Positions 1 through 49,906 of a stretch of DNA of 49,906 nt are shown one piece after another. Position 1 is the first letter of the stretch, and every line of letters starts with the position of its first letter. The notes under the pieces were generated by a model, which worked only from the letters and a program-made list of their open reading frames with translations, ran no database searches and was not told where the DNA came from. The position numbers were made by a program, and so were the translations under genes. Source of the DNA: a virus. Location of the stretch: positions 1-49,906 of the IMG/VR virus record IMGVR_UViG_3300035564_000090. The stretch is one strand, 5' to 3'.

Positions 1-21
1 AGACGTGTGCTCTTCCGATCT
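1..21. other. Illumina adapter remnant
   Basis: The first 21 bases equal the 3' end of the Illumina TruSeq read-2 adapter (ends CTCTTCCGATCT). This is library sequence, not phage DNA. The gene beginning at base 22 is therefore cut. Confidence 0.97.
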
Positions 22-161
22 TTCATAAGTATCCGTTCATTATCAATATCCCTTTTGCAATTTGTCCAATAAGTTCCAGTAATTCTAATAACTGTGAATC
101 TTTCCTTGCTATAGTAAATACATTTCTTACACTTAAAATAATCAAGATTAATTCCTATCAT
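22..161 (-). CDS. Partial small Cys-containing protein, 3' end missing
   Basis: An open frame of 46 codons runs from the ATG at 161 into the adapter junction without a stop. It has CKKC at residues 11-14 and another Cys near residue 35, suggesting a small metal-binding protein. The start ATG overlaps the stop of the upstream gene as ATGA (158-161), which supports the start and translational coupling. Function is unknown. Confidence 0.6.
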
Positions 162-355
162 TTTTTCACTTCCTTACAGCATTGTAAAATGCATTCATTT
201 TTAGCATGGTTTGGAAATCGTGGTACAGGTGGTGGTTCTGGTTGAGAATCAGAACCACCATATTTTATTTCTGGTATTCTCATTTCAAAAAAAAGTAAAA
301 GACCTATAATAATAATAATAGTAAACGCAAATATAAAATATACCAATAAACTCAT
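158..355 (-). CDS. Small single-pass membrane protein
   Basis: 65 residues. A hydrophobic helix at about residues 3-24 is followed by a Pro-rich stretch (PEPPPVP) and a C-terminal Cys cluster (CILQCC). It overlaps both neighbours by ATGA, so it belongs to the same minus-strand operon as the methyltransferase. The topology suggests an inner-membrane anchor with a short soluble tail. No family is recognised. Confidence 0.6.
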   Translation of the reverse strand: MSLLVYFIFAFTIIIIIGLLLFFEMRIPEIKYGGSDSQPEPPPVPRFPNHAKNECILQCCKEVKK

Positions 356-1092
356 AATTCCTCCTGATTAAATATCAAGCCTTGTTTCTTAAAAATTTCC
401 TGTTTTATTTCATGTGGAAACATTTCTTGTACTCCTAAATTGTTTTTCACATATACTTGATAGCGCTTTTCTTGACTATCAAAATATTCTTTGTCTATCT
501 CGCAGCAATCAAGATCGAATCCAAGATCATAACAGGCTATGCGAATGGAACCGCTGCCGACTCCTGTATCCAAAATTTTCCAACCGGGCTGCGCAAAATC
601 TTGCAAAATAAATTTGTACAATATAATCGGCTTTTTTGTAGGATGGATAGCACCGCCTTTATCTTGTAAACCTTTTTCAGTCCAATGGGGCAGGTGGTAA
701 ATTTTAATTTTCCTATCGTAGCTTGTCCATGCCATTTCATTTGATATGGCTGTAAAATTTTCTTCGCACTTATCCCATATAATCCAACACCTGGAAATTG
801 GTAATTTATCAGTGAAGTAATTGCCGCCCCATATAATTTGATTTTTGCTTACTCTGCGCACTTCATCAAAAAATTCTTTTGTAGGTGTCTTTTTATCCCA
901 TTCCTTATATGTATGCTGTTTATATCCTACACGAGCCTGCGCTTTTTTTCCGGCAACAGTATTTATTTTTTTTTGAATTCGCTCTGTCCAATTAATTCCA
1001 TAAGGCGGGTCAATTAGAGCAAGATCATAATATTTATCTGGTTTATTGCGCATAAAAAGCATATTATCTATGTTATAACAAATGTTATTCAA
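352..1092 (-). CDS. Orphan DNA methyltransferase (N6-adenine/N4-cytosine type)
   Basis: The protein shows the amino-MTase catalytic motif DPPYGINW near residue 28, a HPTKKP motif near residue 150, and a SAM-binding loop (DTGVGSGS) near residue 175. Having the DPPY motif before the SAM loop is the beta-type motif order. Such enzymes methylate an exocyclic amino group of adenine or cytosine in DNA. No restriction enzyme gene lies beside it, so protection from host restriction or a regulatory role is inferred. The start is TTG at 1092, overlapping the upstream stop as TTGA; ATG at residue 11 is an alternative. The downstream membrane gene overlaps by ATGA. Confidence 0.85.
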   Translation of the reverse strand: MNNICYNIDNMLFMRNKPDKYYDLALIDPPYGINWTERIQKKINTVAGKKAQARVGYKQHTYKEWDKKTPTKEFFDEVRRVSKNQIIWGGNYFTDKLPISRCWIIWDKCEENFTAISNEMAWTSYDRKIKIYHLPHWTEKGLQDKGGAIHPTKKPIILYKFILQDFAQPGWKILDTGVGSGSIRIACYDLGFDLDCCEIDKEYFDSQEKRYQVYVKNNLGVQEMFPHEIKQEIFKKQGLIFNQEEL

Positions 1093-1250
1093 TACTTAAT
1101 CTCTTTTTTTATTTTCTGGATATCGTTTTTAATTTCAGCTAAAAATAATTTTGCTTTTTCGTGATCAACTTCATTTCCCATAATCAATGCAAGTTCAATC
1201 CTTTTATTAATTTCCTTTATTTTTTCCATGATTAAATCAAATATGCTCAT
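1089..1250 (-). CDS. Small charged helical protein (53 aa)
   Basis: ATG at 1250, stop at 1089. The protein is Lys/Glu-rich and predicted helical (begins MSIFDLIMEKIKEIN). It fills the gap between the nuclease and methyltransferase genes with overlaps at both ends (nuclease stop 1237, methyltransferase TTG 1092), typical of a real phage gene. Function is unknown. Confidence 0.6.
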   Translation of the reverse strand: MSIFDLIMEKIKEINKRIELALIMGNEVDHEKAKLFLAEIKNDIQKIKKEIKY

Positions 1251-1581
1251 TTTTTATTTTATACCTCTTATAATAATTTAACAGATATCGATGCACATCA
1301 TCGGCACTTTCCGCAAGCATCCAGGGAGCTTTAATTTTTTTGCAGTGATCCCGGAAGTCTATTTGATCGATAGACAATTCTTTTCCTGGTCGCTTCACCT
1401 CGATATACAATGTCTTGCCATCCCAAAGCATAACCGATCTATCGGGAAGGCCAGGCGTGCCAGTGTTGAGCCATCCATTTTTTACACGTCCACTAAACAC
1501 TTGATTGCGCCAATGCTTGAGATGCCACTTATCAATGACATCCTCAATTTCGTTATCAATTGCAGTTTCTCCTTTACCCAT
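1237..1581 (-). CDS. VRR-NUC domain nuclease
   Basis: 114 residues, the size of stand-alone phage VRR-NUC proteins. The core PD-(D/E)XK pattern is visible: GTPGLPDRSV, then YIEVKRPG, then a Gln in the following helix (SIDQIDF). This family includes structure-specific nucleases acting on branched DNA such as Holliday junctions. Together with the fused SbcDC, RecT and DEDD exonuclease in this genome it suggests a recombination or end-processing kit. It overlaps the upstream gene by 8 nt. Confidence 0.85.
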   Translation of the reverse strand: MGKGETAIDNEIEDVIDKWHLKHWRNQVFSGRVKNGWLNTGTPGLPDRSVMLWDGKTLYIEVKRPGKELSIDQIDFRDHCKKIKAPWMLAESADDVHRYLLNYYKRYKIKNEHI

Positions 1582-2221
1582 TATTTATTTCTCCGTTATC
1601 AAGTTCTGCTATCCATTCTTTGAATGGGATTTTTTTATTGTCTACAATTTCTAAAAATTTTTTTAGATGTTCCCCATCATAATTTTTTCTATCGTACGCA
1701 ATAAATTCTAAAATTAATTTTTGCATATTATTTATTATTGCTTTTTGTATTTTATCTAATTCAATTTCAAAAGGTTTACAATTAGATTCAATTTCTATTT
1801 TTTCTATTTTTTCTTTTTCCCATTTTGATAAATTAAAAATATACTTTATTTCGTTTTCAATAATATATTTTTGCTCATTAATATAAGTTATTAATAGGTG
1901 TAATGCTGCTTGTTTATTGTATTCTTTATCATATTCTATTAAATTATTTAATAATCCTTTTAATTTATCAAGTATTTCCTTTTCAACTATTTCATAATTT
2001 TCATGCTTTATAGAATTATCAAATTGTTTTTTTTCTATGGGTAGCGTGTAATCAATTATGTCAATTTTAATATCTTTTAAATAATCACATTGAAGATTAG
2101 AAAAAAATTTTAGGGGATGTATATGCGCATATACTTGCCTAAACCTACTTTTAATATAATCGATATCTAACTTATAATCAGGGTTATCACATTCAACTAA
2201 AAAAGAAACTTTAACTTTCAT
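1574..2221 (-). CDS. Hypothetical protein, 215 aa
   Basis: Lys/Ile/Glu-rich and probably mostly helical after a short N-terminal beta-like stretch (MKVKVSFLVECD). The ATG at 2221 follows the upstream gene by 3 nt. The AT-rich sequence and Lys/Ile bias exceed those of the nuclease beside it, hinting at recent acquisition. No motif is recognised. Confidence 0.6.
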   Translation of the reverse strand: MKVKVSFLVECDNPDYKLDIDYIKSRFRQVYAHIHPLKFFSNLQCDYLKDIKIDIIDYTLPIEKKQFDNSIKHENYEIVEKEILDKLKGLLNNLIEYDKEYNKQAALHLLITYINEQKYIIENEIKYIFNLSKWEKEKIEKIEIESNCKPFEIELDKIQKAIINNMQKLILEFIAYDRKNYDGEHLKKFLEIVDNKKIPFKEWIAELDNGEINNG

Positions 2222-2224
2222 ATT

Positions 2225-2413
2225 TTATCTCCTAATAATCGTTAAAAAAATACATACAATTAATGCTATAATAAAAATATAAATTATTTTTATTCCGCGC
2301 TTTGCAAAGCTATCATTAGTTAATTTATATTTCTGAATACAAGCGATTAGGTAGATGATTGAAATCACCAAGCTTGAAAATTCTATGAATAAAGAAAATA
2401 TCATTATTCGCAT
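2225..2413 (-). CDS. Small two-helix membrane protein
   Basis: 62 residues with hydrophobic segments at about 3-25 and 42-60 joined by a short basic loop. It overlaps the upstream membrane gene by 10 nt, so the two are probably co-expressed. A holin-like or envelope role is possible but unsupported by any motif. Confidence 0.5.
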   Translation of the reverse strand: MRIMIFSLFIEFSSLVISIIYLIACIQKYKLTNDSFAKRGIKIIYIFIIALIVCIFLTIIRR

Positions 2414-2793
2414 GATTCTATGCCTGTATTAATGGTAAGCACTTCATGCTCTGATTTTTTTTCTTCAATAGCTCTACTTTTTGAATAAGCATTAAATACA
2501 GATACCATAACTGAAATTTTATTTTTTTGCTCAACGGTTGACATATTATATGCTGAATCGTAGGCGTCCCAGGGAATTTGAGAATAGATCATTGTTATGC
2601 ACATGCAACCTATCGCTATAATAATAGCAATAAATACTGTGCTTGCGATTATGTTATTTGTTATGTTATATAAAGTATAATATACACCATACACCATAGC
2701 GAAAAAAAATAAAAAAATCAACGCGCTTAAGATTGCAGTAATGCGCATCCTGCGCCTAAATAATTTTTGATCGATAGATTTTAATTTTGACAT
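2404..2793 (-). CDS. Membrane protein with two central transmembrane helices
   Basis: The start is placed at ATG 2793 because GCAGGAGTC lies just upstream; the frame is open 13 codons further up. Two transmembrane helices at about residues 17-45 and 50-72 are followed by a soluble tail of about 55 residues. Function is unknown. It precedes a second small membrane gene, forming a membrane pair. Confidence 0.6.
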   Translation of the reverse strand: MSKLKSIDQKLFRRRMRITAILSALIFLFFFAMVYGVYYTLYNITNNIIASTVFIAIIIAIGCMCITMIYSQIPWDAYDSAYNMSTVEQKNKISVMVSVFNAYSKSRAIEEKKSEHEVLTINTGIESCE

Positions 2794-2966
2794 TTTGACT
2801 CCTGCAATTTTAATCTGTTTTTTTGATAACACTCTATTTCCAAGTGCATTCTCGTCATGCTATCAATTATAGCGATAGGGTACATTTGCAAATCGATCTG
2901 CTTTGTCATGCAAGTTTCAATAATTCCCTTAATTTTTTTAAGCTCCTGATCACAATTTTTTTTCAC
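2781..2966 (-). CDS. Small hypothetical protein, GTG start
   Basis: The GTG at 2966 is chosen because GGAGGGGAAAG immediately precedes it; an in-frame ATG at 3005 lies inside the upstream gene and lacks an RBS. 61 residues, helical, with three Cys. Its end overlaps the next gene by 13 nt. Function is unknown. Confidence 0.55.
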   Translation of the reverse strand: MKKNCDQELKKIKGIIETCMTKQIDLQMYPIAIIDSMTRMHLEIECYQKNRLKLQESKCQN

Positions 2967-2977
2967 CCTTTCCCCTC

Positions 2978-3349
2978 CTATTTTCTCATTATAAATCCAA
3001 GGCATTTATCAGCCGACTTTTCACCGGAATCTAAAAACTTTTCCGCGTAATTGCAGTCAAGAACACTTTGCTTACAATCTCTACAACCCAAAAAGATTCC
3101 TGCAACCCCAACAGCTCCATTTTCGCTTAAACTAATTGATGTCAATTCTATAAAGTCAATAACTTTTTGCTCTACATAATTCTGCAATTTACAGTCAGAA
3201 TGTATTTCGGTTCCTTTAATTGTATAATGTTCTTTGTTATTTAATTCAAAAATTGTGCAAAATAGCTCCTCTGCCATAGGGGAACAAAAAATACAATTCC
3301 CGCATTCAGTAATTTTAATTGTTTCATCTTTTAAAATAATTTGTTTCAT
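2978..3349 (-). CDS. Cys-rich hypothetical protein
   Basis: 123 residues with Cys at CGNCIFC near residues 16-22, then C31, and later CRDCKQSVLDC. The spacing suggests metal binding, possibly a Zn or Fe-S site, but no family is recognised. An SD-like AGAGGAG lies upstream of the ATG. It is the first gene after a GC-rich hairpin at 3368-3385. Confidence 0.6.
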   Translation of the reverse strand: MKQIILKDETIKITECGNCIFCSPMAEELFCTIFELNNKEHYTIKGTEIHSDCKLQNYVEQKVIDFIELTSISLSENGAVGVAGIFLGCRDCKQSVLDCNYAEKFLDSGEKSADKCLGFIMRK

Positions 3350-3367
3350 ACTTACTCCTCTAAAAGT

Positions 3368-3385
3368 GCCCGGGTTTCCCCGGGC
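3368..3385 (-). terminator. GC-rich intergenic hairpin with GAAA loop
   Basis: Perfect 7-bp stem GCCCGGG/CCCGGGC with a 4-nt loop that reads GAAA on the minus strand, followed by ACTTTT. It lies between the SbcDC stop (3400) and the next start (3349). It could be a weak terminator or an mRNA-stabilising hairpin. Confidence 0.55.
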
Positions 3386-3399
3386 TGGTTATAAATGGA

Positions 3400-6162
3400 T
3401 TATAAAGATTCTAAAACAATGGTGTTAGTAAAAGCCTGTTTTGCATTTGGCGAATGGCTTACGCAAATATTAAGCCTTCCTGCCCGTTCTGCCAATTCTC
3501 GTTTCATATCCCAAAAATCCAAAAGCGCATCCTCTCCTATGGAGCTATCGGGTTCATCATCAATGGTAAAGTTATAAATAATATTCCCCGTCCGTTCATA
3601 AATGCGGCGGCAAGCTTCCCGAAAAGTAGCATCTAAAAAATTTCGCTCTTCACCAGATAGTGCACTAAATGGATAGATGCGGCCTGTTGATTGTTTATAC
3701 ACGTCGATATGGAAATTTTCCTTGTTTCCTTTAAGCGTGCTGGTCATTATTTGAATGCGCGGATAGTATTGATCAAGTAAATCATTAACAATCTGATCAA
3801 TTTCAGGTGCCACATTTTCCAAGATCATAGCCGGAATCCCGTCACGATGCCAGGCTTTTGTCATGCCTTCCCATAGTTCTAAATTTGAGGATGTAGTATT
3901 GTATTGAGCTTGTGCAGCAGCCTGGTCTATTGTTAATTGAGTTTTAAGCTGTTGTATGCGTTTATAATCATCTTGAAGAGATTTTATTCTTGTAGAGCAT
4001 AAAAAATATTGTTCTTTTGTTTCTTTTAAATCACAATCAGCATTAAGCACTAATTGCTTGAAATCGGATTCAGTATAATCTGTACAGTTTTCAGGAAAAA
4101 GATGTTTTTTTTCAAAAATTATTTTTTCTTTTTGCGTTATGCTTTCTTTTAAATCTTTAATCGCATTGTCATTGGACTTTATAATTTCTTTTGTAGCATC
4201 GTTTATATACCCACATCTTTCACAGCCTGCCTTAAGAGTGTTATTTTGTGCATTAAGCATTTTAATGGTTTCACTTGCTTTTTTATTTTCATTCATCGCG
4301 CGCATGATTGTTTCTGCTGTTTGAAAAGATTTTAATTCATTTTCAAGCTGTTTAATTTTTTTTTCAATTGAAAAAAGATCACTTTCTAAATTTATGATTT
4401 GCTTTTCCATTATCTCACAGATTTTTTCGATAGCCTGCTCTTGTGACTCCTCAAGAAAATAATCTAACCTTGATTTGGCTCTTCTCTTTTCATTTTCCGC
4501 TTCTTTTGTATTTCCCATACAGTATTTCCATGCAAAGTCTTTTGAGCAATTAGTTAATTCAGATATTATACTCTTGAAATCCGAATTGGATAAAGTGAAC
4601 AAATCGGGATTGATGGGGTGCTCTTGATATTCCGTATAACATGGGAATTGTGGTCTAAAAACTGTAAGCGCAAACATCCGGGGGCTGCCAAACATCGCAT
4701 TGACAAATCTATCATAATTTTCTCTTGACCCGGATGCGCTTTTTTCAATTGCACATTGAATAGAAATCTGATAAGCGGTTTCTGTTTTACTTGCTGCTGT
4801 CACGGAAAATATTCTTTTTGTTTCAATAAGCTGTTCATTAACAAGCCAGGTGCTAAAAATAAATCCGCCATGCTCAAACATACTGCTAATAGAATTTTCC
4901 TGCGCCATACTGATTGTATGAGGAGGAATACACAATAGTATAGAAGTTTTTCCAATTCCACCCCGGCCTATGATTCCGGTTAATCCCCGGCAATTATCAA
5001 AATCAATTTCAAACTCTTCTTTTCCGGTTTCATCAAATAATTGTTTAAGCCGTTTGATGTACAAATGTTTAAGTACAATTTTTCTTTTCTCTGAAGAGGT
5101 TTGCTGGTTTGTTTCTGCACGCTGGATGTCATCGCAAATTTCCAATTCTTTTTCTGTTGCATCCGATTTGTATGATTGGTATAGATCGCGATAAGTATTA
5201 AGGGTGTGGATTATTGCATTGCGTATTGGCTGCCGGGGTTCTGCTTTTGTGGTGACAATGCTATCCGGATGCGCGCCTGCGTCGATTAAATCTTGTTTGG
5301 TGATCGTCCCTTGCTTTTCCCTTTCTATCCATACTATGGAATTTTTAATGTTTGTTCTTATTTCGATTACATTCAACATATTTTTAAAGCTTAATTCAAT
5401 TTTAATTCTTTTTGGTATAAAAGGAATTGCGATTTCTTCTCTTTTGTATATGCCAGGTTTTTCAATTGTAACAATCCCTATCCTTGGCTTGTAATCAAGT
5501 TCTTTCCAGGATTGCGCAAAGCTTCCTGCGTAGCCGCCTGGTATATTTTTAAAATCAATAGGATGGTGTTCATGTCCCCACAAATAAGCATCTGCATGTA
5601 TAATTGCAAGCTGTTGTTCGCTAACGGCTCCTCTTTCTCTTATTTTCCCACAATACATGGGATCTGCACCTAATACGCTGCCATGCCCTATGACAATCGC
5701 ATAATTATTTGGATGCTCTTTTCTATGGGCTGCATATGAAATACATAATTGATCATAATATTTTCCTGTGTTTCCTTTAATAGTTTCTGGCCTTACGTCT
5801 GGAATATAATAAAAAAAAGATTCTCTGTATCCATAAGGAATGTTTGGTCTAACAATATGTATATTATTCGTGTTATTGCTAAATACTTCTAGGCTTCCGG
5901 GTGGGTCGTGATAGTCTGTGCCATATATCATAAAGATAGGCGCCACAATTGCAATTTTGGTAAGCGCGGTTTGCAGCTGTGGCAAGTAATGGCTATATGA
6001 GTTAAGCAATGCCTTTTCACATAAATCGCCGGAAAAAATGATGGCATCAATTTTATTTTCTTGTGCTTGCTGTCCTATAAATTCAAGAATTTTAAAGCAA
6101 GTATCCGCACGGCCTGGGGAGAAATGCAAATCAGCAAAGTGAAGTAGTTTTAGTAGGTTCAT
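3400..6162 (-). CDS. sbcDC-like: Fused Mre11/SbcD nuclease - Rad50/SbcC ATPase
   Basis: One 920-residue chain holds what is normally two proteins. Residues 1 to about 330 are a metallophosphoesterase: ADLHF (11-13), SGD near 46, VIGHG near 150, GHEHH near 190. From about 380 an SMC-like ATPase follows: Walker A GRGGIGKT near 400, coiled coils about 540-780 around a zinc hook CERC near 645, signature LSGEERNFLD near 837, and IDDEPDSS near 868 in the Walker B/D-loop position. The complex trims and resects DNA ends. The usual GNHD motif reads GTDYHD here, and Walker B is not textbook. T4 gp47/gp46 and bacterial SbcD/SbcC are separate chains. It ends just above the hairpin at 3368. Confidence 0.93.
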   Translation of the reverse strand: MNLLKLLHFADLHFSPGRADTCFKILEFIGQQAQENKIDAIIFSGDLCEKALLNSYSHYLPQLQTALTKIAIVAPIFMIYGTDYHDPPGSLEVFSNNTNNIHIVRPNIPYGYRESFFYYIPDVRPETIKGNTGKYYDQLCISYAAHRKEHPNNYAIVIGHGSVLGADPMYCGKIRERGAVSEQQLAIIHADAYLWGHEHHPIDFKNIPGGYAGSFAQSWKELDYKPRIGIVTIEKPGIYKREEIAIPFIPKRIKIELSFKNMLNVIEIRTNIKNSIVWIEREKQGTITKQDLIDAGAHPDSIVTTKAEPRQPIRNAIIHTLNTYRDLYQSYKSDATEKELEICDDIQRAETNQQTSSEKRKIVLKHLYIKRLKQLFDETGKEEFEIDFDNCRGLTGIIGRGGIGKTSILLCIPPHTISMAQENSISSMFEHGGFIFSTWLVNEQLIETKRIFSVTAASKTETAYQISIQCAIEKSASGSRENYDRFVNAMFGSPRMFALTVFRPQFPCYTEYQEHPINPDLFTLSNSDFKSIISELTNCSKDFAWKYCMGNTKEAENEKRRAKSRLDYFLEESQEQAIEKICEIMEKQIINLESDLFSIEKKIKQLENELKSFQTAETIMRAMNENKKASETIKMLNAQNNTLKAGCERCGYINDATKEIIKSNDNAIKDLKESITQKEKIIFEKKHLFPENCTDYTESDFKQLVLNADCDLKETKEQYFLCSTRIKSLQDDYKRIQQLKTQLTIDQAAAQAQYNTTSSNLELWEGMTKAWHRDGIPAMILENVAPEIDQIVNDLLDQYYPRIQIMTSTLKGNKENFHIDVYKQSTGRIYPFSALSGEERNFLDATFREACRRIYERTGNIIYNFTIDDEPDSSIGEDALLDFWDMKRELAERAGRLNICVSHSPNAKQAFTNTIVLESL

Positions 6163-6208
6163 TGTGGCATCTCCTTTATCTATTTATATATTATCATAAA
6201 TCAAATAT

Positions 6209-6397
6209 TTAGCCGTCGCCAGTGCCGTCGCCGTTGCCGTAGCCGTTGCCGTAGCCGTTGCCGTAGCCGTTGCCGTCGCCGTTGCCGTTGCCGTCGCCGT
6301 CGCCGTAGCCGTTGCCGTAGCCGTTGCCGTAGCCGTATCCGTTGCCGTTGCCGTAGCCGTTGCCGTAGCCGTTGCCGGTGTTTATTTTATTGTCCAT
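6209..6397 (-). CDS. Gly-Asn/Tyr/Asp repeat protein
   Basis: The start is ATG 6397, preceded by AAGGGG. Of 62 residues, nearly every second one after residue 8 is Gly, alternating with Asn, Tyr or Asp (GNGYGNGYG pattern). The gene overlaps the DUF6948-like gene by 16 nt. Similar Gly/Tyr/Asp low-complexity proteins occur beside DUF6948 genes in other phages, as far as I recall. Function is unknown; it could be extended and adhesive or phase-separating. Confidence 0.65.
   Translation of the reverse strand: MDNKINTGNGYGNGYGNGNGYGYGNGYGNGYGDGDGNGNGDGNGYGNGYGNGYGNGDGTGDG
6210..6384. repeat. Hexanucleotide microsatellite (CCGTNG)n
   Basis: About 29 copies of CCGTTG/CCGTAG/CCGTCG sit in a GC-rich block inside an AT-rich genome. 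All variation is at one codon position, so the Gly codon is kept while the partner changes among Asn, Tyr and Asp. Unit number could vary by slippage without frameshift. Confidence 0.9.
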
Positions 6398-6747
6398 ACT
6401 GGAACGCCCCTTATAGATTTTTCTGCAATTTCTGTACAAAGAATTATTTCTATAACTTCCATTAGACAAATTGAATCCACAGCACAAGGGAATTTACATT
6501 TATCAGGTTTTGATACTCCTGACATTGCCATTTCAGATAATGACGCGGCTCCTTCCCAATACCAAATTCTGCGAGAATCATGCAAAACGCATGATCTACT
6601 ATTATGTGATTTTAAAATTCCTGCATGGACTCCTGCTGAATATGTTCTACAAATAACATAATTCCCGATATATTCTGATTTTATGTTTTGTTCTTGTTCA
6701 TTTCCTGCTCTTAATAATGCTTGTAATTCTATAATTGATAATTCCAT
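6382..6747 (-). CDS. DUF6948-like phage protein
   Basis: 121 residues. The block YVICRTYSAGVHAG, RRIWYWEGAASLSEMA, CKFPC and the C-terminal GVPVW match my recollection of the DUF6948 family common in phages. Its function is not established. It is followed, with overlap, by the Gly-rich repeat gene. Confidence 0.75.
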   Translation of the reverse strand: MELSIIELQALLRAGNEQEQNIKSEYIGNYVICRTYSAGVHAGILKSHNSRSCVLHDSRRIWYWEGAASLSEMAMSGVSKPDKCKFPCAVDSICLMEVIEIILCTEIAEKSIRGVPVWTIK

Positions 6748-6826
6748 TTATTTACTCCTTTTTTCATAATTTTTTAGGTTGCGTGCTAAACAATTCACCC
6801 AATTGGCGCATCTTTCCAGTCTGGTT

Positions 6827-7336
6827 TCATCTTGCGCGCCTCAAGTCTACATTGCCAGTTTTTAACAACTTTAAAAACTCGCTGCCGGTAAACTGTTCTA
6901 AAACAATTGTTTTATTCCTTTTTATCAGAGCATACGCCGAACAAAAATTGGGATATGGTGCTTGTTTAAAAAAAGCATCAATGCATTCCTTACTATGAGA
7001 AGTTACAAAAACTTGTAACTTGTATTTTTTAACAGCATTAATAACCATATTAACAAATTTTTTAATTACTTCGACGTGTAAATGAATTTCAAAATCATCT
7101 ATAAGTAATATTCCGCCTATCGATGATTCTAAAATATCTTTATTTTTTTCAATCCACCTGCACCCATTTTGCATTACGGTACCCGGAAATGTGTTAATCA
7201 TTTCTAAAAGTGCAGTTTTCCCTACTCCATTCGCGCCGGCTATAATATTAATTCGCGATAAGCTTTTAAGCTCAACATCTTCTAATCTTTTATAATTTTT
7301 TGTTATCTTTAATTCTTTCAAATGGTTTTTCATCAT
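6827..7336 (-). CDS. Compact ABC/OLD-like ATPase
   Basis: 169 residues: Walker A GANGVGKT near 34-41, Walker B LLIDDFEIHLH near 78, and an H-loop-like FVTSHS near 112. It resembles AAA_21/RecF-type ATPases with most of the insert between Walker A and B removed and no TOPRIM domain. It sits 8 nt from the RecT gene, so it may help recombination or act as an exclusion factor. Both roles are inferred. The normal ABC signature is not evident. Confidence 0.8.
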   Translation of the reverse strand: MMKNHLKELKITKNYKRLEDVELKSLSRINIIAGANGVGKTALLEMINTFPGTVMQNGCRWIEKNKDILESSIGGILLIDDFEIHLHVEVIKKFVNMVINAVKKYKLQVFVTSHSKECIDAFFKQAPYPNFCSAYALIKRNKTIVLEQFTGSEFLKLLKTGNVDLRRAR

Positions 7337-7343
7337 TTTTTTC

Positions 7344-8369
7344 CTACCTTAATAATTTTCTACAAGCATTAATAATATTAGTCATCGCATCATAGTTATT
7401 ATTTTTAGCTATGTTTGCTATTTGATCGAATAAATCAATGTTTGATCTAATTTTAGGGACAGTCGCAAAAAATAAAAGTAGGTTTTTCTTTTGTTCAGAT
7501 GTATTTTCAGTAGGAATAGATATTAGATCGGCAATCGTAAGACAGGATTCCTGAAAATATTCCGGTGCATTTTCTTCTAAAATATTATCAATGCACTTTA
7601 TAAGTGCAACACCAAGAGAATAATTATTGATAGAAAAATTTTTAACCGCATTGCTTTCCTTCAATTCCTTAAGCTTTTTGTCAAAATCAATATTAAGATC
7701 GTCCGATTCAGTTTCTATCGATTCGGAATAATCACCTTGAATTGTTTGTAACTCTTTTGCGGTTGGGTCTAAAATACTAACAATAGGCTCTTGCTGATTT
7801 TTTGACAATTTATTTTTTATGTCATCATTAAAATTTCGTATCATATTGTTAGGCAATTCATCTTCAATATATGGCAGATCGTCAAAATCGCAAGGAAAAC
7901 ATAACCGAAAAGCTTGTGCAATTGCAACCTTTTTTAGCATAGTTTCCGGCTTTGAAAGCCACAAATTACGATTTTGATTATATTCTTTTATAGAGGCGTC
8001 CCAAACAAACGGCTTTGAGCGATCTTTCCTAAAAATAGTAATAACTGCTTTTAAAGTTCCATCTTTTGCATTCCCAACCGTTTTACATTCCCATCCGTCC
8101 AGGGTGCCCAATTTTTCAGCACGCTTTAAATATACTTCGTAACCAGTAACAATAGAAAGCTTATCACCATCTTTTGAGTTGTATTTAATACAGTATATTT
8201 CATTTTTAAATGGGTTTAAATTACTCATTTTCGCAATTTCTATAAATTGCAGTGTTTCATTATCTGTTAGCTTGTTTGCCAATCCCATTGCCTGTAAATA
8301 TTTCTTTATAGTTGTTTCCGTTATCTCATTTTTATTTTTTTCTTGTTTCGCTAAATTTTTTGTTTCCAT
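7344..8369 (-). CDS. bet: RecT/Bet family single-strand annealing protein
   Basis: 341 residues; residues about 25-175 match the Bet/RecT core (IAKMSNLNPFKNEIYCIKY, VTGYEVYLKRAE, ETMLKKVAIAQAFRL). The family anneals complementary single strands during phage recombination. No adjacent lambda-type 5'-3' exonuclease is seen; the VRR-NUC, SbcDC or DEDD protein might supply ends. The C-terminal half is charged and probably binds partners. The ATG at 8369 follows GGAGGTT. It is the first gene after a divergent promoter. Confidence 0.92.
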   Translation of the reverse strand: METKNLAKQEKNKNEITETTIKKYLQAMGLANKLTDNETLQFIEIAKMSNLNPFKNEIYCIKYNSKDGDKLSIVTGYEVYLKRAEKLGTLDGWECKTVGNAKDGTLKAVITIFRKDRSKPFVWDASIKEYNQNRNLWLSKPETMLKKVAIAQAFRLCFPCDFDDLPYIEDELPNNMIRNFNDDIKNKLSKNQQEPIVSILDPTAKELQTIQGDYSESIETESDDLNIDFDKKLKELKESNAVKNFSINNYSLGVALIKCIDNILEENAPEYFQESCLTIADLISIPTENTSEQKKNLLLFFATVPKIRSNIDLFDQIANIAKNNNYDAMTNIINACRKLLR

Positions 8370-8386
8370 TCATAACCTCCGATTTA

Positions 8387-8415
8387 ATAATATCATATCA
8401 CAATTATTTTGTCAA
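8387..8415 (-). promoter_or_regulatory. Promoter for the recombination operon
   Basis: TTGACA (8410-8415), 17-nt spacer, TATTAT (8387-8392) on the minus strand, reading toward the annealing-protein gene. The short leader (ATTAAATCGGAGG) closely resembles that of the divergent plus promoter. Confidence 0.8.
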
Positions 8416-8442
8416 TATTGTTTTAAATATTATTTTAGAGTA

Positions 8443-8471
8443 TTGACATATTATTTTAATAATTATACTAT
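8443..8471 (+). promoter_or_regulatory. Divergent promoter for the plus-strand regulator operon
   Basis: TTGACA (8443-8448), 17-nt spacer, TACTAT (8466-8471). The leader ATTAAATCAGGAG mirrors that of the minus promoter. The 118-nt gap 8370-8488 is a bidirectional control region. Confidence 0.75.
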
Positions 8472-8488
8472 TAAATCAGGAGTGAAAC

Positions 8489-8770
8489 ATGACATTTACA
8501 GAAAAAGAAAAAACGGCAAAAGCGCGGATATGTGAAATTTTAGAAGCTATAGAAATTTTGTCCAGAACCAATGACGGCGTGACTGTGACGGACATAAAAA
8601 GAAAATTGAAAGGGAAAGATATAAAAAAAAGTTTTCCAGAATTATATTACTACCTAAAAATTATAGAAGAGAAAAAGTTAATTGCCTGGGATATAATAAA
8701 AAATGTAAGGGTTCCGCGCTATGAGAATATACGGATTGCAAATCTTGAATGGAGAAAGGAAATTGAATAA
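8489..8770 (+). CDS. Winged-helix-like regulator
   Basis: 93 residues, basic and helical. Residues about 15-75 have a winged-helix pattern: helices, then GVTVTDIKRKL, then PELYYYLKIIEEKKLI, then a basic wing. CAGGAGTG precedes the ATG. Being first in an operon divergent from the recombination genes suggests it controls this switch. The DNA-binding call rests on pattern only. Confidence 0.65.
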   Translation: MTFTEKEKTAKARICEILEAIEILSRTNDGVTVTDIKRKLKGKDIKKSFPELYYYLKIIEEKKLIAWDIIKNVRVPRYENIRIANLEWRKEIE

Positions 8771-9023
8771 GCGCAGAACTAAAAAGGCAATTACACTAAA
8801 TGAGTATTTCTGTAAAACTTCCAAAGAATTAAAAAAAAGTCTTAAATGGTATAAATCATTTTATGGAAAAAAACGGGCTGAAATTATTTTTTCAAAAGTA
8901 AAAAAAGTTCGTGATATTATATTTTGTAAAGTTATGGGATATGGCGGATTACGCAAAAGTATTAAAATGATTACAATAAGAAACGGCAATGTAATATATA
9001 GAAGAAAGGTCTATGGAAATTAG
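8763..9023 (+). CDS. Small highly basic protein, TTG start
   Basis: TTG at 8763 is preferred because GGAGAAAGG precedes it and it overlaps the upstream stop; an in-frame ATG at 8721 has no RBS. 86 residues, very rich in Lys/Arg, possibly nucleic-acid binding. No family is recognised. Confidence 0.5.
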   Translation: MNKRRTKKAITLNEYFCKTSKELKKSLKWYKSFYGKKRAEIIFSKVKKVRDIIFCKVMGYGGLRKSIKMITIRNGNVIYRRKVYGN

Positions 9024-9999
9024 ACTATTGCGAAAATCCGGAATCATGCTTGCTGCTTTTTTAATAATGGCGGTGAGTGTTTACTTTAATATTGATTTTT
9101 TCATCTGGTGGGGTTTCAATCAATTTTTTTCTGTTTTGATTTCTATAATTGTAGTCTGCCTTATGGATTCCATATTTCAGACGCTGGCCTGGGCATTCCG
9201 TGCGAAAAAAGCAATTGCCTGGTTACTTCTGCCGGTATGGTTAATTTTTTTTGGCTCTTCAATTTTTGGGACTTATGTGGGCATGAATTACAAAAGTGAT
9301 CATGCACGGCAAATACGCATTGATACTGCACAAAAACGCATACAGGGTGACCCAGCTCTTGAAATAGTCAATCAACAAATAGCAACTGCGCAAAAAACTG
9401 TTGACGGTTTTCAGGCTGCTTATGATATTGAGTCTAACTGGTGGATTAAGGATGTTAAAATTAAACCTGCGTTAATGGAAGCACAAAAAGAATTTACCGC
9501 ACGAATTGAAGAAAAAAAAGCATTATACGCTAAACAGGGAGCGGATGCAAATAAAAAGGAATTATTTTCAAACTCTTCTGGAGAGATTGACCCGGTACTT
9601 AAAGGATTTCTTGCCATACTTTTTGGATTTTTGATTGATATGGGAAGTTGTATTATTCTTTGCTTTTCCTGGATTTTTGATAAAAAAGAAGAAAGGACGG
9701 AAAATAAAATTGAATCTTTTCCAACAACAATACAGCAAGCGCCAATTAAAACTATTGACGATTATATTGATGACTACATTAAAGCGCGCGTGAATGGCTC
9801 AACTGTTTTACGTGGCCGTACTTCCCGGGAAGTGGTGGGGGCGGGGATCCCACCTAGCATGTATTCAAAGATTACTATTGCGGCCCTAGATTGTGGATTG
9901 ATTGAAACTACTGGAAAAGTTACACAACTTAATTTCGGAATAGGGAAAGAAACGCTACGGACAGGACTTAAAGATTATTTTACAGAAGCAAAAAGTTAA
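9013..9999 (+). CDS. Multi-pass membrane protein with soluble C-terminal domain
   Basis: 328 residues. Transmembrane segments lie at about 10-30, 33-55, 66-87 and 195-220, with a coiled coil near 95-185. The last ~90 residues form a soluble domain with a winged-helix-like layout (REVVGAGIPPSMYSKI, then CGLIETTGKV). The ATG overlaps the previous gene by 11 nt. A membrane-tethered DNA- or partner-binding role is inferred. Confidence 0.65.
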   Translation: MEIRLLRKSGIMLAAFLIMAVSVYFNIDFFIWWGFNQFFSVLISIIVVCLMDSIFQTLAWAFRAKKAIAWLLLPVWLIFFGSSIFGTYVGMNYKSDHARQIRIDTAQKRIQGDPALEIVNQQIATAQKTVDGFQAAYDIESNWWIKDVKIKPALMEAQKEFTARIEEKKALYAKQGADANKKELFSNSSGEIDPVLKGFLAILFGFLIDMGSCIILCFSWIFDKKEERTENKIESFPTTIQQAPIKTIDDYIDDYIKARVNGSTVLRGRTSREVVGAGIPPSMYSKITIAALDCGLIETTGKVTQLNFGIGKETLRTGLKDYFTEAKS

Positions 10000-10418
10000 G
10001 GTTTTATCTTTTTCATAGCATCGATTAGGTTATTAAGCAATAGGGTTAATGCCGGGCTTGCCAATAATGCAAGCAAGAAAATTTTAGGTGTTAGCTTTTT
10101 ATCATCTATAGCCTTCACGATTGATTCTCTGAAAGATGTTAAATCATATCTGATGCTTTCTATTTTTTCTGTTATCTCATTTTTAAACCTGTTAAAAATC
10201 TCTTCAAGTTTTTCTACTCTGGAATTGCTATGAGTGATTTCTTTTTCGATTAAACATACTTTTTTGTCAAGATTGGCATATTCTGCCTGTATAATATGAA
10301 TTTCTTTATCTCTTATATCTATGGAAGCTAAAATATTTTTTATGTTTTCATTAAGCGGGTCTATGTGCGCTTTTATAATTTGCGATAGTGTTTCAAAATC
10401 CTTGTTTTCCATTTCCAT
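9996..10418 (-). CDS. Coiled-coil protein with C-terminal membrane anchor
   Basis: 140 residues. A long coiled coil at about 10-105 is followed by a hydrophobic helix (FLLALLASPALTLLL) near 113-128. SD-like AAAGGTAAC precedes the ATG. Tail-anchored, possibly lysis-related or a membrane adaptor. The 3' end overlaps the convergent gene by 4 nt. Confidence 0.6.
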   Translation of the reverse strand: MEMENKDFETLSQIIKAHIDPLNENIKNILASIDIRDKEIHIIQAEYANLDKKVCLIEKEITHSNSRVEKLEEIFNRFKNEITEKIESIRYDLTSFRESIVKAIDDKKLTPKIFLLALLASPALTLLLNNLIDAMKKIKP

Positions 10419-10908
10419 TGTTACCTTTCAATCGTTTCTTAATTTCATATTCTAGTAATAGTTTATACACTGTATAGCTTCCGATGTATAGTACGATCGT
10501 TCCGATAAATGAAAAAATATTGTAATGATGGAATATGAAATTGATGGCAGTTAATGCACAAAGTAAAAAAACTAAAATAGCTTCTGCATAAAAATTATTA
10601 AAAAGGACAATTGAAAAAAGGATAAAAAAAATTGCAATCGGATTATCATATTTACAAAGATAAGCACAAGATAATCCGGCAGCTGCATATAGATAAGCAT
10701 ATCCAATGCAAGTGCGAAAAGTGATACTAATAATAGCAATTATCAACAAAATCACAAGGGATGTAATCTCAATTGCAGTAATTGAATTGTAATCGTAAAT
10801 AGTAAGAGCGTGAAAAATATTTAATAAAACAAGGGCGGACAAAATAAAAATGTTTACAATCCCCGCCACTTTAAGCAAACTAAATCGCTTTTTTACAATC
10901 GGTTTCAT
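10393..10908 (-). CDS. Polytopic membrane protein
   Basis: 171 residues with about five or six hydrophobic helices and a basic C-terminus. It overlaps both neighbours (26 and 29 nt). No family is recognised; an envelope or superinfection-exclusion role is possible. Confidence 0.6.
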   Translation of the reverse strand: MKPIVKKRFSLLKVAGIVNIFILSALVLLNIFHALTIYDYNSITAIEITSLVILLIIAIISITFRTCIGYAYLYAAAGLSCAYLCKYDNPIAIFFILFSIVLFNNFYAEAILVFLLCALTAINFIFHHYNIFSFIGTIVLYIGSYTVYKLLLEYEIKKRLKGNNGNGKQGF

Positions 10909-11323
10909 CAGGTTCGGTTTGCTCTTCCCAATTCCATACTTCAGTAGAATCTTTGATCAATTCCTGCTCAAGGGATGTCAATTTGTATTCTGTAGATTTC
11001 AATTGTTTATGGCAACTTTTACGTTCAATGACAAGCATCCCTTTTTCAGATAAATTTTCAGTATGATGCTTTATTCTATGATTAAGAATTATAATTTGTG
11101 CTACAATTATTTTTTGCATAAGAATCAATTTATTATCTACCCCGAAAAAATTAGGAAATGCCATTATTGCCCTGTCAAGTGATGGCATAACACCTGGTAA
11201 AAAATTACTGTCCGATAGTTCACGGTCAATAATCATGCAGGACATAACATAGTTTGTATTTGGATATTTTGCGCCCATTTCCAGTAAAGATTCAGATATC
11301 CAGCTTTTTAACTTTTCTATCAT
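10880..11323 (-). CDS. Hypothetical protein, 147 aa
   Basis: TAGGAG precedes the ATG at 11323. Predicted largely helical with an amphipathic middle and an acidic C-terminus. It is first of a three-gene block with the membrane proteins downstream. No motif is recognised. Confidence 0.6.
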   Translation of the reverse strand: MIEKLKSWISESLLEMGAKYPNTNYVMSCMIIDRELSDSNFLPGVMPSLDRAIMAFPNFFGVDNKLILMQKIIVAQIIILNHRIKHHTENLSEKGMLVIERKSCHKQLKSTEYKLTSLEQELIKDSTEVWNWEEQTEPDETDCKKAI

Positions 11324-11374
11324 TTTATTACTCCTATTTATTATATATCACATACTTGATACAATTACAACTAT

Positions 11375-11407
11375 TTTAAAAAGAGCCGGGCGCAGGGTAC
11401 CCGGCTT
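11375..11407 (-). terminator. Rho-independent terminator
   Basis: Stem AGCCGGG (11384-11390) / CCCGGCT (11400-11406) with a 9-nt loop, followed on the minus strand by CTTTTT. It lies downstream of the C39-like peptidase gene. Confidence 0.8.
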
Positions 11408-11448
11408 ACGTTGGAGATAGCATTGAGATATGATATATGGAAAAAAAT

Positions 11449-12093
11449 CTATTCATATAATCTTTTTTTCGTAATCAAGATTTGATATGAATCGATTTTT
11501 ATTTCTTCCATTTTACCACGCATATCAGGATTTTTTAATAATGTTCTATTTGTGAGTTGTACATAACTTTTATTGTACCCATCACCTGAATTGTAATTAG
11601 GCGGATATGAATCATTGATGATCAAGATACTATTATCTTCATATCCACACACAAGCACATAATGCCCGGAAAGAGTAAAATTTCCACAGATGATTACAGT
11701 ATTGCCCCGATCTATTTCTTGTTTTATTTTTTCAAAACTATTCCAACCATAGCGAAAAATTGTGGAATATTCACCAAATATTTTATTTATGATATACGTA
11801 ATTAATTGCGGGAATTCATAGGGTGGCGTTGTATTCTTAAAAATTTGCAAAAAGTCTATCTGAACATTTCTAACTTTTTGCAAGTATTCAGAATATTCAG
11901 GCCAGTTGCTTTCGGTCATAGCGATTGCAGTTAATTTGTCTTCTGGCTGCTTTTCAGTTCCTGGAATTTTAGATAAATCATATCCACAAATAGAAAGCCC
12001 GCCAACTGCCGATGTAAACCCACAGGTAAGCAAGGGATATTTTGCATTGTTTGTCTGTATGTAATAATCCTTTTCACGTGTTCCTAATATCAT
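11449..12093 (-). CDS. C39-like cysteine peptidase, possible endolysin
   Basis: 214 residues with the papain-like layout of Peptidase_C39_2: Cys24 in LLTCGFTSA, His in SGHYVLVCGYED near 145, and Asp/Asn in ILIINDSYPP near 158. In phages this fold can serve as a cell-wall peptidase, and no other lysin is visible here, so an endolysin role is inferred. No signal peptide or wall-binding domain is seen. GGAGGCG precedes the ATG. A strong terminator follows the gene. Confidence 0.65.
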   Translation of the reverse strand: MILGTREKDYYIQTNNAKYPLLTCGFTSAVGGLSICGYDLSKIPGTEKQPEDKLTAIAMTESNWPEYSEYLQKVRNVQIDFLQIFKNTTPPYEFPQLITYIINKIFGEYSTIFRYGWNSFEKIKQEIDRGNTVIICGNFTLSGHYVLVCGYEDNSILIINDSYPPNYNSGDGYNKSYVQLTNRTLLKNPDMRGKMEEIKIDSYQILITKKRLYE

Positions 12094-12489
12094 CTAGGCG
12101 CCTCCATTTGCAAATTCTTCACCGGTAAGAAAAAGGTAAAGTCCAGGTAATCTTTGTGGTTTATCCTTATTCCATTTTTTCTTCGCTGCTTTTTCGGCAT
12201 TGGTAGCTTCATATAGAAGCCTATCAAGATCACAAGTGTCTATTTCCCATTGATATTCCAAGCCGTAGCTTTTTCCGTGACATGCCCACACTTCAAAAAG
12301 ACTACCATGCTTTTCAAAAAGTACAAAAGACCCGCTCCTGCTTCCATCTTTTCCATACCAAGCGTATAGTATAGTTACATTTTTTGACTCTTTTCTGGAA
12401 ATTCTGAATTCATCAAACACGGATTCTTGATCTACGAACTCACCGAAAAATATTGGAATTTGCGCAATTAATTCGGCTTCTGTTTTCAT
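12094..12489 (-). CDS. Hypothetical protein, 131 aa
   Basis: Aromatic-rich, mixed alpha/beta (YAWYGKDGSRSGSFVLFEKHG), with no recognised motif. The ATG overlaps the upstream stop as ATGA, and its stop lies directly before the peptidase ATG, so the genes are co-translated. Confidence 0.6.
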   Translation of the reverse strand: MKTEAELIAQIPIFFGEFVDQESVFDEFRISRKESKNVTILYAWYGKDGSRSGSFVLFEKHGSLFEVWACHGKSYGLEYQWEIDTCDLDRLLYEATNAEKAAKKKWNKDKPQRLPGLYLFLTGEEFANGGA

Positions 12490-12791
12490 TTACCCTTTTT
12501 GCCCTTTTGATGTTGGTCTGGCTTTTCAATGCGCGCCTGCGGTGCAGGTTGTTCCAATATTTCAGGAACAACCGAATTTTCTAAATTTTCCCTTACGCCT
12601 TCAGTTACTGGGTTTTCATTTTCTGTTGGCGCTGGTTGATCTTCTATCAATTTCAAATCACTTTTTGCACATCTGAAATGTGTCCATATGTGATCTTCTG
12701 CAATTCTACGTGCTTCATCTTCATTCCCTGCATTGACATCCAATTCCTTAATTGTACCATCAGACAGTTTGTAACTAAATTTATATTCCAT
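12486..12791 (-). CDS. Hypothetical protein, 101 aa
   Basis: The N-terminal ~60 residues look like a small alpha/beta domain (YKLSDGTIKELDVNAGNEDEARRIA). A Pro/Glu-rich linker and a Lys-rich tail (KGKKGK) follow. GGGGGGAAT precedes the ATG. Function is unknown. Confidence 0.6.
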   Translation of the reverse strand: MEYKFSYKLSDGTIKELDVNAGNEDEARRIAEDHIWTHFRCAKSDLKLIEDQPAPTENENPVTEGVRENLENSVVPEILEQPAPQARIEKPDQHQKGKKGK

Positions 12792-12811
12792 ATTCCCCCC
12801 TTAAAAATATA

Positions 12812-13084
12812 CTAACCTTTTCGGCCATTTTTGTAAAGCGTTTTTGTTGTTGTTTTCGCTTGTCTTGTTTTATATTGTTTTTCAGTTTTTGGTTGTCTTC
12901 CACGGGGCTTGATATTGTTTTTAAGAATTGTAACCCCTTTTTCAGTGATAAAATAACGTCTATCTTTAATAAAAATGTCTTTTCCACCTACATCATTTTC
13001 GGTTATGTTTTGACAATTTTTTTGTGCTGTCATATAACAACATCCCGCAAGTGCAGCGGCTTCTTTCAGTGTATATGTTTTCAT
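12812..13084 (-). CDS. Small HTH DNA-binding protein
   Basis: ATG at 13084 is chosen because of the preceding GGAAAG; the frame extends up to 13165 without an RBS. 90 residues: YTLKEAAALAGCCYMTAQKNC fits an excisionase/MerR-like HTH, then RRYFITEKG and a basic tail with PRGRQPK. The protein at 15841-16053 has the same order of elements, so the two are probably paralogues. Likely a transcription regulator. Confidence 0.65.
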   Translation of the reverse strand: MKTYTLKEAAALAGCCYMTAQKNCQNITENDVGGKDIFIKDRRYFITEKGVTILKNNIKPRGRQPKTEKQYKTRQAKTTTKTLYKNGRKG

Positions 13085-13155
13085 TAGCTTTCCTTTTTTA
13101 AACCTGCTTACGGCAACTCCGGGTAGGTCAACAAAATTATTATTACTATTCCAAA

Positions 13156-13184
13156 TATATAGCAAATAAAAAATATTTATTCAA
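13156..13184 (-). promoter_or_regulatory. Promoter for the 13084 gene
   Basis: TTGAAT (13179-13184), 17-nt spacer, TATATA (13156-13161) on the minus strand. The ~65-nt leader contains CCCGGAGTTGCCG, like the CCGG hairpins elsewhere in the window. Confidence 0.6.
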
Positions 13185-13192
13185 GTAAATAT

Positions 13193-13363
13193 TTATTGAA
13201 TTAAACCAAAATTAAATATTTTTTGGTTTTTCTTAATCGGCTCTATTTTTTCAGGATTAAAACATGCAAAGCAGCTTGTGCAAAAAGTCATTATAAGAGT
13301 ATTTCCATATTTCATGCGTATTGTATTATTAGAGCCGCATTTTTTACAAGATTGCTTTTTCAC
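13193..13363 (-). CDS. Small zinc-ribbon protein
   Basis: GTG at 13363 preceded by GGGGATAAT. 56 residues with CKKCG at 6-10 and CTSCFAC at about 28-34, a four-Cys zinc ribbon. It follows the exonuclease stop by 10 nt. Function is unknown. Confidence 0.65.
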   Translation of the reverse strand: MKKQSCKKCGSNNTIRMKYGNTLIMTFCTSCFACFNPEKIEPIKKNQKIFNFGLIQ

Positions 13364-13373
13364 ATTATCCCCA

Positions 13374-13991
13374 CTATTCCAAAAGCCCTAACAGTTTTAT
13401 AAGGCATTGCGCAGTAATTTCACAATCATACGCCACACCGTGCGCAAGCGATTCGTTAAATGTAACGCCTAACGTTTGCGCAATAGTTTTAAGGTTTCGG
13501 GATTCTGTATAGGGAATCTTTCCAATAACCTGTTGGGCTGAAAATAAAGCGAGCGTATCTATCAAGTTTCCCGATTGAAAAAATGACCAGGGATATTTAT
13601 CCCCCGCTTGTTCCCATAATTTTAACAAAAAAGGAATATCAAAACCTACGTTATGTCCACATAACACAAAACGTTGGATTTTATCTTTGCTAAATGGGTC
13701 AACATAACAGGCTAAATGCGTTCGTATTTCTTTTTGAACAATGTTAAGCGCTGGAAATGTTTTTATTTGATCTTTGCTATAGCCATTAACGGCTAACTCC
13801 TGTTCGCTAAACTCTACGTTACCAGGATTCATTTTGAATGACTTAACGGGGGACTCACTATTTATGCGTTTAAAATTATCATGAAAACTTGTCGCTTTTA
13901 AAGTAATTATTTTAAAAGCAATTTCAATAATACCACATTTAGAAACATCTAAACCTGTCGTTTCTGTATCAAAAACCAATAACCTTATCAT
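13374..13991 (-). CDS. DnaQ-like DEDDh 3'-5' exonuclease
   Basis: 205 residues with all three Exo motifs: DTETTG (7-12), CGHNVGFD near 112, and HGVAYDCE near 183. This is the epsilon-subunit family of single-strand 3'-5' exonucleases. No polymerase gene is visible, so it may act with a host polymerase or in recombination. AAAGGAAAAACA precedes the ATG. Confidence 0.9.
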   Translation of the reverse strand: MIRLLVFDTETTGLDVSKCGIIEIAFKIITLKATSFHDNFKRINSESPVKSFKMNPGNVEFSEQELAVNGYSKDQIKTFPALNIVQKEIRTHLACYVDPFSKDKIQRFVLCGHNVGFDIPFLLKLWEQAGDKYPWSFFQSGNLIDTLALFSAQQVIGKIPYTESRNLKTIAQTLGVTFNESLAHGVAYDCEITAQCLIKLLGLLE

Positions 13992-14020
13992 TGTTTTTCC
14001 TTTATAAATTTACATAAGAT

Positions 14021-14079
14021 TTGCACACGTGGGAGTCGAACCCACCGTATATATCACGATCGCCTATAGAAGTGTGCAA
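14021..14079 (-). ncRNA. D-arm-less tRNA-like element (acceptor plus T-arm)
   Basis: The minus strand folds into an 8-bp acceptor TTGCACAC/GTGTGCAA and a perfect 5-bp T-arm GTGGG-TTCGACT-CCCAC with a canonical T-loop. Only 26 nt connect the acceptor to the T-arm, too few for both a D-arm and an anticodon arm, and no convincing anticodon stem is seen. It is either a tRNA remnant or a functional tRNA mimic. The acceptor resembles that of the element at 15046. Confidence 0.6.
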
Positions 14080-14126
14080 CATAAATCAACCGTAAAAATA
14101 AACAAACACCAGTTATTCGACAGAGA

Positions 14127-14444
14127 TCAGTAATACTTCATGGACGGTGTAAATATCGGTGCTGGTGGTGTCGGTAGCGCTGGTGTGTTATAACTACTGG
14201 GTGGCTGGGGCGTAACAATGCTTACCGTGCAGTACGGATCACAACACCAGTATAGCAGGTACCCTTCGGAAGTTGTGGTCTTTGTGACCACTACATAGGA
14301 TACCCCTCCGTCATACGATGCGATCGTGGTTTGCGTTTTTTCTCCGGATGGATTTGTTACTGTTGAATCCGAAACAATGATCGTCTGCGCCATGATAGAC
14401 GCAGAAAACAAAATTAAAAAAAGTGTAATAAATAGTTTTTTCAC
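14127..14444 (-). CDS. Secreted Pro/Thr-rich small protein
   Basis: GTG at 14444 with AGGAGG 8 nt upstream. Residues 1-19 are a classical signal peptide ending SIMA|Q. The mature ~85 residues contain many Ser/Thr, two Cys (WCCDPYC) and a Pro-rich tail. It is probably exported and may alter the cell surface. A mobile element is inserted only ~18 nt upstream of its RBS region. Confidence 0.65.
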   Translation of the reverse strand: MKKLFITLFLILFSASIMAQTIIVSDSTVTNPSGEKTQTTIASYDGGVSYVVVTKTTTSEGYLLYWCCDPYCTVSIVTPQPPSSYNTPALPTPPAPIFTPSMKYY

Positions 14445-14469
14445 AGAAAAACCTCCTAAATATTTTTGT

Positions 14470-14767
14470 GGCTCTTCTCCATTTCGTGTGGATGAATTTT
14501 ATCTTAAAATATCAATAATACTGCATAAAAATCATGCTCTGCTAACTTTTTATCTCTTTTAAATTACGATACAGATAAAGCATGTAATCTATTAATCGAA
14601 TAAAGTCCCCAAATATATCTGGATTCATTATCTCAAAATGCCAAAAATATTTTGAAGGTAGCAAATTATGCTGAATTATAGGTATTGAAAAGCAATAATA
14701 CTTATCACCCCCCTCCTAAACATCAAGAAAGTGCCAAAATTATACCCACACGAAATGGAGAAGAGCC
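14470..14767. mobile_element. 298-bp ISL3-like MITE
   Basis: Perfect 22-bp terminal inverted repeats (14470-14491 and 14746-14767, starting GGCTCTTCTCC) are flanked by a perfect 8-bp direct repeat ATTTTTGT (14462-14469 and 14768-14775). ISL3-family insertion sequences make 8-bp duplications and have GG-starting ends of this kind. At 298 bp there is no room for a transposase, so this is a non-autonomous element moved in trans. The intact repeats imply recent insertion. Confidence 0.88.
14542..14723 (-). pseudogene. Possible frameshifted small ORF inside the MITE
   Basis: A frame open for ~57 codons ends at the TAG at 14542-14544. It would join an upstream ATG (14723) if the G6 run at 14708-14713 gained one base. 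The unshifted reading has only a 28-residue ORF from ATG 14628 (MNPDIFGDFIRL). It may be a remnant of a gene or chance. Confidence 0.25.
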
Positions 14768-14773
14768 ATTTTT

Positions 14774-14916
14774 GTAGGAATATTCCTACACTCACATCAA
14801 AATAAAAAGGCGGCGGGTTGATGTGTGCCGCCTGCCATCCTACACTATGGCAGTAGGCGCGCTTATGGAATCAAAATATACCCTATCAAAATAACCGGTG
14901 AATATCCACCGGTTAT
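14774..14916. other. Chain of four hairpins without a gene
   Basis: Successive inverted repeats: GTAGGAATATTCCTAC (14774-14789); GGCGGC/GCCGCC (14809-14832); CTGCCAT/ATGGCAG (14832-14853); ATAACCGGTG/CACCGGTTAT (14891-14916). The stretch 14776-15045 has no convincing gene. The hairpins could be terminators, RNA processing sites or protein-binding sites. Confidence 0.6.
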
Positions 14917-15045
14917 GATCTGTGGTTTTTCCCAGCACTTGATCAGTATGGCCAAATTAGCGACCACTCGCATCCCGTGATTTCGATACCGCCGTCTGTT
15001 TCGCACGGTTCAGCAGAAAAAATTTATAACGCGGTCTAAAAAATA

Positions 15046-15107
15046 CTGCACGCTCCGGAATCGAACCGGACAGCCTTATGCGCATAAGGCGCAATCCATG
15101 GCGTGCA
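15046..15107 (-). ncRNA. Second D-arm-less tRNA-like element
   Basis: Minus strand: perfect 7-bp acceptor TGCACGC/GCGTGCA plus discriminator G, and a perfect T-arm TCCGG-TTCGATT-CCGGA. The 30-nt connector holds one strong hairpin (GCCTTATGCGCATAAGGC) instead of D and anticodon arms. A T-run follows the 3' end. Acceptor differences from the 14021 element are compensatory (A-T versus G-C), suggesting the fold is kept. Confidence 0.6.
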
Positions 15108-15136
15108 ACCCCATACTGCGCAATGGGTTCGATGTG

Positions 15137-15218
15137 TGCCCGATAAGGGAGTCGAACCCTTATTAGCAGGAACAAAACCTGGAAAATACCTGTCGTTCTA
15201 CCGTTAGACTAATCGGGC
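15137..15218 (-). tRNA. tRNA-Gln(TTG)-like with an 11-nt insertion
   Basis: Acceptor GCCCGAT/ATCGGGC, D-arm region GTCTAACGGTAGAAC, T-arm AAGGG-TTCGACT-CCCTT and discriminator A are all present. The anticodon arm reads CAGG-TTTTGTT-CCTG (anticodon TTG) but is preceded by an extra ~11 nt with a duplicated CAGG (ACAGGTATTTTCCAGG). Position 37 is T rather than a purine. It may be a decaying or interrupted tRNA. CCA is not encoded. Confidence 0.6.
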
Positions 15219-15237
15219 ATAATCCCCCCCCGGTCAG

Positions 15238-15768
15238 TTATTCGCAGTCATTCTCCATGCCAACCAGGTCAAGCAACTCTTGTCCGGTATACTTTGTGCC
15301 CTGGTCTCCAATAAAAGATACTTCATCGGGGTTTGAAAATCCAGGGCACTCCCTGACTTGATCAAGCAAGTCCTCATAAGTATATGAGGTACCAGAGGGA
15401 TCATCGATCATGGAGAATATCTCTTTGACTTCAGAGTTTGTTTTTTGATCTTCTGTTATCCAGGCGTACGCCATTTCTGGCGTTATCCCCAATGATTCGC
15501 TTTCGTCTCCAATAACCTCGGTAATTTGTTGTAACGTTTTTCCTGTGTGATACTTTTTAAAACATTGTTTTTTCTCTTCAATCAAGACGCTAATATTTTT
15601 AACCGCTGTTTTTGGTACCCATGCCTGAAATTCACCATCGGATATCAGCAGCGCTTTTTCTGTTTCCTTGATTGTTGTGAATGTCGTGTCTTTTGACAAA
15701 GAGCATGTAATTTTTTTTGCTGCCCAACCGGATATTTCTATTAAGTTTCCGTCTAATTTTGTTCTCAT
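15238..15768 (-). CDS. Hypothetical protein, 176 aa
   Basis: ATG 15768 is preceded by GGGAGGTTAAA. The frame extends to 15813, but that start lies before the predicted transcription start. Acidic; residues about 40-60 look beta-rich, and helices follow (TYEDLLDQVREC, YTGQELLDLVG). Driven by the P3 promoter. Function is unknown. Confidence 0.65.
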   Translation of the reverse strand: MRTKLDGNLIEISGWAAKKITCSLSKDTTFTTIKETEKALLISDGEFQAWVPKTAVKNISVLIEEKKQCFKKYHTGKTLQQITEVIGDESESLGITPEMAYAWITEDQKTNSEVKEIFSMIDDPSGTSYTYEDLLDQVRECPGFSNPDEVSFIGDQGTKYTGQELLDLVGMENDCE

Positions 15769-15802
15769 TTTAACCTCCCAAGGTTGCTGATTTGTTTTAA
15801 TC

Positions 15803-15845
15803 AGCTTATACATATAATATACATCTTATACGGTAATAAGTCAAG
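15803..15845 (-). promoter_or_regulatory. Promoter P3, inverted copy of the 43-bp promoter
   Basis: TTGACT (15839-15844), 17-nt spacer, TATATT (15816-15821) on the minus strand. All 43 nt are identical to 16194-16236 in the other orientation. The transcript start (~15809) is followed by a 7-bp hairpin GCTGATT/AATCAGC. The stop codon of the HTH gene lies inside the -35 box. Confidence 0.85.
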
Positions 15846-16053
15846 CGTTTTTTTCATAATATTTTATTTTTTTTCCAGGCTTTCCATTAGTACGCTTTTT
15901 TTCCATTATAGTACATAATCGTGAAAACTCTTTTTTTGTCAAAAACCGTCTATTACTGATAAGCATTCCGATTTCCTGGATACGTGCGGTTTGTTTCAGC
16001 GTTTCGTAGCTGTATGGACTGGCAGCAGCCAGCGTAATTAATGGTGTCCTCAT
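15841..16053 (-). CDS. Small HTH regulator bracketed by twin promoters
   Basis: 70 residues: LAAASPYSYETLKQTARIQE resembles an HTH, then NRRFLTKKEFSRL and a basic tail (NGKPGKK). The element order matches the 13084 gene product. AGGAG lies 9 nt before the ATG. It has its own promoter over a 14-bp palindrome. Two identical outward promoters flank it, so it is the natural candidate regulator of both. That role is inferred. Confidence 0.65.
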   Translation of the reverse strand: MRTPLITLAAASPYSYETLKQTARIQEIGMLISNRRFLTKKEFSRLCTIMEKKRTNGKPGKKIKYYEKNA

Positions 16054-16072
16054 ATATGTATGTACTCCTGAC

Positions 16073-16104
16073 TATAGTATACTATACTACGTACATATAG
16101 TCAA
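16073..16104 (-). promoter_or_regulatory. Promoter and palindromic operator of the HTH gene
   Basis: TTGACT (16099-16104), 17-nt spacer, TATACT (16076-16081) on the minus strand. The -10 box is covered by the perfect palindrome TATAGTATACTATA (16073-16086), a likely operator for autoregulation. Confidence 0.8.
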
Positions 16105-16193
16105 TACCGGAAAAGATTTTAATTTTGAGTATATAATAGAAGATTTCAGACAAATCATAAAATATTAAAATAAAAATATTTTTGTAAAAAATA

Positions 16194-16236
16194 CTTGACT
16201 TATTACCGTATAAGATGTATATTATATGTATAAGCT
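16194..16236 (+). promoter_or_regulatory. Promoter P2 of the small-protein operon
   Basis: TTGACT (16195-16200), 17-nt spacer, TATATT (16218-16223). It is identical to P3 over 43 nt. The leader then forms GCTAAT/ATTAGC, the same hairpin position as after P3 with a compensated base-pair difference. Confidence 0.85.
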
Positions 16237-16273
16237 AATGAAAAAGATTAGCAAAACTTTAGGGGGAGTTAAT

Positions 16274-16516
16274 ATGAAGAATTTAAATATAAACAATGCT
16301 ACGGAACTTGGTTTGGATAAAATGGGGATAGGTCATTATCCATCTTCCATAACAATAGAAAATGTAGAAGACGATAACCAGCTCATGCAGGTAATAGAAA
16401 AGTTTCATACTTTTAATGAAAATTTAAGAGCAAGTGAATACATAGAAGAGGAATCACAACTTTTGATAAACTTACAATATTTTTTAGGTCAAAGCTGGAC
16501 TAAAATAACGGCTTAA
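16274..16516 (+). CDS. Hypothetical protein, first gene of the P2 operon
   Basis: ATG 16274 follows GGGGGAG. An in-frame ATG at 16226 precedes the predicted transcript start, so it is rejected. 80 residues, acidic, mixed alpha/beta. No motif is recognised. Confidence 0.6.
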   Translation: MKNLNINNATELGLDKMGIGHYPSSITIENVEDDNQLMQVIEKFHTFNENLRASEYIEEESQLLINLQYFLGQSWTKITA

Positions 16517-16527
16517 AAATAATCTTT

Positions 16528-16560
16528 ACCCGGAGCTTGACCGGACAACAGGCAAAGGGG
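16528..16560 (+). repeat. CCGG intergenic hairpin element, copy A
   Basis: ACCCGGAGCTTGACCGG followed by ACAACAGGCAAAGGGG, just after a stop codon and ending in the next RBS. Nearly identical to copy D at 17391. Confidence 0.75.
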
Positions 16561-16565
16561 ATAAT

Positions 16566-16805
16566 ATGAGAGTTACAAAATATTGCGAAGACTGCGGGCA
16601 TGAAACAACCGGAGTTCCAACGCATGAGGAAACCGCAGCGGATGAGAAGTTTTGTCCTGACTGTGGAGGGCGGTTCATGGACGAGGAAGAGCGTGAAAAA
16701 AGACATATGTTACGCAGCGAACACCTGGAAGAAGAACGCTTTGAGGATGATGAAGAATGTAGAGAATTTCTAAAAAATCCTACATTCCCAGCGTTCGGGA
16801 AATAA
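16566..16805 (+). CDS. Zinc-ribbon protein with acidic tail
   Basis: 79 residues: CEDC at about 7-10 and CPDC at about 31-34 form a zinc ribbon, followed by a Glu-rich helical region. The RBS AAGGGG lies at the end of CCGG element A. It may be a transcription or RNA-binding adaptor. Function is unknown. Confidence 0.7.
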   Translation: MRVTKYCEDCGHETTGVPTHEETAADEKFCPDCGGRFMDEEEREKRHMLRSEHLEEERFEDDEECREFLKNPTFPAFGK

Positions 16806-16810
16806 TCAAA

Positions 16811-16826
16811 ACCGGAACTTGCCGGT
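16811..16826 (+). repeat. CCGG intergenic hairpin element, copy B
   Basis: ACCGG-AACTTG-CCGGT, a perfect 5-bp stem with 6-nt loop, 6 nt after the zinc-ribbon stop. Confidence 0.65.
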
Positions 16827-16883
16827 CTGTCAGGGATAGCCTCCTGGCACTGAAGATGATAGGCTGAAAGAGGAGAAAAGGAA

Positions 16884-17162
16884 ATGAAAACGAAACTACA
16901 AATATTTATAATAGCAAGGAAAATTGTAATCGATGAACAAAAAAGTCAAGATGTGCCAGTACACAATGTGGCCATCAACGCTATAAAAGAAATCAATAAC
17001 GCACAGAGAAAAGAACACGCAATACATAAATTTATCGATAATTGGCAAGGGCAATCCAATGTGTATTGGAGCAGCTTTGAAAAATGTTCGGATACATCCA
17101 CGCAGGATCATGCTTTTAATTGTCCTACGTGCAGGATGCAAGATTTTCTCGATAATATTTAA
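16884..17162 (+). CDS. Hypothetical protein with C-terminal Cys cluster
   Basis: 92 residues. GAGGAGAAAAGG precedes the ATG. Helical N-terminal region; Cys at FEKCSD and FNCPTCRMQ suggest a small metal site. No family is recognised. Confidence 0.6.
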   Translation: MKTKLQIFIIARKIVIDEQKSQDVPVHNVAINAIKEINNAQRKEHAIHKFIDNWQGQSNVYWSSFEKCSDTSTQDHAFNCPTCRMQDFLDNI

Positions 17163-17168
17163 TCACTA

Positions 17169-17185
17169 CCCGGCGCACTGCCGGG
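17169..17185 (+). repeat. CCGG intergenic hairpin element, copy C
   Basis: CCCGGC-GCACT-GCCGGG, a perfect 6-bp stem with 5-nt loop, shortly after the stop codon of the previous gene. It is followed by a long leader to the next RBS. Confidence 0.65.
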
Positions 17186-17253
17186 AATGGGCGCAATGTC
17201 TACCTCCTCGCGGTGTGCCCGGATAACCAACTAACAGACAGAAGGGGATAAGT

Positions 17254-17385
17254 ATGGACAATGCTTTTAAAGAAAAAGAAATCAAAAAAGATATGGGAAA
17301 TATTACCATTGAAACAATATCGGAATTAGCTGTATCAGCCATTGCAATTGCAAGCGCGATTATACTTGCTGTTATGCTGCTATAG
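17254..17385 (+). CDS. Tail-anchored membrane miniprotein (43 aa)
   Basis: ATG 17254 with AAGGGG upstream. Residues 1-22 are charged, 23-43 a single hydrophobic helix (VSAIAIASAIILAVMLL). It could regulate a membrane target or be a small toxin-like peptide. Confidence 0.6.
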   Translation: MDNAFKEKEIKKDMGNITIETISELAVSAIAIASAIILAVMLL

Positions 17386-17390
17386 CAACT

Positions 17391-17420
17391 ACCGGAGCCT
17401 GGCCGGACAACAGGCAAAAG
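17391..17420 (+). repeat. CCGG intergenic hairpin element, copy D
   Basis: ACCGGAGCCTGGCCGG then ACAACAGGCAAAAG, matching copy A at nearly every position including the RBS spacing. Confidence 0.75.
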
Positions 17421-17428
17421 GATATAAT

Positions 17429-17683
17429 ATGGATAGAGAGCTATTAAAAAATATTAAAGAATATTACGAAAAAGAAATTGATCGTATGAAGGAAGCGGCT
17501 GAAGAATACGCGCAGCATAGTGTTGATGCTATGCGATTTGAAAGTGTTTTGGAAAAATCCAGAAATTTTTATGAGACATATAATTGCAATCTGGCTGGGA
17601 GAATGGAAGCCGCTATAAAATTTATCCCTGATCAGATAGAACTATTGCAATTAAAGGAGGATAATAATGAAAAGCTGGGATAA
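17429..17683 (+). CDS. Helical hypothetical protein
   Basis: ATG 17429 after AAAAGGATATAAT; the frame is open further upstream but without an RBS. 84 residues, charged coiled-coil-like helices. The end overlaps the next gene by 17 nt. Confidence 0.6.
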   Translation: MDRELLKNIKEYYEKEIDRMKEAAEEYAQHSVDAMRFESVLEKSRNFYETYNCNLAGRMEAAIKFIPDQIELLQLKEDNNEKLG

Positions 17684-17978
17684 TGAATTTTATAAACTAA
17701 TTGAGCAATTTGAAAAAGACAACAGCAAAACGGGGATTAGACTGGATAGATGTAAAAGCCATGGCGAAGATGCCTTTTTTGAAAGCGGAGAAACTGAAAA
17801 ATTATTTAAAACCTACATGCAGGGGTATTCTTTTGCGAAGTGCAAATTTGAAATATCCAATCTTAATAATCCTAACAGCATACATACAAAAATAGATAAA
17901 TCAGGGCTATTGTCGGAACTTGCAAAAATATCCCAGATAATAATTGATAAATATATACCGTATAACAGTGATCTGTAA
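17667..17978 (+). CDS. Hypothetical protein, last gene of the P2 operon
   Basis: GGAGG lies 8 nt before the ATG. 103 residues, soluble, mixed helices. No motif is recognised. A hairpin follows. Confidence 0.6.
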   Translation: MKSWDNEFYKLIEQFEKDNSKTGIRLDRCKSHGEDAFFESGETEKLFKTYMQGYSFAKCKFEISNLNNPNSIHTKIDKSGLLSELAKISQIIIDKYIPYNSDL

Positions 17979-17983
17979 AAACA

Positions 17984-18012
17984 CCCTGGGTAGTTATACG
18001 GTACTCCCAGGG
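17984..18012. terminator. Hairpin between convergent operons
   Basis: CCCTGGG (17984-17990) / CCCAGGG (18006-18012). It has no long T-run but lies exactly between the plus operon end and the minus-strand genes. Confidence 0.5.
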
Positions 18013-18065
18013 CACTAATACAAAACTTAATCTATTATATGGAAGCCCCCTTTTCGTAAAATATT

Positions 18066-18242
18066 TTAAGCATCAACGATGCTACGATTACTTTTATATT
18101 GTATTTCTTTCTCTGTTTTATGAGCATATCTGCAAAACCAACAGGTTATTATATTAAGACTATATGGCCATAGATTGATAATAAAAAGCCTTTTATTTGA
18201 TTCCAAAATAGCACCACATTTTTTACAAATAGCAATACTCAT
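18066..18242 (-). CDS. Small zinc-ribbon protein
   Basis: ATG 18242, 58 residues. CKKCG at 6-10 and CWFC near 34-37 make a four-Cys ribbon. It follows the ASCH gene by 5 nt. Function is unknown. Confidence 0.65.
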   Translation of the reverse strand: MSIAICKKCGAILESNKRLFIINLWPYSLNIITCWFCRYAHKTEKEIQYKSNRSIVDA

Positions 18243-18247
18243 AATTT

Positions 18248-18589
18248 TTATTCCTTTATATATTCAAACTCAATCCGATTAACGATCACATAACAAGTGC
18301 ATTTGTTGAAGCGCATAAAAAAATCAATAAACCATTCCCTGCTTTTTCCCGGGAATCCCTCGCGCCTTACATCTTCGTCGGTAATTTCAAAAAGTCTTTC
18401 TTTCCTAACAGATATCACGCGAATGATTTTTAAACGCTTTATCCTTTCGCCTTTCTTTAATCCTTGGCATTTTTCAACAGCGCAAAGCAAATCACCGGGC
18501 TTAAGTTTCCACCAACCAAGGCGTCTGGTGACTGTTTTTGTTTCATCAATAATCTGTTGTATCGTTTTAAAGAACGACATATTTTGCAT
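18248..18589 (-). CDS. ASCH-domain protein
   Basis: 113 residues. The ASCH pattern is visible: ETKTVTRRLGWWKLKPGDLL, then a beta strand (RLKIIRVISVR), ITDEDVRREGFPG and a final strand (VNRIEFEYI). The PUA-like fold is predicted to bind RNA. Short single-domain ASCH proteins are common in phages; their role is not established. Confidence 0.8.
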   Translation of the reverse strand: MQNMSFFKTIQQIIDETKTVTRRLGWWKLKPGDLLCAVEKCQGLKKGERIKRLKIIRVISVRKERLFEITDEDVRREGFPGKSREWFIDFFMRFNKCTCYVIVNRIEFEYIKE

Positions 18590-18593
18590 TTTA

Positions 18594-18965
18594 TTATCCT
18601 ATTACCATATGTACACCATTAATTATTTCAAGATCATTTTCTGTGCAGGTTATGCCGGCAGCATTTAATTTTGCTAAAAAATTTGGTATTTTTTTAATTG
18701 CATAAACATATTTTTTTTCAGTTATCAACAATACATAGCAAATAGTATCAGATAAGGAATTCCCTATTCCCTTTATATTAAGAAGAAGATCAAAACGATT
18801 AAAAAAATCACAAAGCATGTCATATTTATTATAATCATTATGATCGTCTTTTTCTTCCATTTCTTCTAATACTGTTTTTAAATATTCATCAAAACCTATT
18901 TTACATAACATATCCTCTGTTAATCTAATACCAATTCCGCATTCAGATTTCAAATGTAAGATCAT
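18594..18965 (-). CDS. Hypothetical protein, 123 aa
   Basis: Helical, with an acidic middle (EEMEEKDDHNDY) and several Cys. GAGGAG precedes the ATG. The 147-nt gap upstream carries one copy of the 47-bp repeat. No motif is recognised. Confidence 0.6.
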   Translation of the reverse strand: MILHLKSECGIGIRLTEDMLCKIGFDEYLKTVLEEMEEKDDHNDYNKYDMLCDFFNRFDLLLNIKGIGNSLSDTICYVLLITEKKYVYAIKKIPNFLAKLNAAGITCTENDLEIINGVHMVIG

Positions 18966-19040
18966 TTATTTATCTCCTCTTATTTGTGTTTAAACAATTT
19001 ATAACATCGTGAAGTTGTTAGCTCTTCTGGATTAAAAACA

Positions 19041-19087
19041 CACGTTTTATCACAAACATGCTTGTGAAGTATTTAATAATTTGATTT
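19041..19087. repeat. 47-bp direct repeat, copy 1
   Basis: It matches 19641-19687 with two differences. It contains a 16-bp near-palindrome (CACAAACATGCTTGTG). Copy 1 lies downstream of the DUF2284-like gene and ends with the same AATTATTTAATA stretch that forms the 3' end of the 19942 gene in copy 2. Confidence 0.9.
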
Positions 19088-19112
19088 ACTGTAATTTGTT
19101 GTGTAAAAAACA

Positions 19113-19604
19113 TTACTTAAACCCTCCTACAAATGCAATTTTATATAATATATTTTGGGGGTTGCGCTCGATTGATAATCCGTGATAATGGGCTGTTTCA
19201 AAAACATCTATTCCCATTGCTTCAGGGATAAGCTCATAATCAAAGCTATATCCCCAATTAGCAGCATATAATTTTTGCTTAAAAGCATAAACGCCTACGG
19301 TCAATTTTTTTCTAACCCCGTTTTGCCAATACAAGCAACAAGCGCATTTTTTATCACTCCAATTCGGATGTAGCGCTTTCATTTTTTCTTTTTGTGAGGC
19401 AATATCAAAAGGCTGTATAACAAAATAACTTGCTTTTGATAGGTCGTATTCTTCCTCTATTCTTTGTGCTTTAGGCGGACAGTTTGGGCTTCGATTCCAA
19501 TTGGGACAACCTTTTGGATGGCCTGGATATGGAAGACGACAAAGAGCGCTAGGATCATTAACGAAAAATATTTTTTTAAGTTTTATGATTTCAATTGGTA
19601 ACAT
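19113..19604 (-). CDS. DUF2284-like Cys-rich protein
   Basis: ATG 19604 after GGGGAGGT; the upstream extension to 19643 lies in the repeat and lacks an RBS. 163 residues with CRLPYPGHPKGCPNW, NCPP and CACCLYW, a Cys/Pro layout like DUF2284 predicted metal-binding proteins. The cofactor and reaction are unknown. It is bounded by direct repeats, suggesting it came in as a unit. Confidence 0.6.
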   Translation of the reverse strand: MLPIEIIKLKKIFFVNDPSALCRLPYPGHPKGCPNWNRSPNCPPKAQRIEEEYDLSKASYFVIQPFDIASQKEKMKALHPNWSDKKCACCLYWQNGVRKKLTVGVYAFKQKLYAANWGYSFDYELIPEAMGIDVFETAHYHGLSIERNPQNILYKIAFVGGFK

Positions 19605-19640
19605 TATTCTTACCTCCCCATTGCTATGCCATAGCATTTG

Positions 19641-19687
19641 CACGTTTTATCACAAGCATGTTTGTGAAGTATTTAATAATTTGATTT
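19641..19687. repeat. 47-bp direct repeat, copy 2
   Basis: Exactly 600 bp from copy 1. It covers the last codons and stop of the 19942 gene plus the following spacer. Confidence 0.9.
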
Positions 19688-19942
19688 TATGCCTCCGTTA
19701 GTTGATAAATCTTTAGCTATTAACACAGGACAATCAAAATCATGCTCTATCTGTTGCTTTTTTGATTCTATATCCTCGTCGCTTTCAAAATTATACGTGT
19801 CGGAATAGCACTCACTCCCACAAAAAAAGCATCTTACGAACTCTTGCATATCCCCATATCTTTCATCCTTAACCACGTAACTGTTATATGATATAAGCGC
19901 GTCGCATACTTCTTGTATGTCTCTTTCTCTTTGATCACTCAT
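19673..19942 (-). CDS. Cys-rich small protein
   Basis: ATG 19942 after AAGGAAAGC (an earlier ATG at 19960 is possible). 89 residues; CFFCGSEC near 35-42 and a later Cys suggest metal binding. The 3' end lies inside repeat copy 2. Confidence 0.65.
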   Translation of the reverse strand: MSDQRERDIQEVCDALISYNSYVVKDERYGDMQEFVRCFFCGSECYSDTYNFESDEDIESKKQQIEHDFDCPVLIAKDLSTNGGIKSNY

Positions 19943-19960
19943 TTTGCTTTCCTTTTGCAT

Positions 19961-20404
19961 CTATTTTAACCCCCATGCAATCCACCCTATAACAGCCACC
20001 ATACTACTTATCCCCGTTGCCCATTTCCAGGCTTCCCGCGATATTGTAGCTACTCGTAGCTGCTCTTCTGATTGTTTCAAGGCTGCTAACGCCTCGCTGT
20101 GCTGCTTTTGTAATAATTTGATTTGTTTTTTCAATTGCTGTATTGTTAGTGTTAATTCTTTTAATCGTTTTTTCAATATATCTAACTGTTGTTTGTTGTT
20201 TTCCGAGTAGCTCTTGTAACTTGTTAATTGTAATAAGATACTGCGCCTCTCGTTCTCTAGTTGATTGCATTCCCGGATTATCAATAGCATATTTTTTTTG
20301 ATCTGCTCGACCGGTGCAATAGCCTGCAAAAAATGAACAGGTAGAAATAGCAACACAAATAATAATAGAAATAGTAATCGTCTTGATAAGCTTTTGTCGG
20401 TCAT
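19961..20404 (-). CDS. Nested frame B: signal peptide, coiled coil, C-terminal TM
   Basis: 147 residues, in the +1 frame relative to 20004-20408, its ATG 4 nt downstream (ATGAATG). Residues 8-30 are strongly hydrophobic and signal-like (RRLLFLLLFVLLFLPVHFLQA); 35-115 coiled coil; 128-145 a C-terminal TM (SSMVAVIGWIAWGLK). This resembles a unimolecular spanin layout, although no lipobox Cys is seen. It extends 43 nt past the end of frame A. Lysis role inferred. Confidence 0.6.
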   Translation of the reverse strand: MTDKSLSRRLLFLLLFVLLFLPVHFLQAIAPVEQIKKNMLLIIRECNQLENERRSILLQLTSYKSYSENNKQQLDILKKRLKELTLTIQQLKKQIKLLQKQHSEALAALKQSEEQLRVATISREAWKWATGISSMVAVIGWIAWGLK

Positions 20405-20408
20405 TCAT
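20004..20408 (-). CDS. Nested frame A: i-spanin-like N-TM coiled-coil protein
   Basis: 134 residues. N-terminal TM at about 10-30 (ITISIIICVAISTCSFFAGY), then a predicted periplasmic helical domain. GAGGA precedes the ATG. It lies almost wholly within frame B, and both frames have sensible codons and topology. Rz/Rz1-type spanins are nested in the +1 frame this way. Alternatively one frame is non-coding. Confidence 0.6.
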   Translation of the reverse strand: MNDRQKLIKTITISIIICVAISTCSFFAGYCTGRADQKKYAIDNPGMQSTREREAQYLITINKLQELLGKQQTTVRYIEKTIKRINTNNTAIEKTNQIITKAAQRGVSSLETIRRAATSSYNIAGSLEMGNGDK

Positions 20409-20657
20409 TTAATCCTCAGTCCGCTTGCTGCTGATTGTACATAGGCTGTTTAATTTTTTATAATTTTTAATTTTTTCGTGCCAAGTGTTTTGATTAGCGA
20501 CATAATATTTATCAGCGATTTGCGATATTTGTAATTCTATAACATTGTTGCTATCAATCATTGTGTTAATATAGTCTTTGAATGGGATTTTTTCAAAAAT
20601 TACAGTCTTGTCACATTTTATTTTTTCGTTAATTTCATTTATTTCATCTTCACTCAT
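20409..20657 (-). CDS. Hypothetical protein, 82 aa
   Basis: AAGGATAAAA precedes the ATG. Acidic N-terminus, helical. Its stop lies directly before the ATG of nested frame A, so the genes are co-translated. No motif is recognised. Confidence 0.6.
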   Translation of the reverse strand: MSEDEINEINEKIKCDKTVIFEKIPFKDYINTMIDSNNVIELQISQIADKYYVANQNTWHEKIKNYKKLNSLCTISSKRTED

Positions 20658-20694
20658 TTTTATCCTTCTTTAATGGCAATTGTTTGGTTGTTCA

Positions 20695-21081
20695 TTAATC
20701 ATACTCCCACAATTCTAACTCTGGATTTTCATAGATATTCCCAATTATTTCACAATCTTGCAATGATGATGGCTTAAATTTTTGATCTTCAAATCTTACA
20801 AGTATATTTTTAGTTGTCCATTCTCTGGTCTCTCTTGAGCTATTATTTTTCATTTGCACCAAACAGCGCTTTTTTACAATATCGTTTTCATAGACTTCTT
20901 TTTCATTTATATCTTTTTTACCTGTGAATAGATTGTGAGATATTATCATTGGGGTATCCCCAAGAATTGAAGTAATCCAGTATAAAGGATTTTGTAACTC
21001 TATGTCGCCAGGATGAAAACAATTCATATGTATTTTATTGTATTCGTCTTTAACAATATATCTGATTTTTATTTTACTCAT
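20695..21081 (-). CDS. YopX-family phage protein
   Basis: 128 residues. The YopX signature is present: LFTGKKDINEKEVYENDIV, then VRFEDQKF, and a C-terminal CEIIGNIYENPEL. YopX proteins are widespread in phages and of unknown biochemical role. GAGGAG precedes the ATG. Confidence 0.88.
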   Translation of the reverse strand: MSKIKIRYIVKDEYNKIHMNCFHPGDIELQNPLYWITSILGDTPMIISHNLFTGKKDINEKEVYENDIVKKRCLVQMKNNSSRETREWTTKNILVRFEDQKFKPSSLQDCEIIGNIYENPELELWEYD

Positions 21082-21092
21082 TTGTTACTCCT

Positions 21093-21281
21093 CTACGCCT
21101 TAAATAAAACTGCTCTTACTGCACAATCTTTTGCCTCAAGCAATTTTCTTAACGCGGTTGTTTTTTCCGGATTATCTGGCAATGTCTCATTAATTTGCTT
21201 CGCTAATTCACAAAAAGGCGCCGAAACCTTTTTTAAATTTTCCGGTAAATGATCATAATTAAAAAATTGCAATAGATACAT
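21093..21281 (-). CDS. acb2: Acb2-type cyclic-nucleotide sponge (anti-CBASS)
   Basis: 62 residues. FNYDHLPENLKKVSAPFCELA, then LPDNPEKTTALRKLLEAKDCAVRA, matches the conserved helical hairpin of the Acb2/Tad1 hairpin family. Family members bind cyclic oligonucleotides and so block CBASS (and in some cases Thoeris) signalling. The C-terminal LRKLLEAKDCAVRA is the most conserved stretch. AAGGAG precedes the ATG. It lies in the accessory operon with YopX. Confidence 0.88.
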   Translation of the reverse strand: MYLLQFFNYDHLPENLKKVSAPFCELAKQINETLPDNPEKTTALRKLLEAKDCAVRAVLFKA

Positions 21282-21291
21282 AATAACTCCT

Positions 21292-21498
21292 TTATAGATT
21301 ATTTCTATTTTGCATTTTAAGCCCAGTGCTTAAAAATAAATTTGTCCCATCTTCTTTGCTTACGTTTGTAACCCAATGACATTCCTTATCATTGGGAAGC
21401 GTATAACATAAACAAAACGCAGGCTTTTCATCCAGTTCTAAATATTCCATTAGTGCCCGCTCTAAAATTTTTGCAAATGTTTGCATATCAATTGTCAT
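21292..21498 (-). CDS. Hypothetical protein, 68 aa
   Basis: An N-terminal helix (MQTFAKILERALMEYLEL) is followed by beta strands. It overlaps the upstream gene by 11 nt and precedes the sponge gene. Function is unknown. Confidence 0.6.
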   Translation of the reverse strand: MTIDMQTFAKILERALMEYLELDEKPAFCLCYTLPNDKECHWVTNVSKEDGTNLFLSTGLKMQNRNNL

Positions 21499-21895
21499 TT
21501 ATTACCCCAAAAGCAGAATCGCGCATACTAATCATTGTTTCAATATCAGGCATTCTTTTGCTAATGCTTGCTTCAAAACTTCTCGTAATACGCTGATGAA
21601 ATGTCATCCTTATATAACGCATGTTAGGTTCGATGGACACCCTAATCATGCGCCTATGGCATTCTATTACCAAGTCGGTTAGTTGTTGCCCATCATAATT
21701 TGCAAGAGATTTACCCCAGTTTAATTCTATGCGTATATTATTATTCCAATCTACTTTTTCAACATTGCAGGGCGCATTATAAATTCCACCGCCTATAAAT
21801 CCAATAATATTGGCAACTTCTTTCCCTAATGGTGAGCATGTTATATTATAATTTTCCTCAATCCACTTATAGTGATCATTATGTGCATAGCTCAT
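21488..21895 (-). CDS. Conserved phage protein of unknown function
   Basis: 135 residues. The stretch WGKSLANYDGQQLTDLVIEC HRRM and IRMTFHQR recurs in many phage proteins as far as I recall, usually near Acb2-like genes. No catalytic motif is obvious. It overlaps the 27-aa ORF upstream by 4 nt. Confidence 0.7.
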   Translation of the reverse strand: MSYAHNDHYKWIEENYNITCSPLGKEVANIIGFIGGGIYNAPCNVEKVDWNNNIRIELNWGKSLANYDGQQLTDLVIECHRRMIRVSIEPNMRYIRMTFHQRITRSFEASISKRMPDIETMISMRDSAFGVINDN

Positions 21896-21975
21896 TTATT
21901 TATCCTCATAATCTTTTGATTAGCTTCAAAATATATCCTAACAACGATACGCTCTATAAATTTTTCTCTACTCAT
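21892..21975 (-). CDS. Micro-ORF, 27 aa
   Basis: MSREKFIERIVVRIYFEANQ... It overlaps both neighbours as ATGA (21972-21975 and 21892-21895), which fills the gap exactly and argues for real translation. Function is unknown; it may serve coupling. Confidence 0.5.
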   Translation of the reverse strand: MSREKFIERIVVRIYFEANQKIMRINK

Positions 21976-22385
21976 TTTATTACGTTCTCCTCTTCTCTTG
22001 CCTTATCAATAAGCTCATATAATTTATCTAATTCTTTGCGCCTATCATTTAACGCCTTATCTTTGTCAAAATATTTTTTAAACGCTTTATCATAAGACTC
22101 TAATTTTTTTAGTAGTTCAAGTTTTATATTAAAATCTTTTTCAGCATTATACAGTTCGGCTATTCTATCCCTTTCTTTTCCATCAATTATTTGCAATTTA
22201 TACGTAAGCAGTTCGTACTCCTCTATCCATTTTTTATTTTCTCTTTCCCATTTTAAAGATAATATTCTGCTTTTCCTTATCGGGCTAATATAGTAGGGAA
22301 TTTTGTATAAAATAAAAAAGATTAAATCTTCTTTTGAAAAATATTGTAGAATATCATAAGCTTGTTCATATTTTTGGATTATCAT
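21972..22385 (-). CDS. Coiled-coil protein, 137 aa
   Basis: ATG 22385 after GGAGGGTAGTGTCA is preferred over the open extension to 22466, which lies deep in the upstream gene. A hydrophobic segment near 15-30 (LIFFILYKIPYYI) precedes a long charged coiled coil. It may be membrane-associated. Confidence 0.6.
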   Translation of the reverse strand: MIIQKYEQAYDILQYFSKEDLIFFILYKIPYYISPIRKSRILSLKWERENKKWIEEYELLTYKLQIIDGKERDRIAELYNAEKDFNIKLELLKKLESYDKAFKKYFDKDKALNDRRKELDKLYELIDKAREEENVIK

Positions 22386-22704
22386 TGACACTACCCTCCT
22401 GTTCCCATATCCATTGTAAAGCCGCGAGTCTACATACTGTTTTATTTTCATACACAGAGAACGCAAAACTTTTAATAAGAGCGCAATTTTTATATATGCT
22501 TATAGCTTGATACGTTCTATCTATTACTATTTGACAGCTCTTTATGTCGTCTATAGCGTCATAAACGATAAGTTTAATCAAACTTTCATTATTAACTTTA
22601 ATAAGCCTTATCATAACATAATCAATGTCATAGTTTGACAATGCACATAGCCATTGCCAGAATGAAAAAGATTTATTTATATCATCGAATGTTTTTTTAC
22701 TCAC
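22366..22704 (-). CDS. Hypothetical protein, 112 aa
   Basis: Trp/Cys-containing mixed alpha/beta protein (FWQWLCALSNYD, AALQWIWEQEG). It overlaps both neighbours by short distances. No family is recognised. Confidence 0.6.
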   Translation of the reverse strand: MSKKTFDDINKSFSFWQWLCALSNYDIDYVMIRLIKVNNESLIKLIVYDAIDDIKSCQIVIDRTYQAISIYKNCALIKSFAFSVYENKTVCRLAALQWIWEQEGSVNDNPKI

Positions 22705-23060
22705 TCCACATTCTCCTGATTAAAAATATTTTCATTCGCCCAGGATAAACAAAAATCATAGATTTGTTTGGCGGAGGTTTGTTTATCACTTATACAATCC
22801 GCATGACTCCAATTATCATAACTGTTTAGCATATACTTAGAATGACACTTTCCAAGTTTTTCTCCAAATGGACATAAATAACACTTTTTAAAATAATGAC
22901 AAAAAGCACATCCATAATCAATATGCATTATTAATTTATATCTATCCCAGTTTTCTTTACAAAAACGAAGATCATTTGATTCGCTCGCCGCTTTCCAAAA
23001 ATCGATATTTGTCTGAAAATCTTTTTTAACTTGTTCGGTTATCTTAAAACTAAAGCTCAT
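22701..23060 (-). CDS. Cys-rich hypothetical protein
   Basis: 119 residues with CAFCHYFKKCYLCPFGEKLGKC near 51-72, a dense Cys cluster that could bind Zn or Fe-S. Overlaps both neighbours by 4 nt. Similar Cys motifs recur in other small proteins of this operon. Confidence 0.65.
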   Translation of the reverse strand: MSFSFKITEQVKKDFQTNIDFWKAASESNDLRFCKENWDRYKLIMHIDYGCAFCHYFKKCYLCPFGEKLGKCHSKYMLNSYDNWSHADCISDKQTSAKQIYDFCLSWANENIFNQENVE

Positions 23061-23470
23061 TTTATGCCCTTTGTACTCATAGTAAACTTAATGTAAAAAT
23101 CATCATATCCACCCTCTAAAGCAGTTCGATTATCCGCATTGCTCCCGTTATATGGAAATAATGGATGAAAACAATAATGACGATAAGCCATTTCAAATTC
23201 TTTAAACCGTATCCCAGCTATGAAATAATAACCGTCGTGATCGGGTGTAAAATTTATTTCATCAGGATTACTTATATGATAAAAAGTGTTATTCAATATA
23301 CCTTTAATAAAAAAGTATTTTAAAATTTGCGCCTCAATTACAAACTCGATATAGTATGCTGTATCAAGATCAACTGTAATTGTTTCTTTTGGGCTTATAC
23401 CATAATTCATAGAACCACCATTGATAGCCCCAAGTTGAAAACTTAAAAGAATTATAAATAATGTTGACAT
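23057..23470 (-). CDS. Secreted/outer-membrane-like protein
   Basis: ATG 23470 after GGGAGAAAT, 2 nt past the upstream stop. A signal peptide (residues 1-18, LFIILLSFQLGAING) leads to ~119 residues rich in aromatic beta strands. An exported surface or periplasmic protein altering the infected cell is inferred; superinfection exclusion is one option. Confidence 0.6.
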   Translation of the reverse strand: MSTLFIILLSFQLGAINGGSMNYGISPKETITVDLDTAYYIEFVIEAQILKYFFIKGILNNTFYHISNPDEINFTPDHDGYYFIAGIRFKEFEMAYRHYCFHPLFPYNGSNADNRTALEGGYDDFYIKFTMSTKGIK

Positions 23471-23471
23471 A

Positions 23472-23963
23472 TTATTTCTCCCATTTTTCATAATCCGGGA
23501 AATCATAATCCTTAATTTCTTGATCTGTTATTTGCTGCGGGTGATTTCCTGTCTGTGATAGTTTATAACCAATCCATTTAGAATCAAAAGGGGCTATTAT
23601 TGTGTATGAATAATCCTCGCATAAAAAAACATTATAGCGTGTATTCCAATACACTGCCGGGCACCATATGTTGTTCTCGTTATTCTTTATTCCCATTACC
23701 ATTTTTCCTGGCTCTAACCAATTAGGAACATTTTTTTTTGTTGATATTTTTTCAGGGTTATCTAAAAAAAATTTTATTTCTGGAGGACATATATAAGAAA
23801 TTTTAAATTTATCTGGTAAAGTTTTTATGGAAAGGCTTTTAATAATAAGATCAAGACAATCTTTTCTTTTTTTTACCCAATTTGGGCATCTATTGAATTC
23901 GGGACAATCACCACATAATAATTTATTTATAAATTCTTTTACTTTTTCTCTGTCTATTAACAT
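23472..23963 (-). CDS. Cys-containing hypothetical protein, first in its operon
   Basis: 163 residues; N-terminal CGDCPEFNRCPNWVKKRKDC is a Cys cluster, then a beta-rich region (YWNTRYNVFLCEDYSY). GCAGGAGG precedes the ATG. Translation is probably controlled by the structured leader just upstream. Confidence 0.65.
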   Translation of the reverse strand: MLIDREKVKEFINKLLCGDCPEFNRCPNWVKKRKDCLDLIIKSLSIKTLPDKFKISYICPPEIKFFLDNPEKISTKKNVPNWLEPGKMVMGIKNNENNIWCPAVYWNTRYNVFLCEDYSYTIIAPFDSKWIGYKLSQTGNHPQQITDQEIKDYDFPDYEKWEK

Positions 23964-24067
23964 TCAAACCTCCTGCAAAATAAAAAAGCCTTCACAGGAT
24001 TGGCCGGGTGTTTTTTGCAGGAACACTTCCCGGACACAATCCCATTAAGGCTTTTATTGTTCCTGCA
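23964..24067 (-). promoter_or_regulatory. Structured leader with possible RBS-sequestering loop
   Basis: Minus strand: a rod-like hairpin of four helices, outer AAAAGCCTT/AAGGCTTTT, then GGATTG/CAATCC, CCGGG/CCCGG, GTGTT/AACAC, followed by TTTTTTATTTT. The apical loop TCCTGCAAAA is complementary over 10 nt to the RBS region TTTTGCAGGA, and also over 9 nt to the 5' leader TGCAGGAAC. This allows alternative folds. Confidence 0.65.
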
Positions 24068-24073
24068 TTTAAA

Positions 24074-24102
24074 ATATTAGCACAATAAAAATAATTTGTC
24101 AA
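24074..24102 (-). promoter_or_regulatory. Promoter of the accessory operon
   Basis: TTGACA (24097-24102), 17-nt spacer, TAATAT (24074-24079) on the minus strand; transcript start near 24067. Confidence 0.8.
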
Positions 24103-24130
24103 TATAATTTTAAATTATTTTTTATTTTTA

Positions 24131-24160
24131 TACCATATTCCTGCTTTCGGGAATATGGTA
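24131..24160 (-). terminator. 11-bp hairpin after the replication genes
   Basis: TACCATATTCC (24131-24141) / GGAATATGGTA (24150-24160). It starts directly after the stop of the zinc-finger gene. No T-run on the minus strand, so termination strength is uncertain. Confidence 0.5.
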
Positions 24161-24595
24161 TTATCTTAATACTTTGCATTGCATGCCTATTATTGGTTTT
24201 TCTCCACAATCCGGGCATGTTTGAGCACCCCATTTTCCATTTGAAAGCTTTACAATTTTTTTAGGATAAATTTTTGTCATCTCCGAAATCACAGCTGAAT
24301 AACGCCGCCCTTTTTCATCTATTCCGGGAGATATTCCTGTATAACAAAATTCACATATGGCAATTATTGGATTCTTTTTCTTTGGAATTAAAATATTGTG
24401 AATTTCTGCAACATTGGCAATATGCGCATATTGGGGTGAAGATGACTTATCCCAGCAATTTACTACATAATTAAAAAGACTGTCTAACACGGTATCATCA
24501 ATATTTTTAAGGTTTTCTACAATCGTTTTTTTCATTCCGGGCTTATAATTACCAAAATTTGATTGGATACCGCTTATAAATTCGTTAATATTCAC
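24161..24595 (-). CDS. Zinc-finger replication accessory protein
   Basis: 144 residues, GTG start at 24595 overlapping the upstream stop as TAGTG. N-terminal helices (LFNYVVNCWDKSSSPQYAHI) then CEFC and CPDC plus a late Cys. Gene position after an initiator-like protein suggests a helicase-loader or primosome role; this is inferred. Confidence 0.55.
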   Translation of the reverse strand: MNINEFISGIQSNFGNYKPGMKKTIVENLKNIDDTVLDSLFNYVVNCWDKSSSPQYAHIANVAEIHNILIPKKKNPIIAICEFCYTGISPGIDEKGRRYSAVISEMTKIYPKKIVKLSNGKWGAQTCPDCGEKPIIGMQCKVLR

Positions 24596-25617
24596 TATCT
24601 GCCCCCATATATTTTTTCTAGTACTCGCTCCTCTTCTGCTACTCGCTCTTTTTCTTTAATCTTTTCAATTTCTTGCGGTGACAATTTACAGGAGATTAGC
24701 GCCTGTTCCCTGTCTGCAAATTTTATTATTCCGCTATCAGCGGTGAAAAAAGTGATCGGGGATCCGTAAGCGGGGAAAAGCTTGTATTCGTTCGATCTGT
24801 TTTTGATTTCCGTGTATGTGTCTATTGCCTGAATTATTTCACTTGGCGTATAGGGATCAAGCGTGGATAGAACTCCTTGTAATACCATTGTATCGGTTGC
24901 CATTGTATCTACACGACGCTTGTATTGTGAAAATGTCTTTTTTACATTGCAATAATCAATGCAATGTTGAATAAAAGTTGGATTGTATCGATATTTGGCG
25001 TCTTGTTTGGGATTTGAGAATGAAAGGATATCATCAATTATTTTTTCTATCGGTTTATTTATCGGGAATTCTTTTTGAGTTTCTCTATCTCCAATACTTT
25101 TTTTAATATCATATCCGATATTAAGTGGCTGTTGATTTTTTTTTTCTTGATTATTTGTATTTGAATTTAAAGAAGTTGATACATCCTCTTTATTTATATT
25201 AATTGTATTATTCATTGTATTAATATAAGATGTATTAATATCCTCGGCGTTTTCAACTATAGGGGTATCTGCTTTTTCGCCTATACCCTCTCTGCTTTTT
25301 CGCCTAGAGGGTATAGGCGTTTTCGCAGGTATAGGTGCGGATTTTATAACCCTTTTTTCAATCTGATTAGTCCCTTCTTTATATATAAGATTTACAGTTA
25401 TTTTTCCTTTTTTTACCAATGAAGATATTATTTTAGATATTCTGTCTAGTGATAAATCAAAAAATTCTGAAAAGTATTTATTTGATGCGTAACATTCACC
25501 CAATGACATTAAGCTATCAATTTCTACAAGTACCAATTTTTCAGACCATCCTAATTCTTTATCAAGCCAGATTGCTTTTGGTATCCAAACGCCTTTAAAG
25601 TCACGATTTATGCTCAT
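24595..25617 (-). CDS. Phage replication initiator-like protein (HTH, DnaD-type)
   Basis: 340 residues. ATG 25617 is chosen because it forms ATGA with the upstream 39-aa gene. N-terminal winged helix (GVWIPKAIWLDKELGWSEKLVLVEIDSL, KYFSEFFDLSLDRISKIISSL), a low-complexity linker, then a helical C-terminal domain. This is the layout of phage replisome-organiser proteins. The origin-like region lies upstream. Confidence 0.75.
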   Translation of the reverse strand: MSINRDFKGVWIPKAIWLDKELGWSEKLVLVEIDSLMSLGECYASNKYFSEFFDLSLDRISKIISSLVKKGKITVNLIYKEGTNQIEKRVIKSAPIPAKTPIPSRRKSREGIGEKADTPIVENAEDINTSYINTMNNTININKEDVSTSLNSNTNNQEKKNQQPLNIGYDIKKSIGDRETQKEFPINKPIEKIIDDILSFSNPKQDAKYRYNPTFIQHCIDYCNVKKTFSQYKRRVDTMATDTMVLQGVLSTLDPYTPSEIIQAIDTYTEIKNRSNEYKLFPAYGSPITFFTADSGIIKFADREQALISCKLSPQEIEKIKEKERVAEEERVLEKIYGGR

Positions 25618-25733
25618 GCTACACATCCTATAATTTTTAAAGCTTTAAAAATTTCCATTCCTTTTGATATCCATTCAATAGGCAGTATCTTCTTTTCCTG
25701 CCAGCAAAAAGGCTGATTCCTTGTACTTCTCAT
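25614..25733 (-). CDS. Small leader-proximal protein (39 aa)
   Basis: ATG 25733 preceded by AAGGATG, stop overlapping the initiator ATG (ATGA). Begins MRSTRNQPFCWQEKK; basic, one Trp-rich motif. It could be a leader peptide for coupled translation of the initiator. Confidence 0.5.
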   Translation of the reverse strand: MRSTRNQPFCWQEKKILPIEWISKGMEIFKALKIIGCVA

Positions 25734-25760
25734 AGTATTACATCCTTCGTTTTATAATTT

Positions 25761-25805
25761 AAAAAGCACCACTCACGGGAGGGACAAGCCCGCTCTCCGG
25801 GGTGC
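25761..25805 (-). terminator. Terminator-like hairpin 2 in the replication leader
   Basis: Minus strand: GCACC/GGTGC closing stem, inner GCGGG/CCCGT, followed directly by TTTTT. It lies 28 nt before the first replication ORF. Confidence 0.65.
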
Positions 25806-25853
25806 AAGCCGCCCCTGTTAGTTTCTCAAGATCGGGATAATCGCTTTTATCCT

Positions 25854-25934
25854 AAAAACAAAAAGGATTATCAACCATAGGCTGCCGAGCGCCCCCGGCA
25901 CACAATCAGCAATGCTGCCTATGATCAATAATCC
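25854..25934 (-). terminator. Cloverleaf-like structure ending in a T-run
   Basis: Minus strand: P1 GGATTAT/ATAATCC, P2 CATAGG/CCTATG, and two inner hairpins CAGC-ATT-GCTG and TGCCG/CGGCA, then TTTTTGTTTTT. A four-helix fold capped by an intrinsic-terminator tract suggests regulated termination or antitermination. Confidence 0.65.
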
Positions 25935-26049
25935 TTATAATCTGATTTTATGGTTTCGCGTGTTTGAAGTCTAATAAATTAAGATGCATAAGTCAATCAA
26001 ATTTACCTTGTATAAACCCCCTTAACCTAAAAAATAAAAAACTTTTGCC

Positions 26050-26086
26050 CCTGGATGACCACCCGGACTATAAACCGGCACCCAGG
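26050..26086 (-). other. Leader hairpin with CCGG stem
   Basis: CCTGG/CCAGG outer stem with an inner CCGG/CCGG stem, located in the replication leader; similar to the CCGG hairpins of the P2 operon. Confidence 0.5.
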
Positions 26087-26134
26087 AACAAGAGCTTACC
26101 CACCCATTATTATAGTTTTAATTTGGTAAGTATA

Positions 26135-26162
26135 ATAATAAGTAAATTTATCAATTTGTCAA
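26135..26162 (-). promoter_or_regulatory. Promoter of the replication operon
   Basis: TTGACA (26157-26162), 16-nt spacer, TATTAT (26135-26140) on the minus strand. Its ~395-nt leader contains the terminator-like structures. Confidence 0.75.
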
Positions 26163-26171
26163 GAAAATATA

Positions 26172-26341
26172 CCTTGTATATAGTTTGTAGGATAAATAAC
26201 CGGTGCTTGCAGTTGTTCGGCAATTCCGAACAACTGCTTTGTAAGAATATTACGGTCGACTTGTAGGAAAATTCACACGCTTGCAAAGATTTTTACCCCT
26301 TGTAATACTGCTTGTAAAGCTTACAAAGGGGCTTACAAGGG
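26172..26341. repeat. Iteron-rich, origin-like region with nested palindromes
   Basis: Multiple YTTGTA/TACAAR motifs occur on both strands. There is a perfect 12-bp inverted repeat GCAGTTGTTCGG/CCGAACAACTGC (26209-26237). Nested palindromes follow: CCCTTGTAA/TTACAAGGG (26297-26341) around TTGTAA/TTACAA (26312-26326). Lying just upstream of the initiator operon, it is a candidate replication origin or operator. There is no gene in 25734-26375. Confidence 0.55.
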
Positions 26342-26375
26342 ACATATGCCAAATTTCAAGACAAAATTAAAATAA

Positions 26376-27953
26376 CTATTTAACTCGCATAACCCAGACA
26401 ACAGACATATTGACCGGTCTTGTTTCGGATGCGGTGCGCGGGGTGCCATTAAAGCCGTCGGTAGAAGGATTGTCGACAAATACGTCATCAAATCCCGGAT
26501 TTGTATTAACCGAAGTGGATGGCGTGGTTAGAGTGCCGGCAGTTCCGGCACTACTTACCGCTCTATGCTTATGCCCTTGGAAAGCATCCGCCTGTAATGT
26601 CCCCGAAGTGCTAGCACCACGCAAAAACCGCCCGCCACCGTTAAGGTCTGGGATTGTCTGCCCGTTATACACCGATCCTGTATCATTAAGCACCTGCCCA
26701 TTACACTCAACAAAGTTTGCAGGCAATGCCGGGGTACCCGGAAAAGATTTGTGCCAAGCAAGGATGCTTCCTATAGGACACATAACTGATGCAAGCGCTG
26801 TGACTTGCGCAATGGTTAATGGTTCTGTATTATTGAGAATCCCTTGAATTCCGTTAATTCGGGATGTGACCACAGAATCAAATTTAGGGTATGATCGATC
26901 ATATTCAAAGTCAATTTCATAATGCCCATTAGACCAAGATTCGCGAACCCCGGTAATTTTGACATTTTGCTGCACATCATAAATTTTGATGGTCACATAA
27001 TCGCCAAGATTAAAATTCTTGCCGTACACATAGGAAGAATAATTAAGAAATTGTCCATTAGCAAAAACAGTATATTGTGTTTCGTTTAATCGTTTTGAAC
27101 CGGCTGCATCCATTTCAGAAGTAGAAACGATCTGTTTTGCATCGAGCAAAGTTTCCCGTCTATTCCATCCGGTGGGTTCTGTTGCTCCTGAATAGACAAG
27201 TCGGATAGTCCGGGCAGTTCCCTGTCCGTCACCAGCCACATAACAGACATTCTTATATGCTGCATTGCTTTCTGTTATTTCACCACTGCGGATAGTGTTT
27301 CTTTCAGTTGAAAATAACACCTGCCCATTAACTGTCTGTTCTGCCGTGTGATCTTTTCCAAAATTGACCTCAAGCCGTAGCTTTTTTTCTATTTCATCGA
27401 GATAAATATAATATCCCATTTCACAGGCAAGACAGAGATTCCCTACGATATCCGATAGCGTAGAGTTACGCTCATTGATATAATATGAGATACCGCGCCC
27501 CTGGTCTGTATCAATTTCAAAATTAGTTAGCCTCCTATTTGTATCCGGGCAGATGCTGCCGGCCTGAAAAGCTATTAGAGTTTTAAGTGCAGTCTCTGCA
27601 TTTGAGGTTGTCTTATATGTTGTCGATGCAGCCGGGGGAATAATAAGCCTTTGCGAAAATATATATTTTGCTTCCTTCCCTTTTACGATAAGGATTTGAT
27701 CGCCTTTTCCTTTTTCACCGATTTTTTTTACTGTTTCAATTATAATTCCGATTTTTTTTATATCGTAGTCAAATTGCACAAATGATCCGGTAACAAATTC
27801 ATTTACTGCCGGAATATTAAGATTAACTTGAATTTCAAATTCACCTATGCCATAATCAAGACGCTGAAAATATGAGGATTCGTACAAATTAACTTCTGCA
27901 CGGAAATTGAGAGCAGAATTAAATACACGAATGGGAGTCTGATTAAGTGCCAT
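26376..27953 (-). CDS. Tail tip protein: Gp37-like domain plus collar domain
   Basis: 525 residues. N-terminal ~370 resemble the siphovirus ReqiPepy6 Gp37-like tail protein (baseplate hub-like). The C-terminus is a tail-collar/fibre domain (GSILAWHKSFPGTPALPANFVECNG, then RFLRGAS, GHKHRA). It forms the distal tail tip and may contact receptors. It ends the late operon. Confidence 0.8.
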   Translation of the reverse strand: MALNQTPIRVFNSALNFRAEVNLYESSYFQRLDYGIGEFEIQVNLNIPAVNEFVTGSFVQFDYDIKKIGIIIETVKKIGEKGKGDQILIVKGKEAKYIFSQRLIIPPAASTTYKTTSNAETALKTLIAFQAGSICPDTNRRLTNFEIDTDQGRGISYYINERNSTLSDIVGNLCLACEMGYYIYLDEIEKKLRLEVNFGKDHTAEQTVNGQVLFSTERNTIRSGEITESNAAYKNVCYVAGDGQGTARTIRLVYSGATEPTGWNRRETLLDAKQIVSTSEMDAAGSKRLNETQYTVFANGQFLNYSSYVYGKNFNLGDYVTIKIYDVQQNVKITGVRESWSNGHYEIDFEYDRSYPKFDSVVTSRINGIQGILNNTEPLTIAQVTALASVMCPIGSILAWHKSFPGTPALPANFVECNGQVLNDTGSVYNGQTIPDLNGGGRFLRGASTSGTLQADAFQGHKHRAVSSAGTAGTLTTPSTSVNTNPGFDDVFVDNPSTDGFNGTPRTASETRPVNMSVVWVMRVK

Positions 27954-29329
27954 TATTGAGCATTCCCATACGATATAACAATGATTCCATCGGCGCCTTT
28001 TCCTGAATTAGTATTGTATGCACCACCTCCACCAGAACCATATGCAATGCCGTTTCCTTCTGATGGTGTATCAGCAGGAGAAAGCCCCCTTCCTCCGCCT
28101 CCCCAATAAGACGCCCCCCCATTGCCTCCGCGATATGTTGGTGTAGCGGAATACATTGCCTTATGTTCAGAATTTCCCCCAGTAATATTTATGGTTCCAC
28201 CTGTTGCCGTTCCTCCTATTGATACCCCTCCTCCTCCACCATACCCAACAGGAGGTCCAACAGGAGTTCCAGAAAATCCGGAACTATTTCCTCCTGCATT
28301 TGAATTTCCGTCTATTATTTGAGCAGCTCCTCCCGCTCCAATAATAATATTATATGATGCCGCTGGGGAAAGTCCTTTTACATAGGAAATCGCTGTTCCT
28401 CCAGCAGAACCACCAAATGAGCCAAATGATGCATTTCTTCCTCCTCCTGCTCCTGCGCCAGTTACGATCTCTTTGCATGATCTTCTGCCCGCTGGGATAA
28501 TATGCGCAATTGTTCCCGGAGTCGTATACACAAATATTTTATCCGTGCTAAAATCATCAGCCGTAATAAACCATCCGTAACCATCCCAATGCAACAATAC
28601 CCATTCATAGGGTAAAAGAGTTATATCATATCCAATGCCCGTACCGCCTGATTTAATGCGCAATGTTATTACGCTCATAAAATCTATATTTTTACAAAAG
28701 CAAGTTGGAAAAATAGATGATATCTGTCCGCTTCCCGAATTATTACAAACAGCCCCGGCGCTGATATTGATAGTTTTATCAACTCCCCCGCCATTTGCGT
28801 AAATTTCAAGATTACTATATATAGCCGGTATTGTTAGATTATTAGTAACATAAAATTTCTTTGAATCCGAATTAAAAATAAATTGTCTTTCATCTGTTAT
28901 TGTGTAAACCGGCGTTCCTGTTGCATTGTTAATTTGCACTTGACTAATCATAATATCAGTCGCACTCGTAACCGTAGGAGCCGTAGGGCTGCCGGTTGTT
29001 TCCACGCCTTTAATGATAGTAAGCGCAAATGTACTACTGCCTATCGTAAGTCTTATTACTATTCGGTCAATGCGCTTATAAGTGTTTGTGACCGGGTCAT
29101 GGTTAAGGGTAGCATCAGTGGTATTCTCATAGAAAGAACCAAGCTTCCAGGCAACCCCCGCCTTAACCGTAGACGCATAAGCTGCTGCCGCAGAATGCAA
29201 TAAATCATTATTATCATTGTTGGCACTTACAATAACACCGTCTAATTTTTTTTTAAAGTTATAAAAATTATTATTTACATCGTTTGCCGTATAAGCCAAA
29301 TCATTAAAAAATCTGCATACTTCTGCCAT
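27953..29329 (-). CDS. Tail fibre with glycine-rich adhesin domain
   Basis: 458 residues. N-terminal structural part to ~250, then an extremely Gly-rich C-terminal domain with poly-Gly loops (GAGAGGGRN, GYGGGGGVSIGG), ending IIVISYG. Such Gly-rich domains serve as receptor-binding tips in other phages. It overlaps the next gene by 1 nt. Confidence 0.75.
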   Translation of the reverse strand: MAEVCRFFNDLAYTANDVNNNFYNFKKKLDGVIVSANNDNNDLLHSAAAAYASTVKAGVAWKLGSFYENTTDATLNHDPVTNTYKRIDRIVIRLTIGSSTFALTIIKGVETTGSPTAPTVTSATDIMISQVQINNATGTPVYTITDERQFIFNSDSKKFYVTNNLTIPAIYSNLEIYANGGGVDKTINISAGAVCNNSGSGQISSIFPTCFCKNIDFMSVITLRIKSGGTGIGYDITLLPYEWVLLHWDGYGWFITADDFSTDKIFVYTTPGTIAHIIPAGRRSCKEIVTGAGAGGGRNASFGSFGGSAGGTAISYVKGLSPAASYNIIIGAGGAAQIIDGNSNAGGNSSGFSGTPVGPPVGYGGGGGVSIGGTATGGTINITGGNSEHKAMYSATPTYRGGNGGASYWGGGGRGLSPADTPSEGNGIAYGSGGGGAYNTNSGKGADGIIVISYGNAQ

Positions 29330-29331
29330 TG

Positions 29332-30198
29332 TTATACTCCTGTTAGTTGATCATACCAGCTTAACACGCAAGTGCCATTGTTAAATCCAAGATCATCATA
29401 AATTGTTATTGTATTATTTCCAGGAACTACATTAAAGAACCTGGAATTCAAATCAAGAAATTGAAATCCATTATTATCGCCGGTACCTGTGTTGACTGTT
29501 ATTTGATTAATACGTCCGGTTTGAATTGTCATAACCTGTCCTATCCCCAATGTAAGCCCTACAAATTTTAAATATTCTCCTGTTTTCTGATTGGTAATAA
29601 TAGGATTAACACTAGGGCCTGTTACCGTTAATAATAATCCGGCATCAACATTGCCAGTATTATTGATTATTGCAGTATTTGACCCGGTACTTGTAGAGAA
29701 TACAGTAGGAAATGTCACTGGAAAAGTAAGCCCGGGGGTAGTAATCCCCAATGTCTCCGATTTTGCCGGCAAAATATTCAGGAAAGGATTTGCACATTTA
29801 AAGCCAATATTAAAGCGCGCTGTAGGAATTGACGCATCTTTAGGAGCAAATCGAATTTGTGCCGCAATGGTGTTGATCTGATAAGATATGACACCCGTCG
29901 AAGTTGTAATATTGATTTGTAATGACCCTTCAATATTTTGATCATTGATCACTCGATTAATATAAGCCCTTTTAGTATACATATCTTCAAGAGTTCCAGA
30001 AGAAATAGCGCCATCAAGCGACAATTCCCTAATATTATATAATGAGCCTATAAATTGAGCACCATTAATGCCCGGTGACTTCTGCAAGAATATCTCTTGC
30101 ACCGGATTTTCTAATCCAATAATCTTATTAAAATTATAATCCGTACTAGGTATTGTTAGGCTAATCCCTTTATTATTAGTGTATATGATTTCTATCAT
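29332..30198 (-). CDS. Distal tail protein (Dit-like)
   Basis: 288 residues, next to the tape measure as is standard for Dit (Sipho_tail) proteins. The N-terminal half fits the Dit ring domain (GINGAQFIGSLYNIRELSLDG), the C-terminal half a galectin-like beta domain. It overlaps the tape measure by 4 nt. Confidence 0.8.
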   Translation of the reverse strand: MIEIIYTNNKGISLTIPSTDYNFNKIIGLENPVQEIFLQKSPGINGAQFIGSLYNIRELSLDGAISSGTLEDMYTKRAYINRVINDQNIEGSLQINITTSTGVISYQINTIAAQIRFAPKDASIPTARFNIGFKCANPFLNILPAKSETLGITTPGLTFPVTFPTVFSTSTGSNTAIINNTGNVDAGLLLTVTGPSVNPIITNQKTGEYLKFVGLTLGIGQVMTIQTGRINQITVNTGTGDNNGFQFLDLNSRFFNVVPGNNTITIYDDLGFNNGTCVLSWYDQLTGV

Positions 30199-33100
30199 GC
30201 TGTTAATCCCGCATTAAAGAATGCAGACTTTGCCCCCTCTTCTGTTGCTCTCTTAACATCAATAGCTGTTCCTGTTTGCGCATTGACATTAATTGTTTGA
30301 TTATAGACAATCCCCGTCTGTTTTTCCGCCTCTGTAGTAGTTGGCGTCGTTGTTGTGGTAGCCGCTGCGGTTGTTGAATTTGTTCCAAAAGTATTTCCGA
30401 TAATAGATGCTATCGGAGTAATAACTGCATTAGCCTGCGCATATATTTGATCGACCATAGTTGAAATAGCATCAAGACTTTGTTGTGTGAATCCCGAATC
30501 AATAGCTTTTGCAACCAGGGCGCCGAGCGCCTCCATTTTATCTTGAAAGCCGATTGTAAAAAGTGCAGACTCTATTGCTACCTGCATAAGCTGCTGTCCG
30601 ATTCGTTTTTTAAGCTCCGATAAATCGAATCCATCTGTAAAAGCGCTTACAAAAGTAGATGACATATTTTCTGTAAAAGCTTTACTTGTTTCTTTCCAGG
30701 TTTCATTGACATAGTCGGCAAATGATCCGATGTGTTTTTTAGTATCCTTTTCGATAAGATCAAATGATTCATTAATGCTTGCGGCCAGTGGCTCTAACAC
30801 TGTAGATGCGGTTGCATATACTTTCTCAATCTCTGCATTAATGGAGTCTAACTCGGTTTTATCAAATCCATTTTTAATAGCCTTTGATACCATATCGCCA
30901 ATTTTTTTCATTGCGTCTTCAAGGCCAGCCGCATATAATGCCGAATCAATGGCAACTTTTAGGATTTTTTTCCCTATAATTTTTTTCAGCTCTTCAACCT
31001 TAATCCCATCTTCAAAAGCAGAAGAAAAAGCCTCTCCAATACTATCCTGAAATGATTCTTTAATTTTTTTGAAAGCATATTTCGTATAACGTTCGGCAGC
31101 GCTTAATTTATTCACGTATTTATCTAACCACTCATTAATCGAATCTTTCCAATCATTATACATTGCAATGCCTTGGCTTAAGGCTGCTATCCAGGACGCA
31201 ACATCCGTTCCACCCGATGCAACAACTTTTGCAATGCTTATTCCGAATTCGGAAACTCTGGCGACAACCTCTCCCATTTGTGCGTCAATGCTTTTTGCAA
31301 CAGCTCCCACACCTGCTATAATAGTTTCGTAAATGCTTATGTTAGCCGATACTTTTGCTTTTTCTATTGCAAGCTGTTTATTTGCTGATTCCTTGGCAGC
31401 TGCTTCTTTTGCAGTGTTAAGGTCGATAGTAGCAGCCAGTATTTGCGCATTCCAAAAGTCCTGTGTTATTTTAGTATCCCCACCTAACTTATTAACAGCA
31501 TCAATTGCAAGCACAGACTGCTCTTGTATGCGTTTTAAATTTTGTTCATAGTATGAAATTTCATTGGCACTAACAATTGTGTTTTTCTCAATATGCGCTG
31601 CTATTTGTTCATCAAGCGCTTTTTTTTCTTCGGTGGTTATCAAATCATTATAATATTTTTCAAGCAACACGGTATTTGCGCCTACTTCCTGCGCCTGCTT
31701 AAGCGCTTCTGCTTTTTCAATTTTAAGCCTTTCAATAGGTGAAGATGTTTTGCTTGTATAATCTTTTTCTATTTGTTCTTTAAGCTTTAACCGTTCGGAT
31801 TCTATTTCTTTAAGTTTTTTAGCAGCGTCAATTTGTTCATAAGTTAAATCGGTTTCTTTTTCCGATTCTTTATTATTTTCTTTTTTTACTTCTTGCTCTT
31901 TTTTTACTGCTTTAAGTTTTTCAATACGAATAGCTACTTCTTTTGCAATCTCGCTATTTCTTATTTCGATCTGTGAAATATCAATTGAGCCAAGCGTAAC
32001 AGCCTCGGCAAGATCATTAATCCCCCGTGTTCGTTCATCATTTGCTTTTTTCAATGCATCCTGGTTAAGAGCTAATGCATCCTGATTTTTTATAAGCAAT
32101 TTATTATAATCGGCTATAGAAGCTTTAACCATATCTACGCTTGTTGCTGTTTTAATATAAAAATCTTTAAATCCTATGCTTTTTAATCGTTGTGCTTCTG
32201 CTTCTTGTTTTGCCAATTCCAAATTAAGATATTCCAATTGATCTTTGAAACGTTTAATATTTGCCTGATAATCTTCTGTAGCCGCCCCTTGTTTTTTATA
32301 TTCGTTTCCAAGCTTTCCTAATGATTCTACCGTCTTTGATAAGTTAGTCGTTATGTTTAGTTTAGCTATTTCTCTTCTGTTTTCGATAGTGTCCTTTTCT
32401 GTATCGTTAAGGGTTTTGGTTTTGTCATTCAGCTCATTGTTAGCCTTTTTATAATCATCGATAGAAATTTTTAAGGCATCGGTATTAGCTTTAAGCTCTT
32501 CATGGATAGATGATAGCTTTCCTGTTTTTGTGTTTGCAGTCGAAAGAGCCGGTATAAGCTTATCAAGAATTCCATTAGCAGTTTCTACCAACATCCCTCC
32601 AAGTGGAGCAAATGCAGCCTTTGCCATATTCCCCAGGATTGCCATCCTATCGCCGAGTGTTTGAGATGCTTTGTCTGTGCGTTCAAGCGTACCTGCTGAA
32701 TTTTTGATTATGGAAATATAATCATCAAGTGCAAATTTACCAGAACGAATAGCAGCCGCAAACTCAACACCAGAACGCATACCAAATACATTAGTAGCAA
32801 CATTAAGCGCCTCGGTTTCCGACGTACTGCTTTTGATTTTTTCGATAACAATTTGTAAGCCCTGTGCTGCGTCAACATTCCTTTCAGAGAAATAACCAAT
32901 AGCCTTATTAATGCCGGTCATTACATTTTCAGTCTTAACTCCTTGTTTTTCAAAGGCAGAGAGCAATGCCAGACTTTCGTCGATTCCATAACCGATAGCC
33001 TGAAATTGGGAGGCACCTTGCATAAGATTGCTTGTTAGGCTCTGCACGCTTGCTCCTGATATCTGCCCGGCTTTAGTAAGCTTATCAAGAAGGCTTTCAG

Positions 33101-33773
33101 TGTCCGCAATATCAACGCCCCATTTTTTCATAAGTGGCGACACATCGGCAACACTCTGCGCCAAGTCCTGCCCGGTGACATCTGCAAAGTCTGCAAAAAG
33201 CAATGTCAGATCTTCGAGTTCCTGCCCGGTGACTCCAAAATTAACATTGAGCGCGGCTAGGCCAGAGCCTGCCTTTTCAAATGTGGTTTCAAGGCCAATG
33301 CTTCCCAGGTCAACTAATGATTTTTCTAAAGCATCGAGATTTGCACCAACTGCCCCGGTGCGCTTTGCAATATCCCCGAATGCCTCCTCAAACTGCATGC
33401 CAAGCTGTAATACTTTTTTTCCAGCGATAGAAAGCGCTCCGACAAGTCCAGCCGGAGAAGTAAAGGCATTGACAACATCGTCCAGGTTAAGCCCAAATTG
33501 ATTCAGCACTTTATTTGCATCAAGACCAAAAAACTTTTGAAAAGTAGCGCTTAAGCTTTTTGTTGTGCTCTCGGTTTCTTGCAGCTTTTCATTGGTTTCA
33601 TCAAGCGGTTTATTATCAAGCGGAGCCTTTCCAATGCCTGCAAGCTCTTTGTCGATCTTGGTAATCTGCTCTTGTATGACCTTTGATGCCTCATCAAGGG
33701 AGCCTTGTAAGGCTTGCAAGGACACTTGCAAAGAAATAAAAAGCCCTTCATCTGTGTTAGTTGTATCAGCCAT
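30195..33773 (-). CDS. Tail tape measure protein
   Basis: 1192 residues, TP901-like core at about 60-330, coiled coils 400-830, then hydrophobic helices. Residues about 909-1006 and 1033-1130 are a tandem duplication (SAFEDGIKVEELKKIIGKKI versus SAFTDGFDLSELKKRIGQQL). It sets tail length. Located between Dit and tail chaperones. Confidence 0.92.
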   Translation of the reverse strand: MADTTNTDEGLFISLQVSLQALQGSLDEASKVIQEQITKIDKELAGIGKAPLDNKPLDETNEKLQETESTTKSLSATFQKFFGLDANKVLNQFGLNLDDVVNAFTSPAGLVGALSIAGKKVLQLGMQFEEAFGDIAKRTGAVGANLDALEKSLVDLGSIGLETTFEKAGSGLAALNVNFGVTGQELEDLTLLFADFADVTGQDLAQSVADVSPLMKKWGVDIADTESLLDKLTKAGQISGASVQSLTSNLMQGASQFQAIGYGIDESLALLSAFEKQGVKTENVMTGINKAIGYFSERNVDAAQGLQIVIEKIKSSTSETEALNVATNVFGMRSGVEFAAAIRSGKFALDDYISIIKNSAGTLERTDKASQTLGDRMAILGNMAKAAFAPLGGMLVETANGILDKLIPALSTANTKTGKLSSIHEELKANTDALKISIDDYKKANNELNDKTKTLNDTEKDTIENRREIAKLNITTNLSKTVESLGKLGNEYKKQGAATEDYQANIKRFKDQLEYLNLELAKQEAEAQRLKSIGFKDFYIKTATSVDMVKASIADYNKLLIKNQDALALNQDALKKANDERTRGINDLAEAVTLGSIDISQIEIRNSEIAKEVAIRIEKLKAVKKEQEVKKENNKESEKETDLTYEQIDAAKKLKEIESERLKLKEQIEKDYTSKTSSPIERLKIEKAEALKQAQEVGANTVLLEKYYNDLITTEEKKALDEQIAAHIEKNTIVSANEISYYEQNLKRIQEQSVLAIDAVNKLGGDTKITQDFWNAQILAATIDLNTAKEAAAKESANKQLAIEKAKVSANISIYETIIAGVGAVAKSIDAQMGEVVARVSEFGISIAKVVASGGTDVASWIAALSQGIAMYNDWKDSINEWLDKYVNKLSAAERYTKYAFKKIKESFQDSIGEAFSSAFEDGIKVEELKKIIGKKILKVAIDSALYAAGLEDAMKKIGDMVSKAIKNGFDKTELDSINAEIEKVYATASTVLEPLAASINESFDLIEKDTKKHIGSFADYVNETWKETSKAFTENMSSTFVSAFTDGFDLSELKKRIGQQLMQVAIESALFTIGFQDKMEALGALVAKAIDSGFTQQSLDAISTMVDQIYAQANAVITPIASIIGNTFGTNSTTAAATTTTTPTTTEAEKQTGIVYNQTINVNAQTGTAIDVKRATEEGAKSAFFNAGLTA

Positions 33774-33976
33774 TATAATACCGACATCCCCGCTGGTAAT
33801 ACATCATATACTATATCCTTTCCTTGCCTCCTCTGTCCGGGGGGCAATTCATTTTTATCGCCTGGAATATTAAATTTTATCCAGGCATTCAATACGCTAA
33901 AAAATTCTTTAGGTGTCATAAGCCAAAACTCTTTTAAAGTTAAGTATAATTGCGTTTTGGCAATAATCACCATCAT
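33773..33976 (-). CDS. Tail assembly chaperone T frame (expressed as GT fusion)
   Basis: 67 codons open in the -1 frame of the G gene. The frame continues upstream without stop through NLTPWDWPMMV to the A7 run at 33999, so the true product is G fused to T by -1 frameshift. The ATG at 33976 is not needed. The last codon overlaps the tape measure start. Confidence 0.75.
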   Translation of the reverse strand: MMVIIAKTQLYLTLKEFWLMTPKEFFSVLNAWIKFNIPGDKNELPPGQRRQGKDIVYDVLPAGMSVL

Positions 33977-33993
33977 TGGCCAATCCCAGGGAG

Positions 33994-34449
33994 TTAGATT
34001 TTTTTCTTGTCCCTGGATAATAGGGAAGGGCGCGAACCCTCCCCATTGGGCATAAAATCAGAAAGCGCGGCCACGCACACCATGAAATAATCTATCAACT
34101 GTTTGGTGTCTGTGCCCGCTCTCAACATGATTCTAATTTCTCTTAATCTTGCATCTGTTTGATCGGATAATATTCCGGTCTCAAATGCCTGTGTGTCTCC
34201 ACATTCAATTACAATATGCGTTTTAATTCCGGCAAGCACCAGGTCAATTGCTTTTGACCCAATGCTACCGAATTCTTTTAATTTTCCAGAAATTGAAGTA
34301 TCTTTATTTTCTGCAATTTCCATGAACTGTTTAAGATCAATATCAAGCAGAGAATCTTTTAAAACCCAATTGTTATAAATGAGTTTAAATTTTTCTCCGC
34401 CAATATTTATTTCCGGCTTTCCAGCCAATACATTTTTAAGCGCTTCCAT
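33994..34449 (-). CDS. Tail assembly chaperone G
   Basis: 151 residues between major tail protein and tape measure, the usual place. It ends ...RDKKKI just after an A7 run and the stop TAA. Binds the tape measure during tail assembly; the frameshifted form recruits tail tube subunits. Roles known from lambda G/GT. Confidence 0.75.
   Translation of the reverse strand: MEALKNVLAGKPEINIGGEKFKLIYNNWVLKDSLLDIDLKQFMEIAENKDTSISGKLKEFGSIGSKAIDLVLAGIKTHIVIECGDTQAFETGILSDQTDARLREIRIMLRAGTDTKQLIDYFMVCVAALSDFMPNGEGSRPSLLSRDKKKI
33999..34005 (-). promoter_or_regulatory. A7 slippery site for -1 frameshift
   Basis: On the minus strand AAG AAA AAA ATC TAA in the G frame. A -1 slip yields AAT CTA ACT CCC TGG into the T frame, avoiding the stop 3 nt later. 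The heptamer is not the strict X XXY YYZ type, so slippage on the A-run is assumed. Confidence 0.75.
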
Positions 34450-34464
34450 TTTATGCCCCCATAA

Positions 34465-35352
34465 TTAAGCGTAAGTTAATGTAATTCCGGTTGGCGTTGC
34501 TGCCACTCCAGAATTATCTTTGATATCATTCGATACTGAGGTCGCTATTGTTTCTGTTGCAAATGCGACACTCGGAGTGAATTTAACAACCACAGTTGTC
34601 CCAGCTCCACCAACTGCAAAAGTACCTGCCCGGATTCCCACAGCATCAATAACTTGAATTGTTGTTGCTGTAATCAAAGCAGCCACAAGCGAGAAAGAAG
34701 CACTTGAACCCTTTGCAAAAGTGATAAGAATTTTACCAGCATCCCCGGCAGTTCCTTTAGCAATAGTTGCTGTAAGTGCCGTATTATCGGTTGTTAATGT
34801 TGTAACGGCTGTAAAAAAGTTTGCCCATTGGGATGTATTATAAGCGGGATCACTATTAGACAAGCTGTATTCAATTTGATTGTTGCTCAACAATGGGATT
34901 GCCGCCCCTTCCAGATCGTATGGCTTGAATTCGGGAGATTCTTTGAGAGTGGCTGCATCATTTTTGGCCTTTTTGAATTTGACCTTAAATAACCACCGAT
35001 AAATTTCTTTTCCATCACTTTTATTTACTTTGTAACCAACAGCAAAGTAAGGCGAATTGTCGCCTGCTATTTTTAATACCCCTCCTGCCGAATATGTGTG
35101 ACCCATTAACATTGCATAATGTTCGGGCGTTATGTCAGATACCTGCAATCCAGCATCTTCACCTACATAAGATTCAGCAAGATCACATATCGCATTGTCG
35201 CCATAAAATTTCTCCATTGATCCAACAGGTGTAAGTGTGGCAATAGCAATGCATTGCATTGTAATGGGAGTATCCCATGTAGAAGCCCCCCCCTTAACAT
35301 CTGTTAATAATGGGGCAATTATAAGCTGTTTTAGTCCTATCCTCATAGGCAT
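34465..35352 (-). CDS. Major tail protein
   Basis: 295 residues of the phi13-type major tail protein (LTPVGSMEKFYGDNAICDLAE, GHTYSAGGVLK, YRWLFKVKFKKAK) with an extra C-terminal Ig-like, Thr/Ala-rich domain from about 185. It polymerises into the tail tube; the Ig-like part would be displayed outward. Confidence 0.85.
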   Translation of the reverse strand: MPMRIGLKQLIIAPLLTDVKGGASTWDTPITMQCIAIATLTPVGSMEKFYGDNAICDLAESYVGEDAGLQVSDITPEHYAMLMGHTYSAGGVLKIAGDNSPYFAVGYKVNKSDGKEIYRWLFKVKFKKAKNDAATLKESPEFKPYDLEGAAIPLLSNNQIEYSLSNSDPAYNTSQWANFFTAVTTLTTDNTALTATIAKGTAGDAGKILITFAKGSSASFSLVAALITATTIQVIDAVGIRAGTFAVGGAGTTVVVKFTPSVAFATETIATSVSNDIKDNSGVAATPTGITLTYA

Positions 35353-35378
35353 AGTCTTACCTCCATAATTCTATATTG

Positions 35379-35397
35379 TTAGACGTTATACGTCTAA
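35379..35397 (-). other. Hairpin before the major tail gene
   Basis: Perfect 8-bp stem TTAGACGT/ACGTCTAA with 3-nt loop, covering the last codons of the upstream gene. It may act as a processing or stability element. Confidence 0.45.
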
Positions 35398-35775
35398 TTG
35401 TTCATATAATTTAGACGCTGTAAAAACTAAATGGCGCCTGCAAATTTCATCATTAAGGTCATCTACTGGCCTGTTGGCTGTTCTGAACCATCCATTTAAA
35501 TTCATAATTGACGTTACCGCATTAATAATAGCAGTGGGGCTGGTCGTATTGCTATGCCAAACATCAATATTATAGGCAAGCGCAGAACCATAGGGAATAT
35601 TATCAAAAGTCATCTTGTTTTCCTGAAAATCATTAGCACATTCAAAGCTCACAATAGGTAAAGTCTCAAAAGCTTTGGGAAAAGACTGTATTATCTGGTT
35701 GGCGCTGCCTATCAATGCAATAAGCGGAGCATAGCCAGACAACATATCTTTAATGTATTTATCGGAACTAATCAT
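35386..35775 (-). CDS. Tail terminator-like protein
   Basis: 129 residues in the position of tail completion/terminator proteins, between neck and major tail genes. SFECANDFQENKMT and a conserved-looking C-terminus ...FTASKLYEQLDV. Assignment is by synteny. Confidence 0.65.
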   Translation of the reverse strand: MISSDKYIKDMLSGYAPLIALIGSANQIIQSFPKAFETLPIVSFECANDFQENKMTFDNIPYGSALAYNIDVWHSNTTSPTAIINAVTSIMNLNGWFRTANRPVDDLNDEICRRHLVFTASKLYEQLDV

Positions 35776-36233
35776 TTAAGCCCTTCTTTTATCGTTTCCA
35801 TAATTTTCCCTTTCAATTCATAGAAAGCCGGATAAAGCACAGGCTTTGGCTTGGTGCCATACTTTCGGATATGATAGATAACCCCCGCTATTTCATCATC
35901 ACTCATGCCTTGCCGTTTTCCCCACATAGTAATAGACTCTACAAATTCCTCACTTCCGGTATTTGTCCTATGCGGTGAAGTTCCAAACTCGCGAAAAGCA
36001 AACACCTTTGACGGGCTGCCAACTTTGCAAACAATAGCTTTTTCATCTTTGATCACCACACTAATTATTGTTGCCGCTGTTGCGCCAGTGCCATATTGTG
36101 TATTGGCCTTAAAATTTATTTTTGTCTGTGTTTCCAGCATAACACCAGCAATAGTAAGGGCTTTTGTAGCTTTCTCTTTTGCTATCCTGTATGCGTGCGC
36201 TGCTAAATTATTAAGCGCATTCTTTTGATTCAT
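35772..36233 (-). CDS. HK97 gp10-like neck protein
   Basis: 153 residues: N-terminal helices, TQTKINFKANTQYGTGAT and GSPSKVFAFREFGTSPHR are typical of the HK97 gp10 family. It joins head and tail. Overlaps both neighbours by 4 nt. Confidence 0.8.
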   Translation of the reverse strand: MNQKNALNNLAAHAYRIAKEKATKALTIAGVMLETQTKINFKANTQYGTGATAATIISVVIKDEKAIVCKVGSPSKVFAFREFGTSPHRTNTGSEEFVESITMWGKRQGMSDDEIAGVIYHIRKYGTKPKPVLYPAFYELKGKIMETIKEGLK

Positions 36234-36580
36234 GTATAAGTCACCCCCTGTATAGGCTTAAGCAATAATTCAGTATGAGCAGCAGAGCCGGGGGAGTCCC
36301 ACGGATTGATTCCCTTAATTGTAAATTCCTTTGAATTGTAGCGCACAATATAATCCTCTACAATTCCGGCAGCGTCAAAGTTTTCTACAAACATTAATTT
36401 TGCATTGGCGCTTAAATCGCTAATGCCCCATCCATTGCGCTGCACATCTGTTAATTGCAAAGGCTGAATATTACAACTAACACTTTTCAAGAATGAATAA
36501 GCGGGTATAGTTTTTCCTTCGCTATTAAGTGCTGTGGTTTTTGCAAATATGCTAACAATCCTATCCAATATCATGCGCAT
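36230..36580 (-). CDS. Head closure protein
   Basis: 116 residues, position and beta-rich makeup (SCNIQPLQLTDVQRNGWGISD, DYIVRYNSKEFTIKGINPW) fit SPP1 gp16-type head-tail joining proteins. Overlaps the connector by 10 nt. Confidence 0.75.
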   Translation of the reverse strand: MRMILDRIVSIFAKTTALNSEGKTIPAYSFLKSVSCNIQPLQLTDVQRNGWGISDLSANAKLMFVENFDAAGIVEDYIVRYNSKEFTIKGINPWDSPGSAAHTELLLKPIQGVTYT

Positions 36581-37245
36581 AACATCCTTTTTGCAAGAAT
36601 GTTGTTAAGTTGTCCGGCTATTACTTCATCAAGCCCGGTGCTGAATGCGTGTGTTCCCCGGGAACCATCAAGATAAGTATATGAAATCCCACCTTGCGAA
36701 GTCCCCGCCAATCCCTGCCGCCTTTCATTTTCAATTCTGAATGTATTGCTCACAATTAATTCACAGACATTGCATATTCCCAAAGGAAGGCTTGACTCTT
36801 CACCTTCAACATATCCCACGTCCATTGGCAAGTAATAACCGGCTATATACTTCACTTCATATCCGCGTATTGAAGCAACAGGAACATAGGACACCCCCAT
36901 TGTGTATTGTGTTCCTGTCCAAAAGGTATCTTTGTATACCCGGCCACATTGCCAGTCTTGTGATGCTGTTGAATAATCAGTGTCGGCAACCAAAGCAGTC
37001 CCTTGATATTTTATGTAAGAGATGGTTTGTATAGGATAGTAATTAAGTATAAGCCATTGCGAGTTTGTAGGCTTATACTGTTCTATCCGCTCTTGCCTTT
37101 TAAGAGAAAATCCCCAATAGTCTTTAATTAATGCCGATGCGCGATTGATGTAACTTTCTAATAGCGCATCATATGTGTTTGCAGTTATACTCAACCGCGC
37201 TTTGACCATTGGTAGTGCTGTTAGAGCTTCGCTTATTACAGCCAT
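36571..37245 (-). CDS. Head-tail connector (gp6-like)
   Basis: 224 residues. N-terminal helices (VKARLSITANTYDALLESYI, RASALIKDYWGF) typical of gp6/gp15 adaptors, with a large beta insert. Forms a ring under the portal. Confidence 0.8.
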   Translation of the reverse strand: MAVISEALTALPMVKARLSITANTYDALLESYINRASALIKDYWGFSLKRQERIEQYKPTNSQWLILNYYPIQTISYIKYQGTALVADTDYSTASQDWQCGRVYKDTFWTGTQYTMGVSYVPVASIRGYEVKYIAGYYLPMDVGYVEGEESSLPLGICNVCELIVSNTFRIENERRQGLAGTSQGGISYTYLDGSRGTHAFSTGLDEVIAGQLNNILAKRMLCA

Positions 37246-37341
37246 TATTTTCCCCTTTGCATTTTCCCATTTGTTTATTCTGGCAATTCTTACAAAGGCG
37301 GAAGCCTACACCCTCCGCCTTATTTTCATAACCAACAAACA

Positions 37342-37800
37342 TTACCAATTACCGTCTGCCATTTTCTTATTATTGCCAAGATCGTATACGGAATAATTAT
37401 TGACCTTTGCTTTTGTCGGGTCACCCAGCACACAGCCTGCTGTTATCGAAGCTGTGGGGGTCGTGCCTCCTGTAAATGTGAGCACGCATTTAATTCTTAT
37501 GTAACGTTTGGCATTAATCAAATTAAGGTAAAGTTTGCTTGCTGTGCTTGCCGCTGCAATTGTAAAAGTGACATTTGATAATACAGCTTCGTCACTCATA
37601 TTTGAAGCACTGCCGTGACAAATTGTAAAAACCGCACTAACAGTGTCCGGGGTGCCTGTTAGAACGCCGACATAGGCATTCATAAGGGCTGACATATAAT
37701 CCAAACGGTCTATTGTCTCCCCGGTTAAAGTGGCAGCCAGAGAAGCGGTAGGCTTGATGCTTGTTATATAATCAACTCTTTGTAACATATCCATTTTCAT
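37342..37800 (-). CDS. Probable capsid decoration/virion protein
   Basis: 152 residues between capsid and connector genes. Beta-rich, Thr/Ala-rich; spot where decoration proteins occur. No motif recognised, so the role rests on position. GAGGAG precedes the ATG. Confidence 0.55.
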   Translation of the reverse strand: MKMDMLQRVDYITSIKPTASLAATLTGETIDRLDYMSALMNAYVGVLTGTPDTVSAVFTICHGSASNMSDEAVLSNVTFTIAAASTASKLYLNLINAKRYIRIKCVLTFTGGTTPTASITAGCVLGDPTKAKVNNYSVYDLGNNKKMADGNW

Positions 37801-37826
37801 AATTATTTCTCCTCTTGTTATTTATT

Positions 37827-37844
37827 CCCCGGGTATTCCCCGGG
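37827..37844 (-). terminator. GC-rich hairpin downstream of capsid gene
   Basis: CCCGGG repeated around a GAATA/TATTC spacer (11-nt direct repeat CCCGGGGAATA on the minus strand). It may dampen readthrough or protect the abundant capsid mRNA. Confidence 0.5.
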
Positions 37845-37864
37845 AAAACATAAAAAATTAAAAA

Positions 37865-39226
37865 TTAGGATTCTGCCGTTTTGAAACTTCCTTGTAAAAA
37901 GGCTTCTTTATGTCGAGTATTGAAGTCATGGCAATCGATGAATTTAACAAGGATTAGATCATTTGCAAAAGCATTAATCATGTTGCCATCTGCATCAATA
38001 TAACTACCTTCCTGTGATACCGTGACCTCCATGTTTCTGAAAGTACCGACAATTAACTCATTCCAGTTTGCCAGCCACAGATCACCGTAAGAAGTTGACT
38101 TTGTTCCGGTGTTATTGAAATACGACTGTGTTGTATGTGCAATGGGATATCCGCATAACGTGCCTTTTGACATTTCGTCACGATAGATAAATGCACCGGT
38201 TGTGGTTTTGAGATTCATGAGATAATAGAATATCATTGGATGACACAACCAACCAAAATTGTCTACAACATCCGTACTCGCGATAGTTCCCAGCATATCA
38301 AAGGGGATATCTCTGGTTAATGCTGTAGAGCTAGAACCTATCGTGGGAATTCCAAGCTTTGCTAATCCTTTTGGAATGCTACTCTCACCACTTCCATATA
38401 ATGATGTGTATTCTTTTTTTCGCATCATAACACGTGTTAGGTCGTCCTGCATAATAAGATCAATTCCAGGTGAAGACGCAAGAAAAACATCTTTGCTGTA
38501 AGCCAGTATCGCGGTAAGTTTTCTTGCAGACCAATTGAGCAGCTCCAATTGTGCATTGGTATTAACTGCCGGTTGCGCTTCCCCTGTGTAAGTTGCTGTG
38601 CTTTTTTTCCCTACCTTAACCATTCTCATATTGCCATTGGGCATATCAATGGAACGAACGCCGAGTTTTTCCCAGAAAAGCCGGGAATACAGACCTTCAA
38701 TCCATTCTTGCATAAGCGGTGTAGGAACTGAAAATCCGCCCTCTTGTGGATTTCCGATGGTGACAATTGACTTTTTTGTTCCCATCGCATTAAAAGTGTT
38801 TGCCAGTTCCGGAAAAGTCATTCCGTGCTCTTTCTCAAAATCACGAAGCCGGGCAGCAGCTTGGATACCATCGCCGGCTTTATAAATTGATGTTAGAAAA
38901 GCCATCATTATTTTACCGGCTCTCGGCTGATCAATCCCTTTTTTGTGTCTGCCAGCCTGTGCATCGTCAAAAAAAGATTTGTATGTTGCACTTTGCATAT
39001 CAATCTCTTTTCTGCACTTCTCATCATAGGCTTTTTGCGCCTCTTCGATTGCTGCGATCTTTTGGGAAATACTGGCATTTGTCGCGCAGATTTCATCAAT
39101 TTTACGCTGAATGGGATTTGTTACATTTTCTTTTACATATTCAGCGCTTCCTTTTGCTACATGATCAAGTAGAGCTTTTGCGCTTGCCTTCTGCTCAGTT
39201 GTCATGATAGTGGCTAAATCACTCAT
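37865..39226 (-). CDS. Major capsid protein, HK97 fold
   Basis: 453 residues. N-terminal ~110 form a helical delta (scaffold) region; then the phage_capsid domain (IVTIGNPQEGGFSVPTPLMQ, later LCGYPIAHT, WLANWNELIVGTFRNMEV). Follows the protease by 4 nt, as usual for HK97 heads. Confidence 0.93.
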   Translation of the reverse strand: MSDLATIMTTEQKASAKALLDHVAKGSAEYVKENVTNPIQRKIDEICATNASISQKIAAIEEAQKAYDEKCRKEIDMQSATYKSFFDDAQAGRHKKGIDQPRAGKIMMAFLTSIYKAGDGIQAAARLRDFEKEHGMTFPELANTFNAMGTKKSIVTIGNPQEGGFSVPTPLMQEWIEGLYSRLFWEKLGVRSIDMPNGNMRMVKVGKKSTATYTGEAQPAVNTNAQLELLNWSARKLTAILAYSKDVFLASSPGIDLIMQDDLTRVMMRKKEYTSLYGSGESSIPKGLAKLGIPTIGSSSTALTRDIPFDMLGTIASTDVVDNFGWLCHPMIFYYLMNLKTTTGAFIYRDEMSKGTLCGYPIAHTTQSYFNNTGTKSTSYGDLWLANWNELIVGTFRNMEVTVSQEGSYIDADGNMINAFANDLILVKFIDCHDFNTRHKEAFLQGSFKTAES

Positions 39227-39230
39227 AAAT

Positions 39231-40067
39231 TTACTCCTTTATTATTTCTAAAATGTTATTCAGAAGGCTATCAAAGGTGGTTAATCCTTTGCCTTCGTTG
39301 CTCTTATCTTTATCCGGGTCATCTCCTGTAATTTCATTAGGTTCTGTTAGTTGTGCAAATTTTTTATGTGCTGCTGTAATTTTTTTATGATACAAATCAC
39401 AATCTTCTTTATATTTGCAATGGGCCTCATTCATTTCGTTATAAATAGCTTTCATTTCTGCAATAGATTCGGCAGAATATTTCCTGCCTGATTTTTTTTC
39501 AGGTGTATTCATATTATTACCTCCTCTTGTAATATCTTCGAGAAAAGATTTTGGCACCTGCGCGAGTGCATCCGGGTTGCAAGGAACTGGTGCCGCTGAT
39601 ATTTCTATTAATGTTTGTTCTGTAAATGCACGGCCACCGCCCCATATATCAGAACTATCTTTGGGTGTCCATTTTCCAGTAAACCCAACACTAACACCTT
39701 TCATCAAACCGTTTTTGTATGAATTATAAATGAAATCAACAAATTTTGCGTGATCGTGGATAAGTTCCGGGGTGTCAAAGTAGCTTGTCAACTCTTCAAT
39801 TTTTGGAAAATATACCATAATCCACATTTCATTGTTTACAATGCGAATGCTTTTTATGATTCCTATTGGCGCTTTTTGTTCGCATAAATTGTGGCAATAT
39901 AAAAAAACAGGATTTTTTAAGAAGTCTGTCAAAATCCAGTTATCCATTGCCAGATCATCTCCTGCCCGGTCTGTGGTGCCGGTGGATGCAATCATGGTTA
40001 TCGTCCTGGGATCATTCCCAGAAACTATTTTAGTTGTTAGTTGCTTTGTTATCTTCTCATTTCCCAT
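39231..40067 (-). CDS. Prohead serine protease (HK97 type)
   Basis: 278 residues. Catalytic His in FLYCHNLCE near 58 and Ser in MKGVSVGF near 122. C-terminal ~90 residues are a helical, charged segment, possibly scaffolding. It matures the capsid by cleaving the delta domain. Confidence 0.88.
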   Translation of the reverse strand: MGNEKITKQLTTKIVSGNDPRTITMIASTGTTDRAGDDLAMDNWILTDFLKNPVFLYCHNLCEQKAPIGIIKSIRIVNNEMWIMVYFPKIEELTSYFDTPELIHDHAKFVDFIYNSYKNGLMKGVSVGFTGKWTPKDSSDIWGGGRAFTEQTLIEISAAPVPCNPDALAQVPKSFLEDITRGGNNMNTPEKKSGRKYSAESIAEMKAIYNEMNEAHCKYKEDCDLYHKKITAAHKKFAQLTEPNEITGDDPDKDKSNEGKGLTTFDSLLNNILEIIKE

Positions 40068-40076
40068 ATAATTCCT

Positions 40077-41900
40077 TTATAGTAAATCATAAAAGTTTTT
40101 TGTTGTTTCAACTGGCACACTGCGAGCATATTCTCTGGTATCATCAAAGTTAAAAATATATTTAGTTCCTGTTTCCATGTTGACAGTTTCTATTAATTCA
40201 ATTTCCCAGTATCCAGAGCTATCACTTGTGATAGTTATTGCATTGCGTGCAGCCATTGTATATGATTTATATTTAGCATAATCTTTATTAAGCCGGGCAA
40301 ATACATTAATCTGAACTGGCAATCCTTGTGTATTCTTTGCCCATCCCCATACAATACAGGTTGTTATACTATCCGGTGTTTCTCCGCCGTAGCTATAATC
40401 AAATCGTACATTATCTATTTGCGGTGTAGTAGTCCCGTCATCAGAATGCAAATATATTTTTACATTGCAAAGTGAGGATGCACTTAAGAATCCATTAAGA
40501 TGCGTCAATATTTCGGCAGCTGTATTTGATTGTGCATAACTTGTCGATACTGCCCATGCTGTACCCGCCCAATAATAACAAACAGTACCTTTTTTTAAGG
40601 CATACTTAATAAGATCATCCCCTATAATGATAGCAGTAATAAGAAAGTTTTCTAAAGCATCCGATCTGAAATAATCTATAGGCTGAATGATAGGGTTAGT
40701 TGTTAGATATCCTATATTGACAGTCATGTTTGCGGTTAATGAAGTTATAGAGGATTGACTATTCCCTGCCTGGAAAATCACTTTAAATTGTCCATACTTT
40801 TCACCAATAACCGGCATGGATGCACAATGAGCATTAAAATCTAATTGGCTATTAGACTGCGCATAACTACCATCTGATGTGACCCAGGAAGACCCATTCC
40901 AATATAAATAATTTCCAGATCGTCCAATCTGCAAAGTGTATCGGGGTGCATTTGATTCTGTGGTAACAAATGAATTGAATGAACGTATAGAGCCATCCCC
41001 GGTATGCTCTAGCTCTGGACAAGTCACGCTTGTTTCTATATAGATATATTCAGGCACAGTATAGCCAGGTGTATAATTTGCAGTATGTTGTACAGTCGAA
41101 TAAACTATAAAATCTTTGATCTTAAAGTTTGGTATTCTGGAGCCTGCCGCTGTTAGGTTCCCTACTCGTAAATAGTTAATACTTGACGTCCTGGCGCCGG
41201 TCTGTGTTGCCGTAGTTCCATATTGCGTCCCATTCAAAAATAACCGGGTTGCTCCCGTTGTTAAATCCATATCAAACTCAAATTCGTATTCAGTGCCGGC
41301 AACAGGAGACCATGCGCCGAGCGAGTAATTAGGAATTATATAATTCCCTAATGAATTGCATACTCTCAATGTTAGGTTGCCACCTGCTGAATGGAAAAAA
41401 GCTGCCGAGTTTGAATCATCAGTAGTAGTACCGCCAATTGCAAATGGATATTGGTCTTGCGCGGGTATTCCCGAATAGTTAGGAATGTATTTAAATTTGA
41501 CCGTAAGCGTTTGTTGCCAAGGGGCATTCCCAGCGGCTGCAAAGGTAACATACTTTTGCACGCCACCCGTTAGATCAAGCACACCACCAGCTATAGCAGC
41601 ACCGCCATAAGCCGTTCCCGTTCCTACTCCATCACTCCAATTGGTATTAATTATCGAATTAAACTTGGCACCAAATGAAGCAGAAACAGGCCGTTGATCT
41701 TTTTGCCTGCATATGCTGGCCGCAAATTCTGCTTTTGTGTTATCATAAGTAAATTCTGTATCGGATATAAAATTTTGAGTAAAGGGAGCTGCCCCAATTT
41801 GTAATTTTAATTTTCCAACACCATCGATAATCTCAATTGCATTTGTATCATATGAATAATCCGTAGGTGTTAAAAAATCATATTCTTTTGTAAAGCTCAT
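40077..41900 (-). CDS. Virion surface protein with LamG-like domain
   Basis: 607 residues inserted between portal and protease. About 90-270 fit a concanavalin/LamG fold (ATRLFLNGTQYG, NYLRVGNLTAAGSR). Two related segments follow (YLYWNGSSWVTSDGSYAQSN and CYYWAGTAWAVSTSYAQSN). Probably displayed on the head and carbohydrate binding; this is inferred. Confidence 0.6.
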   Translation of the reverse strand: MSFTKEYDFLTPTDYSYDTNAIEIIDGVGKLKLQIGAAPFTQNFISDTEFTYDNTKAEFAASICRQKDQRPVSASFGAKFNSIINTNWSDGVGTGTAYGGAAIAGGVLDLTGGVQKYVTFAAAGNAPWQQTLTVKFKYIPNYSGIPAQDQYPFAIGGTTTDDSNSAAFFHSAGGNLTLRVCNSLGNYIIPNYSLGAWSPVAGTEYEFEFDMDLTTGATRLFLNGTQYGTTATQTGARTSSINYLRVGNLTAAGSRIPNFKIKDFIVYSTVQHTANYTPGYTVPEYIYIETSVTCPELEHTGDGSIRSFNSFVTTESNAPRYTLQIGRSGNYLYWNGSSWVTSDGSYAQSNSQLDFNAHCASMPVIGEKYGQFKVIFQAGNSQSSITSLTANMTVNIGYLTTNPIIQPIDYFRSDALENFLITAIIIGDDLIKYALKKGTVCYYWAGTAWAVSTSYAQSNTAAEILTHLNGFLSASSLCNVKIYLHSDDGTTTPQIDNVRFDYSYGGETPDSITTCIVWGWAKNTQGLPVQINVFARLNKDYAKYKSYTMAARNAITITSDSSGYWEIELIETVNMETGTKYIFNFDDTREYARSVPVETTKNFYDLL

Positions 41901-41912
41901 TTCCCCTTTTCC

Positions 41913-43025
41913 TTATGCCACATAATAGGTGTTATTCAACTTCTTTTTTATCATGTTCCAATAAGAAGTTGTTGCCGAGTAAGCCTCTATATTCGCCTTA
42001 ACTGCGTTAGATGCTGTATTGATAGTATGTAATATCATACCACCTATCACATATATTTCAGGCAGCCCAATGCCCCTGCCTAATATCGCATTAATATCTG
42101 TTGGTAATGCTGTCCGGGCTGCGCTTAATGTGCCGTACATAGTTTGAGCCATTAGCATTATGTAAGGTGTAGTTTTTGCATTTGTGGCGATAACGTAAAA
42201 ATTTAGATAACTGTTATTATCTGCCTCTACCAATGCCCACGGATTGCCGGTTCCCGGGTCTGGATTGTAAGCAAGCCTGCCTGTTCCCGTAGTGATCACT
42301 GGAAAGCCTGCATTATTCGCAAATCGCAAATATCCATTAACACCACTTTTGTACATGACAGGGATCCCCGTTGTAGATGTTACTGCCGCCAAAGTGCTGC
42401 GTAAGTCTTCATCTATGAATACCCCTTGGCTAATAGAAAACTGCGCATGTGAAGCCAGGGAGCCATTGCCTCCTGTCACAAAATCTGCAAGAAGCGCCCC
42501 GGATTCGTTAATATATCCGGCATGATTATGTAGCCTCCAATGCGTAGCGCCATCCATACGCATCCCGTGACGTTCGTCTAACAAAGAAAATGCTGTCTTA
42601 TTTGTAAAATCCCATAGCACCCAGGCTACAAGCACTTTATTCTCTACGTGGTCATAGTCTATGGTTTGTGTTTCGTGTAACAGCCCATCACTATCAAAGT
42701 AGATAAGGTGTAAACCTTCCACATCTCCTATCACAACAGTGCGTGCTACACTCTGGGTGACTTTTGTTCCTTGGTAATAATAATAGTAAGATGTGCCTGT
42801 TGGTGTAATTGTAAAAGTGCGAGTCCCAACTACAAAGCTTATAGCAGAACTGGCAACATCCGGCTGTCCGGTTGCATCACATGGAAAGCCTGTTGGCTCT
42901 TTAGTATCTGCAAAAATATTATTAAGCAATGTGATGTCTGTGTATAATTCTAAAAGCTGCGCATTGATTTTTGCCCTATGTGCGGAGGCAGTCTCTAAAT
43001 TGACTAATGGGTCATAACCGGCCAT
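41913..43025 (-). CDS. Virion fibre-like protein
   Basis: 370 residues; N-terminal helical start (NLETASAHRAKINAQLLELY), beta middle and a Gly/Ser/Thr-rich C-terminus resembling fibre proteins. Part of the four-gene cassette between portal and protease. Function is inferred from position. Confidence 0.55.
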   Translation of the reverse strand: MAGYDPLVNLETASAHRAKINAQLLELYTDITLLNNIFADTKEPTGFPCDATGQPDVASSAISFVVGTRTFTITPTGTSYYYYYQGTKVTQSVARTVVIGDVEGLHLIYFDSDGLLHETQTIDYDHVENKVLVAWVLWDFTNKTAFSLLDERHGMRMDGATHWRLHNHAGYINESGALLADFVTGGNGSLASHAQFSISQGVFIDEDLRSTLAAVTSTTGIPVMYKSGVNGYLRFANNAGFPVITTGTGRLAYNPDPGTGNPWALVEADNNSYLNFYVIATNAKTTPYIMLMAQTMYGTLSAARTALPTDINAILGRGIGLPEIYVIGGMILHTINTASNAVKANIEAYSATTSYWNMIKKKLNNTYYVA

Positions 43026-43028
43026 ATG

Positions 43029-43187
43029 TCACCCCTTCCATATCCTGGAATCGTCCCAGTTTTCGGAATCGTCCCAGATATAAATTTTATTAAAATCGTA
43101 CGTAACGTCAGTATTAAGGCACCATGCTGTTATCTGCCTTAAACGTCGATAAAATACCGATGGCAATCGAAGCATAAAATTAAGCAT
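43029..43187 (-). CDS. Small Trp/Asp motif protein
   Basis: ATG 43187 after TTTGGAG, overlapping the upstream stop. 52 residues ending in a repeated motif (IWDDSENWDDSRIW). The DNA shows a repeated GGAATCGTCCCAG. Such W-D repeats occur in phage virion proteins. Confidence 0.5.
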   Translation of the reverse strand: MLNFMLRLPSVFYRRLRQITAWCLNTDVTYDFNKIYIWDDSENWDDSRIWKG

Positions 43188-43533
43188 TGGGGGTATCTCC
43201 AAAGTAGGCAAGAATCTTGCCGCTTGTTAATGTCACAGATGAAAAAGTCATAGGCACATACATTCCTATCTGAAAAAGCTGTGTTGCAATGGCAGTATCG
43301 CCTACATATTCGGATGGAAAAGTCATAGCTGCAATAGTTGCATTATCCTGGACAAAAAAGCCTATAAAGACTTTGTCTGTTGGAGCTGCGTGTGCTGCGG
43401 TGTCTGTGATCACTTTAAAACCTGTGCCGCCCATCGAGTTCATAAGAAGCGAACCAATATTGATAACAGCTCCATTTTCTGTGATAACTCGCGGATTACC
43501 AGCATACATACTACTTAAATTTGTTTTGTCCAT
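43180..43533 (-). CDS. Small virion/decoration-like protein
   Basis: 117 residues, beta-rich, next to the portal gene. FKVITDTAAHAAPTDKVFIGFF, later MTFSSVTLTSGKILAYFG. No family is recognised; probably a head or spike protein. Confidence 0.55.
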   Translation of the reverse strand: MDKTNLSSMYAGNPRVITENGAVINIGSLLMNSMGGTGFKVITDTAAHAAPTDKVFIGFFVQDNATIAAMTFPSEYVGDTAIATQLFQIGMYVPMTFSSVTLTSGKILAYFGDTPNA

Positions 43534-43545
43534 TCTACCCCTCCA

Positions 43546-45678
43546 TTACTTTTTTCTACCAAGCACCACACATCGGCATTGACAAATATTTCCGGCGCTT
43601 GCGCCCATGCTGCTATCACCTGGATACTGCATAAGCTCACCAGACACTTCAAAAGGTTCATCTATTGGAACTACAGGATTAGGAACACCAACCGATGTAT
43701 GATCAAACTTATTGCCTTCTGAATATGCTCTAACTCTATCATCATATTCCGGTAACCATTCTTTTTCTTCAATATCAGATTTCTTGTAACGTTCAAGCGC
43801 CCCATAGTTGGCACTGCCGATTGTTTCCGTACGCGCGATGTTTTCAGCTCGACTTGCTGGCATATCCTGCCCGATAAGTTTTCCATAAGTCTCTTGGATA
43901 TTCTTTTCAATATCCATGATTGACCCGGCATTCTTAATTGTTTGTGATATTGTGTCGCGTAGTTCAAGTTTTGTTGTTAAGTTGATTTGCTTGGCTTTAT
44001 CAAGCCCTTTTTTATTTAAAAACTTTGTTATACTTTCATCGAACAAATAGAATTCGGGCTTTGCGCCTATTAGAGTTGATGCGGTCTTAACACCATTATA
44101 AATGGATTTTACCCACGGTTTTTTTAAAGCAGCTACAACAGAAATATTTAAGCTCTTATTAAAATATTCATCTAAAGCCTCATTAAGTGCGGCCTCTTGC
44201 TGTTTGGCGCTCATGCTTTTTTTAAGCTTCGAGGACAATAGCTTTTTAAATTCCGCTTCCTGTTTGCTTCCAAATGCGGCAGATGCTGCAATAAAGCCAG
44301 GCTCTTCTTTTTCTGCCTTTGTAACAAATTCATCCCAATAGGCTTTTTTTATATTCGGGGAATAGCTTTTAATCGTCACAAGGTCGACAATACTTTTTTC
44401 AAGTTCTTGCTGCGCTTCTGCTTCCTGTACCAATGTCTCACCACTAAAGGATGTAGGAGCAGGAAGCAGTTCTCGCATCCGCTTATCTCCAATGCCTGTG
44501 TTATCAGGAGCATAGCCAATTGATTCTCGCGCTTCATTGAGAGTAAGCAAATTTGCATTCCATCCTTGTAGTCCGGTGTCGCGTTTAAACAATAAATCAT
44601 TAGGCACAATATTATCATAGATAACAATTATTTGATCACCATCGGGATACTGCATAACTAATTTGTCATTAACAAAAAACTCCCATTTATCTAATTTTGG
44701 TTTGCGAGTAAATTTACTATAAATATGCTCTGCCGCTTCAATTGTTGCACGGTTAGAGTTTTCCACCTGTCCCTTAAGCTCTGGGGGAACAGCAAAATGT
44801 TGACGCGCTTGATCAAAAAGTCCTGCACGTGATTTGACATAATCAGCCTCACGCTGATTAATTCCAACTGGCGTAACTATTGTTTTGTCGCCATTGATAA
44901 AAGCAGGCGCTCTATTTTTTCCGCGTAACCTATCAATCCATGACTGCTTGGCAGCATCTATATCTTGCTGTGACCTAAAAATGGAACTTACAATAATTTC
45001 AGGGGTGGCATTATTGGAAAAGAAATCTTTTTGATATTTGATCATAAAATTTTCAAGATCAATTTCATCGTCCATTAATTCGACAGCGCCCCGTCCTCGA
45101 TCGTAAGGATTCCAAGCGTTACAATCTCGCATTATTAACATATCATTCGGGTCGACCATTATATAACGCGAACGGCCAGTTCCTGTGGTAGAGCTGACGC
45201 GATAGTAAGGCATCGTTGACGAAGGAAAAGAAAGAATCCAGTTTGGCGGAACTGTAAAAAGTTCATAGGGCAATCCACGGGCATCACGCATAATAATAAA
45301 GGCGAATTCTCCACATAGTTCATAATAAATTGGGAAAAACTTATAGAACGAAAATGAATCTATGTTTTTCTCTGATTTGCAGGGCTTTTCAAGCAACGCC
45401 CATATAGGATGGTCAATGGGCTTTGCTTTGTGCTCATTGGCTATCCACTCCGCCTTTCGATATACTTTGAAATGGCGCGCGTCCGCTGCCAGGTCATCGC
45501 TTACCCGGTGCAAGTCTTCGAGCAATGGTGATACGTGATAAGCTTCAAGCTTGGCAAGGGTATTACCGCCGGGCGGCCTTGACCAGAGGCGTTCAAACAC
45601 CTGTTGAATTGTAGCAGGTGTAGAATTGTTGTCATTTCGAGAAGTTGCTTTTTTTTTACCAAATCCCAAAAAATCCAT
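43546..45678 (-). CDS. Portal protein fused to MuF-type head morphogenesis domain
   Basis: 710 residues. The HK97-type portal covers about 1-400 (NEHKAKPIDHPIWALLEKPC, MRDCNAWNPYDRG, FAVPPELKG). A MuF/SPP1 gp7-like domain lies at the C-terminus (ARTETIGSANYGALERYKKS, DDRVRAYSEGNKFDHTS, CQCRCVVL). Joining these is seen in some phages. It forms the DNA portal and a minor head component. Confidence 0.88.
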   Translation of the reverse strand: MDFLGFGKKKATSRNDNNSTPATIQQVFERLWSRPPGGNTLAKLEAYHVSPLLEDLHRVSDDLAADARHFKVYRKAEWIANEHKAKPIDHPIWALLEKPCKSEKNIDSFSFYKFFPIYYELCGEFAFIIMRDARGLPYELFTVPPNWILSFPSSTMPYYRVSSTTGTGRSRYIMVDPNDMLIMRDCNAWNPYDRGRGAVELMDDEIDLENFMIKYQKDFFSNNATPEIIVSSIFRSQQDIDAAKQSWIDRLRGKNRAPAFINGDKTIVTPVGINQREADYVKSRAGLFDQARQHFAVPPELKGQVENSNRATIEAAEHIYSKFTRKPKLDKWEFFVNDKLVMQYPDGDQIIVIYDNIVPNDLLFKRDTGLQGWNANLLTLNEARESIGYAPDNTGIGDKRMRELLPAPTSFSGETLVQEAEAQQELEKSIVDLVTIKSYSPNIKKAYWDEFVTKAEKEEPGFIAASAAFGSKQEAEFKKLLSSKLKKSMSAKQQEAALNEALDEYFNKSLNISVVAALKKPWVKSIYNGVKTASTLIGAKPEFYLFDESITKFLNKKGLDKAKQINLTTKLELRDTISQTIKNAGSIMDIEKNIQETYGKLIGQDMPASRAENIARTETIGSANYGALERYKKSDIEEKEWLPEYDDRVRAYSEGNKFDHTSVGVPNPVVPIDEPFEVSGELMQYPGDSSMGASAGNICQCRCVVLGRKK

Positions 45679-46203
45679 TTACTTATTAAACTCCTGTTCT
45701 ATCCACATATCAATGTCATAGTCAATTCCGCCCTGGATAGACTCACCGATCATTCTATTTTTGATGCGCTTAAGGATTAGACCAATGGCATATTCCTCTT
45801 CGATTTGTTCCTTAAGAAGTCCAGCCGGGTCATTAAGCCATTGACTGGTAAGCATAGCACCAACTGTTTGCGCGGTTGCATTGATTTCCATAAGCATGGC
45901 GGTTGTAGTTTTTTCAATTTCAAGAATCATTGAAAAGGTGGAAAGTAAGTCAAATTTCGTTTCTACATCGTTCGGGGGTGCTATCTCAATTATACCCGGC
46001 TCAATAACCATGTGTATATCTTTAATATGGTCAGCTACAATTTGAGAATGCAAAAATTCACCTTTTGCCTGCGAATTAAGGAATTGGGCTATACCATTTA
46101 ACCCGGCTATATATGCCATATGACAAAAACGTTGATATTTGACCGAGTTTGAAAGTTCATGGTAGTATTGACGGCTTAATAATGCTTGAATTGAATTATT
46201 CAT
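45679..46203 (-). CDS. ftn-like: Ferritin-like protein with full ferroxidase centre
   Basis: 174 residues, the size of bacterial ferritins. By alignment to E. coli FtnA from memory, the ferroxidase residues are present: E16, Y23, E49, H52, E97, Q133, E136 (FtnA E17, Y24, E50, H53, E94, Q127, E130). The four-helix layout fits. The family oxidises Fe(II) and stores Fe(III). It is the first gene of the structural operon, its stop directly before the portal start. The predicted transcript begins at or next to the ATG, and no RBS is seen. Confidence 0.8.
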   Translation of the reverse strand: MNNSIQALLSRQYYHELSNSVKYQRFCHMAYIAGLNGIAQFLNSQAKGEFLHSQIVADHIKDIHMVIEPGIIEIAPPNDVETKFDLLSTFSMILEIEKTTTAMLMEINATAQTVGAMLTSQWLNDPAGLLKEQIEEEYAIGLILKRIKNRMIGESIQGGIDYDIDMWIEQEFNK

Positions 46204-46210
46204 GACAAAA

Positions 46211-46239
46211 ATAGTAATGTATTATTATTTATATGTCAA
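46211..46239 (-). promoter_or_regulatory. Late promoter for ferritin-portal operon
   Basis: TTGACA (46234-46239), 17-nt spacer, TACTAT (46211-46216) on the minus strand. The expected start falls near 46204, next to the ATG (46203). Confidence 0.75.
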
Positions 46240-46266
46240 GCATACATTACTAAAATAGTAAGGTAT
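46212..46266. promoter_or_regulatory. Three-site operator between head and packaging operons
   Basis: TAGTAATGTAT (46212-46222), ATACATTACTA (46242-46252) and TAGTAAGGTAT (46256-46266). Sites 1 and 2 are a perfect 11-bp inverted repeat, site 3 differs at one base. Site 1 covers the -10 of the minus promoter, site 3 touches the -35 of the plus promoter. Confidence 0.75.
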
Positions 46267-46268
46267 AG

Positions 46269-46297
46269 TTGACTATTTAAGAAAAATGCTATATTTT
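46269..46297 (+). promoter_or_regulatory. Promoter of the packaging operon
   Basis: TTGACT (46269-46274) with TATTTT at 17-nt or TATATT at 15-nt spacing. GAGG lies before the ATG at 46314. Confidence 0.6.
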
Positions 46298-46313
46298 AAA
46301 AACGAGGCATAAT

Positions 46314-46523
46314 ATGAGTTGTAATAATTGCGAATGTAAACAGAAAAAAGTAACTCCAATAACATTTCCATTGATTTCTCAAATGACAGGAATTGTCGAT
46401 CTATCATTAACCTTATGCCCAGATTGTTTAGAAGAGGTGCGGGGTTCCACTTTTGATACTAGCGAAAAGCTCATAAATGAAATATCACGAATTAAAAAGC
46501 ATTATGAGCGACGATCAATCTAA
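46314..46523 (+). CDS. Zinc-finger-like small protein
   Basis: 69 residues with CNNCECK at 3-9 and CPDC near 35-38, probably zinc binding. First gene before the terminase; its end overlaps the small terminase start. Role unknown, possibly packaging-related. Confidence 0.65.
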   Translation: MSCNNCECKQKKVTPITFPLISQMTGIVDLSLTLCPDCLEEVRGSTFDTSEKLINEISRIKKHYERRSI

Positions 46524-46893
46524 CGGTGGCGAATGGGAAATTGAACCTAATCTACATTATAAGAATATTAAAGCGCGCAAAGAAAAAATAAATATTCATG
46601 TTCAAGATTTAATTTTAAAGGAATTACTGAAAAAAAGACCAGATAATCCGGACGGCAAAAATGATCTTATTGTCATGTTTGACAATATTATGGAGCTTAT
46701 AAAAGACCCCGATTCACGGGTAAAGGCAATGGGAATTAAACTTATGACCGATCTGATATCAAAAACCGAAAGTGTAATTTTTCACCCGGCTATTGCTGCC
46801 ACTATCGATATAGATAATATTGGGCTTACTGAATACCAAAAAGAATTATTTATGACACTTATGCAAAGAGCTAACAAAAGGCTAACAGGATAA
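46504..46893 (+). CDS. terS: Terminase small subunit
   Basis: 129 residues from ATG 46504 (46477 is a possible earlier start). Helical, with an N-terminal region that could bind DNA and a C-terminal oligomerisation segment. Assigned mainly by its place directly before TerL, as for many TerS. Stop and the TerL ATG are 2 nt apart. Confidence 0.7.
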   Translation: MSDDQSNGGEWEIEPNLHYKNIKARKEKINIHVQDLILKELLKKRPDNPDGKNDLIVMFDNIMELIKDPDSRVKAMGIKLMTDLISKTESVIFHPAIAATIDIDNIGLTEYQKELFMTLMQRANKRLTG

Positions 46894-46894
46894 T

Positions 46895-48505
46895 ATGCAA
46901 TTAAAATTATCCAATTACCGCAAAATTAATATCCAAATGGCTCAACAAAATTTCTATCATTATTGCTCATTGATGTTTTCGGATTATTATTCGTATCATG
47001 GATATGTAACTAAAGACTCAAAAATTGTATATCCATGCTATGACTTTGATTTGCCTGGATTAAGCCAAGATGCAAAAGCGCTACTTATCCAATACAAAAA
47101 CTATGATAATATCATAGATGCAGTAGAAAAAAAAGCATTGCATATTGACCCCATCATATCCGAACTAATGAAACGCGAGAATGAATTTAGTGCTATTCGC
47201 AAAAAATATCTATTTTATTTTTGTAATTATTTGCAGGCATTCTATGAATCAAGAATGAAAAATAAGGAAGGCAGGCCGTATAAAAAACTTATTATTAACA
47301 TGCCGCCACGTGCTAAAAAAACTTTGACCTTAAAACTTTTTACCTGTTGGATGTTAGGTAATTATCAAAATCAAAAGATTTTTGCAGTGTCTTATAATAG
47401 GGATTTGTCGGTAAGGTTTGGAAAGGATATTAGAAACACAATTGAAAGCGAAGTTTTTGGAGATGGTGCTATAACTTTTCAGGATATATTCCCAGACGTT
47501 AGAATTAAAAAAGGTGATGGCGCTAAAGAATGTTGGAGCCTGGAAGGGCAACACTTCACTTTTTTGTCGACTTCACCAACTAGCACGCAGACCGGAATCG
47601 GGTTTAACATTGCGCTTATTGATGATATTATCAAGAATGCTGTGCACTATTACAATGAAAAGCGCACAGCCGACGATTGGGAGTATGTGGTCAATACCTT
47701 GTTAAGCCGTAAAGAAAACTCTGAAGCGCGAATTGTAGTTGTTATGCACCGGTGGGGAAAAGATGACATTTGCGGTAAATTGTTGGAAAAAGAGGGAAAG
47801 GAATGGGCGGTTATTAAATTCCCTGCTTATGATGTTGAACATGATATTATGCTTGACCCATCAATTATGACAAAAGAGGATTACCTTAATCGCAAAACAT
47901 TAACTAATGTAGATATTTTTGCGGCTAACTATATGCAACAAATAATGGAACTTGAAGGTTATTTGTATGCGCCTTTTCAAACTTATGATAAAAACACTTT
48001 GCCGGAAAAGTTCGAGTTTGTAGGATTCTATGAGGATACAGCAGATCAAGGGGACGATTATTTGGCAGGAGGATTTTTTGGATATCTTAAAGGCAAGGCT
48101 TATATGCTGGAAATTATTTATACGCAAATTAATGCAGAGATAACAGAAATTGAAACCTGCGACACAATAATTAAACTTAAGGCCACCACCGGAATTATTG
48201 AATCAAATTCAGGCGGCCACGCCTATGCCAGGAATATACGGCGTATCCTAGAAGAGCGTAAATGCTATTTCTGTTCGGTCAATGAATTTACACAATCAGA
48301 AAATAAGCAGGCGCGCATTTTGACCAATCGTACAAATGTTACGAATAATATAATAATGCCTTTTGATTGGAATTTACGCTGGCCTGAATTTTACAAACAT
48401 GTGAACGGTATAAAAATTAAAGGAACATGGGAGCACGACGATGCAGAGGATATGCTAACCGGCATTTATGAAAAATATATTGATTATACGCCATTGACAT
48501 TTTGA
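46895..48505 (+). CDS. terL: Terminase large subunit
   Basis: 536 residues. ATPase: P-loop region INMPPRAKKTLTLK near 130, Walker B NIALIDDIIKN near 230, and VVMHRWGKDD near 285. Nuclease: FYEDTADQGDDYLAGG near 378, GIIESNSGGHAYARN near 432, DDAEDMLTG near 515. The P-loop has Lys where a Gly is usual. It packages DNA into the prohead and cuts it. GGATAAT precedes the ATG. Confidence 0.93.
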   Translation: MQLKLSNYRKINIQMAQQNFYHYCSLMFSDYYSYHGYVTKDSKIVYPCYDFDLPGLSQDAKALLIQYKNYDNIIDAVEKKALHIDPIISELMKRENEFSAIRKKYLFYFCNYLQAFYESRMKNKEGRPYKKLIINMPPRAKKTLTLKLFTCWMLGNYQNQKIFAVSYNRDLSVRFGKDIRNTIESEVFGDGAITFQDIFPDVRIKKGDGAKECWSLEGQHFTFLSTSPTSTQTGIGFNIALIDDIIKNAVHYYNEKRTADDWEYVVNTLLSRKENSEARIVVVMHRWGKDDICGKLLEKEGKEWAVIKFPAYDVEHDIMLDPSIMTKEDYLNRKTLTNVDIFAANYMQQIMELEGYLYAPFQTYDKNTLPEKFEFVGFYEDTADQGDDYLAGGFFGYLKGKAYMLEIIYTQINAEITEIETCDTIIKLKATTGIIESNSGGHAYARNIRRILEERKCYFCSVNEFTQSENKQARILTNRTNVTNNIIMPFDWNLRWPEFYKHVNGIKIKGTWEHDDAEDMLTGIYEKYIDYTPLTF

Positions 48506-48507
48506 TT

Positions 48508-48861
48508 ATGGGAAAATATTTAAGCGCTATAAAATTTATTCGTCTTTTTAAATTGTGTAATAAAGCAGTTATAACTCTATGGGGTGGAAAATGCGCATTC
48601 CCGGGCTGCATACATAAACCAGCAGGACATTATCTAACTACATACAATGGTCATTGGGGGTTATTCAATCCTCTTAAAGCATATGCTTCGTGCAAATATC
48701 ATGTTACAATTCTTAAGCCGCTTATAGATATTTACATTAAAAGAAATAATATGATAAGCCAAATAACTTTTAAAGAATCAAATATTTATATAAAAGTTAA
48801 AAATCAACTTAAGACAATAATAAATTTTAATTACAAGATAACAAATGAAAAAAATATTTAA
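48508..48861 (+). CDS. Hypothetical protein downstream of TerL
   Basis: 117 residues, basic, with CAFPGC near 29-34. The ATG is 2 nt after the TerL stop. No family is recognised. Confidence 0.55.
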   Translation: MGKYLSAIKFIRLFKLCNKAVITLWGGKCAFPGCIHKPAGHYLTTYNGHWGLFNPLKAYASCKYHVTILKPLIDIYIKRNNMISQITFKESNIYIKVKNQLKTIINFNYKITNEKNI

Positions 48862-49237
48862 AGATTTCCAAGACTTAACCCCGGAACAAGTTGTAGAAAA
48901 AATAAAAAAAGAATTCGATATGATCGACAAGCAAGATGCAGGCAGAACTATGACACGTGTACCGCATATAATGAAAGCTTTTTTTAAGGCGCAAGGAATA
49001 TTTTTACAGACGGCAATTGAAAATGGCTTACTTATGTATATGTACTTAATCTTATATAGAGAACAAAACCCTAAAAAATTTGACACATACGATGCTTTTA
49101 TGGTAAAGTTTTATAAGCAAAGTGTTGAAAATAGGAGGTCTTTTTATGAACGCAATTATCGATCCTGCATTGATAGCGGCAATAATCACAATAATTCAAG
49201 TGATCAAACGGATAACGAAAAAGAAAGTGGTAAATAA
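48845..49237 (+). CDS. Hypothetical protein overlapping holin
   Basis: 130 residues; helical N-terminal part (LTPEQVVEKIKKEFDMIDK), then an Asn/Ser-rich tail. Its last 92 nt overlap the holin gene in another frame. No motif is recognised. Confidence 0.6.
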   Translation: MKKIFKDFQDLTPEQVVEKIKKEFDMIDKQDAGRTMTRVPHIMKAFFKAQGIFLQTAIENGLLMYMYLILYREQNPKKFDTYDAFMVKFYKQSVENRRSFYERNYRSCIDSGNNHNNSSDQTDNEKESGK

Positions 49238-49445
49238 TAATGTATGGAAAGTAATTGTTTTAATCCTGGGTGTTCCAATGGCTGCCATATCAATAATGGC
49301 AGAGTGGAATCAATACCAGGCGCTGCCGCTATTAGAAATAATCGGGAAAGGGCTGTTAAAAAGTTTTCTTTATGCGGCAGCGGCTTCGCTGTCATATCAA
49401 ACAGCGAAGCTAACTAAAAAGTCTGTAAGCAAGAAAAAAGCATAA
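49146..49445 (+). CDS. Holin-like membrane protein
   Basis: ATG 49146 after ATAGGAGG. 99 residues with a hydrophobic segment at 7-22, a basic linker (RITKKKV) and further hydrophobic helices near 33-48 and 66-84, ending basic (SVSKKKA). The size and layout fit a phage holin that opens the membrane for lysis. Confidence 0.65.
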   Translation: MNAIIDPALIAAIITIIQVIKRITKKKVVNNNVWKVIVLILGVPMAAISIMAEWNQYQALPLLEIIGKGLLKSFLYAAAASLSYQTAKLTKKSVSKKKA

Positions 49446-49472
49446 TTACTTTTTATAAGAAAAAAAGTAATT
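49444..49472. terminator. Bidirectional terminator
   Basis: AATTACTTTTT (49444-49454) / AAAAAGTAATT (49462-49472), 11-bp stem with A/T runs on both sides, between convergent genes. Confidence 0.75.
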
Positions 49473-49476
49473 AAAA

Positions 49477-49686
49477 TCACAATTGTTTTAATTTATTTAT
49501 TTCTTTTTTATAATATCTTAAACCTTTTCGTGCTCTGCATATATCTTTTTTAATAGTTTTTGTTTCTTGCAATATACAATTTAATGCTTTTTTATAAGAT
49601 TTTATTATTTGTTTTTTAGCAATTTTAAGCCTTAAAATATTTTTTTCGAGTGAAACGATATAAAAATCAATGCCACCGTTATTCAT
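49477..49686 (-). CDS. Helical basic protein, 69 aa
   Basis: ATG 49686, five nt after the upstream stop (frame is open further up). Charged helical (LRLKIAKKQIIKSYKKALN). Function is unknown. Confidence 0.55.
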   Translation of the reverse strand: MNNGGIDFYIVSLEKNILRLKIAKKQIIKSYKKALNCILQETKTIKKDICRARKGLRYYKKEINKLKQL

Positions 49687-49690
49687 AATT

Positions 49691-49906
49691 TTACCCGTTT
49701 TTTGATATTTTATCATAATTCCCACAATACAACATAGTCGATTTTTCTTTTGCATATCTTTTCGCTGTTCTGCAAGTTGTTTGATGTTTACAATTATCAC
49801 AAAGATGCTTGGTTTTTTTCATAATTATTTTTTCCATGCTTTCTACAAACCGAATCCATTCTGGATTTTTTATTAGTTCTTCTTGGTCTTGGAATGGAAT
49901 AAGAAA
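49691..49906 (-). CDS. Partial Cys-rich protein, 5' end missing
   Basis: A 71-codon frame open to the window edge, ending with CDNCKHQTTC and a later Cys (LYCGNYD). This Cys pattern recurs in small phage proteins. Its start lies outside the window. Confidence 0.6.
   Translation of the reverse strand, partial: FLIPFQDQEELIKNPEWIRFVESMEKIIMKKTKHLCDNCKHQTTCRTAKRYAKEKSTMLYCGNYDKISKNG

Follow-up and report, generated by a model that had tools for sequence, protein, structure and literature searches.

Twin outward promoters with leader hairpins in an unclassified tailed phage: a candidate lambda-like early switch

In the phage DNA described here, the same 43-bp promoter is present in two exact, inverted copies around a single small gene, and each copy is followed by a short leader with a hairpin close to the predicted 5' end of the RNA. 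The analysed stretch, referred to as the window, spans one complete IMG/VR virus record (49,906 bases), which is listed as linear. With moderate confidence, we regard the arrangement as a lambda-like early switch, in which duplicated promoter-leader cassettes drive two outward operons under shared control and the hairpin acts as a stabiliser. The region would then govern early gene expression in an unclassified tailed phage, with the left copy of the cassette firing into a replication and recombination operon and the right, inverted copy into a short operon of small genes. An unchanged sequence of 43 bp could keep both promoters equally strong and accessible to the same regulator, for which the 70-aa protein encoded between them is the likeliest candidate; this protein may also control its own promoter. 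Both operons would be fired on entry and afterwards shut or tuned through one protein, according to the lambda plan, while the hairpin at +5 most likely shields both mRNA 5' ends from decay and leaves the ribosome-binding region accessible.

The two copies of CTTGACTTATTACCGTATAAGATGTATATTATATGTATAAGCT are identical at all 43 positions, the left one at 15803-15845 on the minus strand and the right one at 16194-16236 on the plus strand, and the window holds no third copy at up to three mismatches (chance expectation 0.00). Each contains a sigma-70-type TTGACT-17-TATATT. For the left promoter the -35 box (TTGACT) lies at 15839-15844, the -10 box (TATATT) at 15816-15821 and the predicted +1 at about 15809; the corresponding positions of the right promoter are 16195-16200, 16218-16223 and about 16230. 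The +1 positions are predicted rather than mapped, being placed seven bases past the -10 box. Both promoters face outward, and the preliminary description, which had reported one promoter at these two places pointing away from the 70-aa gene, is confirmed on either point. Two in-frame ATGs at 16226 and 15813 (MYKL...) were rejected as start codons, as they lie at about -4, ahead of the predicted +1.

The identity starts one base upstream of the -35 box and ends three bases inside the leader hairpin, and it is embedded in a wider inverted repeat of 78 nt at 86%. Upstream of the copies an A-rich sequence is common to both (13 of the 20 nearest bases). Past the 43 bp, the leaders can be aligned as far as the start codon, with 26 of 36 aligned positions identical and five gap columns. 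The duplicated unit is therefore a promoter-leader cassette. A generic promoter scan in this A+T-rich region found 42 sites, against 39.5 expected in shuffles, and the case consequently rests on exact duplication instead of on a consensus match. In an architecture control of 1.36 Mb, mostly phages with a related capsid or RecT, no other outward pair reached at least 30 identities in 45 positions; the pair of the present window scored 43/45.

RNA polymerase does not read the 17-nt spacer between the two boxes closely and needs no fixed sequence there. Nevertheless, the spacer is identical at 17 of 17 positions, whereas the leaders agree at 26 of 36 (P about 0.004 at leader identity). An unchanged spacer next to drifted leaders is the strongest hint of shared regulation, which we draw from the sequence, although gene conversion would look alike. 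The spacer contains a partial dyad, CTTATTACCGTATAAG, at 15825-15840 (minus) and 16199-16214 (plus), which is a candidate operator; within the window, CTTAT-N6-ATAAG occurs only at the two promoter copies.

The identity of the 43 bp could also reflect recent duplication or gene conversion, and an inverted promoter duplication of recent date, without shared regulation, would simply provide two equal constitutive early promoters. Identical sequence is what would be expected of a young duplicate, and the 70-aa protein has neither known relatives nor a proven role. However, the leaders have diverged, indels included, while the spacer has stayed unchanged, which points to selection or gene conversion acting on the promoter, and we consider such an unregulated pair unlikely.

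The product of the gene enclosed by the promoters, at 15841-16053 on the minus strand, is a putative DNA-binding protein of MerR/excisionase-like type. The gene ends with a TGA codon within the left -35 box, and its mRNA should therefore run into the left operon. Upstream of the gene, at 16065-16104 (minus), a promoter-like TTGACT-17-TATACT (boxes 16104-16076) and the sequence AGGAG (16065-16069) precede the ATG. The preliminary description had given this gene a promoter of its own over a 14-bp palindrome. The promoter indeed overlaps, with its -10 box, the palindrome TATAGTATACTATA at 16073-16086, yet perfect palindromes of this length occur 14 times in the window, which makes it unremarkable by itself. 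A 9-mer, TATATGTAY, is present in all three promoters, with four of its six window copies in this region; they include TATATGTAC at 16091-16099 (minus), the motif common to the outward promoters, and an inverted second copy, TATATGTAT, over the start of the 70-aa ORF at 16053-16061 (plus). The sharing is not significant, two clusters with common 8-mers being found in 13% of dinucleotide shuffles, and the motif can be taken only as a suggestive hint of a shared regulator.

The same description had called the gene an HTH gene, and for this the profile libraries offer no backing. Pfam, PHROGs and NCBIfam gave no match, neither to MerR or excisionase family profiles nor to a CI/Cro-type repressor, the nearest being one PHROG of unknown function at E 0.18. 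Searches of viral contigs, phage records and GTDB genomes found no relative of the protein, and plasmids gave just two chance-level matches (E 4). The codon statistics of the ORF are weaker than those of most of its neighbours. A structural model, made from an alignment with ORF 12812-13084, has helices at residues 5-11, 16-23, 28-32 and 40-55 with a pLDDT of 55. Its PDB matches are insignificant (E >3), and several of them are CarH, NmlR (both MerR-family), RacA and the GIsul2 excisionase. From this low-confidence model, a winged HTH of the MerR/excisionase-like type is plausible. ORF 12812-13084 (minus) is itself a small protein with a similar layout and 27% identity, possibly a related excisionase-like HTH. 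Of the earlier proposal that one regulator controls two operons, two outward promoters with a common control sequence remain the natural reading (spacer identical, leaders 26/36); the part assigned to the 70-aa protein, which has no homologue, we infer from its position.

The first gene of the left operon (15238-15768, minus; 176 aa) and that of the right operon (16274-16516, plus; 80 aa) are both without known relatives, and are preceded by the Shine-Dalgarno sequences GGGAGG at 15774-15779 (minus) and AGGGGGAG at 16261-16268 (plus), respectively. Further genes of the left operon encode a DNA polymerase III-type exonuclease, a RecT annealing protein, an SbcCD-like metallophosphoesterase/ATPase and a methyltransferase; the SbcCD label is based on a metallophosphoesterase match together with our own reading of the sequence. 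The predicted functions of this operon are those of early replication and recombination. The right operon comprises a short series of small genes and extends to about 17978. The proteins scanned included neither an integrase nor a CI-type repressor, and a lysogeny switch is therefore not supported. The phage as a whole is an orphan, its capsid protein having a best match of about 35% in viral contigs, with mosaic matches to phages of Firmicutes, Fusobacterium and Campylobacterota.

Both predicted transcripts start with AUAAGCU and enter a stem at about +5. The left leader hairpin, GCTGATT-AAAACA-AATCAGC, lies at 15786-15805 (minus; -8.6 kcal/mol) and the right one, GCTAAT-GAAAAAG-ATTAGC, at 16234-16252 (plus; -5.8 kcal/mol). 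In dinucleotide shuffles, a perfect stem of at least 6 bp anchored at that place arose with P 0.00055 on the left and 0.0023 on the right; since the chance is low for each, the two together are not due to chance. The motif GCTRAT...ATYAGC is found nowhere else in the window. Between the stems there is one compensatory pair, G-C to A-U. The left stem has a seventh pair that is absent from the right, and the loops are unlike in length and sequence. The preliminary description had noted hairpins at the same offset with a base change matched on the other side, GCTGATT/AATCAGC versus GCTAAT/ATTAGC, and this observation holds up beyond shuffles. The covariation is real, yet it is a single event between two copies within one genome. 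The further suggestion of a conserved 5' RNA element is consequently borne out only in part: the hairpins are better than chance, but their conservation is that between these two copies. Alignment of the leaders with MAFFT gave no consensus fold and Rfam no credible match at the hairpins. An RNAalifold z of -11 was set aside, as the alignment had been made by hand to fit the structure. A weak second hairpin that covers the Shine-Dalgarno sequence is possible in either leader, without reaching significance (450/2000 and 75/2000 shuffles).

A symmetric base change keeps a palindrome in DNA just as it keeps a stem in RNA, and the GCTRAT...ATYAGC dyads might thus be DNA operators just past +1, where a bound repressor would block both promoters. 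The position, about +5 to +24, is typical of a repressor site, and the window holds exactly two of these dyads, one per outward promoter. On the other hand, the half-site spacing is unequal (7 and 8 nt), which is seldom tolerated by DNA-binding dimers, although this argument is a mild one; moreover, the promoter of the 70-aa gene has no such dyad and the surrounding 43 bp are more strictly kept than the dyad. For these reasons a role as operator is improbable, though not negligibly so.

When structure was compared across 36 upstream regions of this phage, both leaders, whose folded segments also included promoter bases, were among the most structured. Unrelated, G+C-rich hairpins rank with them, located before the genes at 2978-3349 (z -3.8) and 37342-37800 (z -3.1). 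The former, GCCCGGG-GAAA-CCCGGGC at 3368-3385 (minus), lies between a weak promoter-like site and the ribosome-binding site of gene 2978-3349, where the order of -10 box, hairpin, ACTTTTAGAGGAG and ATG matches the anatomy of the leaders. Perfect G+C-rich hairpins at 3368-3385 and in the intergenic region 37801-37864 (minus) stand directly before ribosome-binding sites in a genome of 36% G+C. Since hairpins of differing sequence are found at the same place, a structural, sequence-independent role such as protection of the mRNA 5' end is favoured. The simplest reading, by analogy, is that the leader hairpin most likely acts as an mRNA 5'-end stabiliser.

That similar hairpins of other sequence occur before internal genes also speaks against the idea that the leaders carry a polymerase-modifying antitermination RNA of the HK022 put or lambda nut type, with which both operons would be read through terminators. 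As in HK022, the same RNA element begins both early transcripts (PMC9378689), and the first hairpin is followed by a weak second one. However, the element is one stem of 19-20 nt instead of a two-stem structure of 70 nt, the second hairpin lacks significance and is entangled with the Shine-Dalgarno sequence, no boxA was seen by eye, and terminator-like sites in 10000-19000 are not enriched (5 found, 5.4 expected in shuffles). Antitermination is therefore very unlikely. There is an even slimmer chance that the twin leaders belong to a hitherto undescribed and very short kind of cis-acting RNA, one that acts on RNA polymerase or on the translation of both early operons together and has been selected despite drift. 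The least probable explanation is that the inverted repeat is primarily a feature of recombination or of a mobile element (an invertible segment or terminal repeats) with secondary promoter content: perfect 43-bp inverted repeats around a single small gene can recombine, but no target-site duplication was seen at the ends, the segment has no invertase or transposase, the homology extends across the leaders as far as Shine-Dalgarno sites and start codons at the correct spacing, and inversion would leave both outward promoters unchanged.

Most gene junctions of the right operon contain structured RNA, including a hammerhead-like element and paired pseudoknot cassettes. The best supported junction RNA resembles a type II hammerhead and is located between two genes at 16804-16868 (plus). 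It scores 31.2 bits, with an Rfam cut-off of 37 (E 0.018 for the whole window, 3.4e-4 locally), and has the GUC site, stems I and III, the CUGAAGA sequence and a 5-bp pseudoknot between loop I (AGCCU) and the 3' tail (AGGCU), an interaction described for type II hammerheads (PMC3088659). In the core, AAAA replaces GAAA, and stem II lacks its closing pair; the element may therefore be inactive. Two junction cassettes of the form CCGGAGCYUGRCCGGACAACAGGCAAARGG, 90% identical, at 16530-16559 and 17392-17421 (plus), precede the Shine-Dalgarno sequences of ORFs 16566 and 17429. Both can form an H-type pseudoknot (CCGG:CCGG with GCYUG:CAGGC), and neither has an Rfam match. The junction before ORF 17254, at 17160-17262 (plus), is strongly structured (-31.9 kcal/mol) and includes CCUCCUCGC. 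Its resemblance to the HDV ribozyme (fold near 17187) is weak (18.1 bits, Rfam E 6.4) and was missed by a descriptor of canonical geometry, and we make no claim of such a ribozyme. On the left side, tRNA-like remnants occur at 15041-15113 (minus) and about 14000-14040 (minus), near a tRNA-Gly (15136-15218). Their acceptor and T arms look intact, and ARAGORN called neither of them; the anticodon arm of the one at 15041-15113 is a 7-bp stem with a 4-nt loop (GCCTTAT-GCGC-ATAAGGC).

Exact promoter scans of viral contigs, scans of GTDB genomes, and searches that used the terminase, the capsid protein, the first left gene and the 70-aa protein as queries all failed to yield a relative that has this early region. 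The capsid profile gave 42 loci (about 30% identity), and RecT, the 70-aa protein and the promoter were absent from the 28 records searched, many of which are fragments. At 51 loci found with a RecT profile, the tested proteins of the left and right operons were absent, except for methyltransferase homologues in some.

If confirmed, the region would amount to a lambda-like switch of compact form, in which a tiny regulator serves two identical outputs, and to a simple test bed for the balancing of two operons by one operator sequence. It would also be a case of a 5' mRNA hairpin that evolves through paired changes, and a first functional foothold in a phage group without characterised relatives. 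The underlying principle and the ingredients are known; it is the exactness and compactness of the arrangement that are unusual.

Several known systems can be compared with it. In cluster K mycobacteriophages, the SAS/ESAS elements include inverted repeats with a variable spacer just upstream of the Shine-Dalgarno-like sequence of several genes (PMC3203893). They differ from the present hairpins in sequence and host group, and the 17-bp repeats of ESAS follow one consensus, while the hairpins found here vary by gene. The 5'-terminal stabilising stem-loop of the ompA type (Emory, Bouvet and Belasco 1992, cited in PMC2777011), which acts to prolong mRNA half-life, is similar in that it lies a few nucleotides from the 5' end and is followed by the region of the ribosome-binding site; in this phage the stem-loop is at +5 from a predicted, not mapped, start. 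HK022 has two related put RNAs of about 70 nt downstream of PL and PR, with putL just past the promoter, and resembles our leaders, as does lambda nut, in having related RNA structures near the start of both early transcripts (PMC9378689). Put RNA, which counters pausing and termination with no need of a protein factor, consists of two long stems and is bound to RNA polymerase, in contrast to the single 6-7-bp stem beside a ribosome-binding site seen here; no put-type two-stem RNA of about 70 nt was found in the leaders, which have one significant hairpin of 19-20 nt.

The closest parallel is the lambda arrangement PL/OL - rexAB/cI - OR/PR, with two outward early promoters that share an operator sequence, a regulator gene between them that has its own leftward promoter, and recombination genes on the left. 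The lambda PL and PR regions agree over 33 nt at 79%, the longest identical run being 12, and are about 2.4 kb apart, whereas the twin promoters match more tightly, at 43 of 43 positions, and are separated by about 350 bp. The gene between them encodes 70 aa and is not a recognisable CI homologue, and no tripartite operator was seen. The layout that defines the lambda type, outward promoters with matching control sequence around a putative regulator gene, is nonetheless found in this phage.
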